This document shows positions 1-64,000 of a stretch of 64,000 nt of DNA, in pieces (position 1 is the first letter of the stretch; each line of letters starts with the position of its first letter). Below the pieces are notes generated by a model, which did not search any database, had not been told where the DNA came from, and saw only the letters and a program-made list of their open reading frames with translations. This stretch comes from Cyanobium sp. WAJ14-Wanaka (lineage in GTDB: Bacteria; Cyanobacteriota; Cyanobacteriia; PCC-6307; Cyanobiaceae). The stretch is taken from positions 496,001 to 560,000 of the forward strand of contig NZ_JAGQAZ010000001.1 in the NCBI RefSeq assembly GCF_024345375.1, in the 5' to 3' direction. The position numbers and the translations under genes were made by a program.

Positions 1-988
1 GGGGGGAGACGGTTTGATCCTGGCCGTACCTCCCCGTGGGGCTGGCGAGCTGAGGATGCGCATTTTCAACGCCGACGGAACAGAACCGGAGATGTGTGGC
101 AATGGCATTCGCTGCCTGGCCCGCTTCCTTGCCGATAGCGATGGAGACAATCCAGGCCGTTCCTGGGTTATCGAAACTCAAGCTGGCCCAATCGTGCCCG
201 TATTACAGGAGCAAGGCTTGATCCGGGTGGATATGGGGGTGCCCTTAGTGGATCCCTCGGCAGTGCCCACCCTCCTGGAGATCGGGCCCGCGGGCATACC
301 CCAGGGGGAGCTGGCGGTGGGTGAGCAAGCTTTTGCCGTAGGTGCGGCGGGCATGGGCAACCCCCATCTGGTCATTCCAGTGGCGGATGTGGAGTCTGTG
401 GATTTGGAATATCTAGGTTCAGCCCTTGAGGTTGACCGCAATTTTCCAGCCAAAACAAACGTGCATTTTGTGCAAGTAATCGGCCCAAATCACCTGGTGA
501 TGCGCACCTGGGAGAGGGGAGCTGGTGCAACCCTGGCCTGCGGAACCGGAGCCTGCGCCACCCTGGTGGTTTGCCACAGGCTGGGCCTGGCGGCAAATCG
601 GGCCCGCCTGGGCCTACCAGGAGGACCACTGGAGATCGATTGGGATCAGGAAAGTGGCCACATTTTCATGACTGGTCCTGCGGAGGCGGTTTTTGACGGC
701 GTAATCACCCCCGATTTCTTTGCGGAAAGCCTGCCTGAGCCCATAAAACCTGGGCCCCTAAAACTTGAGCCTCCACTCGAAGCTCCATCTATCGATTGCT
801 CCAAGGTCTGCGCCAATGGCTGTATTCAGCCCGAGGCTTGCCCCTCCGCCGAAGCCCGGGCCAGGGTCGAGGCCCTGCTCAACCAAACATCCCTGGATGA
901 TCTGGTGGCGATGGCTAGCGATTCCCTTGAATCGCGCACTAGGGCGCGCATAGGCCAAATCAACGATGTCGGTTCCGTTGACTTCTGA
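1..988 (+). CDS. dapF: Diaminopimelate epimerase, 5'-truncated, with Cys-rich C-terminal extension
   Basis: The enzyme interconverts LL- and meso-diaminopimelate for lysine and peptidoglycan synthesis in the cytoplasm. The gene enters from the left edge: the frame is open from base 2 and reads GGDGLIL, the usual segment about 20 residues after the real start, so the TTG at 14 is not the start. Both catalytic cysteines are visible in EMCGNGIRC (about 108-134) and ACGTGACAT (about 537-563). The family normally ends near the FDGVI segment (about 706). Here about 93 further codons follow in frame, including a CX3CX3CX5C cluster (Cys codons at 797, 809, 821, 839) and a helical tail. The 3' end overlaps the next gene by 23 bases, suggesting translational coupling. 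The epimerase call is firm; the role of the tail is unknown. Confidence 0.95.
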   Translation, partial: GGDGLILAVPPRGAGELRMRIFNADGTEPEMCGNGIRCLARFLADSDGDNPGRSWVIETQAGPIVPVLQEQGLIRVDMGVPLVDPSAVPTLLEIGPAGIPQGELAVGEQAFAVGAAGMGNPHLVIPVADVESVDLEYLGSALEVDRNFPAKTNVHFVQVIGPNHLVMRTWERGAGATLACGTGACATLVVCHRLGLAANRARLGLPGGPLEIDWDQESGHIFMTGPAEAVFDGVITPDFFAESLPEPIKPGPLKLEPPLEAPSIDCSKVCANGCIQPEACPSAEARARVEALLNQTSLDDLVAMASDSLESRTRARIGQINDVGSVDF

Positions 989-2147
989 AGCCAACTGCCT
1001 CTACCTCGACGCCTGCGCCACCACTCCCGTTGGCAAGGAAGTTCTTGAGGCCATGGCCATCGCCCAGGCTGGGGCCTGGGCTAATCCCTCCAGCCTGCAT
1101 GGCTTTGGCCTGGTGGCAGCGGATTCCCTGGAGCGCAGTCGCGGGGCCATTTGCTCGGCCCTAGGCGCCGCAGACCATTCCCTGATTTTCACCAGTGGCG
1201 GCACCGAATCACTGCACCTGGCCCTGCTGGGGGCCACGCAAAATATGGCGCCGGGCAGGCTGCTGATCTCCGCGGTTGAGCACCCCGCCCTGGTTTCTGC
1301 CGCCGCTCAGTTGGCGGCGATGGGATGGCTGGTCGAGGAGATACCCGTGGATCGGGAGGGCCTGGTGGATCTGAATGCCCTGCACCCCTTGCTGGCGCCG
1401 CCCACACGCCTGGTCTCAATTATTTGGGGCCAAAGCGAAGTGGGAACTATTCAGCCCATTGAGGCCATTGGCGAGCTGTGCCGAGCTGGGGGGGTGCTTT
1501 TTCACACTGATGCAGTCCAGTTGGTTGGGCATCAAGGGGTCAACTTCCATGGGTTGCCGATTGATTTGCTCAGCCTGACGGCCCACAAAATTGGTGGTCC
1601 AAGGGGTATCGGCGCCCTAATGGTTCGCCAGGGTGTGGAAATCAAGCCCCTTTTGGGAGGGGGTGCCCAGGAATTTGGATTGCGTTCTGGCACTGAATCG
1701 GTGGTGCTTGCCGCGGGCTTTGCCGCTGCCATGGCAGAGCTGATCAAGGCAAGGCAGCTGGCCAATTCCCCAAAAAATTGGGAACTTCGCGATTCCCTGA
1801 TGGAGGCCCTGGAGGCCCTGCCGGGCGTGCAGCGGACCGGGCCAGCGCCTGGCCGGCAGCGGCTGCCCCATCACATCAGCCTGGTACTGAAGGATCGCAG
1901 CGGCCAGCCCATCTCCGGTAGGGAGATGGTGCGGGCCCTTTGGCGTCAGGGCCTGGCGGTGAGTAGCGGCTCCGCCTGCAGCAGTGGTAAGTCCAGTCCC
2001 AGCCCGGTGCTGCTAGCCATGGGGTACGGGGCGGACGAAGCCGCCAGTGGCCTGCGAATTAGCCTGGGCCCCTGGCTGACCGAGCCGGAGGTTGTGCTGG
2101 CCAGGGTTCCCGAGGCTGTTTTGCTAGCCATGGCAGAGCTTCAGTAG
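966..2147 (+). CDS. Cysteine desulfurase (NifS/IscS-type, PLP-dependent)
   Basis: Removes sulfur from cysteine as a protein-bound persulfide for Fe-S cluster and thio-cofactor assembly. The 393-residue protein has the class V aminotransferase fold: N-terminal LDACATTP (commonly DNAATTP), the PLP-stacking His in SAVEHPAL, the Schiff-base Lys in SLTAHKIGGPRG and the catalytic Cys in VSSGSACSSG. The long loop before that Cys resembles group I (IscS/NifS) rather than SufS. The start lies 23 bases inside dapF, beside that gene's Cys-rich tail. No scaffold gene (iscU, sufBCD) is nearby, so whether it serves Fe-S assembly, tRNA thiolation or another sink cannot be told from position. Confidence 0.93.
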   Translation: MSVPLTSEANCLYLDACATTPVGKEVLEAMAIAQAGAWANPSSLHGFGLVAADSLERSRGAICSALGAADHSLIFTSGGTESLHLALLGATQNMAPGRLLISAVEHPALVSAAAQLAAMGWLVEEIPVDREGLVDLNALHPLLAPPTRLVSIIWGQSEVGTIQPIEAIGELCRAGGVLFHTDAVQLVGHQGVNFHGLPIDLLSLTAHKIGGPRGIGALMVRQGVEIKPLLGGGAQEFGLRSGTESVVLAAGFAAAMAELIKARQLANSPKNWELRDSLMEALEALPGVQRTGPAPGRQRLPHHISLVLKDRSGQPISGREMVRALWRQGLAVSSGSACSSGKSSPSPVLLAMGYGADEAASGLRISLGPWLTEPEVVLARVPEAVLLAMAELQ

Positions 2148-2172
2148 GGTCTGCCCATACGAGCCCCGATCC

Positions 2173-2862
2173 ATGCTTCCGGCCGATTTGCATGCCGCCG
2201 AAGGCCAGGCGCAGCAGGCCCTGCTTGCGGCCCTGACGGCAGAACCCAAGGGCCGTTGGACCGTTGATTGGCGTTTTCAGGGCTTGCGCCTGCTGCCGGT
2301 GGTGCTCCGGCTGGCGGCTTTTCTGCGGGATCAGGGCCTGGCGCCCAAGCTCCTTTTCCCAGATGCGGGGGCCTGTGCCCTGGCCAAGCGCGATGGACCC
2401 GACCTGGCCGACTGCATGGCCGATTTCCGTGGCCACCGGCTTGTGCAATCGGATGGGCCCACAGCAGGCCTACTGGTGGCCGTGGCCCCAGGCCAGCCCG
2501 ACTACAGCGACTTTGAGCAGGTCTGCGGCCAGCATCTTGGCTCGGTTGTTGTCGTTAATGGCGCCCTAGAGGATGCGGCGGTTGGCATTGGCAGCGTGGC
2601 GAGGGAACGGCGTCGTGGTTTCCTCTCCCAGTGGCAGGCGGCCTACAGCCTGTTGCCACTCGATGGCAGAGCACTACGCAGGGCATTTCCCGGTGAATGG
2701 GAGCTCTACCGACAGGACCCTGATGGTTACCGATTGGTGGAGAGCTTCAAACAAAAACCCGATGCGGAGGAGCAGGCCCTGGCGTTGGCTGGGGGCGAGC
2801 CCCTGGGAATTGGAGCAAATTTAAAAATGGTCGATTCCTTAATTGAGGGCCTGCGCCGCTAG
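2173..2862 (+). CDS. DUF1995 family protein (LPA3-like)
   Basis: A 229-residue soluble protein with the pattern of the DUF1995 family of cyanobacteria and plastids. A chloroplast relative, LPA3, assists photosystem II assembly, but that role is only suggestive here. Visible features are an N-terminal helical region, a central alpha/beta part with a PGQPDYSDFEQV-like segment after a hydrophobic strand (LLVAVAP), and a C-terminal WELYRQDPDGYRLV segment. No catalytic motif is apparent and there is no signal peptide or membrane helix. It lies 25 bases after the desulfurase on the same strand, so co-transcription is likely. Confidence 0.75.
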   Translation: MLPADLHAAEGQAQQALLAALTAEPKGRWTVDWRFQGLRLLPVVLRLAAFLRDQGLAPKLLFPDAGACALAKRDGPDLADCMADFRGHRLVQSDGPTAGLLVAVAPGQPDYSDFEQVCGQHLGSVVVVNGALEDAAVGIGSVARERRRGFLSQWQAAYSLLPLDGRALRRAFPGEWELYRQDPDGYRLVESFKQKPDAEEQALALAGGEPLGIGANLKMVDSLIEGLRR

Positions 2863-2919
2863 TCAGGGCTAGACCGTTTGTGCAGGCTCCGTAAACTGCG
2901 CCAAAAGCAACATCCCTGG

Positions 2920-3459
2920 ATGGCCCCTGAGAGCAACGCGCCGATCCCCAACCAAAAATCCGGTTGGGGCCTTGTCGACCTGGGAGCAGCAGCAGCCGTT
3001 GTCCTGGCCCTGGGCGGTGTTATCTGGAGCCCCAAGCTCAGTGGCGCCATTGCCAAGGCAACGGGAGGCTTGATTCCCGTGACCGTGAGTGTGGATGTGC
3101 GCGGAGTACCAGTGGCAAATCCCGCCAAGTTGATGGCCCAGACCCGGGAAGAAGGCAGGGTGGCGATTGTGATTCGCAACCAACCCCACGGCTCTGTTGA
3201 CGTCAAAAAGGTGATTCCCCTCCAGCGCCTGCTAACGGCCGTCCAGCCCAATGGCAGCGTTGTCACTGCCAAGGACCCCAATCAGAAATCCCTGGCCAGC
3301 CTGGATGCCCGCTTTGTGCTCGAGGGTCAGGGCCGCAAGAGTGGTGGGGGAGTGGTATTTGGCAACCAAAACCTAAAAATTGGTACTCCGGTCGAGATTG
3401 AGGGCACCAACTACCGCGTAACCGGAACGGTTACTGATCTCCAAACCAACGCCCGCTGA
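2920..3459 (+). CDS. DUF4330 domain membrane-anchored protein
   Basis: About 179 residues. I place the start at ATG 2920, because an upstream TTG (2878) would add 14 basic residues just before a Pro/Asn-rich leader. A single hydrophobic segment near residues 13-32 (LVDLGAAAAVVLALGGVIW) looks like an uncleaved anchor. The remainder is a beta-rich region typical of DUF4330, probably on the lumenal or periplasmic side. The function of the family is not known. It sits 57 bases after the DUF1995 gene and ends one base before the D,D-peptidase gene, so it belongs to the same operon. Confidence 0.75.
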   Translation: MAPESNAPIPNQKSGWGLVDLGAAAAVVLALGGVIWSPKLSGAIAKATGGLIPVTVSVDVRGVPVANPAKLMAQTREEGRVAIVIRNQPHGSVDVKKVIPLQRLLTAVQPNGSVVTAKDPNQKSLASLDARFVLEGQGRKSGGGVVFGNQNLKIGTPVEIEGTNYRVTGTVTDLQTNAR

Positions 3460-3460
3460 A

Positions 3461-4717
3461 ATGGCAATTGCAGGTCCCAGCCGGTGGGCCCTAGGGCTGC
3501 TGCTTGTTCCCTTGCTCGGTGCGCCTGCCACCGCCCAATTTTCCATACTGCCTCCAACTCTGCCGCCCCTTATTGGGCCGCTCCAGTTACAGCAACAGGT
3601 GAGCTGTCCTGCCCTCCAGCAGAGGGTTGCGAGCCTCGTCGGCGCTGAGGGCCCCGTATGGAGCATCACCATTGCCGATCCCCAGGGTCGCCTTTTGGCC
3701 GATCTCAATGGCAGAAGATCCCGGCTACCGGCATCCAACCAGAAGCTGATTAGCACCGCCTTTGCCCTAGACAAATTGGGGCCCAGCTACCGACTCACCA
3801 CCCAGCTATGGCGCCTGGGTGACGGCACCTACCGCCTTACTGGCCAGGGCGACCCCGATCTGGCCATGCCCCAGCTGCAGCGGTTCGCCAAATTGGCCCT
3901 AGGTAGTGGTGGCAGTAGCGGCGATATCCCTTCCCTGGTCAAGTTGGAATTGGCCGAGGAGCCCGCCCAGTCCTGGTGGCCCCAGTCCTGGAGCCAGGGT
4001 GATCGCAGCGCCGCCTATGGAGCACCCATTACCCGCCTTGCCCTCACGAGCAACGCCATCAACGATGCAGTGATGAACCCGCCCGCCAGATTGCAGTCCC
4101 AGCTCCAAAAAACCCTGCTCCAACAGGGCGGCACCAAGGTGATGTTGAACCTGGTCTCGTCCCGCAATCCCCTGCCTACTTCAGCGGTCCTGCTGCATGA
4201 GGAGTTGTCAGGCCCGATGCTCACCCTGTTGAGCCTGGCCAACAATGAAAGTCACAACTTCACCGCGGAAGTGCTGCTGAGGCAGGCAGCCGGCACCTGG
4301 GATTTGTCTGAGGCTCGCCGCCTGGCGATGGAATGGCTGGCCCAGCAGGGCCTGCCGATGCAGGGAGTGAATGTGGCTGATGGCAGCGGCTTAAGTAGGG
4401 ACAACCGCGTCACCAGTCAGTTTGTGGTGAGCCTTTTGCTGCGGATGGGCCAGCACCCCTACTGGCGCAGCTACGGGGCCTCCATGGCCATAGCGGGGCG
4501 CCGCGGCACCCTTCGGAACCTGTTTGTGGGCACACCACTGGAGGGGAATTTTTACGGGAAAACCGGCACGATCACAGGGGTAAGGGCCATCAGTGGAGTG
4601 CTCCAAAGCAGCGCTGGCCCGATCTACGTCAGTGCGATCAGCAATGGCGCCGGCAGCCCCAACACCACCATCGGCAAGGTGCTGCTGGCTGCCAGCAATG
4701 GGGGGCTTTGTCCCTAG
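3461..4717 (+). CDS. dacB: D-alanyl-D-alanine carboxypeptidase/endopeptidase (PBP4 type, peptidase S13)
   Basis: A periplasmic low-molecular-weight penicillin-binding protein that trims or cleaves peptide cross-links in peptidoglycan. The 418-residue protein begins with a clear signal peptide (hydrophobic core residues 9-20, cleavage near ATAQ). The three active-site motifs are present and correctly spaced: SNQK (about residues 92-95), SHN (about 264-266) and KTG (about 367-369, in GKTGTITGV). The start follows the DUF4330 stop by one base. The 3' end overlaps the convergent coiled-coil gene by four bases. It is somewhat short compared with E. coli DacB, as is common in cyanobacteria. Confidence 0.93.
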   Translation: MAIAGPSRWALGLLLVPLLGAPATAQFSILPPTLPPLIGPLQLQQQVSCPALQQRVASLVGAEGPVWSITIADPQGRLLADLNGRRSRLPASNQKLISTAFALDKLGPSYRLTTQLWRLGDGTYRLTGQGDPDLAMPQLQRFAKLALGSGGSSGDIPSLVKLELAEEPAQSWWPQSWSQGDRSAAYGAPITRLALTSNAINDAVMNPPARLQSQLQKTLLQQGGTKVMLNLVSSRNPLPTSAVLLHEELSGPMLTLLSLANNESHNFTAEVLLRQAAGTWDLSEARRLAMEWLAQQGLPMQGVNVADGSGLSRDNRVTSQFVVSLLLRMGQHPYWRSYGASMAIAGRRGTLRNLFVGTPLEGNFYGKTGTITGVRAISGVLQSSAGPIYVSAISNGAGSPNTTIGKVLLAASNGGLCP

Positions 4718-5583
4718 CCGGCCAGCTGTTTCAGGCTGGCGGCCAGGCGCCTGGGGCGGCGTTGCTGGGTCTTGGTAGGGGGCGAATCCTGGGGGACCTG
4801 CAGCCGAACCAGCTCCTGGCGACCACCAAGCACCACCTGGCTCAAATCCTGGAGCCGGCCTTCCAGCTCTCCGAGCACCTGCTCCGCATAGCTGTTTGCC
4901 CCTTCGCTGATGCCCGCAGCCTCCTGGCGACTGCGGGCCACCAGTGCATCGCACTGCTGCTGGGTTTGCTGGCGAAATTGCAGGGCGTCGTTGTGGAGAC
5001 GCTCAGCCTCGGCCTGGCTATCGCGTTGTAGCCGTAGCCCCTCCTGGCGGATCTGGTCAACCTCGGCCATGGCTTGCTGGCGGCCCCGTTCATGCTGCTC
5101 GTGTAACTGGCGGTTGCGCTCGGCAGCCTCCTGCTCCAGTTGCTGGCGCCGTTGGGCAAACAGCTGTTCCATTTGGGCCAGGCGTGTCTGCTGTTCCTGC
5201 TCTGCCTGGGCCGATTGCTGGCGGGCCTGAACCAACAGCTGTTCACATTGCTGCCGGGCCTGGTCCCGCAGTTCGCCCACCTGGCGCTCGGCTTCCTGGC
5301 GAATTGCGGCGGCACTGGTGAGCTGCTCTCGCTCGCGTTTAGCTACGGCAACGATTTCTTCAGCCTGCTGGCGCGATTTGGTGATGTAGTCATCCCGCTG
5401 GCTGATCAGGGCAATGGCCTGCTCCAGTTGCTTGGGGATGCAATCACGCAGGGCGTCCATTACCTCAATGGCGTCCTGCTCATTGACCAAGCGCCCACCA
5501 CTGAAGGGAATGCGGCTGCCCTCCAGCACGATTTCCTCCAATTGGTCGAGTTGATCGAGAGCTGTGATTGCGGCCTCAGCCAT
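4714..5583 (-). CDS. DivIVA/Cdv3-like coiled-coil protein
   Basis: A 289-residue protein read from ATG 5583. The upstream in-frame stretch to 5670 lies inside coaD and is not family-like. The first 50 residues (LDQLEEIVLEGSRIPFSGG... LVNEQDAIEVMDAL) resemble the N-terminal module of cyanobacterial Cdv3, a DivIVA-like division-site protein. After it comes a very long Gln/Glu/Arg-rich coiled coil (about residues 60-250) and a basic C-terminus (TKTQQRRPRRLA). It probably forms filaments or a scaffold at the cell centre or poles. The start lies 11 bases before the coaD stop, so the two genes are coupled. The Cdv3 identity is inferred from the N-terminal pattern. A generic F0F1 subunit b-like label would reflect only the coiled coil. 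Confidence 0.7.
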   Translation of the reverse strand: MAEAAITALDQLDQLEEIVLEGSRIPFSGGRLVNEQDAIEVMDALRDCIPKQLEQAIALISQRDDYITKSRQQAEEIVAVAKREREQLTSAAAIRQEAERQVGELRDQARQQCEQLLVQARQQSAQAEQEQQTRLAQMEQLFAQRRQQLEQEAAERNRQLHEQHERGRQQAMAEVDQIRQEGLRLQRDSQAEAERLHNDALQFRQQTQQQCDALVARSRQEAAGISEGANSYAEQVLGELEGRLQDLSQVVLGGRQELVRLQVPQDSPPTKTQQRRPRRLAASLKQLAG

Positions 5584-5593
5584 GGCTACCCAC

Positions 5594-6076
5594 CTAAGAA
5601 CCCCGATTAAAAAGCCTGCTGAGGTCTTCCGCCACTCCTGGCGGCACCATGTGACGCACGTCCCCACCAAAGCGGGCCACTTCCCTGACCACCGAACTGC
5701 TCAAAAAACTGTGCTGGACAGAGGTTGCCAGGAATAGGGTTTCCACCAGGGGGGCAAGACTGTGGTTTGTGTGAGCAATCTGCAACTCAAATTCAAAATC
5801 GCTGAGGGCCCTCAGGCCCCTCAAAATCACCTGGGCATTGCAGTGGCGGGCGTATTCAACCGTCAGGCCATCAAAGCTGCCCACGCTGACCCCTGGCAGG
5901 TGGGCCGTAGCCAGGCGGATCTGCTCCAGCCGCTGTTCCAGGGGAAAGGCTGGAATCTTGCTTGGGTTTTGCAATACCGCGACCTCAAGGCTGTCAAACA
6001 GCCTGGCGCTGCGCTCAATCAGATCGAGATGACCCAGGGTTAGGGGGTCGAAACTGCCGGGATAGAGGGCTCGCAT
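5594..6076 (-). CDS. coaD: Pantetheine-phosphate adenylyltransferase
   Basis: Fourth step of coenzyme A synthesis: transfers AMP from ATP to 4'-phosphopantetheine to give dephospho-CoA. The 160 residues match the usual size. Motifs include [16 protein letters not shown] at the N-terminus (the HxGH-type nucleotidyltransferase signature), [13 protein letters not shown] in the middle and the [13 protein letters not shown] region at the C-terminus. It is upstream of the Cdv3-like gene, overlapping neither but separated by only 10 bases. The 72-base gap to the divergent flavin reductase should hold both promoters. Confidence 0.96.
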
Positions 6077-6148
6077 GGACCCACCCTATGGGGCTGGGGA
6101 GGTTTCTACAGTCGGTGTAATCCCAAGCCACCCCTAGAGGAAATCCCC

Positions 6149-6643
6149 ATGGCCGCAGCAGCCAGCCTGAATGCCGAAGCCAAGAAAACCCTGTTGCGCA
6201 AAATCCCCCATGGCGTCTTCATCTGTGGGGTCGCCGAAGGCGACGACGTCAATGGATTTACCGCCAGCTGGGTCACCCAGGGATCCTTTGAGCCCCCCCT
6301 GGTGGTGATGGCCGTCCGCTCAGATTCCAGCAGCAACGGAATGATCCAGCGCACTGGCAAGTTTTCCCTGAACGTGCTGGCGGCAGACCAAAAGGACCTG
6401 GCGGCGGTTTTCTTCAAGCCCCAAAAGGGAGTTGGCGGACGTTTTGATGCGGCTCCCTATCAAAGGGGCGAGTTGGGCCTGCCGATCCTTGATAACGGCC
6501 TGGGCGCCGTCGAGTGTGAGCTGGTGGGACAGGTGGCCCATGGGGACCACACTGTTTTTGTGGGCGAGGTGAAGGCCGCCACCCTGCACAGAGATGGTGC
6601 TGCCCTTGAACTGGCTGGCACCGGCTGGCAATACGGGGGTTGA
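6149..6643 (+). CDS. Flavin reductase domain protein (FMN-binding split barrel)
   Basis: A 164-residue stand-alone flavin reductase-like domain. The GFTASWVTQGSFEPPLVVMA segment is the FMN-binding loop pattern of the HpaC/flavodiiron-associated family, and FSLNVLAADQKDLA follows as expected. In cyanobacteria related domains are fused to flavodiiron proteins; this one is free and the natural oxidase partner is not in the window. The single-domain length and intact loop suggest an active NAD(P)H:flavin oxidoreductase or flavin shuttle. It is followed by uvrC after 10 bases, with no functional link apparent. Confidence 0.85.
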   Translation: MAAAASLNAEAKKTLLRKIPHGVFICGVAEGDDVNGFTASWVTQGSFEPPLVVMAVRSDSSSNGMIQRTGKFSLNVLAADQKDLAAVFFKPQKGVGGRFDAAPYQRGELGLPILDNGLGAVECELVGQVAHGDHTVFVGEVKAATLHRDGAALELAGTGWQYGG

Positions 6644-6653
6644 TTAGGGCTGG

Positions 6654-8627
6654 ATGGCCGTACTGACGCCCCTTATCCAACAGAACGATCACCTGCAAAC
6701 CCGGCTCAGGGAGATTCCCCTGGAGCCGGGTTGCTATTTGATGCGCGATCAAAATGATCGCATTCTGTATATCGGCAAGGCAAAGGTGCTGCGCCATCGG
6801 GTGCGCAGTTATTTCCAAAATAGTCAGCAACATAGCCCTCGAATCTCGCTGATGGTTCGCCAGGTCTGCGAGATCGAATTCATCGTTACAGACAGTGAAG
6901 CCGAGGCCTTGGCCCTCGAGTCAAACCTTATCAAGCAAAACCAGCCACACTTTAATGTGCTGCTAAAGGATGACAAAAAATATCCCTACCTATGCATTAC
7001 TTGGAGTGAGGATTATCCGCGCATTTTTATTACCCGGCGCCGCAGGCATCGCAGCCCCCACGATCGCTTTTATGGTCCCTATGTGGATGTGGGTCTGTTG
7101 CGGCGCACCCTTGGCCTGGTTAAGCGGGTCTTCCCCCTTCGGCAAAGGCCCCAGCCCCTCTACAGGGAGCGCACCTGCCTCAACTTCGATATTGGCCGCT
7201 GCCCGGGGGTTTGCCAGCAAAGGATTAGCTCGGATGAGTATCACCACACCCTCCGCAGGGTGGCGATGGTTTTTCAGGGTCGCAACGATGAATTGATGGA
7301 CCTGCTGGGGGAGCAGATGCAGACCTACGCGGAGCGGCTGGATTTTGAGGCGGCCGCCAGGGTGCGCGACCAGTTGCAGGGCCTAGATACCCTTACGGCA
7401 GGTCAGAAGATGAGCCTGGGCGATACCTGGGTGAGCCGTGATGTAGTCGCCCTGATGGCCGATGACCGGGTTGCGGCGGTCCAGCTCTTCCAGATGCGAG
7501 CTGGAAAATTGGTTGGGCGCCTGGGCTATACGGCCGATGCGATGGGCCCTGCAGGCCAACCATTGGCACCTGGCCTGATCCTCCAGCGGGTGATTGAGGA
7601 GCACTACAGCCAGGTGGATGATGTTGAAATCCCCCCCGAACTACTTGTTCAACATCCCCTCCCCCAGCAGGGGCTTATCCAGGATTGGCTGGCTGAGCGG
7701 CGGGGCCGCAAGGTGAAGCTTGCCGTGCCCCAAAGGGCCCAAAAGGCAGACCTAATTGAACTGGTCGAACGCAATGCCAGCTTTGAATTGCAGCGGGCCC
7801 AGCGGGGGGCAGAACAGCAACTACTGGCCACTGAAGATTTGGCCCAATTGCTTGAGTTGGCCAATCCGCCCCGGAGAATTGAGGGCTTCGACATCAGCCA
7901 CATTCAAGGTAGTGATGCGGTGGCCTCCCAGGTTGTCTTTATCGATGGCCTGCCTGCAAAACAGCACTACCGGAAATACAAAATACAGAGCAGTTCCATT
8001 AGCTCTGGTCACTCCGACGACTTCATGGCCATGGCGGAGATCATGCGCAGGCGCTTTCGCCGTTGGTCCCAGGCGAAGGCGGAGGGCGCCGATTTGGCTG
8101 TCCTGCGCAGCGCCACCAAATCGGCCCTGCATGGTGGTGGTCTGAATGATTGGCCAGATGTGGTGATGATCGATGGCGGCAAGGGCCAGCTTTCTGCCGT
8201 GATGGAGGCCCTGCGGGAACTGAACCTCCATGAAGATCTGGTCGTCTGCTCCCTGGCAAAACAGCGGGAGGAGATTTTTGTGCCCGGATCGAAGCAACCG
8301 CTTGAAAGTGAGCCAGACCAAATGGGTGTGGCCCTGCTTAGGCGCCTACGCGATGAGGCCCATAGGTTTGCGGTTAGCTTTCATCGGCAACAGCGGGGGG
8401 AGCGAATGAAGCGCTCCCGCCTTTCAGAGATCCCAGGGTTAGGTCCAAAGCGGGTGAAGGATTTGCTCGCCCATTTCCGCTCAATCGATGCGATCCAACT
8501 GGCGGGGATGGAGCAACTGGCGCAGGCCCCAGGGCTGGGGCCTGCGCTGGCCCAGCAGGTTTGGAGCTACTTCCATCCCAGTGACCAACTTGCTGATGAC
8601 CCCGTGGAGCGGGGGGTGGCTCCATGA
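6654..8627 (+). CDS. uvrC: Excinuclease ABC subunit C
   Basis: Makes both incisions around DNA lesions in nucleotide excision repair together with UvrA and UvrB. Domains in order: a GIY-YIG nuclease (about 18-97; [19 protein letters not shown]), a Cys-containing segment ([13 protein letters not shown]), a UVR motif (about 206-241), a UvrC RNase H-like nuclease (about 405-545; [15 protein letters not shown] and [11 protein letters not shown]) and C-terminal helix-hairpin-helix motifs (about 588-645; [13 protein letters not shown]). The length of 657 is normal. The stop overlaps the start of the next small gene by four bases. Confidence 0.97.
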
Positions 8628-8902
8628 GGGCCCTGATTCTGGCGCTGATTTTGCTGATTCTTCCAGGCCCTGCCTTCACGGCCCCGGGTATTTGTGTGGG
8701 GCCCGTTTGCGCCGATGAGATCCATCGCAGTGAAATCAGCCCATCCCAATTCAGCCTTCGGCTCGTAGACCAGCGGGGACAGCACGAGCGCCTGCTGGTC
8801 GACTGTCGTGATGGGGTGTTGAGTCCCAGCGTTGGGCCCGTGGATCGGGGCTATGCCCGGGCAGTGGCCAAGAGAGCCTGCCGTTCTGCCGCTAGCGGTT
8901 AG
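8624..8902 (+). CDS. Small secreted hypothetical protein
   Basis: A 92-residue protein whose start overlaps the uvrC stop (ATGA), a strong sign that it is real. The first 20 residues ([20 protein letters not shown]) form a signal peptide. The mature part is about 70 residues with four cysteines (ICVGPVC, VDCRDG and a C-terminal CRS), which could form two disulfides. It ends ten bases before the hemJ start. I do not recognise a named family. An extracytoplasmic location follows from the signal peptide; function is unknown. Confidence 0.7.
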
Positions 8903-8912
8903 GGGACTTACC

Positions 8913-9521
8913 TTGAGCACCGTCGCAATGGTTGCGTTGGCCTTTAGCTGGCCCCCGGAGGCCTACCTGTGGTTCAAGACCCTCCACATAGTTGGGGTGG
9001 TGGTCTGGTTTGCGGGCCTGTTCTACCTGGTTCGTCTTTTCATCTACCACCGGGAGGCAGAGGAGCTCGAACCCCATTTAGTGGCCCCATTTCAGGAGCA
9101 ATACGCCCTGATGGAAAGGCGCCTGGCCAACATCATCACCACACCCGGGATGGTGGTGGCCGTAACCATGGCTGCGGGTTTGTTGATGCTTCAACCGGGT
9201 TGGCTGCATCAGGGTTGGCTGCACGCCAAGTTGGGCTTTGTGGCTGCCTTACTGGGCTACCACTGGTTTTGCTATCGCCTGATGGGCCAGTTGCAGCGAG
9301 GCGAGTGTCAGTGGAGCCCCAAACAACTGAGGGCCCTCAATGAATTGCCAACCCTGCTGCTGGTGATCGTGGTGATGCTGGTGGTATTCAAAAACCAATT
9401 CCCCACGGGGGCTGCCACCTGGTTTGTGGTGGCCCTGGTGGTCTTCATGGCCGCCTCCATCCAGTTCTATGCCCGTTGGCGGCGGCTGAGGGCAGAGCGT
9501 CTGGTTAGCACCGCCCCATGA
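8913..9521 (+). CDS. hemJ: Protoporphyrinogen IX oxidase HemJ
   Basis: Oxidises protoporphyrinogen IX to protoporphyrin IX, the last common step of heme and chlorophyll synthesis, in the membrane. I choose TTG 8913, which has an AGGGGA ribosome-binding site about six bases upstream; ATG 8928 is the alternative. The frame is open back to 8832 but that part overlaps the preceding gene. The protein has four to five hydrophobic helices, the conserved His in WFKTLHIVG, an RRLAN-containing loop and the HAKLGF motif with the conserved Lys. It overlaps the next gene by four bases. Confidence 0.92.
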   Translation: MSTVAMVALAFSWPPEAYLWFKTLHIVGVVVWFAGLFYLVRLFIYHREAEELEPHLVAPFQEQYALMERRLANIITTPGMVVAVTMAAGLLMLQPGWLHQGWLHAKLGFVAALLGYHWFCYRLMGQLQRGECQWSPKQLRALNELPTLLLVIVVMLVVFKNQFPTGAATWFVVALVVFMAASIQFYARWRRLRAERLVSTAP

Positions 9522-10201
9522 AGGCCGATTGGGAATTGGAGCTATCGAGCCAATCGCAACCAATTAACCGGCCCCATCCCCTGGCGGAAGTTCTGCGCCA
9601 GGTTGATAGGCAAAGCTGCCCCAGCAGATTCAATTTTCACTGCCACACCACCTTCAGTGACGGCAGCCTGGGTCCCGAGGCCCTGGTTAGTCAGGCCGTA
9701 GAGCTGGGTCTGGAACATCTGGCGATCACCGATCACCATTCGATTGCCGCCTACGGGCCAGCAAGCCAATTTCTCGGAACAGGGCCGGGCCCCAAGCTCT
9801 GGACCGGCGTCGAGATCAGTTGCCTGCTGGAGGGCTGCCTCGTCCATGTGCTCGGCCTGGGTTTTGATCCCCTTCACCCAAGCCTGACCCCCTACCTCCA
9901 GGGCAGCGCAGTGGTGGGAACCGCCCTCCAGGCCAGGGCTGTTTTGGCCGCCATTCACGGGGCCTCAGGCCTGGCCCTATTGGCCCACCCAGCCCGCTAT
10001 CGACTGCCCTTTGCGACCCTGCTTGAGGCTGCTGCCCAACTGGGTTTTGATGGGGCCGAGGCCTGGTACGACTACCAAATGCAACCCAGCTGGCAGCCGA
10101 CGCCCCATGTCTGTGAAGCAATCGCCACGGATCTGCACAAACGTGGCCTTTTGATGAGTTGTGGCACCGATACCCATGGATTGGCCCTGGATGGCCGCTA
10201 G
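9518..10201 (+). CDS. PHP domain phosphoesterase
   Basis: A 227-residue PHP-family protein (polymerase and histidinol phosphatase fold), a metal-dependent phosphoesterase. Metal ligands are visible in FHCHTTFSDG (about residues 39-48), ITDHHS (about 70-75), the GVEIS Glu and the C-terminal CGTDTHG. The arrangement resembles the YciV/RNase AM group that acts on 3',5'-nucleotides or RNA 5' ends, but substrate cannot be read from the sequence. The C-terminus is short (about 60 residues less than E. coli RNase AM). It follows hemJ with an ATGA overlap. Confidence 0.85.
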   Translation: MKADWELELSSQSQPINRPHPLAEVLRQVDRQSCPSRFNFHCHTTFSDGSLGPEALVSQAVELGLEHLAITDHHSIAAYGPASQFLGTGPGPKLWTGVEISCLLEGCLVHVLGLGFDPLHPSLTPYLQGSAVVGTALQARAVLAAIHGASGLALLAHPARYRLPFATLLEAAAQLGFDGAEAWYDYQMQPSWQPTPHVCEAIATDLHKRGLLMSCGTDTHGLALDGR

Positions 10202-10230
10202 GGTTTGTTGACGCGTTCCCCTGGCTGTCG

Positions 10231-10770
10231 ATGGGTCTGTTTGATCGCTTTTTGAAAGGTGGTGCCGGCACCTCATCCAACAACAACACCCCCAAACCAA
10301 AGAAGGAGGTGGAAACCTTCTTCCTAGATGCGGATTCCTCCGGGAGCATGGGCAATGTCGACTTCATGCGCCGCTCCAACACAATTCGCCGCACCTTCCC
10401 TGGCACGGTGGATAACCCCGGCAACAAGGAGATGGTTGCTGAGGTTGCCTCGATGGAGGCAAGCGTTGAAAAGCTTTCCGACGGCATGCCTGGTAGCAAT
10501 CCAGTAGAAGCCGAGGTAAGCCTCAATGCGGGCATACCCAAGCCGGTTAAAAAGACCTTCGCCCAGACTATGTCTGCTGCCGAACTCGACCAACGCAAAA
10601 AAGGTTCTGCCGTTGGCGTGAACGTGACCGGCGGTCCGGCCGCGATCAAGATGGAACAGGAGGCTGCAGCGGCAGACATCACTGTTCAGCAGCAAATAAA
10701 CCGTGGTCCCACGCAGAAGCCAGGTGCCATCGACCCCTTCAAGCAGATGGCCAAGGATCTCAACGGCTAA
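10231..10770 (+). CDS. Conserved hypothetical protein
   Basis: About 179 residues from ATG 10231. The frame also reads from 10159 but that part is the 3' end of the PHP gene. The N-terminus (MGLFDRFLKGG) is an amphipathic helix of the kind that opens many small peripheral membrane proteins. The rest is Lys/Ser/Ala-rich and probably disordered, with conserved-looking FFLDADSSGSMGN and DPFKQMAKDL segments. There is no signal peptide or membrane helix. The pattern looks like a picocyanobacterial lineage protein; I do not recognise a function. It ends 18 bases from the convergent cobN stop. Confidence 0.65.
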   Translation: MGLFDRFLKGGAGTSSNNNTPKPKKEVETFFLDADSSGSMGNVDFMRRSNTIRRTFPGTVDNPGNKEMVAEVASMEASVEKLSDGMPGSNPVEAEVSLNAGIPKPVKKTFAQTMSAAELDQRKKGSAVGVNVTGGPAAIKMEQEAAAADITVQQQINRGPTQKPGAIDPFKQMAKDLNG

Positions 10771-10788
10771 TTAATCGGGTCCGCCAAA

Positions 10789-13700
10789 TCAGGCCTGCTC
10801 AATTAGCCCCTCACTTTCTAAGACCAGTTGGCGCAACAGCTCCAGCTGGTTTTTTTGTGCCCCTTGCCATAGGTCTCGATTGTGGGCCTCAAGCAGCCGT
10901 TCCGCCATGTCGCGCAGGGCCCAGGGGTTGGCCCGTTTCAGGAAATCACAGATGGATTGGTCGCCTAACCATTGGTCGCAAATGGCCCCGTAGCCCCAGT
11001 CGGGGGCCCGGCCCGTGCTGGCGTCGTAGGCGAAGAGATAGTCGAGGCTGGCGGCCATCTCAAACCCGCCCTTGTAGCCATGGTTCTGCATGGCCCCAAT
11101 CCAGCGGGGGTTTAAAACGCGGCTGCGCAAAACCTTGTCGAGCTCCCGCTCCAGCCGGTGCATTTTGGGTCGGCCATGGCGGGAATGGTCTCCAAACCAG
11201 GCGGCTGGCGATTTCCCCTGGAGGGTTTCCGCTGCCGCACTGAGGCCCCCCTGAAATTGGTAGTAGTCGTCGGAGTCGAGCAGGTCGTGTTCCCGGTTGT
11301 CCTGGTTATGGAGAACCACCTGCACCTGGCCCAGGCGTTGCTCAAGGCCGCTGCGGTCTGCAGTTGCCTCGATGGCCCCCCCTGCTTCGCTCTGGTAACG
11401 CCAGCCGCTCCAGTTCAGGAAGGCCTCTCCCAGGTCGCTGCGCTGCTCCCACTGGCCGCTATCGATTAGGCCCTGCAGGCCTGCCCCATAGGCACCTGGG
11501 GCCGAGCCATAGACCCGGCTGCTGTGCCCCTCCAGGCGAGCAGAGGCCGCCAGGGGGTTTTGGTTCTCGGGCTCATCCTGTTGGGCCACCAGCTGGGTGG
11601 CCCGGTTCATCCAATCCACCAGTTGGGGAAAGGCATCACGAAACAGTCCCGAAATTCGCAGGGTCACATCCACCCGGGGCCGGCCGAGCAGGGAGAGGGG
11701 AACCAGTTCCAGGTCCACCATCCGCCGGGTGGGGCCATCCCACACAGGACGAACCCCCAGCAGGGCCAGGGCCTGGCCAATGTCCTCACCACCGTTGCGC
11801 ATGGTGGCGGTACCCCAGACCGATAGGGCCAGGTGGCTGAGGTGCTCCCCCTCCTCCTGCAGATGGGTTTCGAGCAGCAATTCAGCACTGCGGCGCCCGA
11901 GATCCCAGGCCGCCTCCGTGGGTAAGCCCCGCAGATCAACGCTGTAAAAATTTCTGCCGGTGGGCAGCACATCCGGCCTGCCCCGGGTCGGTGCACCGGA
12001 GGGACCCGCCGCAATCCTCTCCCCAGCTAGGGCAGCTAGCAGTGCCTGTTTCTCGGCCTCTGCGCAGGCCAGCAGGCGAGGCATCAACACCTCGCATAGG
12101 TGCTGGATGCTTACCGCCAGGTCTGCGCTGGGGGGTACCCCAGGTTCGATCGTCTCGCCGTTGAGGGCGGCCTGGCAAATCTCCAGGGCCCTTCCCTCCA
12201 ATAGGGCTACTGCATCCCCCACCAGCCGGAGGCTGCATCTGTCAAAGCAACTCTCAATCAACTGCCGATCGGAGGCCGTAATGGAGTCCGAGTCCTGGTC
12301 GCACCAGGGATCGAGCTGAAGACCCAGGGTCCCTGCCAATGCCTGGGTTAGGCCCAAAATTGCTGGGGGCTGGGGGGCCCTGGCCAGGCATAGCAAAAGT
12401 TCGGCGGCCTCAGAGGCCCCCGGGGTTTGGCCATAGGTGTGTAGCCCCAGGCGGATTTGGGCTTCCTTCAGTTCACAGAGATAGCCATCGGCTGCATCCA
12501 GTTGCTGGTCGAGCTCGTATTCAGGAGCCTCAGCCCCAGGACTCTGTCTGGGCGATGGCGGGGGCAGTTCCATCGATGCCAGCAGTGCATCGAGCCGAAT
12601 CCGCAGGCCCTTGACCCTCTCGCTGCCCAGCTGCTGGGCTTCCCAGTACTCGTCAAGCAGGGCCTCGAGGGTTTGCAACTCGCCATGGAGTCCGGCCCTG
12701 CCAAGGGGCGGGGTTAGGTGGTCCAGGATCACGGCCTGGGCCCTTCGCTTGGCCTGGGAACCCTCGCCTGGATCGTTGACTATGAATGGATAGAGGTGGG
12801 GCATGGGGCCTAGGGCCCACTCCGCAAAGCAATTGTTGGAAAGCCCCAGGCCCTTGCCCGGCAGCCACTCCAAATTGCCGTGTTTGCCCACATGCACCAC
12901 CACATGGGCACCAAAGCTCTGGCGGAGCCAAAGGTATTGGGCCAGGTAGGCATGGGTCGGTGGTAAATCGGGGCTGTGATAGCTGAGGGTTGGATCCCGG
13001 TCGTAGCCCCGCTCCGGCTGGATCAGTACGGTCACATGGCCGAAATCCAGGCCTCGAATTGGAAAAAATGGCTCGGCCAAGGGACCCGTGACCAGGCCCC
13101 TGTCCGTTTCGGGCGCCCCCCAGACCGCTTCCAGCCGCTGCCTTCCCTCCGGGGGGAGCTGCTGGTACCAGGCCAGGTAGGTCTGCAAATCGAAGCGAGC
13201 CATCGCCGGACGATGGCCACTCTCGGGATCGTTGGTTAGGCCCTGCAGCAGCTGGTGGATCAGGGCATCGCCATCCGCCGGCAGGGGACCCTTGATTTGG
13301 TAGCCAGCAGCCCCTAACCAATCCAGGATCAATGCTGTTGAGGCCGGAGTGTCGAGCCCCACCCCATTGGCCAGGCGGCTGTTGCGGGTTGGGTAATTGG
13401 CCAGCACCAGGGCAACGCGCCTCTTTGTAGCTGGGGTTTGGCGGAGCCTGATCCAGGCTGCCGTTAGGGCTGAAATCCACTGCAGCCGCTCCAGATCGGG
13501 CTCATAGCGCACCATGGCAGTAGCCAGGCGGGTGCTCGTCTGCCGGCTTTCCTTGAAGGCCCCAATCCGGGTGGTAACACGCCCATCCAGTTCCGGTAGG
13601 GCCACCTGCAAGCCCAAGTCGATGGGCCCGAGGCCAATGCTGCTGCCCTGCCACTGCTCCCGACTCTGGCTACTGCAAAGCACCTGCAGTACCGGTACCC

Positions 13701-14532
13701 CCAAGCTCTCCCAAAGGGGCGCCCCCAGGGCTGCCTCTTCAAACTGAACTGAGGCAAAGGAGGTGGTGCAGAGCACGGCCTCAACGCCCTCGCGCTGCAG
13801 CAGGTCGGCCACCCCACGCTGCACAGCTGGGTCCCTCAAGCCGCTTACCCAAAGCCCCCTGGGGGAAAGGCCCTGCAGGCGAAGGCTCCCGAGGAGGGCA
13901 TCCATCAAGCCCTGGTCGCCGGCCTCCAGCAGGGATCGGTAGGCCAGCACCCCCACCCGGGTATTGGCCTCATCGCGCCAGTCGTGGGGGAGTGGATCTG
14001 CCTGTGGGCAGGCAACGGGTATCCCAACTGCTCCACCTATCAAGAGTTGGTTGAAACAGGTGAGGGCCTGCCTGAGGTTGCTGCTGCCGCCAATCCGAAA
14101 ACAGGCCGCCAGGCCAATGGCTAGCTCAATCGAGACGGTGCCGATGCTGGCAAGGAATTGGTCCTCCTCCTGGGTGCCGGCAAGAACCGCCAGCTGTCGA
14201 TTTTGCCTGGCCTGGGCCCAAAGCTGCAGTTGCTCCAGGCCATAGCCCCAATGGCCCCTACCCCCCAGAAGCCGCACCACCACCAACCGGGCCTGGCTGA
14301 CGGTGCTGCTGATGTAGTGGTCCAGCACCGCTGGATGGGAGATGGCGCTGATGTTCAGGCCCCTCAGCGGATGGTCGGCTAGGAGCTCTGGCTCCTGGGC
14401 AAGCAAGCGGTCGATGGCGACCAGATCGGTGTCCGCACTGCTGAGCAACAGCACCGGGGCAGGGGGTTGCTCGATGAAGGCACCGGCATCGGCCGGATCA
14501 AGCGCCCCGGGGATACTGGCAAGACGGTGCAT
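10789..14532 (-). CDS. cobN: Cobaltochelatase subunit CobN
   Basis: The large subunit that inserts cobalt into hydrogenobyrinate a,c-diamide in the aerobic route to (pseudo)cobalamin. At 1247 residues the length fits CobN rather than ChlH alone. It has the CobN/Mg-chelatase H segments around VVVHVGKHGNLEWLPGKG (about residue 545) and the C-terminal LMRN-like conserved block (MQNHGYKGGFEMAASLDY). No cobS or cobT is nearby; cyanobacteria are thought to share ChlI/ChlD ATPase subunits. The start is 52 bases from the divergent ilvE, too little room for a cobalamin riboswitch, and I see none. Confidence 0.95.
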   Translation of the reverse strand: MHRLASIPGALDPADAGAFIEQPPAPVLLLSSADTDLVAIDRLLAQEPELLADHPLRGLNISAISHPAVLDHYISSTVSQARLVVVRLLGGRGHWGYGLEQLQLWAQARQNRQLAVLAGTQEEDQFLASIGTVSIELAIGLAACFRIGGSSNLRQALTCFNQLLIGGAVGIPVACPQADPLPHDWRDEANTRVGVLAYRSLLEAGDQGLMDALLGSLRLQGLSPRGLWVSGLRDPAVQRGVADLLQREGVEAVLCTTSFASVQFEEAALGAPLWESLGVPVLQVLCSSQSREQWQGSSIGLGPIDLGLQVALPELDGRVTTRIGAFKESRQTSTRLATAMVRYEPDLERLQWISALTAAWIRLRQTPATKRRVALVLANYPTRNSRLANGVGLDTPASTALILDWLGAAGYQIKGPLPADGDALIHQLLQGLTNDPESGHRPAMARFDLQTYLAWYQQLPPEGRQRLEAVWGAPETDRGLVTGPLAEPFFPIRGLDFGHVTVLIQPERGYDRDPTLSYHSPDLPPTHAYLAQYLWLRQSFGAHVVVHVGKHGNLEWLPGKGLGLSNNCFAEWALGPMPHLYPFIVNDPGEGSQAKRRAQAVILDHLTPPLGRAGLHGELQTLEALLDEYWEAQQLGSERVKGLRIRLDALLASMELPPPSPRQSPGAEAPEYELDQQLDAADGYLCELKEAQIRLGLHTYGQTPGASEAAELLLCLARAPQPPAILGLTQALAGTLGLQLDPWCDQDSDSITASDRQLIESCFDRCSLRLVGDAVALLEGRALEICQAALNGETIEPGVPPSADLAVSIQHLCEVLMPRLLACAEAEKQALLAALAGERIAAGPSGAPTRGRPDVLPTGRNFYSVDLRGLPTEAAWDLGRRSAELLLETHLQEEGEHLSHLALSVWGTATMRNGGEDIGQALALLGVRPVWDGPTRRMVDLELVPLSLLGRPRVDVTLRISGLFRDAFPQLVDWMNRATQLVAQQDEPENQNPLAASARLEGHSSRVYGSAPGAYGAGLQGLIDSGQWEQRSDLGEAFLNWSGWRYQSEAGGAIEATADRSGLEQRLGQVQVVLHNQDNREHDLLDSDDYYQFQGGLSAAAETLQGKSPAAWFGDHSRHGRPKMHRLERELDKVLRSRVLNPRWIGAMQNHGYKGGFEMAASLDYLFAYDASTGRAPDWGYGAICDQWLGDQSICDFLKRANPWALRDMAERLLEAHNRDLWQGAQKNQLELLRQLVLESEGLIEQA

Positions 14533-14584
14533 ACCCCCATCCTGCTTCTTGCAGTGAGAAGATCGGGTTATCTGGCGCCCAGTA

Positions 14585-15502
14585 ATGCACCAATTCCTCC
14601 CCTATGCCTGGTTTGGTGGCAAATGCGTGCCGTTTGCCGAGGCCACCATTTCGGTGGCAACCCATGCCCTCCACTACGGCACGGGAGCCTTCGGTGGCAT
14701 GCGGGCCCTGCCCAATCCTGCCGATCCCAGGGAGATCCTGCTATTCCGGGCTGATCGCCATGCCCGCAGATTGAGCCAGAGTGCCCAACTGCTGCTGACA
14801 GAGCTCAGCGAGGAAAAAATCCATAGCGCCATCGAGATTTTTCTGCAGGCAAATAAACCGAGCTGCCCTGTCTACCTACGGCCATTTGTCTACACAAGCG
14901 ACCTGGGCATTGCCCCACGCCTGCACAACATCGAGACAGACTTCCTGATCTATGGACTGGAACTAGGCGATTACCTATCCCCCGAGGGAGTTAGCTGCAG
15001 AATTAGCTCCTGGGTCCGGCAAGAGGATCGCTCCCTACCCCTGAGGGGCAAGATAAGTGGCGCCTATATCACCAGTTCCCTGGCAAAGACCGAGGCCGTA
15101 ATGAGTGGCTTTGATGAGGCACTTCTGCTAAATAGTCGTGGCAAGATTAGCGAAGCCAGTGGCATGAACCTATTTATTGTTCGCGATGGCGTCTTGATTA
15201 CACCCGGTGTTGATCAGGATATCCTTGAGGGAATCACACGGGCTAGCGTGATCGAGCTTGCCAAGGAAATGGGAATCACTGTGTTGGAAAGGGCTGTAGA
15301 TAAAACCGAACTTTTCATTGCAGATGAAGTATTCCTCAGTGGCACAGCAGCAAAGGTCACTCCCGTAAGGAAGGTCGAAACCACAGAGCTCACTGGCAAA
15401 AGGCCGATCATGGATGCTATCCGCGATCGCCTTACTGCAATTACGGAAGGGAGGGATCCCGCCTATGACCATTGGGTTACTAGAATCCGGTTACGCGACT
15501 AG
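14585..15502 (+). CDS. ilvE: Branched-chain amino acid aminotransferase
   Basis: PLP-dependent (fold type IV) last step of valine, leucine and isoleucine synthesis. The 305 residues show ATISVATHALHYGTGAFGG near the start, the Schiff-base Lys in SGAYITSSLAKTEAV, EASGMNLFIVRDG and the C-terminal DEVFLSGTAAKVTPV phosphate-cup motif. The metH gene begins three bases after its stop, so they are co-transcribed. ilvD, another enzyme of the pathway, is 35 kb away. Confidence 0.95.
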   Translation: MHQFLPYAWFGGKCVPFAEATISVATHALHYGTGAFGGMRALPNPADPREILLFRADRHARRLSQSAQLLLTELSEEKIHSAIEIFLQANKPSCPVYLRPFVYTSDLGIAPRLHNIETDFLIYGLELGDYLSPEGVSCRISSWVRQEDRSLPLRGKISGAYITSSLAKTEAVMSGFDEALLLNSRGKISEASGMNLFIVRDGVLITPGVDQDILEGITRASVIELAKEMGITVLERAVDKTELFIADEVFLSGTAAKVTPVRKVETTELTGKRPIMDAIRDRLTAITEGRDPAYDHWVTRIRLRD

Positions 15503-15505
15503 ATC

Positions 15506-18500
15506 ATGAAATTTATAGAGAGGCTCCACAGCCAGGAGCGTCCGGTATTGGTTTTTGATGGGGCCACTGGCACCTCCCTGCAGCAGATGGATCTGTCTGC
15601 GGACGATTTTGGGGGCTTGTCCCTAGAAGGCTGCAATGAAAATCTTGTCTTCACGCGCCCCGATGCGGTTCAGGCAGTCCATCGTCAGTTTCTGGAGGTG
15701 GGTTCTGATGTGATCGAGACAGACACCTTTGGTGCTGCTTCAATTGTCTTGGCTGAATATGGACTAGAGGATCAGGCCTTTGAGCTCAATAGGCGGGCCG
15801 CTGAGCTGGCAAAGCAGGTGGCTGCTGAGTACAGCACCGAAGCCAAGCCCCGCTATGTGGCGGGCTCGATGGGTCCCACCACAAAGTTGCCGACCCTAGG
15901 GCACATTGGTTTTGACGCGATGAAGGCGTCCTATTGCGAGCAGGCCGAGGGCTTGATCGCTGGAGATGTGGATCTATTTATTGTTGAAACCTGCCAGGAT
16001 GTGCTGCAAATCAAGGCAGCACTTCAGGGAATTGAAGAGGCCTTTGTGCGCACTGGCCAGAGAAGGCCGTTGATGGTGAGTGTCACCATGGAGACCACTG
16101 GCACAATGTTAGTCGGCTCAGACATTGCAGCGGTAGTGGCGATCCTAGAGCCATTCCCCATTGATGTGCTGGGCCTTAATTGTGCGACAGGGCCGGAGCA
16201 GATGAAGGAGCACATCCGCTACCTGAGTGAGCACAGCCCCTTTGTAGTAAGTTGTATTCCCAATGCTGGTCTGCCTGAAAATGTTGGTGGAGTCGCCCAC
16301 TACCGGCTGACCCCCACGGAGATGAAGATGCAGTTGATGCACTTCGTGGAAGATCTTGGCGTGCAGGTAATTGGTGGTTGCTGCGGCACCACCCCAGCCC
16401 ATATAGGGGCCCTAGTGGAACTGGCCGCAGAGCTTAAGCCAGCAGAACGAAGCGTTCGTACCCCAGAAACCCAGCATGCCCGGCCGCCGCTCATGGTGGA
16501 ACCCTCGGCCGCCTCTATCTATGGAACTACTCCTTACCTCCAGGACAACTCCTTTTTGATTATTGGTGAGAGATTGAATGCCAGTGGCTCAAAGAAAGTA
16601 AGGGAACTTCTCAACACAGAGGATTGGGATGGGTTGGTGGCGGTAGCCCGCAGCCAGGTAAAGGAAAATGCCCACATTCTTGACGTGAACGTCGACTATG
16701 TGGGTCGTGATGGCGAAGCAGATATGGAGGCACTGGCTAGCCGTCTCGTAACTAATGTCAACTTGCCATTGATGCTTGATTCCACTGAGTGGCAGAAGAT
16801 GGAGGCGGGGTTAAAGGTCTCAGGTGGTAAGTGCATCCTTAATTCCACGAACTACGAGGACGGTGATGAGCGCTTTTTCAAGGTACTCGAACTTGCAAAG
16901 GCCTACGGCGCAGGTGTAGTCGTTGGCACCATCGATGAAGAGGGCATGGCCCGAACTGCCGAAAGAAAATTTGCCATTGCCCAGAGGGCCTATCGAGATG
17001 CGGTTGAATTTGGGATCCCGGCCCACGAAATTTTTTATGACCCCCTAGCCCTACCAATTTCAACAGGAATCGAAGAGGACAGGCTTAATGGTGCTGCCAC
17101 CATTGAAGCAATTAAGAGCATCCGAACCCATCTTCCTGGAGTTCATGTGGTACTCGGTGTAAGTAATGTGAGCTTTGGCCTCTCGCCAGCAGCACGGATT
17201 GTTCTCAATTCGGTTTTCCTGCACGACTGCTGCAAGGCCGGCATGGATGCGGCCATTATCAGCCCCGCTAAAATCCTGCCCCTCAGCAAGATCAGCGAGA
17301 GTGATCAACAGATTTGCCGCGATCTTATTTATGACCAGCGCAGGTTTGAAGGTGACGCAAAGGCCGGTGAGGGGGCCATCTGCACCTATGACCCCCTTAC
17401 TGAACTGACAACCCTGTTCGAGGGGGTTAGCGCTAAGGAGGCCAGGGCTTCTGGGCCATCACTGGCCGATCTTCCCGTAGAGGAAAGACTTAAACAGCAC
17501 ATTATTGATGGGGAACGGATAGGCCTTGAAGCTGCCCTGAATGTGGCCCTTGAAAGTTATCAGCCACTACACATAATCAATACCTTTCTCCTGGATGGCA
17601 TGAAGGTGGTGGGAGAACTTTTTGGCTCCGGCCAAATGCAGCTTCCTTTTGTGCTCCAGAGCGCTGAGACAATGAAATCAGCGGTTGCCCAGCTGGAGCC
17701 GCACATGGATGTTGTTGAGGGGCAAAGCTCGGGTAAGGGTAAGTTTTTGATAGCTACTGTTAAGGGCGATGTCCATGATATTGGCAAGAATCTTGTCGAT
17801 ATTATTCTCACCAATAATGGCTATCAGGTCATCAATCTTGGCATTAAGCAAAGTTGCGAGGCGATAATTGAGGCCCAGCTCGAACACCAGGCAGACTGTA
17901 TTGCCATGAGTGGTCTACTTGTGAAGTCTACGGCCTTCATGAAGGACAATCTCGAAGCATTTAATGCCGCAGGAATTTCCGTTCCTGTAATCCTGGGCGG
18001 AGCAGCATTAACGCCTCGCTTTGTCAACGGCGACTGTCGGGCTGTCTATGGCGGACAGGTTATTTACGGAAGGGACGCCTTTGCTGACCTGCGTTTTATG
18101 GATGCCTTGATGGAGGCCAAATCAGTTGATAATTGGCTTGATACAAAGGGCTTTCTTGTGGCCAATGCTGAGCAAATAGCTCTGGTGGGAGAAGCCATCG
18201 AAGCCCATGTCACAGTTACGGATGAGCACGAGGATGATTCCCAGGTCGACGCTCTAGCAGAAATAGATCAGGTCTCAGCTGTTAACAATCAACGTTCGGC
18301 AATGGTGCCAGCAGAGCCCTCCCTAGATCCCCCCTTCTGGGGTAGCAAAATAATCCTGGAAGATGCCATCCCCCTGGATGAAGTTTTTGCCTATCTCGAT
18401 AGAAATGCTTTGTTTGCAGGCCAATGGCAACTGCGCAAAACAACCCAACAATCCCGGCCTGAATATGAGGCCATGTTGGAGCAGAAAGCAGAACCGATCC

Positions 18501-19141
18501 TGCAGGAATGGATCGGGCGCTGCCGCCGTGAGCAGCTGCTTACGCCAAGGGTTGCCTATGGCTACTTCCCGGCTGGTCGGCTAGAAAATTCCGTCCAGGT
18601 ATTTGATCCCTCCGATCGATCACTTTGTCTTGGCAGATTCGAATTGCCCCGCCAGCGATCTGGGAATCGCTATTGCATTTCAGATTTTTATGCCGATACC
18701 GGCCTGTCCGCAGATGGAAGGCCCACGCCAACTGATGTATTGCCCATGCAGGCCGTAACCATGGGTGAGCGCGCCACCCTTTTTGCTAAGGAGCTGTTCA
18801 AGGCGGATAAATACACCGACTATCTCTATTTCCATGGCCTGGCGGTCCAGATGGCCGAGGCCTTGGCGGAATGGGTGCATGCCCGTATTCGCGCTGAAAT
18901 GGGCTTTGGGGCTGAAGAGCCAAAGGCCCTTCGCGATGTTCTGGCCCAGCGCTACAGAGGTAGTCGCTATTCCTTTGGTTACCCCGCCTGTCCAAATGTG
19001 GCCGATTCTCGCCAACAACTTCTGTGGCTTGGGGCCGATCGCATAGGTCTTGCCATGGACGAGAGCGACCAACTGGAACCCGAACAGAGCACCACAGCCC
19101 TTGTTGCTCTCCACAGCAAGGCCCGCTACTTCTCTGCGTAG
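15506..19141 (+). CDS. metH: Cobalamin-dependent methionine synthase
   Basis: Transfers methyl from methyltetrahydrofolate through cob(I)alamin to homocysteine. The 1211-residue protein has all modules: homocysteine methyltransferase (about 1-320; [11 protein letters not shown], zinc Cys in GLNCATG and GGCCGTTP), pterin-binding domain (about 345-610; [13 protein letters not shown]), B12 cap and B12-binding domain (about 650-880; [12 protein letters not shown] supplies the cobalt-ligand His near 757), and SAM-dependent reactivation domain (about 960-1200; the [15 protein letters not shown] signature). Several stretches look AT-richer than the neighbouring genes. With cobN, cobU and cobW in the window it points to endogenous, probably pseudocobalamin, supply. 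Confidence 0.98.
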
Positions 19142-19167
19142 CCTGGGGGCTGTCTCAGTGAAATGCC

Positions 19168-19440
19168 ATGGCCATCGCAGGACCGGATGGGGTTGATGGG
19201 GCCATTGCCGCAGGTCTCGACCTGGATGGCACCCCTATCCCTGCCGAGATGCTTGAGCTCTACAGGGAAGTGATGGATCTAGAGAGCCAGCGGGCCAGGA
19301 GCGGTGTCAAAAAATCAATGCGCAATCGGGTCGTAAAGACCGGATCCAAACACTTTGATCAGGCCAACCTCGATGCGCGCCTCAAGGCTGCCGGCTGGGA
19401 CGGACTTAAGGAAAGGGAAATCGCCTTCTTTTACGGCTGA
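19168..19440 (+). CDS. DUF4090 family protein
   Basis: A 90-residue soluble protein matching the cyanobacterial DUF4090 pattern as I recall it: a GLDLDGTPIPAEMLELY opening, an amphipathic MDLESQRARSGVKKSMRNRV helix and a C-terminal KEREIAFFYG. No catalytic motif or membrane segment is seen and its role is unknown. It begins 26 bases after metH on the same strand and converges with the small acidic gene downstream. Confidence 0.75.
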   Translation: MAIAGPDGVDGAIAAGLDLDGTPIPAEMLELYREVMDLESQRARSGVKKSMRNRVVKTGSKHFDQANLDARLKAAGWDGLKEREIAFFYG

Positions 19441-19459
19441 GTAGGCATCAGAGAAGCCC

Positions 19460-19687
19460 TTAGGAGCAAATTTCCTCGAGGGCTTCGATCACTTCTTGCT
19501 GGAATTTCTCCAGATCTGTTGAATCACTGAGGTCCAGGCCCTCGCCTGCGGCGTTCTGGCTCAGCTCCTGGAAATGGAACGCTCCCTCCCCATGGGCCAG
19601 AAATTCCATGGCGGAGGTCTCTCCGCTTTCCTTGTAGGCGTCGCAGAGGGCCAAAAAGGCCGCATCTTCAGTGAATTCCCAGCTCAT
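19460..19687 (-). CDS. Small acidic hypothetical protein
   Basis: A 75-residue, strongly acidic protein, probably helical, ending in EVIEALEEICS. It has an aromatic start (MSWEFTEDAAFLALCDAY), and the sequence reads as a compact folded domain rather than a chance frame. No family is recognised. It stands alone between the convergent DUF4090 gene and the divergent DUF2237 gene, with 204 bases upstream for its promoter. It is probably specific to picocyanobacteria. Confidence 0.55.
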   Translation of the reverse strand: MSWEFTEDAAFLALCDAYKESGETSAMEFLAHGEGAFHFQELSQNAAGEGLDLSDSTDLEKFQQEVIEALEEICS

Positions 19688-19891
19688 TTATGGGTGCTGC
19701 GCGAAAAGACGTGTGTTGCACGCACACTGACCTTTAACGCCTCCCCCCCGGATTCCGTCAACCACCCGGTCGCAATTTGTCCACTGTCCCTGTTGATAGG
19801 TCCACGCTTTAATCGGCTGATCAGCCCCTAGCCAGGGCCAAATATCAAGTCTCTGTCTGGTTTCATAGCCGGCCACCCATCCCCTGCCCTG

Positions 19892-20275
19892 ATGAACCCC
19901 CAAGTAGAGCCGCAAAACGTCCTTGGTACCGCCCTGGTGACCTGCAGCTGCAATCCGATGACCGGCTGGTTCCGCGATGGGCTCTGTAAAACCGATCCCA
20001 CCGACCATGGCCAGCACAGTGTCTGCTGCGTGGTTACGGAGGCCTTCCTGACCTACAGCAAGGCCCAGGGCAACGATCTATCAACCCCCAGGCCAGATTT
20101 CGGCTTCCCCGGCCTCAGGCCCGGAGACAACTGGTGCGTCTGTGCACCCCGCTGGCTAGAGGCATTTGAGGATGGAATGGCACCACCTGTGCGGCTAGAA
20201 GCCACCGAGGCCAGCGCCCTCGCTTTGATTTCCCTGGATTGCCTGAAGTCCCATGCCGCCAGTCCAGGGACATGA
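19892..20275 (+). CDS. DUF2237 family protein
   Basis: A 127-residue soluble protein with the characteristic DUF2237 sequence: NVLGTALVTCSCNPMTGWFR, the SVCCVVTEAFLTYSKAQGND segment and DFGFPGLRPGDNWCVCAPRW. The family is widespread in bacteria and is conserved around cysteine and tryptophan positions; its biochemical role is not established. Six or more cysteines suggest metal or disulfide chemistry, but that is inference. It precedes gpsA by 33 bases. Confidence 0.85.
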   Translation: MNPQVEPQNVLGTALVTCSCNPMTGWFRDGLCKTDPTDHGQHSVCCVVTEAFLTYSKAQGNDLSTPRPDFGFPGLRPGDNWCVCAPRWLEAFEDGMAPPVRLEATEASALALISLDCLKSHAASPGT

Positions 20276-20308
20276 TGGAAACGGTTTAAAACCAGGGCCG
20301 TACAGCCG

Positions 20309-21229
20309 ATGGGACTACGCATTGCCGTTCTCGGTAGGGGGGCCTGGGGCCAAACCCTGATCGACATCTGGAGCCGTCAAGGCCACCAGGTTTGTTCCTG
20401 GTCGCGGCGCGATGGGGGCTCCCCCGTTCCCCTGCTGGCCAATAGCGATTTGGTGGCGGTGGCGGTTTCCCTGGTGGGAATTGAGCCCCTTGCCAAATTG
20501 CTGAAGGGCCACTGGCCTGCATCCCTGCCCCTGATCAGCTGCAGTAAGGGCATTGATCTGGAACAACTAGCCACACCCAGCCAGCTCTGGCAGCAAGCGC
20601 TTGGCTCGATGCCATGCCTTGTGCTCAGTGGGCCAAACCTGGCTGCAGAACTGAAGCAGGGCCTGCCTGCCGCCAGCGTGCTCGCCTGCAGCGACGCCAG
20701 CCTGGGCCAGCGCCTCCAGGACCAACTCAGTGGTGAAGGTCTGCGCCTGTACACCAACCAGGATCCAATCGGCACTGAGGCGGCCGGAGCCCTCAAGAAC
20801 GTCATCGCCGTGGCGGCTGGAATCTCCGACGGACTCCGTCTAGGGGCCAACGCCAAGGCATCGCTCCTTTGCAGGGGCCTTGCTGAAATGGGAGTAGTTA
20901 TCGAGGGCTTGGGCGGCTCTGCCAGCAGCCTCTATGGCCTTGCCGGCCTGGGAGATTTGCTGGCCACGGCCAATAGCCCCTTGAGCCGGAACTACCGCTG
21001 CGGAGTGCTCCTGGCCGAGGGCCGCACTGAGGAGGAGGCCGTGGCCGAAATCGCTGCCACCGTTGAGGGCATCCGCACCGCCCGTGCTGCCCTGAAGTTG
21101 GCCAGGCCCCACCACTGGAAGCTGCCTATATGCGAACAGGTTGTGGCGGTGCTCGATACCCAGATCAGGCCCGCAGATGCGGTTAGGGCCCTGATGGAGC
21201 GTGAGCTCAAGCCCGAAGCCCAAAAGTGA
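20309..21229 (+). CDS. gpsA: Glycerol-3-phosphate dehydrogenase [NAD(P)+]
   Basis: Makes sn-glycerol 3-phosphate from dihydroxyacetone phosphate for glycerolipid synthesis. The 306 residues include the dinucleotide-binding GRGAWGQTL at the N-terminus, SCSKGID, LSGPNLAAEL, the catalytic Lys in GALKNVIAVAAG and GLAGLGDLLATA. The length is slightly below the family average, with a short N-terminal lead. The PhzF gene overlaps the stop by four bases (GTGA), so these two are coupled. Confidence 0.95.
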   Translation: MGLRIAVLGRGAWGQTLIDIWSRQGHQVCSWSRRDGGSPVPLLANSDLVAVAVSLVGIEPLAKLLKGHWPASLPLISCSKGIDLEQLATPSQLWQQALGSMPCLVLSGPNLAAELKQGLPAASVLACSDASLGQRLQDQLSGEGLRLYTNQDPIGTEAAGALKNVIAVAAGISDGLRLGANAKASLLCRGLAEMGVVIEGLGGSASSLYGLAGLGDLLATANSPLSRNYRCGVLLAEGRTEEEAVAEIAATVEGIRTARAALKLARPHHWKLPICEQVVAVLDTQIRPADAVRALMERELKPEAQK

Positions 21230-22119
21230 GACTGCCAGCCCTACTGATCGAAGCGTTTGCAGCGGGGCCCTGCGCGGGCAACGGAGCGGCGGTGGTGCGC
21301 CTTGAGTGCCCTCTCGATGACCGAATCCTGCAGGGATTAGCCCGCACCCTGAACCAATCGGAGACGGCCTTCCTCGAGCCCAAGGGGGTGGCCTGGGGGC
21401 TGCGCTGGTTCACACCCACCTGTGAGGTGCCCCTCTGTGGCCACGCCACCCTGGCGGCACTCCTGGCCCTGGGGCATTGGGGCCTGCTTAGGCCAGGTGA
21501 AGCCACTTCCCTGCAGACCCTCAGCGGCGAGCTGCGGGCGTCCCTAGGCAGCCAGCAAACCCCAGGTGCCAGCCCCAGCGGAGCGATTGAACTGCCCTAT
21601 GGCCAATTGCTGGAGGCCGATTGCCCCCCATACCTTTGCCAGCTACTCAGATCCCAATTGGCTGGGGAGGTACAACTTTTCTGGCGATCTGAACTCGGCT
21701 ACTCAGTAGGTCTACTTAGCCCGGATGCCCCCCTAGATCAGGCGGATGGCCTGGCGGCGCTGATGGCTGGTGCCCTGTCCGGGCCAGAGCGCCAGGGTCT
21801 GGTCCTGATGCAGGCCTTGGATCAGCATTCAGCCCTGCCCAGGCCCACGGTCAGTGGCAAGGCTGCCAACTACCAACTTCGCTTTTTCGCCCCAGGCCTG
21901 GGAATAGCCGAGGATCCGGTCACCGGCTCCGCCCATGCCCTGGTGGCTCCCTACTGGCTGGAATTGCTTGGCGAAAATGAGGTTGTTGGCTGGCAATGCT
22001 CCAGCAGGCCCGGAGGCATGGTGCTTAATCCCACAGCGCCAGGATGGATGCGAATCCAGGGCAGCGGCCATGTGCTCTGGGATGGCGTACTGAACCTTCC
22101 GGATGGGTCTCCAGAGTGA
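21226..22119 (+). CDS. PhzF family isomerase/epimerase-like protein
   Basis: A 297-residue protein of the PhzF fold, related to diaminopimelate epimerase but using an acidic residue. The GTG start overlaps the gpsA stop. Signature segments are GPCAGNGAAVVRLE near the start, the catalytic Glu in SETAFLEP, PLCGHATLAALLALG and EDPVTGSAHALVAPYW near the end. The natural substrate is unknown for most of the family. It overlaps the SpoIID-like gene by four bases. Confidence 0.88.
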   Translation: MRLPALLIEAFAAGPCAGNGAAVVRLECPLDDRILQGLARTLNQSETAFLEPKGVAWGLRWFTPTCEVPLCGHATLAALLALGHWGLLRPGEATSLQTLSGELRASLGSQQTPGASPSGAIELPYGQLLEADCPPYLCQLLRSQLAGEVQLFWRSELGYSVGLLSPDAPLDQADGLAALMAGALSGPERQGLVLMQALDQHSALPRPTVSGKAANYQLRFFAPGLGIAEDPVTGSAHALVAPYWLELLGENEVVGWQCSSRPGGMVLNPTAPGWMRIQGSGHVLWDGVLNLPDGSPE

Positions 22120-23054
22120 GGCTCCAAGGCCTACTGGCCATACCCCTGGCCCTTGGGGCCCTGGGTCTGGGCTACGGGGCCCAGTCCCTATCCTCCAGGC
22201 CCCAGGTGGGCCAGGAATCGGCCCTGCTTGAGGCCTTCATGGCCGCCCCGCCTCCAGCGGCTGACACCCATCAAAGCGCCCAGGAATTAAGGCAACTGCG
22301 GGCCCAGCGCAGCGCCAATGGTTTGGCAGAACCATCCGCAGGCAGTCCAGTCGACCTGGAGATCCGGGTGGCCCTCCTGGCGGCGAGCCAGGAACCAAAC
22401 CTCAGCGCGACCGGCCGCTGGCAGTTAGTTGGCCGTGGGGGACAGCTGCTGGAGCGGGGCCAACCGGGGCAACTGGTGAATCTTGATCTCTTCCGTCGCA
22501 CGGCCCCAGAGGCCTGGTTGCAAAGCGACGGTGCAGCCCTAGTTGTAAACGGCAATCCCTATGCGGGGCGAATCCGCATTGTCAATTCAGGGGGCTCGCT
22601 CTCGGTGATTAATCACCTGCCGCTTGAGACCTACATCCAATCGGTGGTGGGCTCAGAAATGCCTAGCAGTTGGTCCATTGAAGCCCTTAAGGCCCAGGCC
22701 GTGGCGGCCCGCTCCTACGCCCTCGCCCACATGGCCAGGCCAGCAAACCGGTATTGGCACCTAGGTGACAACACCCGCTGGCAGGCCTATCGAGGCCTTG
22801 AAGCCACCACGCCGCGAACCCGCCAGGCCACCGCCAGCACCGCTGGCCTGATCCTCAGCTACCAGGGCGCGATTGTGGAAAGCCTCTATGCGGCCACCAG
22901 GGCCATCACCCAGGAAGCCCATGGCCACCTGGGGGCAAGCATGAGCCAGCATGGAGCCCAGGAGCTGGCCCAGCAGGGAATGCGCTACAACGCAATCCTT
23001 GGCAGCTATTACCAGGGTGCCTCCCTTGCCCGCTTGCGATCCGGATCCCGCTAA
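22116..23054 (+). CDS. SpoIID/LytB domain protein
   Basis: Probable periplasmic or lipoprotein-like peptidoglycan amidase-enhancer/lytic protein of the SpoIID family. I choose GTG 22116, which overlaps the PhzF stop (GTGA) and opens with a signal/anchor segment (LLAIPLALGALGLGYGAQSL). The SpoIID core is clear in LPLETYIQSVVGSEMPSSW and ALKAQAVAARSYAL. The C-terminal part is condensed: SLYAATRAIT is followed within about ten residues by GHLGASMSQHGAQ, where classic SpoIID proteins have a much longer insert. An enzymatic role is therefore less certain than the fold. Confidence 0.82.
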   Translation: MRLQGLLAIPLALGALGLGYGAQSLSSRPQVGQESALLEAFMAAPPPAADTHQSAQELRQLRAQRSANGLAEPSAGSPVDLEIRVALLAASQEPNLSATGRWQLVGRGGQLLERGQPGQLVNLDLFRRTAPEAWLQSDGAALVVNGNPYAGRIRIVNSGGSLSVINHLPLETYIQSVVGSEMPSSWSIEALKAQAVAARSYALAHMARPANRYWHLGDNTRWQAYRGLEATTPRTRQATASTAGLILSYQGAIVESLYAATRAITQEAHGHLGASMSQHGAQELAQQGMRYNAILGSYYQGASLARLRSGSR

Positions 23055-23057
23055 GTC

Positions 23058-23885
23058 GTGCGCGCAAATGTCCTCTGGCAACGGGCCTGTTCCCAATCGG
23101 AGCGATCGCTCAACAGCGGCGCCCTGGTACCCCTGGGTACCGAGGTAATTGACGGGCCCGGCTTTTTCCCATTTGTGCTGCGCAGGCTTACGGATCCCAC
23201 TCCCAAGCACCTGAGCAGCGGAGGGCCGAAACCGAATCCCTTCCTCCCCTGGGAACAGGATTTGGAGGTGGCTCGCCTTGGCAGCTCCCATGGGCTGATC
23301 CTCAACAAGTACCCGGTGCAACAGGCCCACGTGTTGCTGATCAGCCAAGACTGGCAACCCCAATCCGGCTGGCTTACGACCCTCGACTGGCAGGCGGTGG
23401 CGCAGGTTGCAAGGGACACCGATGGGCTGTGGTTTTTTAACAGTGCCGCCAGGGCAGGCGCCAGTCAGCCCCACCGCCACCTGCAGCTGCTGCCCCGCCA
23501 TGGGGGGGAACAATCCTGCCCCCTTGAGCCGGCCCTGCTCAGCCAACTCGCGGGCAGCTCCCCTTCCTGGCCCTGGAAATATGCCCTCAGCAGGCGTCAA
23601 CCGGGGATAGATCACCGGGATCTGGAGGGTCATTACCTGGATCATGCAGCTCAATTGGGCCTGGGGGATCCCAGGTCTGACCTCCAGCCAAAGGCTTCCC
23701 ACAACGTCCTGTTCTGCGACCACTGGTACCTAACAGTCGTCCGCAGTCAGGAGCACTGCGCCGGTTTCAGTGTCAATGCCCTCGGATATGCGGGCTACCT
23801 ACTGGCCACCGAAAAATCAGATCTGGACTGGCTGGCTCTGCATGGGCCCCAGGCCCTGCTGGAGGCCGTTGCGCCTGGGTGGTGA
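23058..23885 (+). CDS. ATP adenylyltransferase (Ap4A phosphorylase)
   Basis: A 275-residue HIT-superfamily enzyme that phosphorolyses diadenosine tetraphosphate to ADP and ATP. The GTG start comes three bases after the SpoIID stop. The segments LGSSHGLILNKYPVQQAHVLLIS and the catalytic triad region SQPHRHLQLLP (His-x-His) are plain, and the C-terminal domain has SHNVLFCDHWYLTVVRSQ. It closes the gpsA-PhzF-SpoIID run and is followed by a hairpin terminator. Confidence 0.9.
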   Translation: MRANVLWQRACSQSERSLNSGALVPLGTEVIDGPGFFPFVLRRLTDPTPKHLSSGGPKPNPFLPWEQDLEVARLGSSHGLILNKYPVQQAHVLLISQDWQPQSGWLTTLDWQAVAQVARDTDGLWFFNSAARAGASQPHRHLQLLPRHGGEQSCPLEPALLSQLAGSSPSWPWKYALSRRQPGIDHRDLEGHYLDHAAQLGLGDPRSDLQPKASHNVLFCDHWYLTVVRSQEHCAGFSVNALGYAGYLLATEKSDLDWLALHGPQALLEAVAPGW

Positions 23886-23957
23886 CTGGAACCGCGGGGT
23901 AAATAAAACTTCAGTGTTTTCACGGTTGTGCTGAAGGCGGTTGGGGCGGCTTGTTGG

Positions 23958-23993
23958 AAAAGGGAACGACAGGTAAACATTGTCGCTCCTTTT
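23958..23993 (+). terminator. Probable intrinsic terminator after the Ap4A phosphorylase gene
   Basis: Inverted repeat AAAAGG/CCTTTT (23958-23963 with 23988-23993) closes an inner CGACA/TGTCG stem (23967-23971 with 23981-23985). The interior loop is small and the stem ends in a T-run on the plus strand. It lies 72 bases after the stop and 34 bases before the sigma-factor GTG, so it should separate the two transcripts. Confidence 0.5.
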
Positions 23994-24026
23994 GAACACC
24001 AACTACTGCCAACGGACTGCTGACCA

Positions 24027-24716
24027 GTGACTACCCAATCCCAACAAAAACCATCGAAGGCCACCAGGGCACGTAATAAAAGAATCTGCCGATACATCGC
24101 CCTGGTAGAACCGATTGCCAGGTTCTATGCCAGCAACTCGCCTGAACCAATTGATGATCTCCGCCAGGTTGGATTAATGGGACTGCTGCGAGCATCCGAG
24201 CTCTATGAACCAAAACGAAAAATTGCCTTCGAAGCCTTTGCAAAACCCCACATTCGTGGAGCCATGCTCCACTATCTGCGGGATGGAGCCCCAGCCATTC
24301 GACTCCCCAGAACGATTGTCGAGCTGCGCCAAAGGGATCCATCGCGCCTCACAGCAAAGGAACAGCAACGCCTAGATGAAGTGGCAGGCATGCGAAAAAC
24401 AATCTCACTCGACAGTCATCCAGGCATCAACCTGGAGGCCCTTGGGAGTGATGAGGACGGGCCTTTAAGGGAGGGAGAAATAGACACCCTAGGTCTGCTT
24501 AGCCAACTGGAGCCCAAGTTGGCGAGCGTGGTCAGTCAGGTGGTCCTGGCGGGATGGAGCTACAGACGCACTGCCGAAAAACTTGGAATCAGCCCGATGA
24601 CGGTCCAACGCAGACTCAAATGTGGATTGGCCCTCCTCAAGAAGGGCCTCACCACTGGTTCGCTCAAGACAGGGTCGAACTGGAGTCCCGCTCCATTTGC
24701 CGTTTCAGGGTGCTGA
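24027..24716 (+). CDS. Sigma-70 family factor, group 3 (SigF-like)
   Basis: A 229-residue alternative sigma factor. The GTG start is 34 bases after a terminator hairpin. Region 2 is visible as DDLRQVGLMGLLRASELYEP and AKPHIRGAMLHYLRD (about residues 42-90), followed by AIRLPR. Region 4 is at the C-terminus (WSYRRTAEKLGISPMTVQRRL, about 184-204). The AxPHIRG...HYLRD pattern is that of the SigF/SigB-type group 3 factors, which in cyanobacteria often control envelope or pilus genes. The next plus-strand genes encode a secreted DUF3370 protein and a J-domain protein, plausible targets but not proven. No anti-sigma gene is seen. Confidence 0.88.
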   Translation: MTTQSQQKPSKATRARNKRICRYIALVEPIARFYASNSPEPIDDLRQVGLMGLLRASELYEPKRKIAFEAFAKPHIRGAMLHYLRDGAPAIRLPRTIVELRQRDPSRLTAKEQQRLDEVAGMRKTISLDSHPGINLEALGSDEDGPLREGEIDTLGLLSQLEPKLASVVSQVVLAGWSYRRTAEKLGISPMTVQRRLKCGLALLKKGLTTGSLKTGSNWSPAPFAVSGC

Positions 24717-24855
24717 TCGAGGCATCGATGGCGGCCAATTGCCGCTCCAGGCCATCCCGCCAGAAGGTAAGCATCGTCAGCTTCCGACTCTGGTGACGAC
24801 GCCAGCTGGTGGAGCCTTCGTCGCTGTTGCTGCAGCAGGCGAATGGGGGGAGCAT
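24664..24855 (-). CDS. Putative small hypothetical protein antisense to the sigma-factor 3' end
   Basis: A 63-residue frame from ATG 24855 (it could begin at 24870). Its C-terminal half, RDGLERQLAAIDASISTLK, has the amphipathic heptad pattern of a real helical protein. It fills part of the 340-base gap between the sigma factor and the DUF3370 gene, overlapping the last 53 bases of the former on the opposite strand. I do not recognise a named family. The sequence feels like a conserved picocyanobacterial small protein, but this is a judgement from pattern only. Confidence 0.45.
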   Translation of the reverse strand: MLPPFACCSNSDEGSTSWRRHQSRKLTMLTFWRDGLERQLAAIDASISTLKRQMERDSSSTLS

Positions 24856-25055
24856 GGGAAAATCAAACAATGCTGGACGGTTCTAGCGAGCTGAGGCCAT
24901 GCTCCGAGGGTGGTGCAATCAAGCCAGCAATGGCCCCCAGGCACCATCCCCTAGCCCCATGGGCACTCGGATGTCGTGCTCTCAACCCGCGCTGCAATTG
25001 GCGAGATTTGGGCTCCAAACAAACGAACGGACTTAAAGCGAGACTCGTAAGGCGC

Positions 25056-26627
25056 ATGGGTCTAGGTAGAACCTCCAGATTTCTGCTGCTGATCGGCCTA
25101 TTTCTGCCTTTGATGCAGTTAGGCCCAGCGAATGCCTACGTGGCCCTAATGGCCGGTCAGAGGGCCCAGCCACTCAATGGCAGTTTCAACAAAGTACCGG
25201 TGTTGCACTCCAACCAACCCGAGGAGGTTGAAGGCCCCGGAATTCTGATTAGTACATCCCCGGGGTCTAGCTACGCGGCCGAGGGTGGTGCAGCATTAAC
25301 CAATTCGGCATACACTTTTAATGGGGAGTTTGGGATTCACCTTCATCACAAGTATTTCCCTTCAGAGAACAAGCGTTTTAGCGGTGATCGCAGAAGTGAA
25401 CTGACGCTAGGAATGATATTAATAAACCCAGGGTATGAACCCGTTCATATACGTTTTCAATCGGGGGCTGTTCGCAATAGCTTCGAGGCGCCCTACTTGG
25501 CAAATAATCTCATGGGAGTTAAGCCCCTAGGGATACGGCCCTGGAACACAGGGCCTGGGGATGCAACCGCAACTCAGATGCTTCGCGGAAAGTTAGATTC
25601 TAATCTCTCAGAAGAAATTACAATCCCAGGGCGCTCACGAATCGTCCTATTCAAGACTGAACTACCCTCCCTGGGAATTGCCAATGCCCTGCTCAAAGGC
25701 AGGAGTGATGGGCCCTTCCAAATGGCGGTTGTTGCTGCCAAGAATCCCGGCAGCGACTATGACATAGTTGCCGTACTGGATGAGGGAATGCTGGCTCCTG
25801 GCAGGGTATATCTCAATAGGGTTAATGACATAAAAAATAAATTGGTATTTTCCAGAGTTGGAGGAGTGGCGATTGGCGATCTCTATCAAGCCTCTTTAAG
25901 TCATAATCTTGAAACTCAGGGTCCATTGCATGTGCCATTTACTAGTACAGACAGAACTAATTTTGGAACAAAAGAGATTCAAGTTAACCAGTTAGCATCA
26001 AGAATGATCGATTCATCCCTGAATAATGTTGGCACCTATGGGGTAAGATTTGAAGTTACGCTAAATCTAACGGGTAGCGGACCCTATGAACTGGTCCTGA
26101 GCCATCCTGTCGTCTATGGCAAATCCAAGCCAATTGTTGCTTTCCGGGGTTCCATTCAAATTGAGACCGATGAAGGCGATGAAGATATACATGTTGGCCT
26201 AAAGTCTGGCGAGAGTCTTCCACTTAAATCCCTTTATCTCAGGGCGAACCAGGTTAACCGAATCAAGGTGGTAATGGTTTACCCAGCTGACGCCACGCCT
26301 GGACACCTATTGAGTGTGGTTCCAGCCTCACAACTTGCCACTTTTCAGGAACAGGAAAAGCAGGCTGCAATTGCTAGAGCTACCGAAACAAATAACGTGA
26401 GGAAAATGATTATTCCGCCTGATCTGCAGCCACCTGCTAGTGCTGAATTTGGGACCTTTATTATGCGGCTGCCGGTCATTGATGCCCCCCTGACTCCCCC
26501 TCCGATGCTGCGGAGTGATCAAATCCCCTATCAAGTACCGGGAGGTCTTAACCAATCCCTTATTGATAGTTACCAGGAATCGATAGAATTTCAACAACGT
26601 CTAATAAAAAGCCCACTAGATCGTTAA
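25056..26627 (+). CDS. DUF3370 domain secreted protein
   Basis: A 523-residue exported protein. ATG 25056 gives a clear signal peptide (FLLLIGLFLPLMQLGPANA). The frame extends upstream to 24843 but that stretch has no family character. The mature part matches the cyanobacterial DUF3370 pattern: MAGQRAQPLNGSFNKVPVLHSN, PGILISTSPGSSY and FNGEFGIHLHHKYFP. Most of it is predicted beta-strand and it ends in a Pro-rich tail. Function of the family is unknown; a surface or S-layer-like role is possible. The gene is visibly AT-richer than its neighbours. The J-domain gene starts two bases after it, so they form one transcript. Confidence 0.8.
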   Translation: MGLGRTSRFLLLIGLFLPLMQLGPANAYVALMAGQRAQPLNGSFNKVPVLHSNQPEEVEGPGILISTSPGSSYAAEGGAALTNSAYTFNGEFGIHLHHKYFPSENKRFSGDRRSELTLGMILINPGYEPVHIRFQSGAVRNSFEAPYLANNLMGVKPLGIRPWNTGPGDATATQMLRGKLDSNLSEEITIPGRSRIVLFKTELPSLGIANALLKGRSDGPFQMAVVAAKNPGSDYDIVAVLDEGMLAPGRVYLNRVNDIKNKLVFSRVGGVAIGDLYQASLSHNLETQGPLHVPFTSTDRTNFGTKEIQVNQLASRMIDSSLNNVGTYGVRFEVTLNLTGSGPYELVLSHPVVYGKSKPIVAFRGSIQIETDEGDEDIHVGLKSGESLPLKSLYLRANQVNRIKVVMVYPADATPGHLLSVVPASQLATFQEQEKQAAIARATETNNVRKMIIPPDLQPPASAEFGTFIMRLPVIDAPLTPPPMLRSDQIPYQVPGGLNQSLIDSYQESIEFQQRLIKSPLDR

Positions 26628-26629
26628 CA

Positions 26630-27676
26630 ATGGATCGTAAACGATTTAGCCTGGAACTAAGCGAGGGCTTACTCGCAAGAATTGATCAATTCAAAAGCGA
26701 GTGGGGCCTGCGAAGCCGGGGCGCAATTGTTGAACGTCTCCTGCTGGAAATACTGCCTAATGAGGAGCAAGATCCTGGCCCCACTGGCTTTAGCTACCCG
26801 GCTAATGGCTTAAATCAGGGTGCAAACACCCTTGATGAACAAACATCCCTTGGCCTGGAAGATATTGAATCCTCGGCATTTGATGAGGGTGGCTCACTCG
26901 TGCTGGTTGCCCATTCATCTGGTGCCCTTTCCCTTGACCTGGGTGATGGTGTTTCTAATCAACTACCAAATGGTAATTCAGACGTAAATTTCAATACTTC
27001 AAGGATTGACCTGCCTGGTTTTGTTCGAAAACAATCTGCCCAGATAAAACGCAGTCTTTATTCAAGGGATCAATCTCCAGCCCATGCCCCCGAACCGATG
27101 CCCATGGGTAGTGGTGAAACCATTGAACGGGCCCTTGACAAGGCAAGAAATCACTGGCTGGAGCTCTATGGGCACGAGGCCAATGAAGCCGTGATTGAGG
27201 CCGCCATGACCTGGTTGGCCAAGGATGTTTGGCCCCAATCAGATCAGAGCGAAGGTCGAATCTTTACCTGGAGCCTGGCATCAGTTGTGATTGAGTCTCT
27301 TGCGACTGGCTGGCTGCAGGGCCCTCCCAACTTTGAACGGATCATGGTGATGGCTGGCGTTCTGGAGGATCCCTTCAGCACCTCAACACTGGAGATACGT
27401 CTTCCAACCTTGATTCGTAGATTTGTGAACCGCTTTCGAAAACGAAGGCAGGGCACATCTTTCCAGACCCTGGAGCACACCATGACGCTTCACGGTGCCT
27501 TGAAATTACTGAATCTGCCAACTGCCCCTGGCCATCGGCTCACCCTCTCGGAAATACGCGAGGGATACCGGGAACTGGCCTTAAAAACCCATCCTGATTC
27601 AGGCGGAAGCGAGGAAGGCATGCGGAAGGTGAACGAGGCATACCAGCTGCTTAAGGAGCTTTACCGCAAGGAGTAA
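26630..27676 (+). CDS. Protein with N-terminal ribbon-helix-helix-like segment and C-terminal J-domain
   Basis: A 348-residue protein in three parts. Residues 1-42 (RKRFSLELSEGLLARIDQFK then RSRGAIVERLLLEIL) look like a strand-helix-helix CopG/ribbon-helix-helix unit. Residues about 45-165 are Gly/Ser/Asp/Asn-rich and probably disordered. A helical domain follows, then a J-domain at about 288-348 with the HPD motif (ALKTHPDSGG) and KVNEAYQLLKELY. There is no G/F region or zinc finger, so it is a class III J-protein. The pairing of a DNA-binding-like unit with an Hsp70 co-chaperone module is unusual. It is co-transcribed with the DUF3370 gene. Confidence 0.8.
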   Translation: MDRKRFSLELSEGLLARIDQFKSEWGLRSRGAIVERLLLEILPNEEQDPGPTGFSYPANGLNQGANTLDEQTSLGLEDIESSAFDEGGSLVLVAHSSGALSLDLGDGVSNQLPNGNSDVNFNTSRIDLPGFVRKQSAQIKRSLYSRDQSPAHAPEPMPMGSGETIERALDKARNHWLELYGHEANEAVIEAAMTWLAKDVWPQSDQSEGRIFTWSLASVVIESLATGWLQGPPNFERIMVMAGVLEDPFSTSTLEIRLPTLIRRFVNRFRKRRQGTSFQTLEHTMTLHGALKLLNLPTAPGHRLTLSEIREGYRELALKTHPDSGGSEEGMRKVNEAYQLLKELYRKE

Positions 27677-28474
27677 GCGAGCTTGCCTGTCTTTCCTGAG
27701 ACCCTCTTAGGGATTCAGATTGGACCAAGGCAAGTCTCACGAGAGAGCCCCAGGGCTTCTCGCTTTTCATCAATGGCTGGGCTCCGTAGGTGCGGCCGCG
27801 GAGTGGGGCGACGGCATTGGTCCCAAGGCCCAGAAGGCTGAAAGTGGGTCTCGGTTACCCAGGTTAAGACTAATAAGTAGTCCGAGGCTGGTCTTAGACT
27901 GCTCTCGTGAGATCAGGATTAATCGGCGATTTCATTTGCACGGCCCTGTACTCGTTAAGCCTGCTTTTCGGCCCCTTCGTCATCAGTTTCGCCAGGCTGC
28001 GAAAGCAGATCATTGTCCAACCAGCTGTCCAAAGCGAATGGGTGCGAAATATGGGCGGCTATTGCCCAGTAAAATCGATCTTGACCCATATTTTTCAGGG
28101 GATTTTCAATGCCGCGTCACTGTGGATAATGCAGGTACGCAAGTAATCAGTGGTTTTCCTGCTATTTCGCCTGCGGGAGTCATCCATGGGCCCAGGAAAT
28201 CGATGTCGGATTCAGGAGTTTTCTTGTTATCTTTTGTCTTATCCAAGACAAGAGTTAAGACCTAAAATAAGACCAGATCTGGATTTGGTAGAAACATTGC
28301 GAATGGTTGCAGCAGGCGGTCTGCGCGAAATTTGCATTTCTGGGTCACGTTCGATTCACGACGGACAGCGCCACATTCGATCGGCGCCACATTCGACCGG
28401 TGCTGCAACAGCAGGACCCATGCGACGCAATTTGCTACTCATTCGTCTTGGGTAAGATTCGGAACGTGTCCAAT
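27677..28474. other. Gene-free region with several inverted repeats
   Basis: About 800 bases without a convincing gene; the longest frame (27720-28265) has no recognisable domain. It contains a hairpin right after the upstream stop (CTGA.../...TCAG with CCC/GGG inside, 27696-27718), a TAAGAC/GTCTTA pair near 27864-27898, a perfect TTGTCTT/AAGACAA hairpin (28234-28251) and a 16-base tandem repeat (28368-28399). It could hold a small RNA or the long upstream control region of another element. I could not match it to 6S RNA, tmRNA or RNase P RNA. Confidence 0.4.
28368..28399. repeat. Two tandem copies of a 16-base unit
   Basis: The unit GCGCCACATTCGAtCG occurs at 28368-28383 and again at 28384-28399 with one change (T to C). 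It is in gene-free DNA about 75 bases upstream of the apcD terminator. The repeat is short and could be chance or a protein-binding site. Confidence 0.6.
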
Positions 28475-28512
28475 AAAAAGCCCCGGCTGAGACTCGCTCG
28501 ACTGGGGCTTTT
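28475..28512 (-). terminator. Intrinsic terminator of apcD (likely bidirectional)
   Basis: AAAAGCCCC at 28476-28484 pairs perfectly with GGGGCTTTT at 28504-28512 around a 19-base loop. It lies 18 bases past the apcD stop and ends in a T-run in the apcD direction. The flanking A-run would serve the other strand too, so it may also end any transcript crossing the gene-free region. Confidence 0.8.
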
Positions 28513-28529
28513 GGGGTTGAGCGGTGTTC

Positions 28530-29024
28530 CTAGGTGGGGGTCTGCATTCCCTGGATTAGGTAGTCGAAATATGGCGAGGCCAACGCAGCCTCCTCGGTGC
28601 CCAATAGGGCTAGGGCTGCTTCCTTCATGGTGCGCATTGCTTCCACCATGCCTGCCATGGGCACGCCCAGGCTGTTGTACATCTCCCGTGCCCCGACAAG
28701 GCCAATCTGCTGAATCATCTCCGTACTTCCCGCCAGCACCCCGTAGGTCACAAGCCTTAGGTACCAGCTGTAATCCCTGAGGCACTGGGCTCTCTGCTTT
28801 TGGCCAAAGGCATTGCCGCCAGGAGCCACGTAGTCGGGCTTGCGGGTGAAGAGTTGCTTGGCTGCTTCGTCAACGATTTTCTTTTCGTACTCAGTGAGAA
28901 CCCTCACCACAGCCAGGCGTCTAGCCCCGCCGCTGAGAAAGTCGACCATCGAGCGCAGTTCTCCGCCACTCGGATAACGCAGCTGGTCATCGGCCTGGAG
29001 GATCAGATCCCGAACGACACTCAT
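28530..29024 (-). CDS. apcD: Allophycocyanin-B alpha subunit
   Basis: A phycobilisome core subunit that serves as a terminal energy emitter, passing excitation to the photosystems (mainly photosystem I in other cyanobacteria). The best start is ATG 29024 ([19 protein letters not shown]); a frame start at 29036 would add four residues. The 164-residue length and segments [13 protein letters not shown], the chromophore Cys in [19 protein letters not shown] and [10 protein letters not shown] fit ApcD better than ApcA or ApcF. It stands alone, away from any apcABC cluster, and is followed by a strong terminator. Confidence 0.93.
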
Positions 29025-29116
29025 TGCACCGGCCACACTTGATCACGACTCTATCGACCCTGCCCCAGGAATCACGGATGGATTGGCAAGGTGTAACGCA
29101 GCTTTTCAACGCCTAG

Positions 29117-29134
29117 GGTCAGGTCCTGACCTGA
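29117..29134. promoter_or_regulatory. Palindrome just upstream of the rlmD start
   Basis: GGTCAGG-T-CCTGACC (29117-29131) and the overlapping TCAGGTC-CT-GACCTGA (29119-29134) are two near-perfect palindromes. They lie between the divergent apcD and rlmD starts and only four bases before the rlmD TTG. The site could be an operator, or a hairpin in the rlmD leader that masks its ribosome-binding site. Confidence 0.4.
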
Positions 29135-29138
29135 GAAT

Positions 29139-30503
29139 TTGCCCGAAGTGGAAAACCCTGTGGTTGGCAGCCGTGCAACCGTTCAAATCACCGGGCTTTC
29201 CCACGATGGCCAGGGAGTGGCCCGCATTGGTGATCAGGTCCTGTTTGTTGCTGACGCCCTCCAGGGCGAATCGGTTGAAGTTCAGCTAACCCACAAGGCA
29301 AAGCGCCATTGGCTTGCCCGTCTTCTCACGGTGAATGGGCCTTCGCCCGATCGACAGAAACCACCCTGCATACTGGCCGCCGACTGCGGCGGATGCGCAA
29401 TGCAGCACCTCAGTGATGGGGGGCAGGTTGCCTGGAAGCACCAGAAGGTGGTTGATGCCATGCAGCGAATTGCCCACATCGACGAGCCGGTTCTACCACT
29501 GCTTAGCAGTGACAATTCGATGGCCTATCGCAATAGGGCGATCATTCCCCTCGAGCGTCAGGAGGATGGTCGACTTCGTGCCGGCTATTACCGTCGCGGT
29601 ACCCATCGCATCGTCAACATGAATCAATGCCCGGTGCTGGATCCGCGCATTGATTGCCTCATTGCCCCTTTAAAGCACGACCTCGAAACCAGCGACTGGC
29701 CCGTCGACTGTGATCTCATTGGAGAGGGTGGTTTGCGGCATTTGGCCCTTAGGGTTGGCATCAACACAGGCGAGGTACTTCTCACCCTCGTTTCAAGCCA
29801 CGATGACCTGGATGGATTAGCTATTCAGGCTGCCCACTGGATGGCCCGTTGGCCCGAATTGGTTGGTGTTTGCCTCAACCTTCAGCCAAAGGCCACCAAT
29901 ACCCTGATGGGTCCTGAAACCAGGGTCATAGCAGGGCGCAGCTGGCTTCGTGAGCAGTTTTTTGGACTGGAATTGCGCATTGCTGCCGATACATTTTTCC
30001 AGGTCAATACTCCCCAGGCCGAAAGAATTGTCCCCCTACTACTCCAGGCCATAGACCCATTGCCCTTGGGGGTAATGGTCGATGCCTACTGTGGTATTGG
30101 CACCTATAGCTTGCCTATTGCCGCTGCAGGCTGGACAGTCCATGGCATCGAATTAAGCGCCGAAGCCGTGGCCCAGGCCAAGGTAAATGCGGTTGAAAAT
30201 GATGTGGCAGATAGGGCCACCTATGAGGCTGGAATTGTTAGTCGCTGCCTACCTGAACATCTTGTGCACTGTGATGTGCTTTTCCTTGACCCTCCCCGCA
30301 AAGGTCTGGATGGCTATGTACTGGCGGCTATCTTGGATAATTCTCCCCAAAGCCTGATCTACCTCAGCTGTGATCCGGCAACCCTGGCCAGGGATCTGGC
30401 CTCCCTGGTTAAGGAAAACTACCTGTTGGAGTCTATCCAACCGATTGATTTCTTCCCCCAGACCAGCCATGTTGAGACGTTGGCCATTCTTAGGCGGCGT
30501 TAG
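29139..30503 (+). CDS. rlmD: 23S rRNA (uracil-5-)-methyltransferase RlmD/RumA family
   Basis: SAM-dependent m5U methylation of 23S rRNA (U1939 or U747 type). The 454-residue protein has an N-terminal TRAM domain (ITGLSHDGQGVARIGDQV), a 4Fe-4S cysteine set (PPCILAADCGGCAMQHL), an AdoMet-binding Rossmann domain (MVDAYCGIGTYSLPIA) and DPPRKGLDG followed by the catalytic LSCDPATLARDL. The start is TTG 29139 or GTG 29148. Neither has a strong ribosome-binding site and a palindrome sits directly upstream. It converges with pheT at a 19-base gap. The exact target uridine is not fixed by sequence. Confidence 0.9.
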   Translation: MPEVENPVVGSRATVQITGLSHDGQGVARIGDQVLFVADALQGESVEVQLTHKAKRHWLARLLTVNGPSPDRQKPPCILAADCGGCAMQHLSDGGQVAWKHQKVVDAMQRIAHIDEPVLPLLSSDNSMAYRNRAIIPLERQEDGRLRAGYYRRGTHRIVNMNQCPVLDPRIDCLIAPLKHDLETSDWPVDCDLIGEGGLRHLALRVGINTGEVLLTLVSSHDDLDGLAIQAAHWMARWPELVGVCLNLQPKATNTLMGPETRVIAGRSWLREQFFGLELRIAADTFFQVNTPQAERIVPLLLQAIDPLPLGVMVDAYCGIGTYSLPIAAAGWTVHGIELSAEAVAQAKVNAVENDVADRATYEAGIVSRCLPEHLVHCDVLFLDPPRKGLDGYVLAAILDNSPQSLIYLSCDPATLARDLASLVKENYLLESIQPIDFFPQTSHVETLAILRRR

Positions 30504-30522
30504 GGGGAAATTAATTTTCTGA

Positions 30523-32961
30523 CTAGCAACGGAGCTGGGCTCCATGCTTTTCGAGGGCCTTGAGCACAGCCGCCTGGGTGTTTTCCACTTCCTCCTCGGT
30601 GAGCGTTCTCTCCGGGTTTCTGTAACGGAGGCGGAAGGCCTGGCTACAAAGCCCATCACCCACCTGGGCCCCTTCATATCTATCAATCAATTCAACATTT
30701 TCTAACAGCGGTTTGCCTGCCTTACGAATAACGCTTATCAGTTCACTAGACAGGCTGGTTTTCGGCAAGACAACAGCTAAATCCCTCTCGGAAGCAGGCA
30801 CCGTGGCAAAGCTCTGGAAGCCCGGTTGCCAGCGATTTTTCCTGGTGGCAGCAGTCAATAATGTTGATAAATCCAGTTCAAATAGATAGGTGTCATCGGG
30901 TAAATCCCCCTCCTCGGCCTGGTGCGGATGGAGCTGGCCAAACCATCCCGCGGGTCTGCCTTCAACCATCAACTCTGCCGCCCTGCCCGGATGGAGCAGT
31001 TCATTGCTAGCCAGGGGTTTGTCCTCGCAGGGAATAGCCAGGGTTGTCAGGGCTTGACCCAGCACGCCACGGGCCTGGGAGTAGGTCTTTTGGGCGATCT
31101 TGCCGTTGGTGCTCCAGCATTCGGATCTTCTAGAGCCAGCCATGAGGCCAACCAGCAGGGTTCGCTGGCCGCGCTTGTCGTCGGCATGGAATACCTGGCC
31201 AATTTCGAATGCCCAAAAACTGACCTGGCCGCTTTGCAGGTTGCGGCGGGCCGCTGCCAGCAGCTCCGGATGAATTGAATCGCGCAGGCAGCCGTAGTCA
31301 GCAAGAAGGGGGTTGGCAAGGGGTATGCGGCCCTCCGCGGGGGGCACCAGGGAGAAGCTGCAGGCTTCCTGTAAACCAGCGGCTGTTAGGGCCCGCCGCA
31401 GCCGGCGCTCTGCCTGCTGCAGGGAATTGAGTCCACCGGGCTCGATCGGATCGGGAAGGTGGCAGGCGAACTGGTCGTAGCCCACCAGACGGGCAACCTC
31501 CTCGATTAAATCGACTTCCCGAACCAGGTCCATCGAGCGGGATGGGGGCACGGCCACAAGCCATCCGTCATCCCCATCGTTTTGCAGTGAGCAGCCAAGG
31601 GCTGAGAGCGTCTGCTCAACACGGGCGTCGGGCAGATCAAGGCTCTCCCCATCCACCACCACCGGCCCCAGGAGGTTGTGGAGGGCATCTCGCCGCAGTA
31701 TCAGGGGCTCTGGATCGGCCATGGGCCGCCGGTGCAGCCACCTCCCCTCGGGCTTGGCGCCGCAGATTTCCTGCATTAACTCCACCGCCCGATCGGCGGC
31801 AGCGATGGTGGTTTCGAGGGGCAATCCCTTTTCAAAACGACTGCTGGCCTCGGTTCTGAGGCCGACGCTGCGGGCCGATTGGCGTACTTGCTGGGGATCA
31901 AACATCGCCGCCTCAAGCCAAATGCTTGTGGTGGTTTCGGTAACGGCCTCGGCCAGGCCACCCATTACCCCTGCAAGGGCGATGGGCCTATTGCCATAGG
32001 TCACCACCAGGGCCTGCTCCTCGAGGGCGCGGTCTTCCCCATCGAGGCTGGTGAAGGGCTCGTTCGCTTGGGCACGCCTTAGGCCCAAGCTTCCAGGCTC
32101 GGCAGTGTCACCACTGATGGAGGCAAGGCTTGCCCTGTCGAAGGCATGGAGGGGTTGGCCCGTTTCCAGCATCACCAGGTTGGTGACATCGACCACGTTG
32201 TTGATGGGGCGAATGCCGGCCTTTTCAAGCCTTTGCTGGATCCAGGCAGGTGATGGGGCAACAGTGATTGCCCCTAGGGCAGTAATGCTGAATAGGCCAC
32301 CCGTTTCGATAGCGCTCAGGTCGGCGCTGGAGCAGCCAAGGGGTTGGGAAACCAGCTCGTTTTTGGACTGGGGGATTTCGGTCTTGCCACCAATTAGGGC
32401 AGCCACCTCCCGGGCAATGCCCGCCATCGAGAGCCCATCCGGCCGGTTGGCTGTGATCGCCAACTCGAGCACCTGATCGTCGAGACCCAGCAGGGGGCCA
32501 ACGGCTGAGCCAAGGGGGGGAAGCTGCTCGCAAATCTGATCGAGAATCGCGATGCCATCTGAGGCTCCCAGCCCCAGTTCGGTCAGCGAGCAGATCATGC
32601 CGCTGCTGGCCACTCCCCGAAGCTCTGCTGGCTTGATTTTTAGATCTACTGCCGGAAGGGTGGCACCCACGAGCGCCACAGCTACATGGATGCCTAATCG
32701 CACATTTGTGGCACCGCAGACGATTTGGAGCAGCTCTTCGGCGCCCACATCCACCTGGCAGACGCTGAGTTTGTCGGCGTTTGGGTGGGGTTCTCGACCC
32801 GTTACAAAACCAAGCACCACCCCCTCTGCCTGGGCAGCTAGGTCGCTGATGGACTCCACCTCAAAACCGGCCATGGAGAGGCGCTCCGCCAGGGCTGCGG
32901 GTGCAAAGGCCTCTTCCGGGCCCGACACCAGCTCCCTCAACCATTGGAGCGATACCCGCAT
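30523..32961 (-). CDS. pheT: Phenylalanyl-tRNA synthetase beta subunit
   Basis: Charges tRNA-Phe with PheS (not in the window). I use ATG 32961 (MRVSLQWLRELV); eight more residues are possible upstream. Domains in order: N-terminal B1 and EMAP-like tRNA-binding fold (about 38-155), the B3/B4 editing domain, the B5 domain, the catalytic-like core and a C-terminal ferredoxin-fold anticodon-binding domain (SFATVPASERDLAVVLPK onward). About 812 residues is normal. Confidence 0.96.
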   Translation of the reverse strand: MRVSLQWLRELVSGPEEAFAPAALAERLSMAGFEVESISDLAAQAEGVVLGFVTGREPHPNADKLSVCQVDVGAEELLQIVCGATNVRLGIHVAVALVGATLPAVDLKIKPAELRGVASSGMICSLTELGLGASDGIAILDQICEQLPPLGSAVGPLLGLDDQVLELAITANRPDGLSMAGIAREVAALIGGKTEIPQSKNELVSQPLGCSSADLSAIETGGLFSITALGAITVAPSPAWIQQRLEKAGIRPINNVVDVTNLVMLETGQPLHAFDRASLASISGDTAEPGSLGLRRAQANEPFTSLDGEDRALEEQALVVTYGNRPIALAGVMGGLAEAVTETTTSIWLEAAMFDPQQVRQSARSVGLRTEASSRFEKGLPLETTIAAADRAVELMQEICGAKPEGRWLHRRPMADPEPLILRRDALHNLLGPVVVDGESLDLPDARVEQTLSALGCSLQNDGDDGWLVAVPPSRSMDLVREVDLIEEVARLVGYDQFACHLPDPIEPGGLNSLQQAERRLRRALTAAGLQEACSFSLVPPAEGRIPLANPLLADYGCLRDSIHPELLAAARRNLQSGQVSFWAFEIGQVFHADDKRGQRTLLVGLMAGSRRSECWSTNGKIAQKTYSQARGVLGQALTTLAIPCEDKPLASNELLHPGRAAELMVEGRPAGWFGQLHPHQAEEGDLPDDTYLFELDLSTLLTAATRKNRWQPGFQSFATVPASERDLAVVLPKTSLSSELISVIRKAGKPLLENVELIDRYEGAQVGDGLCSQAFRLRYRNPERTLTEEEVENTQAAVLKALEKHGAQLRC

Positions 32962-33073
32962 CTGCCGTGCCTTAGACGACTCCAAATCCTAGGGATTGGC
33001 AGGGAGGGGTACGGGCTGGGAGGTAAGGTGTTTGCTTGTTATTTCGCATCGCACAAGCGGCGCAACGTCCTTC

Positions 33074-33268
33074 ATGGCTAAAAACAAGGGCGTCCGGATC
33101 GTGATCACTCTCGAGTGCACCGAATGCCGGTCCAACCCCGCCAAGCGGTCTCCTGGTGTCTCTAGGTACACCACGGAAAAGAACCGCCGGAACACCACTG
33201 AACGGCTTGAGCTCAACAAGTTCTGCCCGCACTGCAATAAGTCGACGGTCCACAAGGAGATCAAGTGA
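33074..33268 (+). CDS. rpmG: 50S ribosomal protein L33
   Basis: A 64-residue ribosomal protein from ATG 33074 ([16 protein letters not shown]). The zinc-ribbon cysteine pairs CTEC and CPHC are both kept, so this is the zinc-binding (C+) form. It is read with rpsR 64 bases downstream, as is typical in cyanobacteria. Upstream, 112 bases separate it from the divergent pheT. Confidence 0.97.
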
Positions 33269-33332
33269 TCGCCCAGGCATCACCGACAGGCCTTGACCAC
33301 CCCTTTCTGCATACCCCCATATCCGTTCAGCC

Positions 33333-33554
33333 ATGAGTAGTTCCTTCTTCAAAAAGCGCCTTTCACCGATCAAGCCCGGTGATCCGATCGACTACAAGGA
33401 CGTCGATCTCCTCAAAAAATTCATCACCGAGCGCGGCAAGATCCTTCCCCGTCGTCTCACGGGCCTGACTGCGAAACAGCAAAGGGACCTCACCAACTCT
33501 GTGAAGCGGGCCCGAATCGTTGCCTTGCTTCCCTTCGTTAACCCAGAGGGCTAG
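33333..33554 (+). CDS. rpsR: 30S ribosomal protein S18
   Basis: A 73-residue ribosomal protein. [19 protein letters not shown] and the C-terminal [15 protein letters not shown] are the S18 signature. It follows rpmG closely and is followed by the RNase II-family gene in the same direction. Confidence 0.97.
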
Positions 33555-33700
33555 GTCTAGCCCTGGCCACTTCGCAAGGGTCACCCGGTAATGGGATTGC
33601 TAGCCAGATAGGTGCTGGTGATCTAGTTGGCGTTCGGGATTTCAAGGGAGAGCAGCTGGCTGTTGTCCGATCCGTTGCTGGATCAAAGGCAAGGCTCGCC

Positions 33701-35599
33701 TTGGGAACCGATGGCCGCGACCAGCAGTTGCCCCTCAAGCAGTTGCAGCGGTTGGGGGCTTTCCCCGCAGAGTGCAACCTCAGCCAATGGATTGGCCAGC
33801 CAGGAGATTCATGCCCTTCCAGTAGGGACTGTGCTTCGGCCTGGCTTCTCCTCCAGGGCAGCGATGAGCCATTGCCCTTTCGGGAGTGGGCCGAGCTGGT
33901 TAGTGGCCAGGATTCCCTTGAATCAGCTGCGGCCTGTTGGCGGTGGCTGATTGGTAACCAGCTTTTTTTCCGCTCCCGCGCAAGCCATGTGGAGCCCATC
34001 CCCCTCGAGGAGATCCGCCACCTGCGCCTGCAGCGCCGGCGCCAGGTCCTACGGGAGAAGGCTCTACTGGATTGGCACCTGCAGCTTGCAGCCCGTAAAA
34101 CAGTTGAGCAGGCTTGCCTTGATTCGGGTGCTTTGGCTGATCTGGCCCTGCTCCACCAGTGGGCAGCTGGAGTTGGGGAGCCTGAGTTGCCCGCACCCCT
34201 GAAGCAGGGCCTGAAGGCCGCCCACTGCCCCCTTGATAGCGGTGCCATTCGCCACCTGCTAGTCGACCTGGGTTCTTGGAATCCCCACCAATTGCCTTCC
34301 CTCCAGGGCAGTGTCTGGGAGTTGGGTTTTAGCCCTGAGCTCCAGCAGGAGGCAAGCCGAATACTCGAGCAAGCTCACCTCGTTCAGCCCGGTGATGCTG
34401 AGCGCCTCGATCTCACTGGTCTGCGCAGCTTCACCATCGATGACGAATCAACCCGCGACATCGACGATGGCCTTTCCCTGGAGACTGGCAAAAACGGCTC
34501 TCTAAAGCTCTGGATCCATGTTGCCGATCCGGGCCGGCTGATCGCGCCGGGCTCTCCCCTCGATCTGGAGGCGAGAAGGCGGGGCAGCAGCCTTTATTTG
34601 GCACAGGGGAACCTGCCAATGTTCCCCCTGGAGCTCTCAACAGGTCCGTTCAGCCTGAGGTGCGGGCAGCGCAGCGCGGCCTGGAGCCTGGCGGTGGAAT
34701 TGGCGGAGGATGGCGCTATTGGGGCCTTTGAATTACACCGTAGCTGGGTTAAACCCACCTATCGGCTCACCTATGAAGATGCCGATGAGCTAATTGAGTT
34801 GGCCCCACCCCAGGAGCAGGAGCTACTGCTTATCCACGGGCTGCTGCTGAAGCGCAGGCAATGGCGTCTTAACCAGGGAGCCCTATTGCTCGACCAGCCG
34901 GAGGGGCGTATCCGCGAGCAGGAGGGCCTGCCGGTGTTGGAGATCACTGAACCGGGAGCATCCCGATCGATGGTTGCCGAGGCGATGATTCTCGCCGGCG
35001 CCGCCGTGGCCGAATGGGGTAGGGAGAAAGGTTTGGCGATGCCCTATCGAAGCCAGCTCCCTGCTGAGTTGCCCCCTGACCATGAGCTGGACATGTTGCC
35101 GCCAGGCCCCGTTCGCCATGCAGCCATAAAGCGTTGCCTGAGCAGGGGCCTAACAGGCACCGAAGCGGCTGCCCACTTCAGCCTTGGCTTGCCGGCCTAT
35201 GTGCAGGCCACTTCCCCGATCAGACGCTACGGCGATTTAGTTGTGCAGAGGCAATTAGGGGCCCAGCTGGGGGGGGCTGAACCCCTGGCTGCCGAGGAGA
35301 TGGAACTGCTTTTGAAAGAGTTGGATGGTGCCGTGCGCCAGGGCATATCGATCGCCCGGGAGGATCACCGCCACTGGCAACAGGTTTGGTTTGATGCCCA
35401 CAGCAAGGAGCAATGGCAGGGGGTCTTTTTACGTTGGCTGCGGCCCCAGGATGGCCTTGGCCTGGTCCACGTGGAGGACTTAGCCATGGACCTGGCTGCC
35501 CTATGCCCCCAGGGCTGTGACCCTGGGGATGGGGTTTCTCTCAAGGTATCTCTCGTGGACCCGCTGCGGGATCAACTACGTCTAGAGGCCCGGCGCTGA
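33701..35599 (+). CDS. RNase II/RNB family exoribonuclease (start probably further upstream)
   Basis: A 3'-5' exoribonuclease of the RNB family. The first canonical start in frame is TTG 33701, giving 632 residues. The open frame continues upstream at least to 33555 and reads GAGDLVGVRDFKGEQLAVV (33611-33667) directly before it, which looks like the normal N-terminal domain. The only nearby candidates there are ATT 33596 or ATA 33608. The RNB catalytic motif DDESTRDIDDGLSLE (about residues 246-260) holds the metal-binding Asp residues, and LPAYVQATSPIRRYGDLVV is also present. It appears to be in the rpmG-rpsR transcript. Confidence 0.9.
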   Translation: MGTDGRDQQLPLKQLQRLGAFPAECNLSQWIGQPGDSCPSSRDCASAWLLLQGSDEPLPFREWAELVSGQDSLESAAACWRWLIGNQLFFRSRASHVEPIPLEEIRHLRLQRRRQVLREKALLDWHLQLAARKTVEQACLDSGALADLALLHQWAAGVGEPELPAPLKQGLKAAHCPLDSGAIRHLLVDLGSWNPHQLPSLQGSVWELGFSPELQQEASRILEQAHLVQPGDAERLDLTGLRSFTIDDESTRDIDDGLSLETGKNGSLKLWIHVADPGRLIAPGSPLDLEARRRGSSLYLAQGNLPMFPLELSTGPFSLRCGQRSAAWSLAVELAEDGAIGAFELHRSWVKPTYRLTYEDADELIELAPPQEQELLLIHGLLLKRRQWRLNQGALLLDQPEGRIREQEGLPVLEITEPGASRSMVAEAMILAGAAVAEWGREKGLAMPYRSQLPAELPPDHELDMLPPGPVRHAAIKRCLSRGLTGTEAAAHFSLGLPAYVQATSPIRRYGDLVVQRQLGAQLGGAEPLAAEEMELLLKELDGAVRQGISIAREDHRHWQQVWFDAHSKEQWQGVFLRWLRPQDGLGLVHVEDLAMDLAALCPQGCDPGDGVSLKVSLVDPLRDQLRLEARR

Positions 35600-35620
35600 T
35601 TTTCTGGGAACCACGCTTGC

Positions 35621-37477
35621 CTAGGTCCCAAGGCGGGATGCCCTGAGCCAGGGCCCGTAGGGGTTGAGACAGCCGACCAGGTTTGCTGAGGTTGGCCGAT
35701 CAAGACCATTGAGCCAATCGTGCAATTCGGGCTCAAGAGTTATTAGGGGATACCTGGCTTTGCCTCCAGCTCCGCCTTCGCCACCGCTGGCATCGCAATC
35801 AAACACAAAGCCACCCGAGCCATCGGCCGTTATCACCCCCTGCCAGGCGGATTCACCAGGCTCGCTTGGAACTGGGAAGTAGCTGGTTTGGAGGCGACCA
35901 TCTTCCCCCAGCAACTCAGGGGCCTCCAGCACCTGGCGCTGCCTTTCTCGCCACTGGGGGTGGTGCCAAGGGGTATCCCAGAGGGGAACGACCGCCGCAG
36001 GGGCCGTGGGGTCGTTGATCAAAATCTCCTGTAATTCCCGCACCGGCAGTTGGGCTGGAGGAATGCCCTTGGCCACAGCAAGGGCGGCTGCCGCACCGCT
36101 GGCCTGGCCGATGTTGAGAATCAGGGGCTGGAGCCTGGTGGCTCCGTTGGCCATGTGGCTGGAGCTGAAGCACTTATCGGCCGCCATCAGATTGTCGAAT
36201 TCGGAGCTCAGCAAAGCCCCGTAGGGGATCGTGAATGGGGTGCCGCTCCAGCGCCCTCCCCAGCGGCAACTTTTCGGCGCCAAGGGAAAGTCGCCACCTG
36301 GGTAGTGGTGGTCGTTGGCGTAGTTGCCAACGGCGATGGAGGTCACGGTTCCATCGGCACCAAGGGGCATGGGGGCGATGAAGCATCCAGCCCTGGGCGG
36401 CAATAGGTGCTGCTCGAGCACGCAGGTTTGGCCCACCAACCGCCTTCCCTCTCTCCAATAGGGCATCAGGGCCAGGGCAGAGGGCCCCTGCAGGGCTTCG
36501 GCAGCGGGGCCCTGCCCATCTGCGGGGAAGCAGTTGGCGAGTTGCAGCCAACCAGCTGAAGCCTCCTTCAGGGCATCTGCAAAGGCGAGGCTGTGGGCCC
36601 GCATCTGCCCATAGATCTCAGCACGCTGGGCTGGATCGGATTCGAACAGATCACCAAGTTGGTGGTGCCAATCATTTCCTGCCAGGGGCCAATTCAGCAT
36701 TACCAGGCCCCCGGGCAGGCGGCCATAGGTAATCGTGCGCTCCAGGCCGAAATTTTCTGAAGCGGAATCGAACGGGGCAGGTAGCTGGGGCTTGGGGTTT
36801 AGCCCCGAAGAAGGCTCTTCCTTGGCCAATTGGCCCATCACCACCCAGGTTGGCGATTGAACGGGCTGCTCCTTGAAGAAAGGATCTGTGGCCAGGGCCT
36901 GGGCGCTGGGGGCACTGGGTTCATCCCAGAGTTCCTTTGCCTCCCAGCCCAGCCGGTATGGGGCCTGGGCGAGTGGCCAGACATCGCCCTGATCACTGCC
37001 ATCGATCAGAACATCGAGGGCTATGTCGATGCCCAGGCCATCGCGCACGATTTCAACAGCCCTTATCCGGTTTCCCTGGGAGCGCACCGAGCGCAGCTCC
37101 ACCTGGGGCCACCATTGCAACAGCGCCTCCGCCCCACACCAGCGGCGCAGGATTGCCTCGGCGGTGGCGGGCCGGTAGCCAAAGCAGCTGACCCAGTTTT
37201 GATCCAGGCCCTCGGGTTCGTTGTGGGCTAGGGCCCGTAAAAATGCACCCCAAAGGCCTGTCTGCCAGGGTGTTAGCTCGTTGCCATCGGGGGCGCAAAC
37301 CCCTGCAGCACTGACCATGCCGCCCAGCCAGGGCCCCGGGGTGAGCAGCAAGGTGCGGGCCCCTCCCCTGGCTGCCTGCAATGCCGCAGCTACTCCGCCG
37401 GTGCCCCCGCCCCAGACCACCACCTGGGCCGACTCCTGGTTGCTATTGGACGGGGCCATCGTCTCTGGGGTTTGCAT
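35621..37477 (-). CDS. FAD-dependent oxidoreductase
   Basis: A 618-residue flavoprotein. The N-terminal GxGxxG motif (VVVWGGGTGGVAAALQAARG, about residues 19-38) binds the FAD ADP moiety. The pattern fits the FAD_oxidored family, members of which include membrane-associated or periplasmic dehydrogenases. C-terminal segments NLMAADKCFSSSHMANGATR and LILNIGQASGAAAALAVAKG match the FAD-closing region. There is no signal peptide. The substrate is not deducible. It is divergent from metG and convergent with the RNase gene. Confidence 0.85.
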   Translation of the reverse strand: MQTPETMAPSNSNQESAQVVVWGGGTGGVAAALQAARGGARTLLLTPGPWLGGMVSAAGVCAPDGNELTPWQTGLWGAFLRALAHNEPEGLDQNWVSCFGYRPATAEAILRRWCGAEALLQWWPQVELRSVRSQGNRIRAVEIVRDGLGIDIALDVLIDGSDQGDVWPLAQAPYRLGWEAKELWDEPSAPSAQALATDPFFKEQPVQSPTWVVMGQLAKEEPSSGLNPKPQLPAPFDSASENFGLERTITYGRLPGGLVMLNWPLAGNDWHHQLGDLFESDPAQRAEIYGQMRAHSLAFADALKEASAGWLQLANCFPADGQGPAAEALQGPSALALMPYWREGRRLVGQTCVLEQHLLPPRAGCFIAPMPLGADGTVTSIAVGNYANDHHYPGGDFPLAPKSCRWGGRWSGTPFTIPYGALLSSEFDNLMAADKCFSSSHMANGATRLQPLILNIGQASGAAAALAVAKGIPPAQLPVRELQEILINDPTAPAAVVPLWDTPWHHPQWRERQRQVLEAPELLGEDGRLQTSYFPVPSEPGESAWQGVITADGSGGFVFDCDASGGEGGAGGKARYPLITLEPELHDWLNGLDRPTSANLVGCLNPYGPWLRASRLGT

Positions 37478-37563
37478 CCAAGATTGGCAGGAGGAGGCTC
37501 GGTAGGATCCGGCCCCGGCACAGGGTCGCTCCGGCGGCGCAGCGAGCCCCCCTTATCCGCCGA

Positions 37564-39159
37564 ATGTCTTTCACACTCACCACACCCCTTTATTACGTCA
37601 ACGACAGGGCCCATCTGGGCAGTGCCTACACAACCCTCGCCTGTGATGCGATCGCCCGTTATCAGCGGCTAAAGGGAGAAGACGTGACCTTCATCACCGG
37701 CTGTGATGAACATGGCCAGAAAATTCAACGCACTGCTGAGGCCGCTGGCCTAACCCCCAAGGCCCATTGCGATCTGGTTAGTTCGGGCTACCGCGACCTA
37801 TGGGAACGCTGGCAGATCAGCAACGACCGCTTTGTCAGAACTACAGATCAAGTTCACCGCAGTGTTGTTGAGCAGTTTTTTGCAAGGGTTGAGGCCAATG
37901 GAGATGTGATTGAAGGGCGCCAGCAGGGCTGGTATTGCGTCGCCTGCGAAGAATTCAAGGACGATCCAGCTGAGGCGCCAGAGCCCAACTGCACCATCCA
38001 TCAAAAGCCCCTGGAGTGGCGCGATGAGCTGAACCTGTTCTTTCGCCTCTCCCGCTATCAGCAACAGATCGAAGAGTTGGTTGCCAAGCCAGGTTTCATT
38101 GCTCCCGCCAGTCGCCGCAAGGAGATTCAAAATTTTGTAGCCCAGGGTCTAAGGGATTTCTCCATTTCCCGGGTAAATCTTCCCTGGGGAATTCCGGTGC
38201 CAGGCCACGGGGGGCACACCTTCTATGTCTGGTTTGATGCCTTGCTGGGCTATCTCACGGCCCTATCTGCTCCAGGAGAAACCCCCTGCCTCGAGCAGGT
38301 AATCGACCACGGTTGGCCAGCCCAATTGCACGTGATCGGTAAGGACATCCTCCGTTTTCATGCTGTCTACTGGCCGGCGATGCTCCTATCGGCCGGATTG
38401 CTAATTCCCGAAAAGGTTTTCGGCCACGGTTTTCTGACTAGGGAGGGTCAGAAGATGGGCAAATCCCTGGGCAACGTGCTCGACCCTGAGGTATTGCTTG
38501 AGCGTTGCGGTCGCGATGCCCTGAGGTGGTATCTCCTGCGGGATATCCCCTTCGGAGATGACGGCGATTTCCAGCAACAGCGCCTCACCGACCTGGTCAA
38601 CAACGACCTGGCCAACACCATTGGCAATTTGCTAAACCGCACCACTTCGATGGCCAGACGCTGGTTTGCAGATGGGGTGCCGCCGGCAGTAACCGCCCGC
38701 CAGGAAAACCATCCCTTGGCCATCTCGGCCCTGGCAGCGGGTGTCACGGTTGGAGCTGCCCTGGACGATTTGGATTTTCGTCGGGCGGCCGAGGCAATTC
38801 TGCAGTTGGCCACTGCAGCCAATGGATACCTGAATGAGCAGGCCCCTTGGAAATTGATGAAGCAGCCCGGCCAAGAGGCTCAAGTTGGTGACGATCTCTA
38901 TGCGGTGCTGGAGGCCACCCGCTGGGTTGCGGTGCTCTTGGCCCCACTGCTGCCTGAGATGTCAGAGCGCATGCTCCTCCAACTGGGCCAATCGCCCTTT
39001 GGGAGTGGCCCGGTTAGCTCCGCCGCTGCTGGCCCCATTGCTAGCAAAGGCTCTCCTGCCTGGATTGCAGCCCAACGATGGGGGTTGCTGCAGCCCCAGC
39101 TGACCTTGGTGGAACCCCAACCGGTGATGCAGAGGCTGGAGCTGGAAGGGCCCCTATGA
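37564..39159 (+). CDS. metG: Methionyl-tRNA synthetase
   Basis: Charges tRNA-Met. ATG 37564 gives 531 residues beginning MSFTLTTPLYYVNDRAHLGS, where HLGS is the HIGH-type motif. The KMSKS-type loop is QKMGKSLGNV, and an ITGCDEHGQKIQ segment is also present. The connective peptide has two cysteines in CVACEEFKDDP and one in PNCTIH, a reduced zinc site. There is no C-terminal EMAP domain, as in many cyanobacteria. It overlaps lptC by four bases (ATGA). Confidence 0.96.
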   Translation: MSFTLTTPLYYVNDRAHLGSAYTTLACDAIARYQRLKGEDVTFITGCDEHGQKIQRTAEAAGLTPKAHCDLVSSGYRDLWERWQISNDRFVRTTDQVHRSVVEQFFARVEANGDVIEGRQQGWYCVACEEFKDDPAEAPEPNCTIHQKPLEWRDELNLFFRLSRYQQQIEELVAKPGFIAPASRRKEIQNFVAQGLRDFSISRVNLPWGIPVPGHGGHTFYVWFDALLGYLTALSAPGETPCLEQVIDHGWPAQLHVIGKDILRFHAVYWPAMLLSAGLLIPEKVFGHGFLTREGQKMGKSLGNVLDPEVLLERCGRDALRWYLLRDIPFGDDGDFQQQRLTDLVNNDLANTIGNLLNRTTSMARRWFADGVPPAVTARQENHPLAISALAAGVTVGAALDDLDFRRAAEAILQLATAANGYLNEQAPWKLMKQPGQEAQVGDDLYAVLEATRWVAVLLAPLLPEMSERMLLQLGQSPFGSGPVSSAAAGPIASKGSPAWIAAQRWGLLQPQLTLVEPQPVMQRLELEGPL

Positions 39160-40316
39160 GCAGCTCCCACACCTCCTTAGCAACCACATGCCTGGCCGCT
39201 GGCCTGTTCCTTAGTGGTTGCCAATTTGGTTCCACCCCGGAAACCCCAGCCCAACCCTTCTTTTTCCGGGCCCTAAAGCTTGAACAACGAGACAGGCTCG
39301 GCCAGCCGAGCTGGGCCCTTCAGAGCCCGGAGGCCCGCTACGACCTGGGCCGGCGAGTGGCCCAGGCGAGGGATCTTCAGGGCCAGCTCTTTAACCGCGG
39401 CCAGCTGCGTTATCGCCTCAATGCCACGGCAGGCACCGTGCTGAACGATGGCGAGATTGTGCAGCTGGAGGGCCAAATCAAGCTTGAGTCCTATGGCAAT
39501 AACCCCTTCACTATTAGGGCCCGAAGGGGCCGTTGGTTTCCCAACCGCAACCTCCTCGAGCTCGACTACAGACCAATTGCCACCCAGCGCAATCTCCAGC
39601 TAACTGCCAATCGCCTGCGCTTCCTAATTGACCAGGACAAGCTGGAGCTTCGGGGCAGGCCCGAACTGCAACGCAGTGGCGAAAATGCCTTGAAGCTGGA
39701 GGTTCGCTCGGCTGATTGGTTTGCGGCAAAGGGAGACTTGATGGCCCTGGGACCGGTGGTGGGAGTTCGTTCCCTGGCCAATAAAAAGGAGCAGCGGCTC
39801 ACATCTCCTTCCCTAACTGGCAACAGCATTGCCCAGAAGCTCCTGTTGGCAGCTCCGGTGCGCCTGGTAGATACGGAGAAGGGGGCCGTACTAAACGCCT
39901 TGGAAACCACCGTTGATGTGGGTCAGGAGCTGATTGTCAGTGCGCTTCCTTTCAACGGCAGCATGAAGCAGGCCCGAATCAGTGGCGGCGGTTTCCAGCT
40001 GCATTCCCGCACCCAGACCGCCATAGTCACCAGTGCTTGCTTCCTGCAGCAACCCACCGATTCCATAGGGGCTAACCGCTGCTTCTGGAATTGGCAGACC
40101 AACCAGGTCAAGGCGAGGGGCGACGTAACCCTCAAGCGCCAGGCCAATCAGCAGCTCACAAGGGCCAAACAAATCGATGGTCGCCTTGGTGACGATGGCC
40201 TGGTGGTTTTCACCAGCCCGGGGGGACGGGTCAATACCCAATTGAGGCTGCCGGCGAAATCAAAATCCCCTGCTCCCTCCCCTGCTAGGCAACAAAAGCC
40301 TCCAATTGAGCTTTGA
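39156..40316 (+). CDS. lptC: LPS export periplasmic protein LptC, extended form
   Basis: Part of the periplasmic bridge that carries lipopolysaccharide to the outer membrane. ATG 39156 overlaps the metG stop. The N-terminus is a lipoprotein signal (AAGLFLSGC lipobox, lipidated Cys near residue 24). At 386 residues it is about twice the length of E. coli LptC, as reported for cyanobacterial LptC: a first LptC domain (GEIVQLEGQIKLESYGN) is followed by more OstA-like beta repeats (LNALETTVDVGQELIVS, QVKARGDVTLKRQ). lptA, lptB and the permease are 21 kb away on the other strand. The last 32 bases overlap the convergent CCB gene. Confidence 0.85.
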   Translation: MSSSHTSLATTCLAAGLFLSGCQFGSTPETPAQPFFFRALKLEQRDRLGQPSWALQSPEARYDLGRRVAQARDLQGQLFNRGQLRYRLNATAGTVLNDGEIVQLEGQIKLESYGNNPFTIRARRGRWFPNRNLLELDYRPIATQRNLQLTANRLRFLIDQDKLELRGRPELQRSGENALKLEVRSADWFAAKGDLMALGPVVGVRSLANKKEQRLTSPSLTGNSIAQKLLLAAPVRLVDTEKGAVLNALETTVDVGQELIVSALPFNGSMKQARISGGGFQLHSRTQTAIVTSACFLQQPTDSIGANRCFWNWQTNQVKARGDVTLKRQANQQLTRAKQIDGRLGDDGLVVFTSPGGRVNTQLRLPAKSKSPAPSPARQQKPPIEL

Positions 40317-40917
40317 GCTTTTCACTCCAGCCCTCAATCCACAGCAGGTCGCTTTGGCCAAAACAGCGGGGCGACCAGCCACCCAGCAGCAGCAAACCCT
40401 CCTGACCGATGGGTTGGACAACCACTGCGGGCAATCCGGGGAGAAAGTCGTCGAACTCAGCCCGTCCTGGGTAGAGCTTTAGGTCCACCAGGGAAATGGC
40501 CCTGCCTGTGGCCATGGCCCGCTCACAAATGCTGCCTGGAATAAAGGTTTGATCAATGGCGAGCCCCCGCCGCAGTAGGGGTTCACCACGCCACAGCAGC
40601 AGTAGACAGGCCGCAGCAGAGGTGGTGAGCAACATTTGGCTACCCCAGGCCAATTCGAGCCTCAGCTGGTCGGGCAGCTCGGGCTTGATCTCCAACACCT
40701 GGTCGCCACCCAGTTCAAATTTGGCCGCAGCTTCAGGGATTGCCCTTGTCCATAGCCCAGAAACCACCAGCAGGGAAACGGCCAGCAAGCTGGCGAGAAC
40801 CCCCGCCCGCTCGAGGGGCGGCTCAAGGCTGGGCGCCAGAAATTGGTTGGTAACCGCAAGAGCAAGGCCAACCAAACCAACCCCGAGACAGACCTTGGCG
40901 GGAGTTGGCAGGCTCAT
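40285..40917 (-). CDS. Cofactor assembly of complex C subunit B (CCB2/CCB4-like)
   Basis: A 210-residue membrane protein. Two hydrophobic helices occur near the N-terminus (VCLGVGLVGLALAVTNQFLA and VLASLLAVSLLVVSGLW), followed by a soluble domain with GLAIDQTFIPGSICERAM and VVVQPIGQEGLLLLGGWSPRCF. This is the pattern of the CCB proteins that attach heme ci to cytochrome b6. It supports assembly of the cytochrome b6f complex. The 3' end overlaps lptC by 32 bases. Confidence 0.8.
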   Translation of the reverse strand: MSLPTPAKVCLGVGLVGLALAVTNQFLAPSLEPPLERAGVLASLLAVSLLVVSGLWTRAIPEAAAKFELGGDQVLEIKPELPDQLRLELAWGSQMLLTTSAAACLLLLWRGEPLLRRGLAIDQTFIPGSICERAMATGRAISLVDLKLYPGRAEFDDFLPGLPAVVVQPIGQEGLLLLGGWSPRCFGQSDLLWIEGWSEKLKAQLEAFVA

Positions 40918-40981
40918 GGAAAGGACTTAGGGGAGACAGGGAGACCGGTAGGCGGCAAACTAGAACCACGAATGGCCTGCC

Positions 40982-41668
40982 GTGCTGCCTGTGTTCCGTT
41001 CTCTCCGTCCCTGGCTAGCCCCGCTGCTGGGATTGCTTGTGGGAATTCTCCTTTTGCCCACCCCTTCCCTTGCCGTGTCGGTGTCGTCCCTGCCAGCGGT
41101 GGTGCCCGAGGAGAGGGTGATCGACACGGCCGATGTGCTTAGCCGTGCCGGCCGGGCAGATGTGTCGGATGCCCTGAGGGCATTTAACGAAGAGCATGTG
41201 GATGCCCACCTGATCACTGTTAAGCGCCTGGATTACGGGCTCAGTTTGGACAAGCTCGCCAATCAGCTACTGCAGACCTGGCTCCAGGCAGGTGCCGAGG
41301 ACAACCAACTTCTATTTTTGATTGAAACCCAAACCAACACCGCTGCAGTTGTTGAGTCTCCTGGCCTTGAGGGTCAGCTGAACAGTGGTCTCCTAACCAG
41401 TACCGCCCGTACCACCTTTGGTCAACCGATCCGTGAGGGTGGTCGATACAGGCAGGGCAGCCTTGATGGCATTGGCAGACTTTTGACTGTTCTGCAGGGT
41501 TCCGAGGATCCGGGTGAACCAGCGATAGCTGACATAAACGAGGTTCAAGTTACAAACATACCCTCAAAGGAGGAGACCTCCGAAAGCAATGCTTTCACCT
41601 GGATCATTGTGTTGTTGGTGGCAGGAACAATCGTGCCAATGCTTACTTGGTGGTTTTTTTCTCGCTAA
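40982..41668 (+). CDS. psb32: Psb32/TPM domain protein
   Basis: A thylakoid lumen-facing protein linked in other cyanobacteria to photosystem II repair and photoprotection. It is 228 residues with a GTG start, a signal peptide (LLGLLVGILLLPTPSLAVS), a TPM domain (VIDTADVLSRAGRADVSDAL, DAHLITVKRLDYG, EDNQLLFLIETQTN) and a C-terminal transmembrane helix (WIIVLLVAGTIVPMLTWWFF). It is followed six bases later by pxcA. Confidence 0.85.
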   Translation: MLPVFRSLRPWLAPLLGLLVGILLLPTPSLAVSVSSLPAVVPEERVIDTADVLSRAGRADVSDALRAFNEEHVDAHLITVKRLDYGLSLDKLANQLLQTWLQAGAEDNQLLFLIETQTNTAAVVESPGLEGQLNSGLLTSTARTTFGQPIREGGRYRQGSLDGIGRLLTVLQGSEDPGEPAIADINEVQVTNIPSKEETSESNAFTWIIVLLVAGTIVPMLTWWFFSR

Positions 41669-41674
41669 CCACCC

Positions 41675-42820
41675 ATGGGACTTACTGATTGGACAGGTGC
41701 ATTTGGACGGGCCCAGACCAGCGACCTCAGCCATAATCTGGAACGGGGCTATGAAGCTGCGCTTCTAATTCAAAGCATTGAATTGGAGCATTACAACGAT
41801 CGGGCTGTGCGCCCTGAGTTGGAACTCTCGATCCCTAAGGCATCCCAGGCCCAATTGCTGCGGCGCTTTCGCACAGCCCTGGACCTTTGCCGTCAGGCCC
41901 TCGTAACCATCGAGCCTTTCCGTCAGGAGTTCGCAGGCCAGGAGCTGCGTCAACTCCAACTGATTGAGGCGGTAGTCAGCAGGTACGACAACCAGTCACG
42001 CAGCCTGCCGACCATTAGCCGCTCACCCCAGGTATTGCCCCGCAGCCTAATTGGGGTGATGGATCAGGTGAGAAGGCAGTTGGATCCGGAAGCTGAAGCG
42101 AATGTGGTTGCAGGCTTCAGGCGCAGGCGTGACTCCACACTTGTCTCCCTGAGGATATTATTACTGCTGATCCTAGTGCCAGTTTTGATTCAGCAAATTA
42201 GTCGTACATATATTATATCGCCAATTGTTGATCAGTTTGCCCCTTCCGCACCAATCCTTAGCTATCCCAAGCCCCACCTTGAGGAGAGGGCTGTCCGTAA
42301 ATTGCGCGATTTCCAGGGGGAACTGGAGTTTGAGGCTCTCCTATCCGGAAACCCGCTCCCTACCCGAGAGCAGATGCAACATGAACTTACGAAGCGGGCT
42401 GCCGAGCTTCAGCAGGAAGCCAGTCAGGAGAGCACCCATGCAATCAAGAATGTGTTATCTGATGTGGGCGCCCTAGTTGGATTTATTCTGGTATGTGTTT
42501 TCGGGCAGAAGGATATTCAAGTCCTAAGGGGTTTTATAGACGAATTGGTCTATGGCTTAAGCGATAGTGCCAAGGCTTTCGCAATAATCTTGTTTACCGA
42601 TATCTTTGTTGGATTCCACAGTCCGGAGGGTTGGACCGTTTTGCTTGATGGTGTCGCCCACCATCTGGGACTGCCTGCTGAAGAGAACTTCATCATGCTT
42701 TTCATCGCCACATTCCCGGTTGTCTTGGCCACAATTTTCAAATACTGGATCTTCCGCTATCTCAACCGTGTATCCCCATCCTCTGTGGCAACCCTCAGAA
42801 ATATGAATGGAGGGGGCTAG
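41675..42820 (+). CDS. pxcA: Proton extrusion protein PxcA (CemA family)
   Basis: An inner-membrane protein needed for light-induced proton release and, indirectly, for inorganic carbon uptake. The 381 residues begin with a soluble helical domain, then a hydrophobic segment (LRILLLLILVPVLIQQI), an intermediate helical hairpin and further helices at AKAFAIILFTDIFVGFHSPEGW and ENFIMLFIATFPVVLATIFKYW. The FHSPEGW and IFKYWIFRYLNR motifs are typical. It follows psb32 by six bases; cobU follows three bases later. Confidence 0.93.
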   Translation: MGLTDWTGAFGRAQTSDLSHNLERGYEAALLIQSIELEHYNDRAVRPELELSIPKASQAQLLRRFRTALDLCRQALVTIEPFRQEFAGQELRQLQLIEAVVSRYDNQSRSLPTISRSPQVLPRSLIGVMDQVRRQLDPEAEANVVAGFRRRRDSTLVSLRILLLLILVPVLIQQISRTYIISPIVDQFAPSAPILSYPKPHLEERAVRKLRDFQGELEFEALLSGNPLPTREQMQHELTKRAAELQQEASQESTHAIKNVLSDVGALVGFILVCVFGQKDIQVLRGFIDELVYGLSDSAKAFAIILFTDIFVGFHSPEGWTVLLDGVAHHLGLPAEENFIMLFIATFPVVLATIFKYWIFRYLNRVSPSSVATLRNMNGGG

Positions 42821-42823
42821 GGG

Positions 42824-43366
42824 TTGGCTCTGACCATGGTCCTAGGCCCTGCCCGCAGTGGCAAAAGCCTGTGGGCCGAGCATCTAGCCAGGCAGACAGG
42901 TCTTCCTATTACCTACGTTGCGACAGGCCTCCAACCCACATCCGCCGATCCGAAATGGCAGGAGCGGGTGGATATTCACCGCAGCAGGCGGCCAGCCCAT
43001 TGGCAGGTGCAAGAAGTGGGATTTGAATTGAGTAAAGCCCTTCTAGCCCTTCCGCCCCAGATCTGTGCACTGGTTGATTCCCTAGGTAGTTGGGTTGCCT
43101 GGGGCCTTGAATTAGACGATGGATCCTGGCTCAGCCATTGCCAGGAGCTCCTGAACGCCGTTTCCGATTCCCGGGCGGAGCTGGTTTTGGTCAGTGAACA
43201 GACGGGCTGGGGGGTGGTGCCCCCTACTGCCATCGGTGGCCTGTTCCGAGATCGCCTGGGCGGGCTGGAGCAGCAGCTTGTTGAGCGCGCTCAGCAATCC
43301 TGGTTGGTGGTAGCTGGGCGGGCGCTGGACCTAGATGCCCACACATTTGTAGTGCCCAGGAGCTGA
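42824..43366 (+). CDS. cobU: Adenosylcobinamide kinase / guanylyltransferase
   Basis: Attaches GDP to the aminopropanol arm of (pseudo)cobinamide before lower-ligand joining. The 180 residues start at TTG 42824 (or ATG 42836). The P-loop is GPARSGKSLWAE, followed by ITYVATG, and the bifunctional signature region LVLVSEQTGWGVVPP is present. It works in the same pathway as CobN and supplies the cofactor of MetH. It ends four bases before trmL. Confidence 0.93.
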   Translation: MALTMVLGPARSGKSLWAEHLARQTGLPITYVATGLQPTSADPKWQERVDIHRSRRPAHWQVQEVGFELSKALLALPPQICALVDSLGSWVAWGLELDDGSWLSHCQELLNAVSDSRAELVLVSEQTGWGVVPPTAIGGLFRDRLGGLEQQLVERAQQSWLVVAGRALDLDAHTFVVPRS

Positions 43367-43370
43367 GCCC

Positions 43371-43853
43371 ATGCCCCAGGTTGTCCTGTTTCAACCCCAG
43401 ATCCCCCCCAATACCGGCAATGTGGCCCGCACCTGTGCGGCCACAGGCACCGAACTACACCTGGTGGAGCCCCTTGGCTTTGCCATTGATGATCGCCAGC
43501 TGAAGCGGGCAGGTCTTGATTACTGGCCCCTGGTGTCGCTGCAAAGCCATGCCAGCTGGGGAGATCTAAATTCAGTGCGCCAGAACCGCGGCGGCCGGCT
43601 TGTGGCCCTCAGCAGCCATTCAACCGATGTCTACAGCGATTTTTGCTTCGAGCCAGATGATTGGCTTCTGTTTGGAAGGGAGACAGAGGGACTGCCTGCG
43701 GAGTTGATCGGGCAGGCCGATTGCTGCCTCACCATCCCCATGGCCCAGTCAAGGGCCGTGCAGGCAGGCGGGGTGCGCAGTCTGAACCTCTCTGTGGCGG
43801 TAGGGGTCGTGCTGTTTGAGGCCATACGCCAACTTGGGAACAGATCGGCCTAA
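43371..43853 (+). CDS. trmL: tRNA (cytidine/uridine(34)-2'-O)-methyltransferase
   Basis: A 160-residue minimal SPOUT methyltransferase that 2'-O-methylates the wobble base of tRNA-Leu isoacceptors. The knotted fold motifs are NTGNVARTCAATGTELHLVEP near the start, LLFGRETEGLP in the middle and RSLNLSVAVGVVLFEA at the end. The length is normal for TrmL. Confidence 0.93.
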   Translation: MPQVVLFQPQIPPNTGNVARTCAATGTELHLVEPLGFAIDDRQLKRAGLDYWPLVSLQSHASWGDLNSVRQNRGGRLVALSSHSTDVYSDFCFEPDDWLLFGRETEGLPAELIGQADCCLTIPMAQSRAVQAGGVRSLNLSVAVGVVLFEAIRQLGNRSA

Positions 43854-43996
43854 ATCCTGTGCCTGAAAGGCTTTGTGGCCATTTTTGAGCCCAATCACAA
43901 CTGCTTGTTCTTGCGAAATATGGTTCATTGGATTACCGTTCCGCCAACTCAGGGCGTTTGGCTTCTCTTTGAGTCTTGTCCATTGGGGAAATTTGT

Positions 43997-45019
43997 ATGA
44001 AGCCTTGGCGAAGTTGTCTATCAGTTTTGATTCCAGTCTCCGTGGCCATGCCGGCCATGGTTGGAGCCCTGACCCCTCCCGCTTCACCCAAAGCCTCCGT
44101 TGAGGTTCTGTTGGCGGCCCTACCCGCTGCCAGTGCTGACAAGGTCTGGGTCAAGGTGACCCAGCCCCTAGGTATCGAAGACCTGTCGCTCCGTCTGCGA
44201 CTCAGTGCCAGCAAACTGGCCGAGCTCAACGAAGTTCTTCCTGACCATCGCTTCAATCCTGGTGATTGGCTGGTCGTTCCCGCAAAGCAATCTGCCCAGA
44301 TCCGACGCCTAATATCCGTTGATGCCTCCGAGCTGCGTCGCACGCCCCCCCTTGCCGAACTCCCTCCCGTTGAAGAGGGTCCTGTAGTTCGCCTTGGCGA
44401 CAACCTAAAAAAAATTGCCATTCGCTACGGCGTAACGCTCCAGCAACTTCTGCAGCTCAACCCAAGCCTTGATGCTGCAAAGCTTGTGGTGGGCAGCGAA
44501 ATTAAGATTGCCCAGGCCTACCCTGGCCGGCCCCGGCTGATCCTGGGCCTCCAGCCGACCGGCAGTGGTGGCATCAGCTGGCCTGAGCTGCCCACCTTTG
44601 GAAATTCTGATCGCCCCTTCGGGGCAGAGAGCTCCGAAACTGGGTGGGCATGGCCAACCAAGGGCATGTTCAGCTCCGGCTACGGCTGGCGTTGGGGGCG
44701 GATCCACAAGGGAATTGACATCTCAAACAACGTAGGCACTGCGATCGTCGCTGCCAAAGCCGGAACAGTTGTGTTTGCGGGTTGGGATGACGGTGGTTAC
44801 GGTTACAAGGTGCTTCTTCGTCACGAAGATGGCAGTGCTTCCCTCTACGCGCACAACAGCCGCATCTCGGTTCGGGTTGGCCAGAGTGTGGAGCAGGGCG
44901 CCCTTATCTCCTATATGGGCAGTACTGGGCGAAGTACTGGACCGCACCTGCATTTTGAAATCCATCCCCCAGGCAGAGGCGCGATGAACCCGCTCCAATT
45001 CCTGCCACCTCGCGCCTGA
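43997..45019 (+). CDS. LysM and M23 (LytM) peptidase, secreted
   Basis: A periplasmic murein-binding endopeptidase or amidase activator. ATG 43997 has GGGGAA about six bases upstream and gives a signal peptide (LSVLIPVSVAMPAMVGA). One weak LysM-like unit (about 60-95) and a clear LysM (about 135-175; VRLGDNLKKIAIRYGVTLQQ) precede the M23 domain. Its zinc ligands are in IHKGIDIS (H) and the C-terminal TGPHLHFEIH (HxH); the second ligand Asp is in the GIDIS segment. The motifs look intact, so it may be an active enzyme. tRNA-Met begins 17 bases after it. Confidence 0.9.
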   Translation: MKPWRSCLSVLIPVSVAMPAMVGALTPPASPKASVEVLLAALPAASADKVWVKVTQPLGIEDLSLRLRLSASKLAELNEVLPDHRFNPGDWLVVPAKQSAQIRRLISVDASELRRTPPLAELPPVEEGPVVRLGDNLKKIAIRYGVTLQQLLQLNPSLDAAKLVVGSEIKIAQAYPGRPRLILGLQPTGSGGISWPELPTFGNSDRPFGAESSETGWAWPTKGMFSSGYGWRWGRIHKGIDISNNVGTAIVAAKAGTVVFAGWDDGGYGYKVLLRHEDGSASLYAHNSRISVRVGQSVEQGALISYMGSTGRSTGPHLHFEIHPPGRGAMNPLQFLPPRA

Positions 45020-45036
45020 TAGAATCGAACTTCAGC

Positions 45037-45110
45037 GGCTCGGTAGCTCAGCTGGTTAGAGCGTGGGATTCATAACCCCAAGGTCGGGAGTTCAAGTCTC
45101 CCCCGAGCCA
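45037..45110 (+). tRNA. tRNA-Met (CAT), elongator type
   Basis: 74 nucleotides. The acceptor GGCTCGG (45037-45043) pairs fully with CCGAGCC (45103-45109), discriminator A at 45110, CCA not encoded. The D stem GCTC/GAGC and T stem GGGAG/CTCCC are complete. The anticodon CAT is at 45071-45073. The first pair is G-C, so this is not the initiator. The anticodon stem has an A-C mismatch at its loop end (45068 with 45076). A tRNA-Ile with lysidine-modified CAT cannot be strictly excluded. Confidence 0.93.
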
Positions 45111-45198
45111 TTTAAATGTTTGATCGAAATCCGGTGTTTTGGTTGATTTTAAGTACATAGACTTGATCTTGGGCTTCTATTTCTCCTGCAGCCTTAGT

Positions 45199-45522
45199 TC
45201 AGCGCATCTCAACTGAACCTAGCCTTGAGAGAAAGTTGGTGGATCCACCATCGGCATCATCGGCCTGTGGATCGGTTGCATGAATTACGGGAAGCTCCTG
45301 CTGGGGAACTGAAGCAGGGGCACTACGCCTTGAACGTCCGTAACCACCCGAGCGCCCTTCGATGGCTCGAATCAGGGACTTGCTCCGATTAACCTCCCCA
45401 ACGCTTTGGCCCTCCTTTGGGCGCACCAGCGGGTTGCCCTTTAATTCGGAGCGGAGCTGGCTAAGCAGCCGGAAGTGCCCAGTTGTGTTGTATTTCCGGA
45501 GCACCGAAGGATCCCAACCCAT
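45199..45522 (-). CDS. Conserved hypothetical protein
   Basis: A 107-residue basic protein. The N-terminal part (MGWDPSVLRKYNTTGHFR, then LLSQLRSELKGNPLVRPKE) is compact and looks conserved. The C-terminal half is Arg/Ser/Gly-rich and likely disordered. No membrane segment or signal is present. The basic, Arg-rich tail could contact nucleic acid, but that is speculation. It is divergent from the peroxiredoxin gene, with 154 bases between them. I do not recognise the family. Confidence 0.6.
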   Translation of the reverse strand: MGWDPSVLRKYNTTGHFRLLSQLRSELKGNPLVRPKEGQSVGEVNRSKSLIRAIEGRSGGYGRSRRSAPASVPQQELPVIHATDPQADDADGGSTNFLSRLGSVEMR

Positions 45523-45676
45523 GGCCGTGCCACTGCTACAACATCAGGCTATCGCGTCACCGTTTTCCTATTGTGATAAATTGTGTAGGGATTAATCGGT
45601 AGTCAGTCCGACTTCGGCTTGGCTGATTCGACCGGCTCCCAGTTTTCCAAAATCCATCCAACCCACGCGTACGAGC

Positions 45677-46267
45677 ATGTCCCGACTGGTCGGTTTGCAA
45701 GCCCCTGACTTCACCGCAACGGCAGTGGTGGACCAGGAATTCAAGGAAATTAAGCTTTCCCAATACCGCGGTAAATACGTGGTGTTGTTCTTCTACCCCC
45801 TTGACTTCACCTTCGTCTGTCCTACGGAGATCACGGCCTTCTCTGACCGTTATGCCGATTTCAGCAGCCGCAATACGGAGGTTCTGGGGGTATCCGTTGA
45901 CAGCCAGTTCAGCCACCTCGCCTGGGTGCAGACCGAGCGCAAAAATGGCGGCTTGGGAGACATTGCCTACCCACTAGTGGCCGACCTCAAGAAGGAGATC
46001 GCCAGTGCCTACAGCGTTCTCGACGAGGATGCCGGTATCGCCCTGCGGGGTTTGTTCATCATTGATCCCGATGGTGTGATCATGCACAGCACCATCAACA
46101 ATCTTCCCGTTGGTCGCAGTGTTGATGAAACCCTCCGGGTGCTGCAGGCATTCCAGTACGTGCAGTCCCATCCCGATGAGGTTTGCCCCGCTAACTGGCA
46201 ACCTGGCGAAAAGACCATGAATCCTGATCCAGTTAAGAGCAAGGATTTCTTCTCAGCCGTTAACTGA
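45677..46267 (+). CDS. 2-Cys peroxiredoxin
   Basis: A thiol peroxidase that detoxifies H2O2 and alkyl hydroperoxides. It is 196 residues with the peroxidatic Cys in DFTFVCPTE (about 52) and the resolving Cys in DEVCPANW (about 173), the typical 2-Cys (AhpC/Prx1) pair of cyanobacteria and plastids, presumably reduced by thioredoxin or NTRC. The [10 protein letters not shown] segment matches the GGLG motif of overoxidation-sensitive enzymes; a C-terminal YF motif is not evident. It ends in a strong terminator. Confidence 0.96.
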
Positions 46268-46281
46268 TAGGCCAGCGCCAG

Positions 46282-46312
46282 GGGAGGGAGCCTATGTGCT
46301 TCCTCCCTATTT
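46282..46312 (+). terminator. Intrinsic terminator of the peroxiredoxin gene
   Basis: A ten-pair stem (GGGAGGGAGC at 46282-46291 with GCTTCCTCCC at 46298-46307, one G-T pair) surrounds a six-base loop and is followed by a T-rich tail. It lies 14 bases after the stop codon and just before the convergent purQ stop. Confidence 0.8.
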
Positions 46313-46321
46313 TATGGGTAG

Positions 46322-46975
46322 TTAGCCAAGCAAACTTTCAAGTAGCCGTTTACCTCCCGTGCCCCCGATTACCGGATCACAGGCCCGCTCTGGATGGGGC
46401 ATTAATCCGAGCACATTTCCACCAATATTGGTCAGTCCGGCAACATCCCCAACTGACCCATTTGGATTGTCCTGGTAACGAAGTACCACCAGTTGCTCCT
46501 GTTCTAGGTGCTTGAGGGTCTGGGGATCACACTGATAACGGCCTTCCCCATGGGCGATGGGAAGACTGATTGTTTCATTGTCGACATACCCCGAAAGCCA
46601 GCTGCAGCCTCCCGGCTGGACTTGGAGTGAGGTGGGTTCACAGAGAAAATGGAGCTTCCTGTTGCGGGTAAGGGCTCCAGGCAACAGGCCCATCTCTGTG
46701 AGCACCTGGAAGCCATTGCAGATGCCCAGCACCGGCCCACCTCCATCGGCGAATTGCTTCACGGCCCCCAGAACTGGAGAGAATCTGGCAATGGCGCCAC
46801 AGCGGAGGTAGTCGCCATAGCTGAAGCCCCCGGGAATGACAACGGCCTCAATGCCAGTGAGATCCTGTTGTTCGTGCCATAGGAAGCGGGTTGCCATACC
46901 CAGGCATCCCTCCAGGGCCCAGCGCACATCCCGGTCACAATTGGAGCCAGGAAACACCACAATTCCAACGGTCAT
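46322..46975 (-). CDS. purQ: Phosphoribosylformylglycinamidine synthase, glutaminase subunit PurQ
   Basis: Supplies ammonia to PurL in the fourth step of purine synthesis. The 217-residue class I glutamine amidotransferase shows the nucleophile Cys in [11 protein letters not shown] and the catalytic His/Glu in LMPHPERA. It overlaps purS (ATGA). PurL is not in the window. Confidence 0.96.
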
Positions 46976-47241
46976 GAGCTGGCATCTCCATGCTCAGTGA
47001 TTTCCAGTTGCCAGTCCTCTATCACCGGGTTGGCAAACAGGCGATCGCTAAGCAGTTCCAGTTGGCTTTGGGCCGTATCCCGATCCACAGCCTCCAGCTC
47101 CAGCTCAATTGCCTTGCCGATTCGCAATGACTTGACCCCCTCCACGCCGAGACGAGCCGCGGCGGCACGGGTTGCTTCTCCCGCAGGGTCAAGCACTGAA
47201 GGCCGCAGGGAAACTTGAACGCGTGCGCTGTAGATGGGCAT
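46972..47241 (-). CDS. purS: Phosphoribosylformylglycinamidine synthase subunit PurS
   Basis: The small bridging subunit of the PurLQS complex. From ATG 47241 it is 89 residues ([19 protein letters not shown]), with the [17 protein letters not shown] core of the family. The start could be moved to 47262, but the internal ATG fits the family. It overlaps purQ by four bases. Confidence 0.93.
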
Positions 47242-47258
47242 CTGGACAGCCTGATGAC

Positions 47259-48383
47259 TCACAAATCTTGGCAGCCCATGGAGCCACCAGCTTGGGGCTC
47301 GGCCGCTGCCAGCAGGGCCGCCTCAATCTCGTTGCGGTTGAGCCCAAAACCCAGCACCACGAGCTTCAGGCCAGGTGGGGGGTTCCCTTGATCGGCAACG
47401 TTTTTTTCCGATTGCTCAGGTCCAAACCACGACTCAAGTCGGGGGCCGACGGCCTGAATTTGCAAGGGTCTTGCCTTTCCGGGGAGCTGGACATGCCCCT
47501 TAGCCCTAATCAGGCAATTGTTGGCAATCATTTGTCTGATGCATGTCTCCAGCTTTTCCCTTGCGAAACTTGCGCGGAGATTGAACGCAAATGATTCCAT
47601 TTCCACATGGGTGTGGTCGTGGTCTTCATGGCCATGGTTCCTGTCGGCTGATTCACCTGCCCCACGCCCGAGGCCCAGCACCAACTCGGGATCAATCCGA
47701 CCTCGCTCCATTGGCAGCACTGGAGTACCTGGCCTGATGCGGTTTTCCAGCTGTTGTCGTACGGCCTGCAGATCGGCGCCATTGAGGCAATCGCCCCTAC
47801 TAACAAGAACAAGGTCGGCGACTTCTAGCTGCTCATTGAACAATTCCCCAATTGCCGTGGCGTGGTCGAGGCTTGGATCGGCCTGGCGCTGGGCCTCGAG
47901 GGCCTGGGGATCCGCCACCACTGACCCCTTGGCAAGGCATTCGCCATCGACCACAGCCACCACACCGTTTACCCAGGTTCTGGTGCGGATTTCTGGCCAG
48001 GCAAAGGCCGCCAGCAGCGGCACTGGAAGGGCTAACCCACTTGTCTCAACTACGACTCCGTCGAGCTGGTCAGAACGTTCCAGTAGGCGTTCCATGGTGG
48101 GCAGAAAGTCGTCCTGAACGGTGCAGCAGAGGCAGCCATTGGCGAGCTCCACTAGCCGACCCTCCAGCTCCTCCTCCGGGCAAAACCCGCAACTCCTGAG
48201 TAAATCGCCATCGATACCCACCTCCCCAAACTCATTTACCACCACTGCCAACCTCAGGCCGCTCTCCAGCAGTAGGTGCCGCAGCAGGGTCGTCTTCCCG
48301 GCACCTAAAAAACCAGTGACTACGGTGACTGGCAGACGCCTGGCCGGCTTCGAGCTGATCGGGCTATTCAAGGTGGAGGTCAT
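47259..48383 (-). CDS. cobW: CobW-family GTP-binding metallochaperone
   Basis: A 374-residue G3E-family GTPase. The Walker A GFLGAGKTTLLRHLLL, the metal-binding CxCC motif (NGCLCCTVQ), VVVETSGLALP and a C-terminal CobW domain (FNLRASFAREKLE, GHVQLPGKARPLQIQAVG) are present. A His/Asp-rich loop, HGHEDHDHTH (about residues 248-258), is a metal-binding linker. Delivery of cobalt for cobalamin is suggested by the name and by the B12 genes elsewhere, but zinc or another metal is equally possible from sequence. No Zur box was identified. It lies 17 bases upstream of purS on the same strand. Confidence 0.9.
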   Translation of the reverse strand: MTSTLNSPISSKPARRLPVTVVTGFLGAGKTTLLRHLLLESGLRLAVVVNEFGEVGIDGDLLRSCGFCPEEELEGRLVELANGCLCCTVQDDFLPTMERLLERSDQLDGVVVETSGLALPVPLLAAFAWPEIRTRTWVNGVVAVVDGECLAKGSVVADPQALEAQRQADPSLDHATAIGELFNEQLEVADLVLVSRGDCLNGADLQAVRQQLENRIRPGTPVLPMERGRIDPELVLGLGRGAGESADRNHGHEDHDHTHVEMESFAFNLRASFAREKLETCIRQMIANNCLIRAKGHVQLPGKARPLQIQAVGPRLESWFGPEQSEKNVADQGNPPPGLKLVVLGFGLNRNEIEAALLAAAEPQAGGSMGCQDL

Positions 48384-48423
48384 CTGCTCGGGTCGCTTTC
48401 AGTTGGCTTTGATCTGCTGGGCT

Positions 48424-48930
48424 TCAGGCTGGAGCCTTCGGCATTGGGCAGCCCAGGCTTTCGCGGGTGTCTACACCGGTGGTGGAGTTGGTACCGGCAG
48501 CCCTCAGGCAGAGGGCTTTTTGTTCATTTAGATCCAGCACGGCATCAGAGAAATCCGCATTGGTGATGCTGGATCCCTTGAAGTGGCTCTGCATCAACAT
48601 TGCGTTACGCAGCACGGCTCCCGTCAGGTCCGCATCGTCGAAACGGCTCGCAAATGCCACGGCGTCCTCCAGGTTGGCGCCAGAGAGATTTGCCCCGCGC
48701 AGATCGCTGCTATTGAAAACAGCACCGCGCAGATCCGTGTCACTGAGATCAAAACCGGCAAGTGAGGCCTTCAGAAATTCCTGCTGCTGCAGGTTGCGGC
48801 CATGCATGTCTGGCTGCAGATCCTGGAGGGAGCGCTGACTGCGCAATTCAGGAGCAGTAATGGCCCAGGCCGGTTGCAGCCAGCTAGAACCAAGAACCCA
48901 GCACAGCACTAGGCCCATAAGACAGGTCAT
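48424..48930 (-). CDS. Secreted pentapeptide-repeat protein
   Basis: About 168 residues from ATG 48930 with a signal peptide (MGLVLCWVLGSSWLQPAWA). The central part is a run of A(D/N)LxX pentapeptides (residues about 58-125; LSDTDLRGAVFNSSDLRG, ANLSGANLEDA) forming a right-handed beta helix of about three coils. The C-terminus has a Cys pair (ALCLRA, LGCPMP) that could form a disulfide. Many cyanobacteria export such proteins to the thylakoid lumen or periplasm; function unknown. An in-frame extension to 49305 lies antisense to the UPRT-like gene and is not used. Confidence 0.8.
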   Translation of the reverse strand: MTCLMGLVLCWVLGSSWLQPAWAITAPELRSQRSLQDLQPDMHGRNLQQQEFLKASLAGFDLSDTDLRGAVFNSSDLRGANLSGANLEDAVAFASRFDDADLTGAVLRNAMLMQSHFKGSSITNADFSDAVLDLNEQKALCLRAAGTNSTTGVDTRESLGCPMPKAPA

Positions 48931-48993
48931 CCAATAACGGTGAACGGTGGGCAAAGCCAAGCCTTTACGGTGGTAACTCAAGTTATGCCAAGC

Positions 48994-49641
48994 ATGGCGA
49001 TGACCCTGCGGGTGGTGGTCCCACCCCATCCCCTGATTGGCCACTGGCTGAGCGTGTTGAGGGATCGCAACACCCCACCTGCGGTCTACGCAAGTGCCAC
49101 CTGCGAATTGGGCCGCTGGCTCACCTATGAGGCCCTGCGAGATTGGCTGCCCCATCGGTCCATTGCCCTGCAGACGGCATGGGGCGACGCCGAGGGGGAA
49201 ATTGTTGATCCCCAGGTTCCCTTGCATGCCCTCACCATTTTCCCCACTGGCCTGGGGCTTTGGCAGGGAGCCCAGGGGGTATTGCCCCAGGCCCAGGTGG
49301 CCCATATCGCAAATATGGAGGTGGATCTACCAAAGGAAATCGACCCCAGGGCCGGGGTGCTCGTGTTTGCAGCTGAACTGGCTATTGGAGAGCAATTGCT
49401 GGACCTGCTCAATCGTTTGGCAGGCCTTGGCGTGGAGGGGGATCGCCTGCGGGTAGTAACCGCCCTTTGCTCCAGCCCAGGTCTCAAGAGTCTTGGTGAG
49501 CGTTTTAGCAATCTGACCATCTACACGGCCTGCATTGATGCCGCCCTAGACGGGGAGGGGCGAATCAGCCCAGGTATTGGCCCCGTCCACGGGCAGCTGT
49601 TTAATTCGCCAGGACCTGCCAGGCCATCGATGGGCTGTTAA
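48994..49641 (+). CDS. Uracil phosphoribosyltransferase-like protein with degenerate PRPP loop
   Basis: A 215-residue protein of the UPRT fold. ATG 48994 begins MAMTLRVVVPPHPLIGHWLS, and YEALRDWLPHRSI and LTIYTACIDAALDGEGRI are UPRT landmarks. The PRPP-binding segment, normally close to DPMLATGGT, reads FAAELAIGEQ here: the acidic residue and glycines are gone. The LPILRAGLG-type loop is also altered (LTIFPTGLGLWQG). It is therefore probably not an active uracil salvage enzyme, though the fold seems intact. I give no upp symbol for that reason. It is divergent from the pentapeptide gene. Confidence 0.75.
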   Translation: MAMTLRVVVPPHPLIGHWLSVLRDRNTPPAVYASATCELGRWLTYEALRDWLPHRSIALQTAWGDAEGEIVDPQVPLHALTIFPTGLGLWQGAQGVLPQAQVAHIANMEVDLPKEIDPRAGVLVFAAELAIGEQLLDLLNRLAGLGVEGDRLRVVTALCSSPGLKSLGERFSNLTIYTACIDAALDGEGRISPGIGPVHGQLFNSPGPARPSMGC

Positions 49642-49683
49642 TTGGTCCATGGCTGCCTAAGCTGGCCGAAAAGATCAGTGGCC

Positions 49684-50007
49684 ATGGGCGATCGCGGCTC
49701 CACCTCAAATACGGGCGCTGGAAATTCAGGTGCTTTTCTTAGCGGCTTTGCCGGAGCCCTAATTGGTGCAGCAGGACTTGCCTGGTGGTTGCTTTCGGAA
49801 GCAGAAAATCGGAGAGATGGCGTTAGGACACGGCGCCAACTCCGCCTTTCAAGGCTGGGGGAGGTTGAGGCAGTTGGCCAGGGCAGCGAACCATCCCAGG
49901 GGCAAATCAAGCCGAGCACCGATCTTCACCACAGGGTCCATGAGCTCAACCAAGCCATTGATGAGGTCCGTCAACAGCTTGAGGAAATGGCTACGACTGG
50001 CCGCTAA
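49684..50007 (+). CDS. Small membrane protein with coiled-coil tail
   Basis: A 107-residue protein from ATG 49684 (42 bases past the UPRT-like stop; an earlier frame start exists at 49642). One transmembrane segment (GAFLSGFAGALIGAAGLAWWLL) is followed by a charged stretch and a short coiled coil (HRVHELNQAIDEVRQQLEEM). It could be a small scaffold or stress protein of the inner or thylakoid membrane. No family is recognised. It precedes ilvD by 32 bases. Confidence 0.6.
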   Translation: MGDRGSTSNTGAGNSGAFLSGFAGALIGAAGLAWWLLSEAENRRDGVRTRRQLRLSRLGEVEAVGQGSEPSQGQIKPSTDLHHRVHELNQAIDEVRQQLEEMATTGR

Positions 50008-50039
50008 CTAACTTTTTCTACTAGTAAATCTTTTAAGCC

Positions 50040-51722
50040 ATGGCAGCTGCACCACTTCGCTCTTCAGCCATTACCCAAGGGGTCCAAAGATCGCCTAATC
50101 GCGCCATGTTAAGGGCGGTGGGGTTTGGAGATGGGGATTTCAATAAGCCCATCATTGGCATAGCAAACGGCTACAGCACCATTACCCCCTGCAATATGGG
50201 GCTTAATGACCTAGCCCTACGCGCCGAGGCAGCCGCTAAGGCAGCCGGTGCAATGCCCCAACTTTTTGGGACCATCACGGTTAGCGACGGCATCTCAATG
50301 GGTACGGAAGGGATGAAATATTCCCTGGTATCGCGAGAGGTAATTGCAGATGCCATCGAGACCGCCTGTAACGGTGAATCAATGGATGGCGTGTTGGCGG
50401 TGGGTGGCTGCGACAAAAACATGCCAGGGGCCATGTTGGCCATGGCACGGATGAATATTCCGGCCATCTTTGTCTATGGGGGCACGATTAAGCCAGGCAA
50501 GCTAGGGGGCTGCGACCTGACGGTTGTAAGTGCATTTGAAGCTGTTGGTCAGCTAGCTGCCGGCAAAATTGATGAGGAACAGCTGACGGCGGTTGAGAAA
50601 AATGCCTGTCCTGGAGCAGGTAGTTGTGGCGGAATGTTTACCGCTAACACCATGAGTTCAGCAATTGAGGCCATGGGCCTAAGCCTGCCTGGTAGTTCGA
50701 CCATGGCAGCAGAGGACTCGGAAAAGGCCGACAGTGCTGCCCGTTCTGCCGAAGTGCTGGTTGAGGCAATTGCAAACAACATTCGTCCCCTCGATCTGCT
50801 CACCCGTGAGGCATTTGAGAATGCTATCGCCGTGATCATGGCAGTTGGTGGATCCACCAACGCCGTTTTGCACCTTCTTGCAATCGCCCGAACCGCAGGA
50901 GTGCCTCTGTCGATAGACGACTTTGAGTTGATCCGCCAAAAAGTGCCCGTTATCTGTGATTTAAAGCCCAGCGGCCAATACGTGACAACGGATCTTCATG
51001 CGGCAGGGGGAATTCCCCAGGTGATGAAGTTGTTGCTGGATGCTGGGATTTTGCATGGCCAATGCAAAACAATTGAGGGCAAGACCCTTGAGGAGTCTCT
51101 TGCAGGAGTGCCTGCCGAGCCGAGATCGGATCAGGACGTAATTCGTACCCTAGAGAATCCCATCTATGTCAAGGGCCACCTGGCTGTTCTGAAGGGTAAT
51201 TTAGCCACCGAAGGAAGTGTCGCCAAAATCAGTGGTGTTAAAAATCCCCAGGTCACAGGACCTGCGAGGGTTTTTGAAAGTGAAGAAGCCTGTTTAGAGG
51301 CAATTTTGGAAGGCAGGATCCTTGCCGGCGATGTGGTGGTAATTCGCTACGAAGGCCCCGTTGGTGGCCCAGGTATGCGTGAAATGCTTTCTCCCACTTC
51401 AGCGATCATTGGTCAGGGATTGGGTGACAAGGTGGCCCTAATCACGGATGGCCGTTTTTCCGGTGGTACCTACGGCATGGTGGTGGGCCATGTGGCCCCA
51501 GAGGCCGCGGTGGGCGGAACCATTGCCCTTGTACATGAGGGTGACAGCATCACCGTTGATGCCCATAAATTGCTGATTCAGCTGAATGTCTCTGAGGAGG
51601 AGCTGGCAACTCGTAGGGCTAACTGGTGCGCCCCGACCCCTAGATACACCACCGGTGTCCTTGGTAAGTACGCCCGGCTAGTTAGCAGCAGTAGTAAGGG
51701 TGCTGTTACCGATCAACCCTGA
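50040..51722 (+). CDS. ilvD: Dihydroxy-acid dehydratase
   Basis: An Fe-S dehydratase of branched-chain amino acid synthesis. The 560 residues include the cluster cysteines in [11 protein letters not shown] and [18 protein letters not shown], and [26 protein letters not shown] at the end. The three Cys arrangement fits the [2Fe-2S]-type enzymes of plants and cyanobacteria. The 3' end overlaps the convergent hypothetical gene by ten bases. Confidence 0.97.
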
Positions 51723-52075
51723 ATCAGGAGGGCCCTAAGGCGCCTGCCTAGGGCCTCAATGGGGGAACCTTCCTCTGGCCGTTCACAGCGCAGGCCTGTT
51801 GCCCCATCCATCCATACCGCATGGCTGCCGTGCCAAAGCATGGGCCGATCGGGGAAGGTAGCCCAGGCCAAGGTGAGATTGATTTGGCCCGCACTTCGGT
51901 ACATTTCCAACTCAAGATCCTCTGCTGGTAGTCGAACGCCTTCAGCGTCTCGAACCTCCAGGCGAACACAGTAATCATCACTGTTTTCCATGCCACCGAT
52001 AACCCCATGCCTTAGGGGTGATCGGCAAATATCTGCAGCGCCAGCAATTAGGCTAAAGAAGTCAGTTGTAGGCAC
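51713..52075 (-). CDS. Conserved hypothetical protein
   Basis: A 120-residue soluble protein with a probable alpha/beta fold. Segments such as [31 protein letters not shown] and [20 protein letters not shown] look conserved. No signal peptide or membrane helix is seen and no named family is recognised. It begins inside the CIA30 gene's 3' end (14-base overlap), and its 3' end overlaps ilvD by ten bases. The tight overlaps indicate a real gene co-transcribed with pgl and the CIA30 gene. Confidence 0.7.
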
Positions 52076-52601
52076 TTATTCGAATCAACTGCCAATGAAT
52101 TGATCCATCTCGATAGCCAGGATTTAGGCCCCCATCATCGGCGAATTTCGAGTGGAGAATCTGTAATCGATTTACTCTAGTGGTGTCAAATTTAAGTGGC
52201 AGGCCAACGGGCTTAGCCCTAATCGAGGGCCTGAGGGTGCTAAATGGCAAGTCCACAGAAGAAATCCCATCTACGCCTGTTGAAAATTCTGTTACCCAGC
52301 GCAGTCCCCCTGGGATCAGGTTGGTAATACCACCCAATCCATCAGCACAGCCAACAGCTAATTTAAATTTCCTACCTTCCCCTTTTATCTCCAATTTGAA
52401 GCCTTGATAGCCGGATAAATCTAGGGGTGGAGAATACAGGGGAGACCTGGCACTAATAAAACCGCCACCCTCACTTACCAACGTTCCATTAAATTCCAAT
52501 CCAGCTGGATTGACGGTACATTTACCGCTGCTACGGCCTCCCATCACAGTGTCATTTAGGGCCTGCCAGCTGGAGAATTTCGTACCGGCTGAGATCTCCA
52601 T
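52062..52601 (-). CDS. CIA30 family (complex I intermediate-associated-like) protein
   Basis: A 179-residue beta-rich protein. The N-terminal FSSWQALNDTVMGGRSSG and the GTLVSEGGGFISARSP segment are the signature of the CIA30 domain, also found in plant high chlorophyll fluorescence proteins. In cyanobacteria the role is probably in assembly of NDH-1 or another thylakoid complex, but this is inferred from the domain only. No signal peptide is evident. It directly follows pgl with no spacing. Confidence 0.85.
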   Translation of the reverse strand: MEISAGTKFSSWQALNDTVMGGRSSGKCTVNPAGLEFNGTLVSEGGGFISARSPLYSPPLDLSGYQGFKLEIKGEGRKFKLAVGCADGLGGITNLIPGGLRWVTEFSTGVDGISSVDLPFSTLRPSIRAKPVGLPLKFDTTRVNRLQILHSKFADDGGLNPGYRDGSIHWQLIRISAYN

Positions 52602-53324
52602 TTAGGCCATTCCTTCTGCCGCATCTCGATCGGCCAGGATCACGATTTTGGATTTGGGCTGAACCAATTTCGCCGGGGTCCGATCGGCTGACTCCATTGG
52701 ATCCAATAGCCGTTTCAAGGCCTGGGTCTTGCCACTACCACTCACCAAGAAAAGCACCTGTCGTGCTGCGCAGAGGGTAGGAGCCGTGAGGGTCACCCTT
52801 GGCAAACCCTTACCTTCCCCAATCGTCACGAACTGGTCCGTAATCCCAGGTGCACTGGTACCAGGAAAAAGTGATGCCGTATGACCGTCATCGCCAAGGC
52901 CCAGCAACACAAGATCAAGCACGGGTGGTGTGCCCCCGCAGAGGGTCTCCAGAAGACTTGCATAGCTCTTTGCCCCTTCAAGGGGCTCAGCTGCATCAGT
53001 AGCCACAGGGTGCAGGCTGGCCCTGGATCCGGGAGCCGTTGCCATCAGGGTTTCCCTCACCATGCGGGCATTGCTGGAGGGATCATCAGCTGGCACCCAG
53101 CGCTCATCACCTAGAAGCACGTCGACCCGGTCCCAGGGCAAGTGTTGCTGGCCCAGCAGCCTGTAGACAGCCTTAGGTGTTTCACCTCCTGCCAGGGCAA
53201 TTTGGCAGCGATCCCTCTCGGCAAGCACCAGATCGATGGCCACCCCGATCCGTTGGGCGGTCTGGCTGGCCAGCTCCGCCGCCCCATCAATAACCACAAG
53301 TTCGTAGCGACTGTCTGAACCCAT
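52602..53324 (-). CDS. pgl: 6-phosphogluconolactonase
   Basis: Hydrolyses 6-phosphogluconolactone in the oxidative pentose phosphate pathway. ATG 53324 gives 240 residues (MGSDSRYELVVID). Motifs ALAGGETPKAVYRLL, LLGDERWVPADDPSSN and LGLGDDGHTASLFPG are all present. It starts 11 bases after the gnd stop, so the two successive pathway enzymes are co-expressed. Confidence 0.95.
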   Translation of the reverse strand: MGSDSRYELVVIDGAAELASQTAQRIGVAIDLVLAERDRCQIALAGGETPKAVYRLLGQQHLPWDRVDVLLGDERWVPADDPSSNARMVRETLMATAPGSRASLHPVATDAAEPLEGAKSYASLLETLCGGTPPVLDLVLLGLGDDGHTASLFPGTSAPGITDQFVTIGEGKGLPRVTLTAPTLCAARQVLFLVSGSGKTQALKRLLDPMESADRTPAKLVQPKSKIVILADRDAAEGMA

Positions 53325-53335
53325 TTGCCTGTCCC

Positions 53336-54754
53336 CTAGTCGAGCCACTCTGTATGGAAATTGCCAGGCTGGTCGACCCTGGCATAGGTGTGGGATCCAA
53401 AGCAGTCCCGCATCGCCTGAACCAGATTCTGGGGCAGACGTCCGGTGCGATAGCTGTCGATGTAATCCAGGGTGCTGGTCAGGCAAGGCACCGGAATGCC
53501 AGCAAGGGCTGCCCCAGCCACCACCCGGCGTAGGCCTGGAAGCCTGCGGTTGATCTGGTCAGCAAACCAGGGATCGAGCATCAGGTTGGCCAGATCGGGA
53601 TTGGTCCCATAGGCGTCCTGGATTCGCTGAAGCAGGCGGGCACGAATGATGCAGCCCCCTTTCCAGATTTGGCCGATTGCTGAGAAATTGAGTTTGTAGT
53701 CGTGGAGCTTGGAAGCCTCCTGCATAAGGGCCATGCCCTGGCCGTAGCTGACGATGCAGGCGGCGATGCATGCATCGCGAAGGTGCTCCATCCCCGCCTC
53801 GGGCGAACCCAGATCGAAGCCATGGGCAGGGGGGGCAGAAATAACTGTCTCGGCTGCTAGCCGTTCCGGTCGCAGGGAGCTGAGTACCCGGGCATTGAGG
53901 GCGGCATAAATAGTCGGTACGGGCACACCCATTTCCAGGGCGCTGACAACGGTCCAGAGACCTGTACCCTTTTGACCTGCAGCATCAACAATTTTCTCAA
54001 CGAGGTCGCTTCCGTCAGCCGGATCCTTGGTACGCAGGCAGACCTCGGTGATTTCAACCAGGAATGAGGCCAATTCCTCGGTTTGGTTCCACTGACCAAG
54101 CACATCGGCCATTTGATCGCCATTGAGACCCGCGACCCTCTTCATCAGGTCATAGGCCTCGGCAAGAATTTGCTCAATGCCGTACTCAATGCCGTTGTGG
54201 ACTGTCTTGACGAAGTGGCCGGCGCCGCCGGGGCCGATATATGTGACGCAGGGGCCGTCATCGACCTGGGCGGCCATTTTGCGGACTAGGGGCTCAATGG
54301 CGTCGTAGGCCGCCTTGGTACCCCCGGGCATCATGCTCGGGCCCTCCAGTGCTCCCTTGGCTCCCCCGGAAACCCCCATGCCGATATATCCAAAGCTATT
54401 ACTCTCGAGTTCGGCCACCCGACGCTCGGTGTCGGTGTAGAGGGAATTTCCCCCATCAATCAGGAGATCACCCTCCTCCAGGTAGGGGGAAATGGCAGCG
54501 ATCGTGTCATCTACGGGCTGGCCGGCCTTAACCATCATCAGGATGCGTCTAGGCCGTTCCAGCTTTTCAACTAGCTCCTGCAGCGTTGCGGCACCGACGA
54601 TGTCCTTGCCCGCACCCAAACCAGCAAGGAAATCCTCGGTCTTGGACCAGGTGCGGTTGTAGACGGCACTCGAGAAACCATTGCGCTCAGCGTTGAGCAC
54701 AAGGTTTTCCCCCATTACGCCCAGACCAATTAGGCCGAAATGTGCCTTACCCAT
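53336..54754 (-). CDS. gnd: 6-phosphogluconate dehydrogenase (decarboxylating)
   Basis: Converts 6-phosphogluconate to ribulose 5-phosphate with NADPH formation. ATG 54754 gives 472 residues beginning MGKAHFGLIGLGVMGENLVL. LIDGGNSLYTDT, YIGPGGAGHFVKTVHNGIEYG with the catalytic Lys, and the C-terminal FHTEWL segment are present. An in-frame start at 54817 is possible but unlikely. A small hairpin lies between a GGGGAG ribosome-binding site and the start codon (54759-54772). Confidence 0.96.
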   Translation of the reverse strand: MGKAHFGLIGLGVMGENLVLNAERNGFSSAVYNRTWSKTEDFLAGLGAGKDIVGAATLQELVEKLERPRRILMMVKAGQPVDDTIAAISPYLEEGDLLIDGGNSLYTDTERRVAELESNSFGYIGMGVSGGAKGALEGPSMMPGGTKAAYDAIEPLVRKMAAQVDDGPCVTYIGPGGAGHFVKTVHNGIEYGIEQILAEAYDLMKRVAGLNGDQMADVLGQWNQTEELASFLVEITEVCLRTKDPADGSDLVEKIVDAAGQKGTGLWTVVSALEMGVPVPTIYAALNARVLSSLRPERLAAETVISAPPAHGFDLGSPEAGMEHLRDACIAACIVSYGQGMALMQEASKLHDYKLNFSAIGQIWKGGCIIRARLLQRIQDAYGTNPDLANLMLDPWFADQINRRLPGLRRVVAGAALAGIPVPCLTSTLDYIDSYRTGRLPQNLVQAMRDCFGSHTYARVDQPGNFHTEWLD

Positions 54755-54758
54755 GGAA

Positions 54759-54772
54759 ATCTGATTACAGAT
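54759..54772 (-). promoter_or_regulatory. Hairpin between the ribosome-binding site and the gnd start
   Basis: In the gnd transcript a GGGGAG element (about 54773-54778) is followed at once by the perfect five-pair hairpin ATCTG-TAAT-CAGAT (54772-54759), then TTCC and ATG. Unfolded spacing is 18 bases, too long; folded, the effective distance is about four bases. The fold could set translation efficiency. Confidence 0.4.
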
Positions 54773-54870
54773 CTCCCCATATTGGCCAGCAATCAGGTTG
54801 ATTGCCTTAATTGTCACGACAGTAGGGGGCCTATGTCAGCAACTCCTAGCCAAGAGATGGCTGTTGTCTT

Positions 54871-56166
54871 TTAAATCACCGATCCGTCGGCAATGGTTCC
54901 ATTTTTGACGACAACCACGATGCCATTGCGAATATAAAAATTTAGTTCAGGCCTGTCTGCCTCTTCGACCCGGTCCTTGTTGATTATCGAGACATTACTA
55001 CCAATTCGAACGTTTTTATCCAGGATTGCCCGCTTCACCGTTGTACCTTTGCCCACACCAATGGGAATGCCACCCCTCTCCCTAAGAACAGCACGCTCTT
55101 CAGATGATTCGAAGTAATCTGCCCCCATGAGAAGGGTGTCCTGGAGTACTACCTCATCCTCGATGCGACTTCTAACGCCTAGAACACAGTGATGAATTGT
55201 GCAAGCTTTTAGCAGCGATCCTTCGCCAATAATGGATTCAGTAACTTGGGAATCCTGCAGCTTGCTGGGGGGCAAGTAGCGTGGCCGAGTATAAATAGGA
55301 AATTTTTCGTCATAGAAGGAAAATGCGGGATTGGGCTGGTCTGTAAGGGCAAGATTTGCCTCAAAGAAGGCCCCAATTGTACCGATATCTTCCCAGTAAT
55401 CATCAAACAGGAAGCTTTGGAGCCGATCGCCCCGGGCCAGGGAAGAGGGGATTATCTCCTTACCAAAATCAGTGGCACTGGGATTGCTGCTCAATAAATT
55501 AAACAGGGTTTCCCGACTAAATACATAGATTCCCATCGAGGCTAGAAATGGTCGCTTCTCGGCTTCCTCAGGCGAAAGGCCAAGGCTCTGGGTATCCACA
55601 CGCATGGCTTCAAGGGCCTCTCCCTTGGGCTTCTCCCTAAATTCAGCAATGCTGCCCTCGGAATCCGTTCGCATTAACCCGAATTCCTGAGCCTGGGCCG
55701 CATCAACAGGCAAGGCTCCCACCGTGAGCTGGGCACCAGTGGCGATGTGGTGCTCAACAAATTTGCTGTAATCCATCCGGTACAGCTGGTCGCCGGAAAG
55801 GATCAGGTAGTGGTCCACATCCCATTCCTGGAACAGCCACTGGTATTTACGAACGGCGTCTGCGGTGCCCTCAAACCAGCTGGGGCTATCGGGGGTTTGC
55901 TGGGCTGCCAGCACCTCCACAAAGCCCTGACCAAAGCCGGCCGAGAGGTTGTAGCTCATCGTCAGGTGACGGTTGAGCGAGGCACTGTTGAATTGGGTCA
56001 GCACATAGATCTTGTTGATCTCTGAATTGATGCAATTGCTGATGGGAATATCAATCAGCCGGTACTTACCAGCCAGGGGCACAGCGGGCTTGGCCCTGGT
56101 CTTGGTGAGGGGATAAAGGCGGGTACCGGCACCGCCACCAAGAATGATCGCCAAAACGCGCTTCAT
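54871..56166 (-). CDS. glgC: Glucose-1-phosphate adenylyltransferase
   Basis: Makes ADP-glucose for glycogen synthesis. The 431 residues have the N-terminal [20 protein letters not shown] nucleotide and activator site, [11 protein letters not shown] in the middle, and a C-terminal left-handed beta helix ([15 protein letters not shown]) ending [19 protein letters not shown] with the 3-PGA-activation lysines typical of cyanobacterial enzymes. Expect activation by 3-phosphoglycerate and inhibition by phosphate. It lies between hemA and gnd on one strand. Confidence 0.97.
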
Positions 56167-56265
56167 CGGCCTGCTTCCCCTATGCGAGATGGAGCGACCG
56201 TACTGGAGCAGTGCACCGCTAGGCGAGTGCTGGGAGCACTGCGGGTACGAACTGTTGCGTTGGCA

Positions 56266-57594
56266 TTACTGGTTGCTGGAACCATCAGCCAATCCCTGGT
56301 CTGAATTGAGCTCAAAGAGGTCCTGGAGCACCCGCATGGCTGTGTGGCGCTGTTGACGGGGCTGGGGTGACCTCAGGTTGGTGACGGGGGTATGCAGGAC
56401 CTTATTGATGATCCCCTTACTGAGGGCCTCGACCACCTTCCGTTCCCGCGCTGAAAGGTCCGGTCCCATGCGGCTAAGGGCCTTCTGAAGCTCCTGTTCG
56501 CGGATGTCCTCCAGTTGGCGCCTTAGCCTGTTCACCACTGGAACGGCCTCAAGCCCATCCCACCATTCGAGAAAAATCCTGGATTCCTCCTCGAGCAAAC
56601 CCTCGGCCTCGGCCGCTATTTCCCTGCGAGCCTCCTGGTTTCTGGCCACCACCTCCTGGAGGTCATCCACGTCATAGGCGGAGACCCCAGCCAGATCAGC
56701 GGTATCGGCGGAGATATTGCGCGGTACGCCGATGTCTACCAGGATCAAGCTTGAGCGGCGGTTTAGGGCTGAGAGGCTGGCTGCGCTGATGATCGGTTCA
56801 TCTGCCGCCGTACTCGTAAATACGAGGGAGCAGGTGCTGAGGCAGTGGTTGAGGTCGGTGAGGGGCCTGCATTGGACCGGCAATGCAGGGAAATCAGCTG
56901 CCAATAGCTCGGCCCTACTGACGGTGCGATTGAGCAGAACCACCCCCTTACAGCCCTTCGCCTGGAGATGCTGGAGCAGTAGCCGTGCCATGCGCCCGGC
57001 GCCGACCACGGCCACCTGCTCCTGATCAAGGGGGACGAGGTCATCTAGGCCCCTTGCCTGGCCGACCTTTAGCTGGGCCAATTCGACGGCTGCTGAACTG
57101 ATCGAAACAGCTCCCGTGCCCAGGTTGGTTTCGGTTCTGACCCGCTTGCCCGTACTTACGGCCTGGGTCAACAACCTGTTCAGAATCGGCCCTACGGAAC
57201 GATGCTCCTGGCCCAGCCGAACCATTTTCTTTACCTGGGAAAGGATCTGTCCCTCTCCCAGCACTAGGGAATCGAGTCCCGCTGCTACCCGCAACAGATG
57301 GCTGATCGCCTCTTCGTGGTGATAGGTGAATAGGTGGGGGCTCAGATCCTCCACGTCAAGCCCTGAATGCTGGCTCAGGAAGGATCCAACAGCAGAAATA
57401 CCCTGCTCCGGATTGCGGAGCAGGGTGTAGATCTCGAGCCGGTTACAGGTGCTGAGGATTGAAGCCTCAAGCACCTGCTCGTCAGCTCGAAGCTGGTTGA
57501 GCGATGCCTCCATGGTTTGGTCCGGGATGCTGAGGCGCTCCCGGATCTCCACTGGAGCCGTGCGGTGACTAAGGCCGACTACGGCGATGTGCAT
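56266..57594 (-). CDS. hemA: Glutamyl-tRNA reductase
   Basis: First committed step of tetrapyrrole synthesis: reduces glutamyl-tRNA to glutamate-1-semialdehyde. The 442-residue protein shows VGLSHRTAPVEIRE, the catalytic Cys in LSTCNRLEIYTLL, the NADPH-binding VVGAGRMARLLLQH and a C-terminal dimerisation helix. It is placed between glpX and glgC, linking heme/chlorophyll precursor supply with carbon metabolism. Confidence 0.97.
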   Translation of the reverse strand: MHIAVVGLSHRTAPVEIRERLSIPDQTMEASLNQLRADEQVLEASILSTCNRLEIYTLLRNPEQGISAVGSFLSQHSGLDVEDLSPHLFTYHHEEAISHLLRVAAGLDSLVLGEGQILSQVKKMVRLGQEHRSVGPILNRLLTQAVSTGKRVRTETNLGTGAVSISSAAVELAQLKVGQARGLDDLVPLDQEQVAVVGAGRMARLLLQHLQAKGCKGVVLLNRTVSRAELLAADFPALPVQCRPLTDLNHCLSTCSLVFTSTAADEPIISAASLSALNRRSSLILVDIGVPRNISADTADLAGVSAYDVDDLQEVVARNQEARREIAAEAEGLLEEESRIFLEWWDGLEAVPVVNRLRRQLEDIREQELQKALSRMGPDLSARERKVVEALSKGIINKVLHTPVTNLRSPQPRQQRHTAMRVLQDLFELNSDQGLADGSSNQ

Positions 57595-57628
57595 GGAGGA
57601 TGCTCTGGTGCTCGGCTACCTACTTGAA

Positions 57629-58633
57629 TCAGGTGAGGGCGATGCTCTTAGCCCCCTGTTTGATGTGGATGGTGTTGGTGAAGCGGGCGGTGTCGTCGAG
57701 GGTGCTGATCACCAGGCTGCTGGTGCGGGTGCAGTCTTTCTCAAACTTCACCCCATGGAAAAGCAAGCCATCGGTGATGCCACTGCCAGCAAAAACAACG
57801 TTTTCACCTGAGGCCAGTTCCTCGGCTTCGTAGATCTTGTCCACATCGGTGATGCCCATTTCGTTGAGCCGGGCGATGTTGCCCTCCTTGGTGTAATCGG
57901 CCCACTCGCTGGTCTGGGCCACAGCGGGGTCATAGACCAGCTGGCCCTGGAAGTGGCCGCCAAGAGCTCGCATGGCAGCGGCGGAAATGACACCCTCAGG
58001 GGCGGCACCAATACCCATCAGGCAGTGGGTACCTGTGCCAGCAAATCCACAGGCGATGGCGGCCTGGACATCTCCATCGGAAATGGGCTGCACCCGGGCA
58101 CCTGTGGCACGGATTTCAGCAATCAAATCCTTGTGCCGGGCCCGATCCATCACCACAATGGTCAGCTCACTGGCGGCCAGGCCAAGGACCTCACTGAGGA
58201 TGCTGATGTTTTCAGTGGCCGACTTGCGGATATCCACCTTGCCCTTGGCGGCAGGGGGGGCAGCCAGCTTCTTCATGTAGAAGTCGGGGGCGTTGAAGAG
58301 GCCACCACGGTCTGAGGCGGCAAGTACCGCCATCGAACCCCTCTGGCTGTTGGCGCAAAGGTTTGTGCCTTCGCAGGGATCAACGGCAAAATCCACACCG
58401 GGACCGGTGCCACTGCCCACTTCCTCGCCGATGTAGAGCATGGGCGCTTCATCGCGCTCACCCTCGCCAATCACGATCCGACCTTGCATTTGAATCTTGC
58501 CCATGCGCGTGCGCATGGCTTCAACAGCAGCGGCATCGGCTTCGTCTTTTTTGCCCAGGCCGGTCAGTTCAGCTGATGCGATGGCGGCCTGTTCAACGAC
58601 CTCGAGAATTTCCTGGATGAGGGTGCGATCCAC
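57629..58633 (-). CDS. glpX: Fructose-1,6-/sedoheptulose-1,7-bisphosphatase, class II (GlpX type)
   Basis: The dual-function Calvin-cycle phosphatase of cyanobacteria. The 334-residue protein starts with GTG 58633 ([17 protein letters not shown]). Metal and substrate motifs are [20 protein letters not shown] and DPCEGTNLC; the GlpX-type SGITDG segment is present. It is divergent from rpe with a 180-base gap that should contain both promoters. Confidence 0.97.
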
Positions 58634-58777
58634 AATGATCCGGCAGGGGGGAGATGGGCTTCAGCGCTCTAGGTGAAGGCTGTGGCAGACAGGCAAGCGC
58701 CAGATGCTGCAGTGGCTTTCAAGTCTTGAAGCGGCCGCAACTGTATCAGTGAACAAGGGGGCTAAGGGTCGGCTCCT

Positions 58778-58783
58778 TACAAT
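58778..58783 (+). promoter_or_regulatory. Possible -10 element of rpe
   Basis: TACAAT lies about 31 bases before the rpe ATG, a usual distance for a -10 box with a short leader. No clear -35 box is found 16-18 bases upstream. The call rests on one hexamer. Confidence 0.3.
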
Positions 58784-58813
58784 CGATTTCCCCTGCCCCC
58801 CTGAGGTTCTCCC

Positions 58814-59488
58814 ATGAGCACCAAGTCTCTGGTGATCTCCCCTTCGATCCTCTCGGCTGATTTTTCCAGACTTGGTGACGATGTCCGTGCCGTAGACGAG
58901 GCAGGGGCCGACTGGATTCATGTGGACGTGATGGATGGGCGCTTCGTTCCCAACATCACGATTGGACCACTGATCGTTCAGGCCCTGAGACCTGTGACAA
59001 CCAAGACCCTGGATGTCCACCTGATGATCGTGGAGCCCGAAAGGTATGTGGCCGATTTTGCCAAGGCCGGCGCAGACATCATCAGCGTCCAAGTCGAAGC
59101 CTGTCCGCACCTTCACCGGAATTTGGCCCAGATCAAGGATCTCGGCAAAATGGCAGGGGCGGTTCTAAACCCCAGCACTCCCCTGGATACCCTCGAGTAT
59201 TGCCTGGAACTCTGTGACCTGGTTTTGATCATGAGCGTCAACCCGGGCTTTGGGGGTCAAAGCTTTATTCCTTCCCAAGTAGACAAAATCCGCGATCTGC
59301 GCCGGATGTGTGATGCAAAGGGCTTGGATCCCTGGATCGAGGTGGATGGCGGCATTAAGGCAGAAAATGCCTGGCAGGTTATCGAGGCCGGCGCAAACGC
59401 AATTGTTAGTGGCTCGGGGGTCTTCAACCAGCCGAGCTACGCAGAAGCAATTACCGGCATTCGCAACAGCCGCCGGCCGGGCGCCTAG
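58814..59488 (+). CDS. rpe: Ribulose-phosphate 3-epimerase
   Basis: Interconverts ribulose 5-phosphate and xylulose 5-phosphate in the Calvin and pentose phosphate cycles. It is 224 residues of TIM barrel with [48 protein letters not shown] and [14 protein letters not shown]-like sequence (about 58802) precedes ATG. The 3' end overlaps the convergent ccsA stop by four bases. Confidence 0.97.
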
Positions 59489-60414
59489 CTGTCAAAGAAC
59501 CAGCCGTAGCTGTGCAGGCCAATGCCGAGCAGGTTTACGCCGATGTAGCAAACAGCTATGACGACCAGACCTGCTACGGCAACGAATGCTGGCTTGCGGC
59601 CCTGCCAGCCGCGAATTAGGCGGGTGTGTAGGTAGGCGGCGTAAACCAGCCAACAAATCAGAGCCCAGGTTTCCTTGGGATCCCAGCTCCACCAGCTTCC
59701 CCAGGCTTCGTTAGCCCAAACGGCCCCACTTACCAAGCCAACAGACAGCAGCAAAAAGCCAACTGTGATCGTTCTGTAGCTGAGCGAATCGAGTTGCTCA
59801 GCCACCGGCATTGCCACACTGCTCAGCTGGGCTGGCCCTGGATTTCCCCCGGCGGTAGCAAGTTGGGCCTGGCGATAGCCGCCACTGCCGATGGAATTAC
59901 TGCGCAACTCGAGCACCTGTCCCCTGTCCGTAAAGAGCACCGCCAGGGAGAGCAGGGAGCCCACAAGGAGCGCCGCATAACTCACCATGATCACGCTGAC
60001 GTGCATGATCAGCCAGCTGGAGCGAAGGGCCGGAACCAGGGGTGATGCCTCTTGAAGGGTGCCGGGCAGGGCAAAACTGGCAAAGGCCACACATCCCAAG
60101 GCCATGGGCGTTGCAGCTGCTGGAACAAGCGGAGAGGGCCAACTGCGCTCCACGAGTAACTGGGTGAAGGTGCAGGCCCAGGCCAAAAAGCACAGGGATT
60201 CGTAGAGATTGCTGATCGGGAAATGGCCCGAATCCAGCCAGCGCAGGACCAATTGGGCCGTTAGGCAGAGGTTTGCAGAGGCAACAAGCAACCGCACGGC
60301 TGAACTGTTGCGGCCGCCACTAAGGGCCCAGAAAGATAGGGGTAATACCAGCAGAAGCAGGGCAAAAGCCCCAAGCCCCAGGGCGAGAACTGGGTCGTGT
60401 AACAGGGCGCTCAA
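59485..60414 (-). CDS. ccsA: Cytochrome c biogenesis protein CcsA (system II)
   Basis: A membrane heme-delivery protein for c-type cytochromes. The 309 residues have about eight transmembrane helices and the tryptophan-rich WWD motif ([19 protein letters not shown]) near residue 245 with conserved His nearby. The TTG start at 60414 is preceded by the LPS permease gene in the same direction. Its usual partner Ccs1/CcsB is not in the window. Confidence 0.93.
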
Positions 60415-60468
60415 ATTTGTTTGGCTGCAACGGGAGTCCGGCTCCCATTTTGGCGCAACGCCCAGGCT

Positions 60469-61644
60469 TCAGCGACTTGATTGGCGCAACAGATACACAC
60501 CCCCTGACAGACCCAGGACAACCGGGAACCAGGCTGAAATGAACGGCAGCAATGTGCCCTTGACTCCGAGGGCGCTCGACATGAAGGCCACAAGGTAGTA
60601 GCCGAATATCAGCAAAACACTCAGACCAAATCCCTGGCTGCGGCTGTGGCGAGATTGGGGTTGCACACCAAGGCTGCTGCCGATCAGACCAAACACCAGG
60701 CAGACAGCGGGAAAGGAAAAGCGCTCCTGAATTCGAACAGTAAGTTTACGGGCCTGCTTCTGATCGCCAGATTGACGCAGCAATTTAACTGCCGTTTTAG
60801 CCTGGCCGATTGTCATTGTTTCATAACCGGGTATCTTCGCCATCTCCTGGGGCTCGCTCCCAAGGGGATAAAGGTATCGATCAAAATCTGCAGATGTGGT
60901 AGCGCCCTTAGAGTCTGGATCGACGGAGAATAGGTGTCCGTCTCGAAATATCCATTGGGCATCCTTCTCGCTCCAATTGGCCCTCTCGGCAGTCAACAAA
61001 ACCCTTTGATTACCTCTAGAAAGATCCAAAAGGGTGACCTGTTCCATAACGCCTTTGTTAAAGCGTTGGGCATAGAAGAAGTGGGTCAAACCTCGCTGAC
61101 GAGAACCATCCGGAAAGCTAATTTTTCCGTACTTTGAGAACATCACATTATCCTGCTGTTCACCTGCTATGGCTCTGCCAAGGGCTTTATTCAGTACAAC
61201 TTTTGATTCCCTCAGGGTCTGGGGTACAACCACCTCATTAAAGGTAAAGGTTATTAAGGTCATCGCCAGGGCAATTGCCAGGGCTGGCACAACCATCCTC
61301 CAGGTGGCAACTCCAACCGAGCGGAGGGCGGTGAGCTCACTGTTGCCTGAGAGTTTGCTGTAGGTAAGCAGTGTGGCCATTAGTGTAGCCATCGGAAATG
61401 ACAACACCAAGAACTGAGGCATCTGCAATAACAGCACATGGGCCGCCACATTTATGGGCAGACCTGATTCCGCAACTTTGCGTACCAAATCAAATACAGC
61501 ACCAACCGACAGGGAAACAGCCGTGAATGCCGCAATGCCAAACAGCAGCGGACCAAGCAACTCAGAAAGTAGCCAGCGATCCAGTAGGGGAATTCGCCGC
61601 CAGCCCCCTAGAATTTTAGTCTGAACATTGTCAATGGCTGTCAT
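60469..61644 (-). CDS. LptF/LptG-family permease
   Basis: An inner-membrane permease of the YjgP/YjgQ family, part of the LptB2FG LPS exporter. The 391 residues have an N-terminal helical group (LLSELLGPLLFGIAAFTAVSL, LLQMPQFLVLSFPMATLMATLL), a periplasmic beta-jellyroll region and C-terminal helices. Cyanobacteria often have a single such permease, so F or G cannot be assigned. The start overlaps lptB (ATGA). Confidence 0.9.
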   Translation of the reverse strand: MTAIDNVQTKILGGWRRIPLLDRWLLSELLGPLLFGIAAFTAVSLSVGAVFDLVRKVAESGLPINVAAHVLLLQMPQFLVLSFPMATLMATLLTYSKLSGNSELTALRSVGVATWRMVVPALAIALAMTLITFTFNEVVVPQTLRESKVVLNKALGRAIAGEQQDNVMFSKYGKISFPDGSRQRGLTHFFYAQRFNKGVMEQVTLLDLSRGNQRVLLTAERANWSEKDAQWIFRDGHLFSVDPDSKGATTSADFDRYLYPLGSEPQEMAKIPGYETMTIGQAKTAVKLLRQSGDQKQARKLTVRIQERFSFPAVCLVFGLIGSSLGVQPQSRHSRSQGFGLSVLLIFGYYLVAFMSSALGVKGTLLPFISAWFPVVLGLSGGVYLLRQSSR

Positions 61645-62369
61645 AGCCTGAAATCCTCGCCAAGGTAGTGACGGCGCACAAGGGGATTAGATCCAACCTC
61701 TGCGGATGATCCAGAAGCAAGAATGGAACCTTCGGAAAGAATATAGGCTCGATCAGTTATGGCCAGGGTTTCACGGACGTTATGGTCCGTAACCAGCAAG
61801 CCCATGCCGCGCTGGCGTAGTTGATCGATTAGTTCCTGAAGATCTGCAACCGCAATGGGGTCCACCCCTGCAAAGGGTTCATCGAGAAGCAAATAGCGAG
61901 GTCCCGATTCACCAACCGCCAGCGCCCTTGCCACCTCTGTCCGGCGACGTTCGCCGCCGGAGAGTTGGTAACCCTTGCGATTTTGAAAAGCCTGAAGATG
62001 GAAGTCTTCCACCAGCGACTCAAGGCGATCCCTACGGATTGATTTAGGCGTCGCACTCCCATCTAGGGCCAATCTGAGGTTATCCCTAACCGAGAGTTGC
62101 CTGAAAACACTCGGCTCCTGGGGTAAGTAGCCGATACCTAGACGGGCCCGCTGGGGCATCGATAGGGATTGAACGTCAGTCCCGTCCATTAAAATTGTGC
62201 CCGAATCGGGCCGCAGCAGACCCGTGACAAGCCCAAAGGTTGTGGTTTTACCTGCTCCATTTGGACCCAGCAGGCCCACCACCTCGCCTGGCGATAGTTC
62301 CAGGGAAACATTATCAACCAGAACACGACCCTGGATAGCCAGTACTACATCCTTGAGTTGCAGACTCAT
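61641..62369 (-). CDS. lptB: LPS export ABC transporter ATP-binding protein
   Basis: The cytoplasmic ATPase of the LPS exporter. The 242 residues have Walker A GPNGAGKTTTFGLVTG, the signature LSGGERRRTEVARAL, Walker B YLLLDEPFAGVDP and the switch His in VTDHNVRETL. The stop and start codons overlap with lptF/G and lptA on either side. Confidence 0.96.
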   Translation of the reverse strand: MSLQLKDVVLAIQGRVLVDNVSLELSPGEVVGLLGPNGAGKTTTFGLVTGLLRPDSGTILMDGTDVQSLSMPQRARLGIGYLPQEPSVFRQLSVRDNLRLALDGSATPKSIRRDRLESLVEDFHLQAFQNRKGYQLSGGERRRTEVARALAVGESGPRYLLLDEPFAGVDPIAVADLQELIDQLRQRGMGLLVTDHNVRETLAITDRAYILSEGSILASGSSAEVGSNPLVRRHYLGEDFRL

Positions 62370-62812
62370 GGGGCCTTAACCGCCTGGGTAGGAGCGGAGT
62401 TGAGTCGATACTTCGACACCACCTGGCCCCCAGCTAGGGGCTGGGCTACAAGCCGCTCACGCTCAACTAGATACACCACCTGTTCAGCCCTAATCGAGTG
62501 CCCATCTGCCTGAACCACGTCCACATCGCCGCTCAGGACTACTCGATTCTCCTTGGAAAAGTATTGGGCTTGGCGGGCAGTTGCGATAACTCGCTGGTCC
62601 GGATAGACGATTTTTACATTGCCAGTGGCAGTTACCACCCCAGTTGAGTTGTCTGCCTGCTGAAGATCAGATTCAATGCTGACAAGTCCCGTAGTAGGTG
62701 TAACGATCCGCTGCTCGGCTGGAACTGCTGAAGCAGCCGTGGCCAGGCCCATGCCATGGAAGGCAAAGGTGGCAACACCTATGGCGACCAGTCGTTTCAG
62801 CACAGAAGCCAA
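62366..62812 (-). CDS. lptA: LptA/OstA-like LPS transport periplasmic protein
   Basis: A periplasmic LPS carrier. The open frame runs back to GTG 62884, which overlaps the stop of the DUF309 gene, but a proper signal peptide (KRLVAIGVATFAFHGMGLATAAS) suggests a start at TTG 62812 or GTG 62803, with an AGGGCGG element about ten bases upstream of the former. One OstA beta domain is visible (GVVTATGNVKIVYPDQRVIA, VVLSGDVDVVQADGHSIRAE). The start is uncertain; the family is clear. Confidence 0.85.
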   Translation of the reverse strand: MASVLKRLVAIGVATFAFHGMGLATAASAVPAEQRIVTPTTGLVSIESDLQQADNSTGVVTATGNVKIVYPDQRVIATARQAQYFSKENRVVLSGDVDVVQADGHSIRAEQVVYLVERERLVAQPLAGGQVVSKYRLNSAPTQAVKAP

Positions 62813-62880
62813 CGGGTATGCCGCCCTAACGGCATTCAATCTACAGAATGGGTAGCTGCAATCTATGGTCCTATACATAG

Positions 62881-63237
62881 TCACTCTTGTTGCGCTGCAG
62901 TCAATTTGGGCTGATCAATGCCAACCAGGGAGCTCTGCCTATGCAGTGCATCGAGGCGACCAGCGCCGGTGACCTGCAGGGCCTTCAGATCAAGGCCAAG
63001 GGCTTGGTCGGGGGCGGTTTTCAAGCGGCCAAGGGCCTCACCCAGCAGAAGCGTGGCACCGCGCAAATTCCCCCTTTCCAGGTGCAGCTCGGCCACTGCC
63101 ATCTGTAAAACTCCGTGAAGTACTGGTCGCATTGGGCCAGCAGTTTCATGCCAAAGCTCTTCGAGGCAGTCGTGGCAGGCATACCACTCGCCTTGATTGA
63201 AGAGTTCGATAGCCCTGCCAAGCCTGGGATCGGCCAT
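62881..63237 (-). CDS. DUF309 family protein
   Basis: A 118-residue helical protein from ATG 63237, which has a GAGGAGG ribosome-binding site about nine bases upstream. The DUF309 signature is FNQGEWYACHDCLEELWHE with GVLQMAVAELHLERGN. The family probably binds a metal through the conserved His/Glu; function is unknown. It heads the lptA-lptB-permease-ccsA run. Confidence 0.85.
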   Translation of the reverse strand: MADPRLGRAIELFNQGEWYACHDCLEELWHETAGPMRPVLHGVLQMAVAELHLERGNLRGATLLLGEALGRLKTAPDQALGLDLKALQVTGAGRLDALHRQSSLVGIDQPKLTAAQQE

Positions 63238-63297
63238 CAAGAGTTCCTCCTCTAGGCAGGATCCATGGGGAGAAGCCATAGCTTGCGCCTATCCCCC

Positions 63298-64000
63298 CTA
63301 GCGCTTTGCCACCTTCTTGGCAGGAAGCTTTCTAAGCCGGATTGACTCAGGGGTTACCTCAAGCATTTCGTCGGGTCCGATGTACTCAAGGGCCCGCTCC
63401 AGGGTCATCTGGATCGGTGCCTGGAGGGTGTCGAGCACCTCAGCGCCGGCGGAGCGGATGTTTGTGACCTGCTTGGCCTTGCAGACGTTGAGCTCGAGAT
63501 CCGGTGGCCGGCTGTGTTCACCCACAATCATGCCCTTGTAGACCTTTGTGCCAGGGGTAATAAAGAATTGACCTCGATCTTCAGCGCCCTTAAGGGCATA
63601 GAAGGTGGCTGTGCCTTCCTCAAAGGCCACCAATACGCCATTGCGGCGGTTGTCCATGTCCCCCTGCATGCGCCGATAGTCAAGGAATGAGTGGCTCATG
63701 ATTCCCTCACCACGAGTAGCCCTGATGAAGTCTCCACGGAAGCCGATCAGGCCCCGTGATGGCACAACAAACTCCAGCTGGGTGCGGCCATCGTTTGTAT
63801 TTTCCATATTTTGCATTTCACCCTTGCGCGTTCCGAGGCGCTCAATACAGCCCCCTACAGCGGCCTCAGGCACGTCCATCACGAGGGTTTCAAATGGTTC
63901 GTGGGGGCTGTCGTTGATCGTGCGGAAGATCACCTGGGGCTGGCTCACCTGGAATTCGTAGCCCTCCCGGCGCATTGTTTCGATTAAGATGCCGAGGTGT
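63298..64000 (-). CDS. typA: Translational GTPase TypA/BipA, C-terminal part
   Basis: A ribosome-associated GTPase involved in stress and late ribosome assembly. The gene reads in from the right edge (frame open to base 64000, LGILIETMRREGYEFQVSQP). The visible domains are the EF-G domain V-like region and the BipA-specific C-terminal domain (VPSRGLIGFRGDFIRATRGEGIM, DRGQFFITPGTKVYKGMIVGE, DEMLEVTPESIRLRK). The GTPase domain is outside the window. There are 60 bases to the DUF309 gene. Confidence 0.95.
   Translation of the reverse strand, partial: HLGILIETMRREGYEFQVSQPQVIFRTINDSPHEPFETLVMDVPEAAVGGCIERLGTRKGEMQNMENTNDGRTQLEFVVPSRGLIGFRGDFIRATRGEGIMSHSFLDYRRMQGDMDNRRNGVLVAFEEGTATFYALKGAEDRGQFFITPGTKVYKGMIVGEHSRPPDLELNVCKAKQVTNIRSAGAEVLDTLQAPIQMTLERALEYIGPDEMLEVTPESIRLRKLPAKKVAKR

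Follow-up and report, generated by a model that had tools for sequence, protein, structure and literature searches.

The window, a stretch of 64,000 nucleotides from Cyanobium sp. WAJ14-Wanaka, carries on its plus strand three open reading frames that a preliminary description had singled out, and all three are present as it gave them. They encode a group 3, SigF-like sigma factor (24027..24716, 229 residues), an exported DUF3370 protein (longest open reading frame 24843-26627, 594 residues; probable coding sequence 25056..26627) and a protein of 348 residues (26630..27676), which joins a ribbon-helix-helix (RHH)-like N-terminus to a C-terminal J-domain and is here called RHH-J. The gap between the DUF3370 and RHH-J genes is 2 bases, as had been noted. 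The Ap4A phosphorylase gene (ap4A, 23058..23885, plus strand; Pfam PF19327 at 119.6 bits, and PF09830) is a conserved neighbor upstream of the sigma gene in our synteny comparison. On the minus strand, a small gene for a conserved protein of 63 residues (24664..24855) overlaps the sigma gene tail-to-tail and is divergent from DUF3370. Because this opposite-strand gene sits between sigma and DUF3370, the three plus-strand genes do not form one simple operon. Positions 22000-30000 gave no structured RNA above the Rfam cut-off.

The assignment of the first gene to the group 3 sigma factors was borne out. Pfam sigma-70 regions 2 and 4 scored 43.9 and 32.3 bits, both above cut-off, and TIGR02937 was matched with 62.3 bits against a cut-off of 42.9, which places the protein in the sigma-70 family, group 3. 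Its best-scoring NCBIfam model is cyanobacterial SigF (NF005644), with 128.6 bits against a cut-off of 261; four cluster relatives scored 125-167 bits and sigmas from three other families 316-414 bits. In a tree, the sigma of the locus forms a group of its own, with canonical SigF and a second paralogue of the family falling outside it (branch 100/100). The protein is SigF-like, yet under NCBI's SigF cut-off. It resembles cyanobacterial SigF in being a group 3 sigma factor with NF005644 as its top model, and differs from it in the lower score, the separate branch and the lack of an enriched SigF-type core promoter. TAGGC/GGTAA was not above shuffles upstream of sigma (52 loci) or DUF3370 (41 loci), and the idea of a SigF-type regulon was dropped on this ground. 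A defense system was also rejected as a candidate, with PADLOC giving only a weak MzaA match for sigma (19.9 bits) and none for the three other proteins tested.

The small minus-strand gene had been overlooked in the preliminary description. Our sample comprised 161 genomes of the family (picocyanobacteria), 100 of them of good quality. The small gene, coding for 62-63 residues, occurs in 136 of the 161 and in 99 of the 100 good-quality genomes, with codon-position differences of 0.44/0.34/0.64 (87 loci). It lies divergent at the locus in all 80 RHH-J genomes with DUF3370 and in 40 of the 48 without DUF3370. A T[TC]CTAG pattern is found 22-28 nt upstream of its ATG in 38 of 55 DUF3370-bearing loci. 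Judged from sequence, the motif GTTCTAGCGA (plus-strand reading; 24880..24889, minus strand) is the probable -10 promoter region of the small gene.

The DUF3370 protein matches its Pfam model (PF11850) with 288.6 bits against a cut-off of 25. Translation probably begins downstream of 24843, because the aligned frame upstream of 25056 contains stop codons in several relatives and the signal peptide starts at the ATG at 25056, with a conserved YVALMAG start. The true start is probably 25056, and the mature protein would begin at about 25137. The gene had been described as AT-rich and, for that reason, as having a different history. The GC dip was confirmed (0.49 in the aligned coding part of DUF3370 and 0.52 in that of RHH-J vs. 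0.58 in the whole window), and the same dip is seen in several genus members. The different history found no support, because the divergence of DUF3370 tracks that of the flanking genes (r 0.88-0.94, 15 loci) and the gene occupies the same place in all 80 genomes that have it. A horizontal origin was rejected, since pairwise identities follow those of ap4A, rumA, sigma and RHH-J; these comparisons indicate that the AT-rich gene is vertically inherited. The structure model of the DUF3370 protein is weak (mean pLDDT 65.1), and the Foldseek rows below E 0.001 were discarded as chance beta-sheet similarity (TM 0.10-0.16 to the query, rmsd 15-22 A). No related solved structure was found by sequence, and no mention of DUF3370 was found in the open-licence PMC literature.

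The combination of an RHH-like N-terminus and a C-terminal J-domain in RHH-J, which had been called unusual, proved to be real by alignment, profile and fold. The J-domain covers residues 285-348 (27482..27673, plus strand). Pfam DnaJ was matched over residues 304-343 with 32.4 bits against a cut-off of 27.8, and 25 of 25 homologues match it at E<=0.1. The HPD signature (H321, P322 and D323) is invariant in all 25. The closest fold is 2guz_B (Z 10.3, rmsd 1.8 over 63 residues), and the J-domain of DnaK-bound DnaJ (5nro_B) is matched with Z 7.3.

The RHH-like domain covers residues 1-47 (26630..26770, plus strand). In line with the preliminary description, residues 3-48 resemble NikR and CopG in both profile and fold comparisons. 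The NikR profile gave E 0.0017, and the fold matches to NikR (2hza, Z 5.2) and CopG (1ea4, Z 4.7) are weak in absolute terms. Against the RHH_1 cut-off of 20.5 bits, the window protein scored 12.9 as a whole and 17.7 as a 46-residue piece; 23 of the 25 homologues match RHH_1 at E<=0.1, with a best value of 8.4e-6. Because the window protein falls under this cut-off, we call its N-terminus RHH-like and not a CopG member. The RHH signature residues R5, S7, D19, G26, R28, R30 and G31 are invariant in all 25 homologues. The model, a monomer, contains helices at 12-25 and 30-41 (block pLDDT about 84) and shows no formed strand. Residues 45-127 are a linker, disordered in the model, and residues of about 154-273 (27089..27448, plus strand) form a conserved helical middle domain, an AlphaFold2 block with pLDDT 88-96 over residues 161-270. 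In a search of 291 phylum genomes, the middle domain was confined to its own family; the structural match lists for RHH-J were filled by J-domains, leaving few chances for middle-domain matches. This domain without known relative could hold the main function of the protein.

With its C-terminal J-domain and invariant HPD, RHH-J resembles the class C J-domain proteins (Hsp40) of the Pam18/Tim14 type, its best fold match 2guz being Tim14-Tim16. Unlike them, it adds the N-terminal RHH-like domain and the family-specific helical middle domain. Its N-terminus aligns with NikR and CopG, whereas a J-domain stands where their ligand domain would be. Neither experiments on RHH-J nor, judged by title, papers on a fusion of RHH/CopG with a J-domain were found in the open-licence PMC literature.

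RHH-J is present in 128 of the 161 family genomes and in 91 of the 100 good-quality ones. Both ends of the protein are kept, because 116 of the 128 matches (counted by eye) start at profile position <=11 and extend to >=342. In all 80 family genomes that have DUF3370, it is the gene immediately upstream of RHH-J, and 72 of these 80 also have sigma upstream of DUF3370. The other 48 RHH-J genomes lack DUF3370 at the locus, and the small gene and RHH-J persist in streamlined picocyanobacteria lacking both sigma and DUF3370. The core of the locus is the small gene plus RHH-J; sigma and DUF3370 are an accessory pair beside RHH-J, mostly both present or both absent. The proposal that the three plus-strand genes together make a module therefore held in part: they are conserved neighbors in relatives, but RHH-J is kept without DUF3370 and the divergent small gene splits sigma from DUF3370. 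The part in envelope stress or in a surface layer that had been proposed for this module is conjectural. The domain architecture of RHH-J, its family-wide conservation and the fixed gene order are well supported. A mobile or phage origin was rejected, since 66 pattern hits in viral contigs yielded no confirmed relative; 72,556 plasmid records contained none.

A palindromic motif upstream of the sigma gene (TTCAGTGTTTTCACGGTTG, 23910..23928, plus strand; family consensus TTCCGTGNTTTCACGGTTG) is a putative operator or promoter element. The 64 kb contain no other match with <=3 mismatches, where 0.01 would be expected. When <=4 mismatches are allowed, 42 of the 52 loci with sigma have it, as against 0.1% of shuffles, and none of the 26 loci without sigma does. 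Thus, the only strong palindrome found at the locus follows the presence of sigma and not that of RHH-J, and for this reason no RHH-J operator was identified there. A terminator hairpin of ap4A is a less likely reading of the motif: the stem is only 5 bp, a U-run is absent downstream, and in the loci L116, L117 and L130 the motif lies within the 3' end of ap4A and so has no tie to the stop codon. A genus-wide search gave few further sites among the matches listed, several of them variants located in what appear to be repeated stretches of other genomes, and we claim no palindrome regulon. Neither the palindrome nor the family-wide small protein matched anything named.

We put at about an even chance that RHH-J is a DNA-tethered Hsp40 whose likeliest use is regulation, with DnaK remodeling its occupancy or its DNA-bound neighbors. 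DNA binding, dimerization, DnaK recruitment and target genes are what we infer for it. The RHH-like N-terminus would dimerize and bind an operator, the flexible linker would leave the remainder of the protein free, and the C-terminal J-domain would bring DnaK (Hsp70) to the operator DNA. DnaK might then strip the RHH dimer off the operator or remodel an adjacent client on the DNA, and target-gene expression would then be set by how much Hsp70 capacity is free. At the locus, the DUF3370-RHH-J operon to which RHH-J itself belongs and the divergent small gene would be probable targets. Since 48 sampled genomes retain RHH-J but lack DUF3370, the protein cannot act on the DUF3370 gene alone.

It is unlikely, though worth weighing, that RHH-J is instead a chromosome or protein-complex factor, whose RHH-like domain binds DNA broadly or structurally and whose J-domain brings DnaK to replication, repair or segregation complexes. 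That streamlined picocyanobacteria retain it even where sigma and DUF3370 are missing suits such a housekeeping role. CbpA and polyomavirus large T antigen are precedents, both being J-domain proteins which bind DNA, with folds that match (3ucs, Z 7.1, and 1faf, Z 7.6, respectively); they use other DNA-binding domains and carry the J-domain at the N-terminus, whereas that of RHH-J is C-terminal. Many small RHH proteins, however, are local operator binders, and the fixed divergent small gene beside RHH-J suggests a local target. A further precedent is CdbA of Myxococcus, an RHH nucleoid protein whose depletion phenotype is reported to depend on two PilZ-DnaK chaperones (PMC10313047). The likeness is a functional link of an RHH DNA-binding protein with Hsp70 chaperones; these are described as separate proteins, the DnaK proteins acting on CdbS (PMC10313047), whereas RHH-J is a fusion.

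Quite improbable, in our estimate, is that the RHH-like part is mainly a dimerization or protein-binding module and that RHH-J plays no role on DNA, serving one client (e.g. the small protein or the precursor of DUF3370) as a dedicated co-chaperone. The 2-base spacing in the window, the unbroken adjacency to DUF3370 and the RHH_1 score of the window protein agree with it; the 48 of 128 genomes that keep RHH-J without DUF3370 do not. RHH proteins contact DNA through strand and turn residues, and the invariant residues of RHH-J include such positions, which also speaks against this explanation. That sigma, DUF3370 and RHH-J are one envelope or pilus regulon, with sigma transcribing a DUF3370-RHH-J operon under surface stress, is very unlikely: it would fit the place of sigma upstream of DUF3370, the occurrence of a PilT-family gene in 79 of 80 DUF3370 genomes vs. 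33 of 81 others (an association confounded by genome streamlining and relatedness) and the report that Synechocystis SigF governs pili along with at least one functionally uncharacterized periplasmic protein (PMC2758279), but TAGGC/GGTAA is at or below shuffles at both genes, the divergent small gene intervenes, and RHH-J is found without sigma and DUF3370.

A bolder and more doubtful possibility is that the whole family carries a transcription factor into which an Hsp70 recruiter is built. Such a factor would read chaperone capacity at the DNA itself, with no need for a titrated sigma factor or for a repressor and chaperone as distinct proteins, and the divergent 62-residue protein would be either its partner or the first of its targets. 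Picocyanobacteria (Prochlorococcus, Synechococcus and Cyanobium) have few regulators, and the family includes the most abundant photosynthetic cells. With few regulators in these organisms and RHH-J in 128 of 161 family genomes, the protein is therefore a good entry point. The locus also brings to light a small protein shared across the family and a conserved palindrome. If Hsp70 acts on RHH-J at DNA, the family would possess a simple switch from proteostasis to transcription.

The sigma factor gene (24027-24716, plus strand), the gene for the exported DUF3370 protein (longest ORF 24843-26627, plus strand) and the gene for RHH-J (26630-27676, plus strand), a 348-aa protein with a ribbon-helix-helix (RHH)-like N-terminus and a C-terminal J-domain, lie where the preliminary description placed them, and Pfam agrees with the assignments as sigma-70 factor, DUF3370 protein and J-domain. 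The reported two-base spacing is exact, with the DUF3370 stop ending at 26627 and the next ATG at 26630. The 594-aa DUF3370 frame probably begins too far upstream: over its first part, the matches in relatives contain stop codons. Downstream of ATG 25056 come a signal peptide and then YVALMAG, the conserved start of the mature protein. The three-gene cluster is thus real, but a small gene on the minus strand (24664-24855) had been overlooked.

An alignment of relatives showed codon-like conservation on the opposite strand of the spacer between sigma and DUF3370, where this 63-aa frame overlaps the end of the sigma gene. The frame was readable in 87 of 90 loci scanned by script (51-71 aa, median 62), with no match in L048, L147 and L152. 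Differences at codon positions 1, 2 and 3 were 0.44, 0.34 and 0.64 in the 87 loci, as in a coding gene. The gene was found in 136 of 161 Cyanobiaceae genomes and in 99 of the 100 good-quality ones, and three genomes placed in other cyanobacterial families (G045, G046, G047) also contain distant relatives. The family-wide protein consensus is MLPPF..CC...RRHQ.RKL.ML.FWRDG.ERQLAA...ISTL..QM.RD; no Pfam family scored above cut-off (a Tektin match reached only 15 bits). T[TC]CTAG, found 22-28 nt 5' of the ATG in 38 of 55 DUF3370-bearing loci, is probably the -10 region.

Gene order was surveyed in the 161 family genomes, with DUF3370 of the window type called at E<=1e-60. RHH-J was present in 128 and DUF3370 in 80. 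In all 80, DUF3370 lies directly 5' of RHH-J on the same strand, as expected if the neighbourhood is conserved, and the small gene is divergent upstream of both. Sigma precedes DUF3370 in at least 72 of the 80; tblastn found none in two of the other eight loci (L113, L114). Among the 48 genomes with RHH-J and no DUF3370, 40 keep the small gene divergent, 101-393 bases upstream; therefore, the core of the locus is the small gene plus RHH-J. In the other eight the small gene has no match or is matched elsewhere, and three of these have RHH-J within 170 bases of a contig start. Sigma and DUF3370 are a pair, mostly both there or both missing. Two genomes (G017, G356) have sigma and the small gene without DUF3370 and RHH-J. 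Six genomes of genus g9 (G023, G366, G388, G407, G422, G434; 95-99% complete) carry the small gene without detectable RHH-J or DUF3370.

The AT-rich composition of DUF3370 had been taken to suggest a separate history. This was not borne out: across 15 loci its pairwise identities track those of ap4A (Ap4A phosphorylase; r 0.93), rumA (0.88), RHH-J (0.92) and sigma (0.94), as expected under vertical inheritance, and the low GC is common to some relatives, e.g. L042. A second, distant DUF3370 gene (31% identity) lies outside the window in the same genome (G000:C1:180430-181791, minus strand). A PilT-family gene (E<=1e-40) was found in 79 of 80 DUF3370 genomes vs. 33 of 81 others, an association confounded by genome reduction and by related genomes counted as independent. 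Pili are under SigF control in Synechocystis, according to PMC2758279.

The sigma factor passes the general sigma-70 model and scores 128.6 on the SigF model (cut-off 261); four cluster relatives score 125-167, and three sigmas of other families pass. In an unrooted tree of 28 proteins, a 100/100 branch separates 16 cluster sigmas from eight other sequences and four second-paralogue sequences. No enrichment of the SigF core promoter was found upstream of sigma or DUF3370. Upstream of sigma, 42 of the 52 loci scanned carry the palindrome TTCCGTGNTTTCACGGTTG (23910-23928) with <=4 mismatches vs. 0.1% of 1,040 shuffles, the ten misses including L033 and L104, which are truncated by contig ends. 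At the same cut-off it was absent from all 26 loci of relatives without sigma, which are mostly AT-rich, a confounder. Thus, the palindrome tracks sigma rather than RHH-J. Among the matches listed, L158, L159 and L160 (G004, G015) carry the variant CCGTGATTCCACGGATG; the stretches around it seem to recur, both inside one genome and from one genome to another. In L051 and L128 (genus g5), about 600 extra bases, which may hold an opposite-strand gene, separate ap4A (23058-23885, plus strand, in the window) from sigma.

In RHH-J, an alignment of 25 homologues showed conserved blocks (the first 45 residues, an IDLPGFV motif, a helical domain and the J-domain) and a variable linker after the first 45 residues. 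AlphaFold2 (mean pLDDT 70.7) was confident at residues 11-40, 161-270 and 290-348, and gave no confident model for 45-127. The proposed RHH N-terminus is matched by RHH_1 in 23 of 25 homologues (E<=0.1). A profile of the 25 N-termini had NikR (E 0.0017) as its sole match below 0.1 among 177,635 solved sequences, and in VIA-align residues 2-48 aligned with NikR (Z 5.2) and CopG (Z 4.7). The window's own protein, however, scores under the RHH_1 cut-off, so we call the domain RHH-like only. The J-domain is above the Pfam cut-off, has HPD in 25/25 homologues and matches the fold of 2guz_B (Z 10.3). Of 291 genomes across the phylum, 35 gave a match to the middle domain, and every one belongs to the protein's own family. 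Downstream, about 850 bases (27677-28529) without a convincing gene lead to a minus-strand phycobilisome gene.

The likeliest reading is that RHH-J would bind DNA as an RHH dimer, whose flexibly tethered J-domain would draw DnaK to the bound site. Myxococcus CdbA offers a precedent for an RHH protein being linked to Hsp70 (PMC10313047), although there the proteins are separate. That RHH-J instead remodels the chromosome is unlikely, and that it is a co-chaperone dedicated to a specific client is slightly less likely still. Because the gene order around RHH-J is fixed, the promoter of its own gene would be a probable target, and the persistence of RHH-J in genomes that lack sigma and DUF3370 suggests a broader role than theirs.
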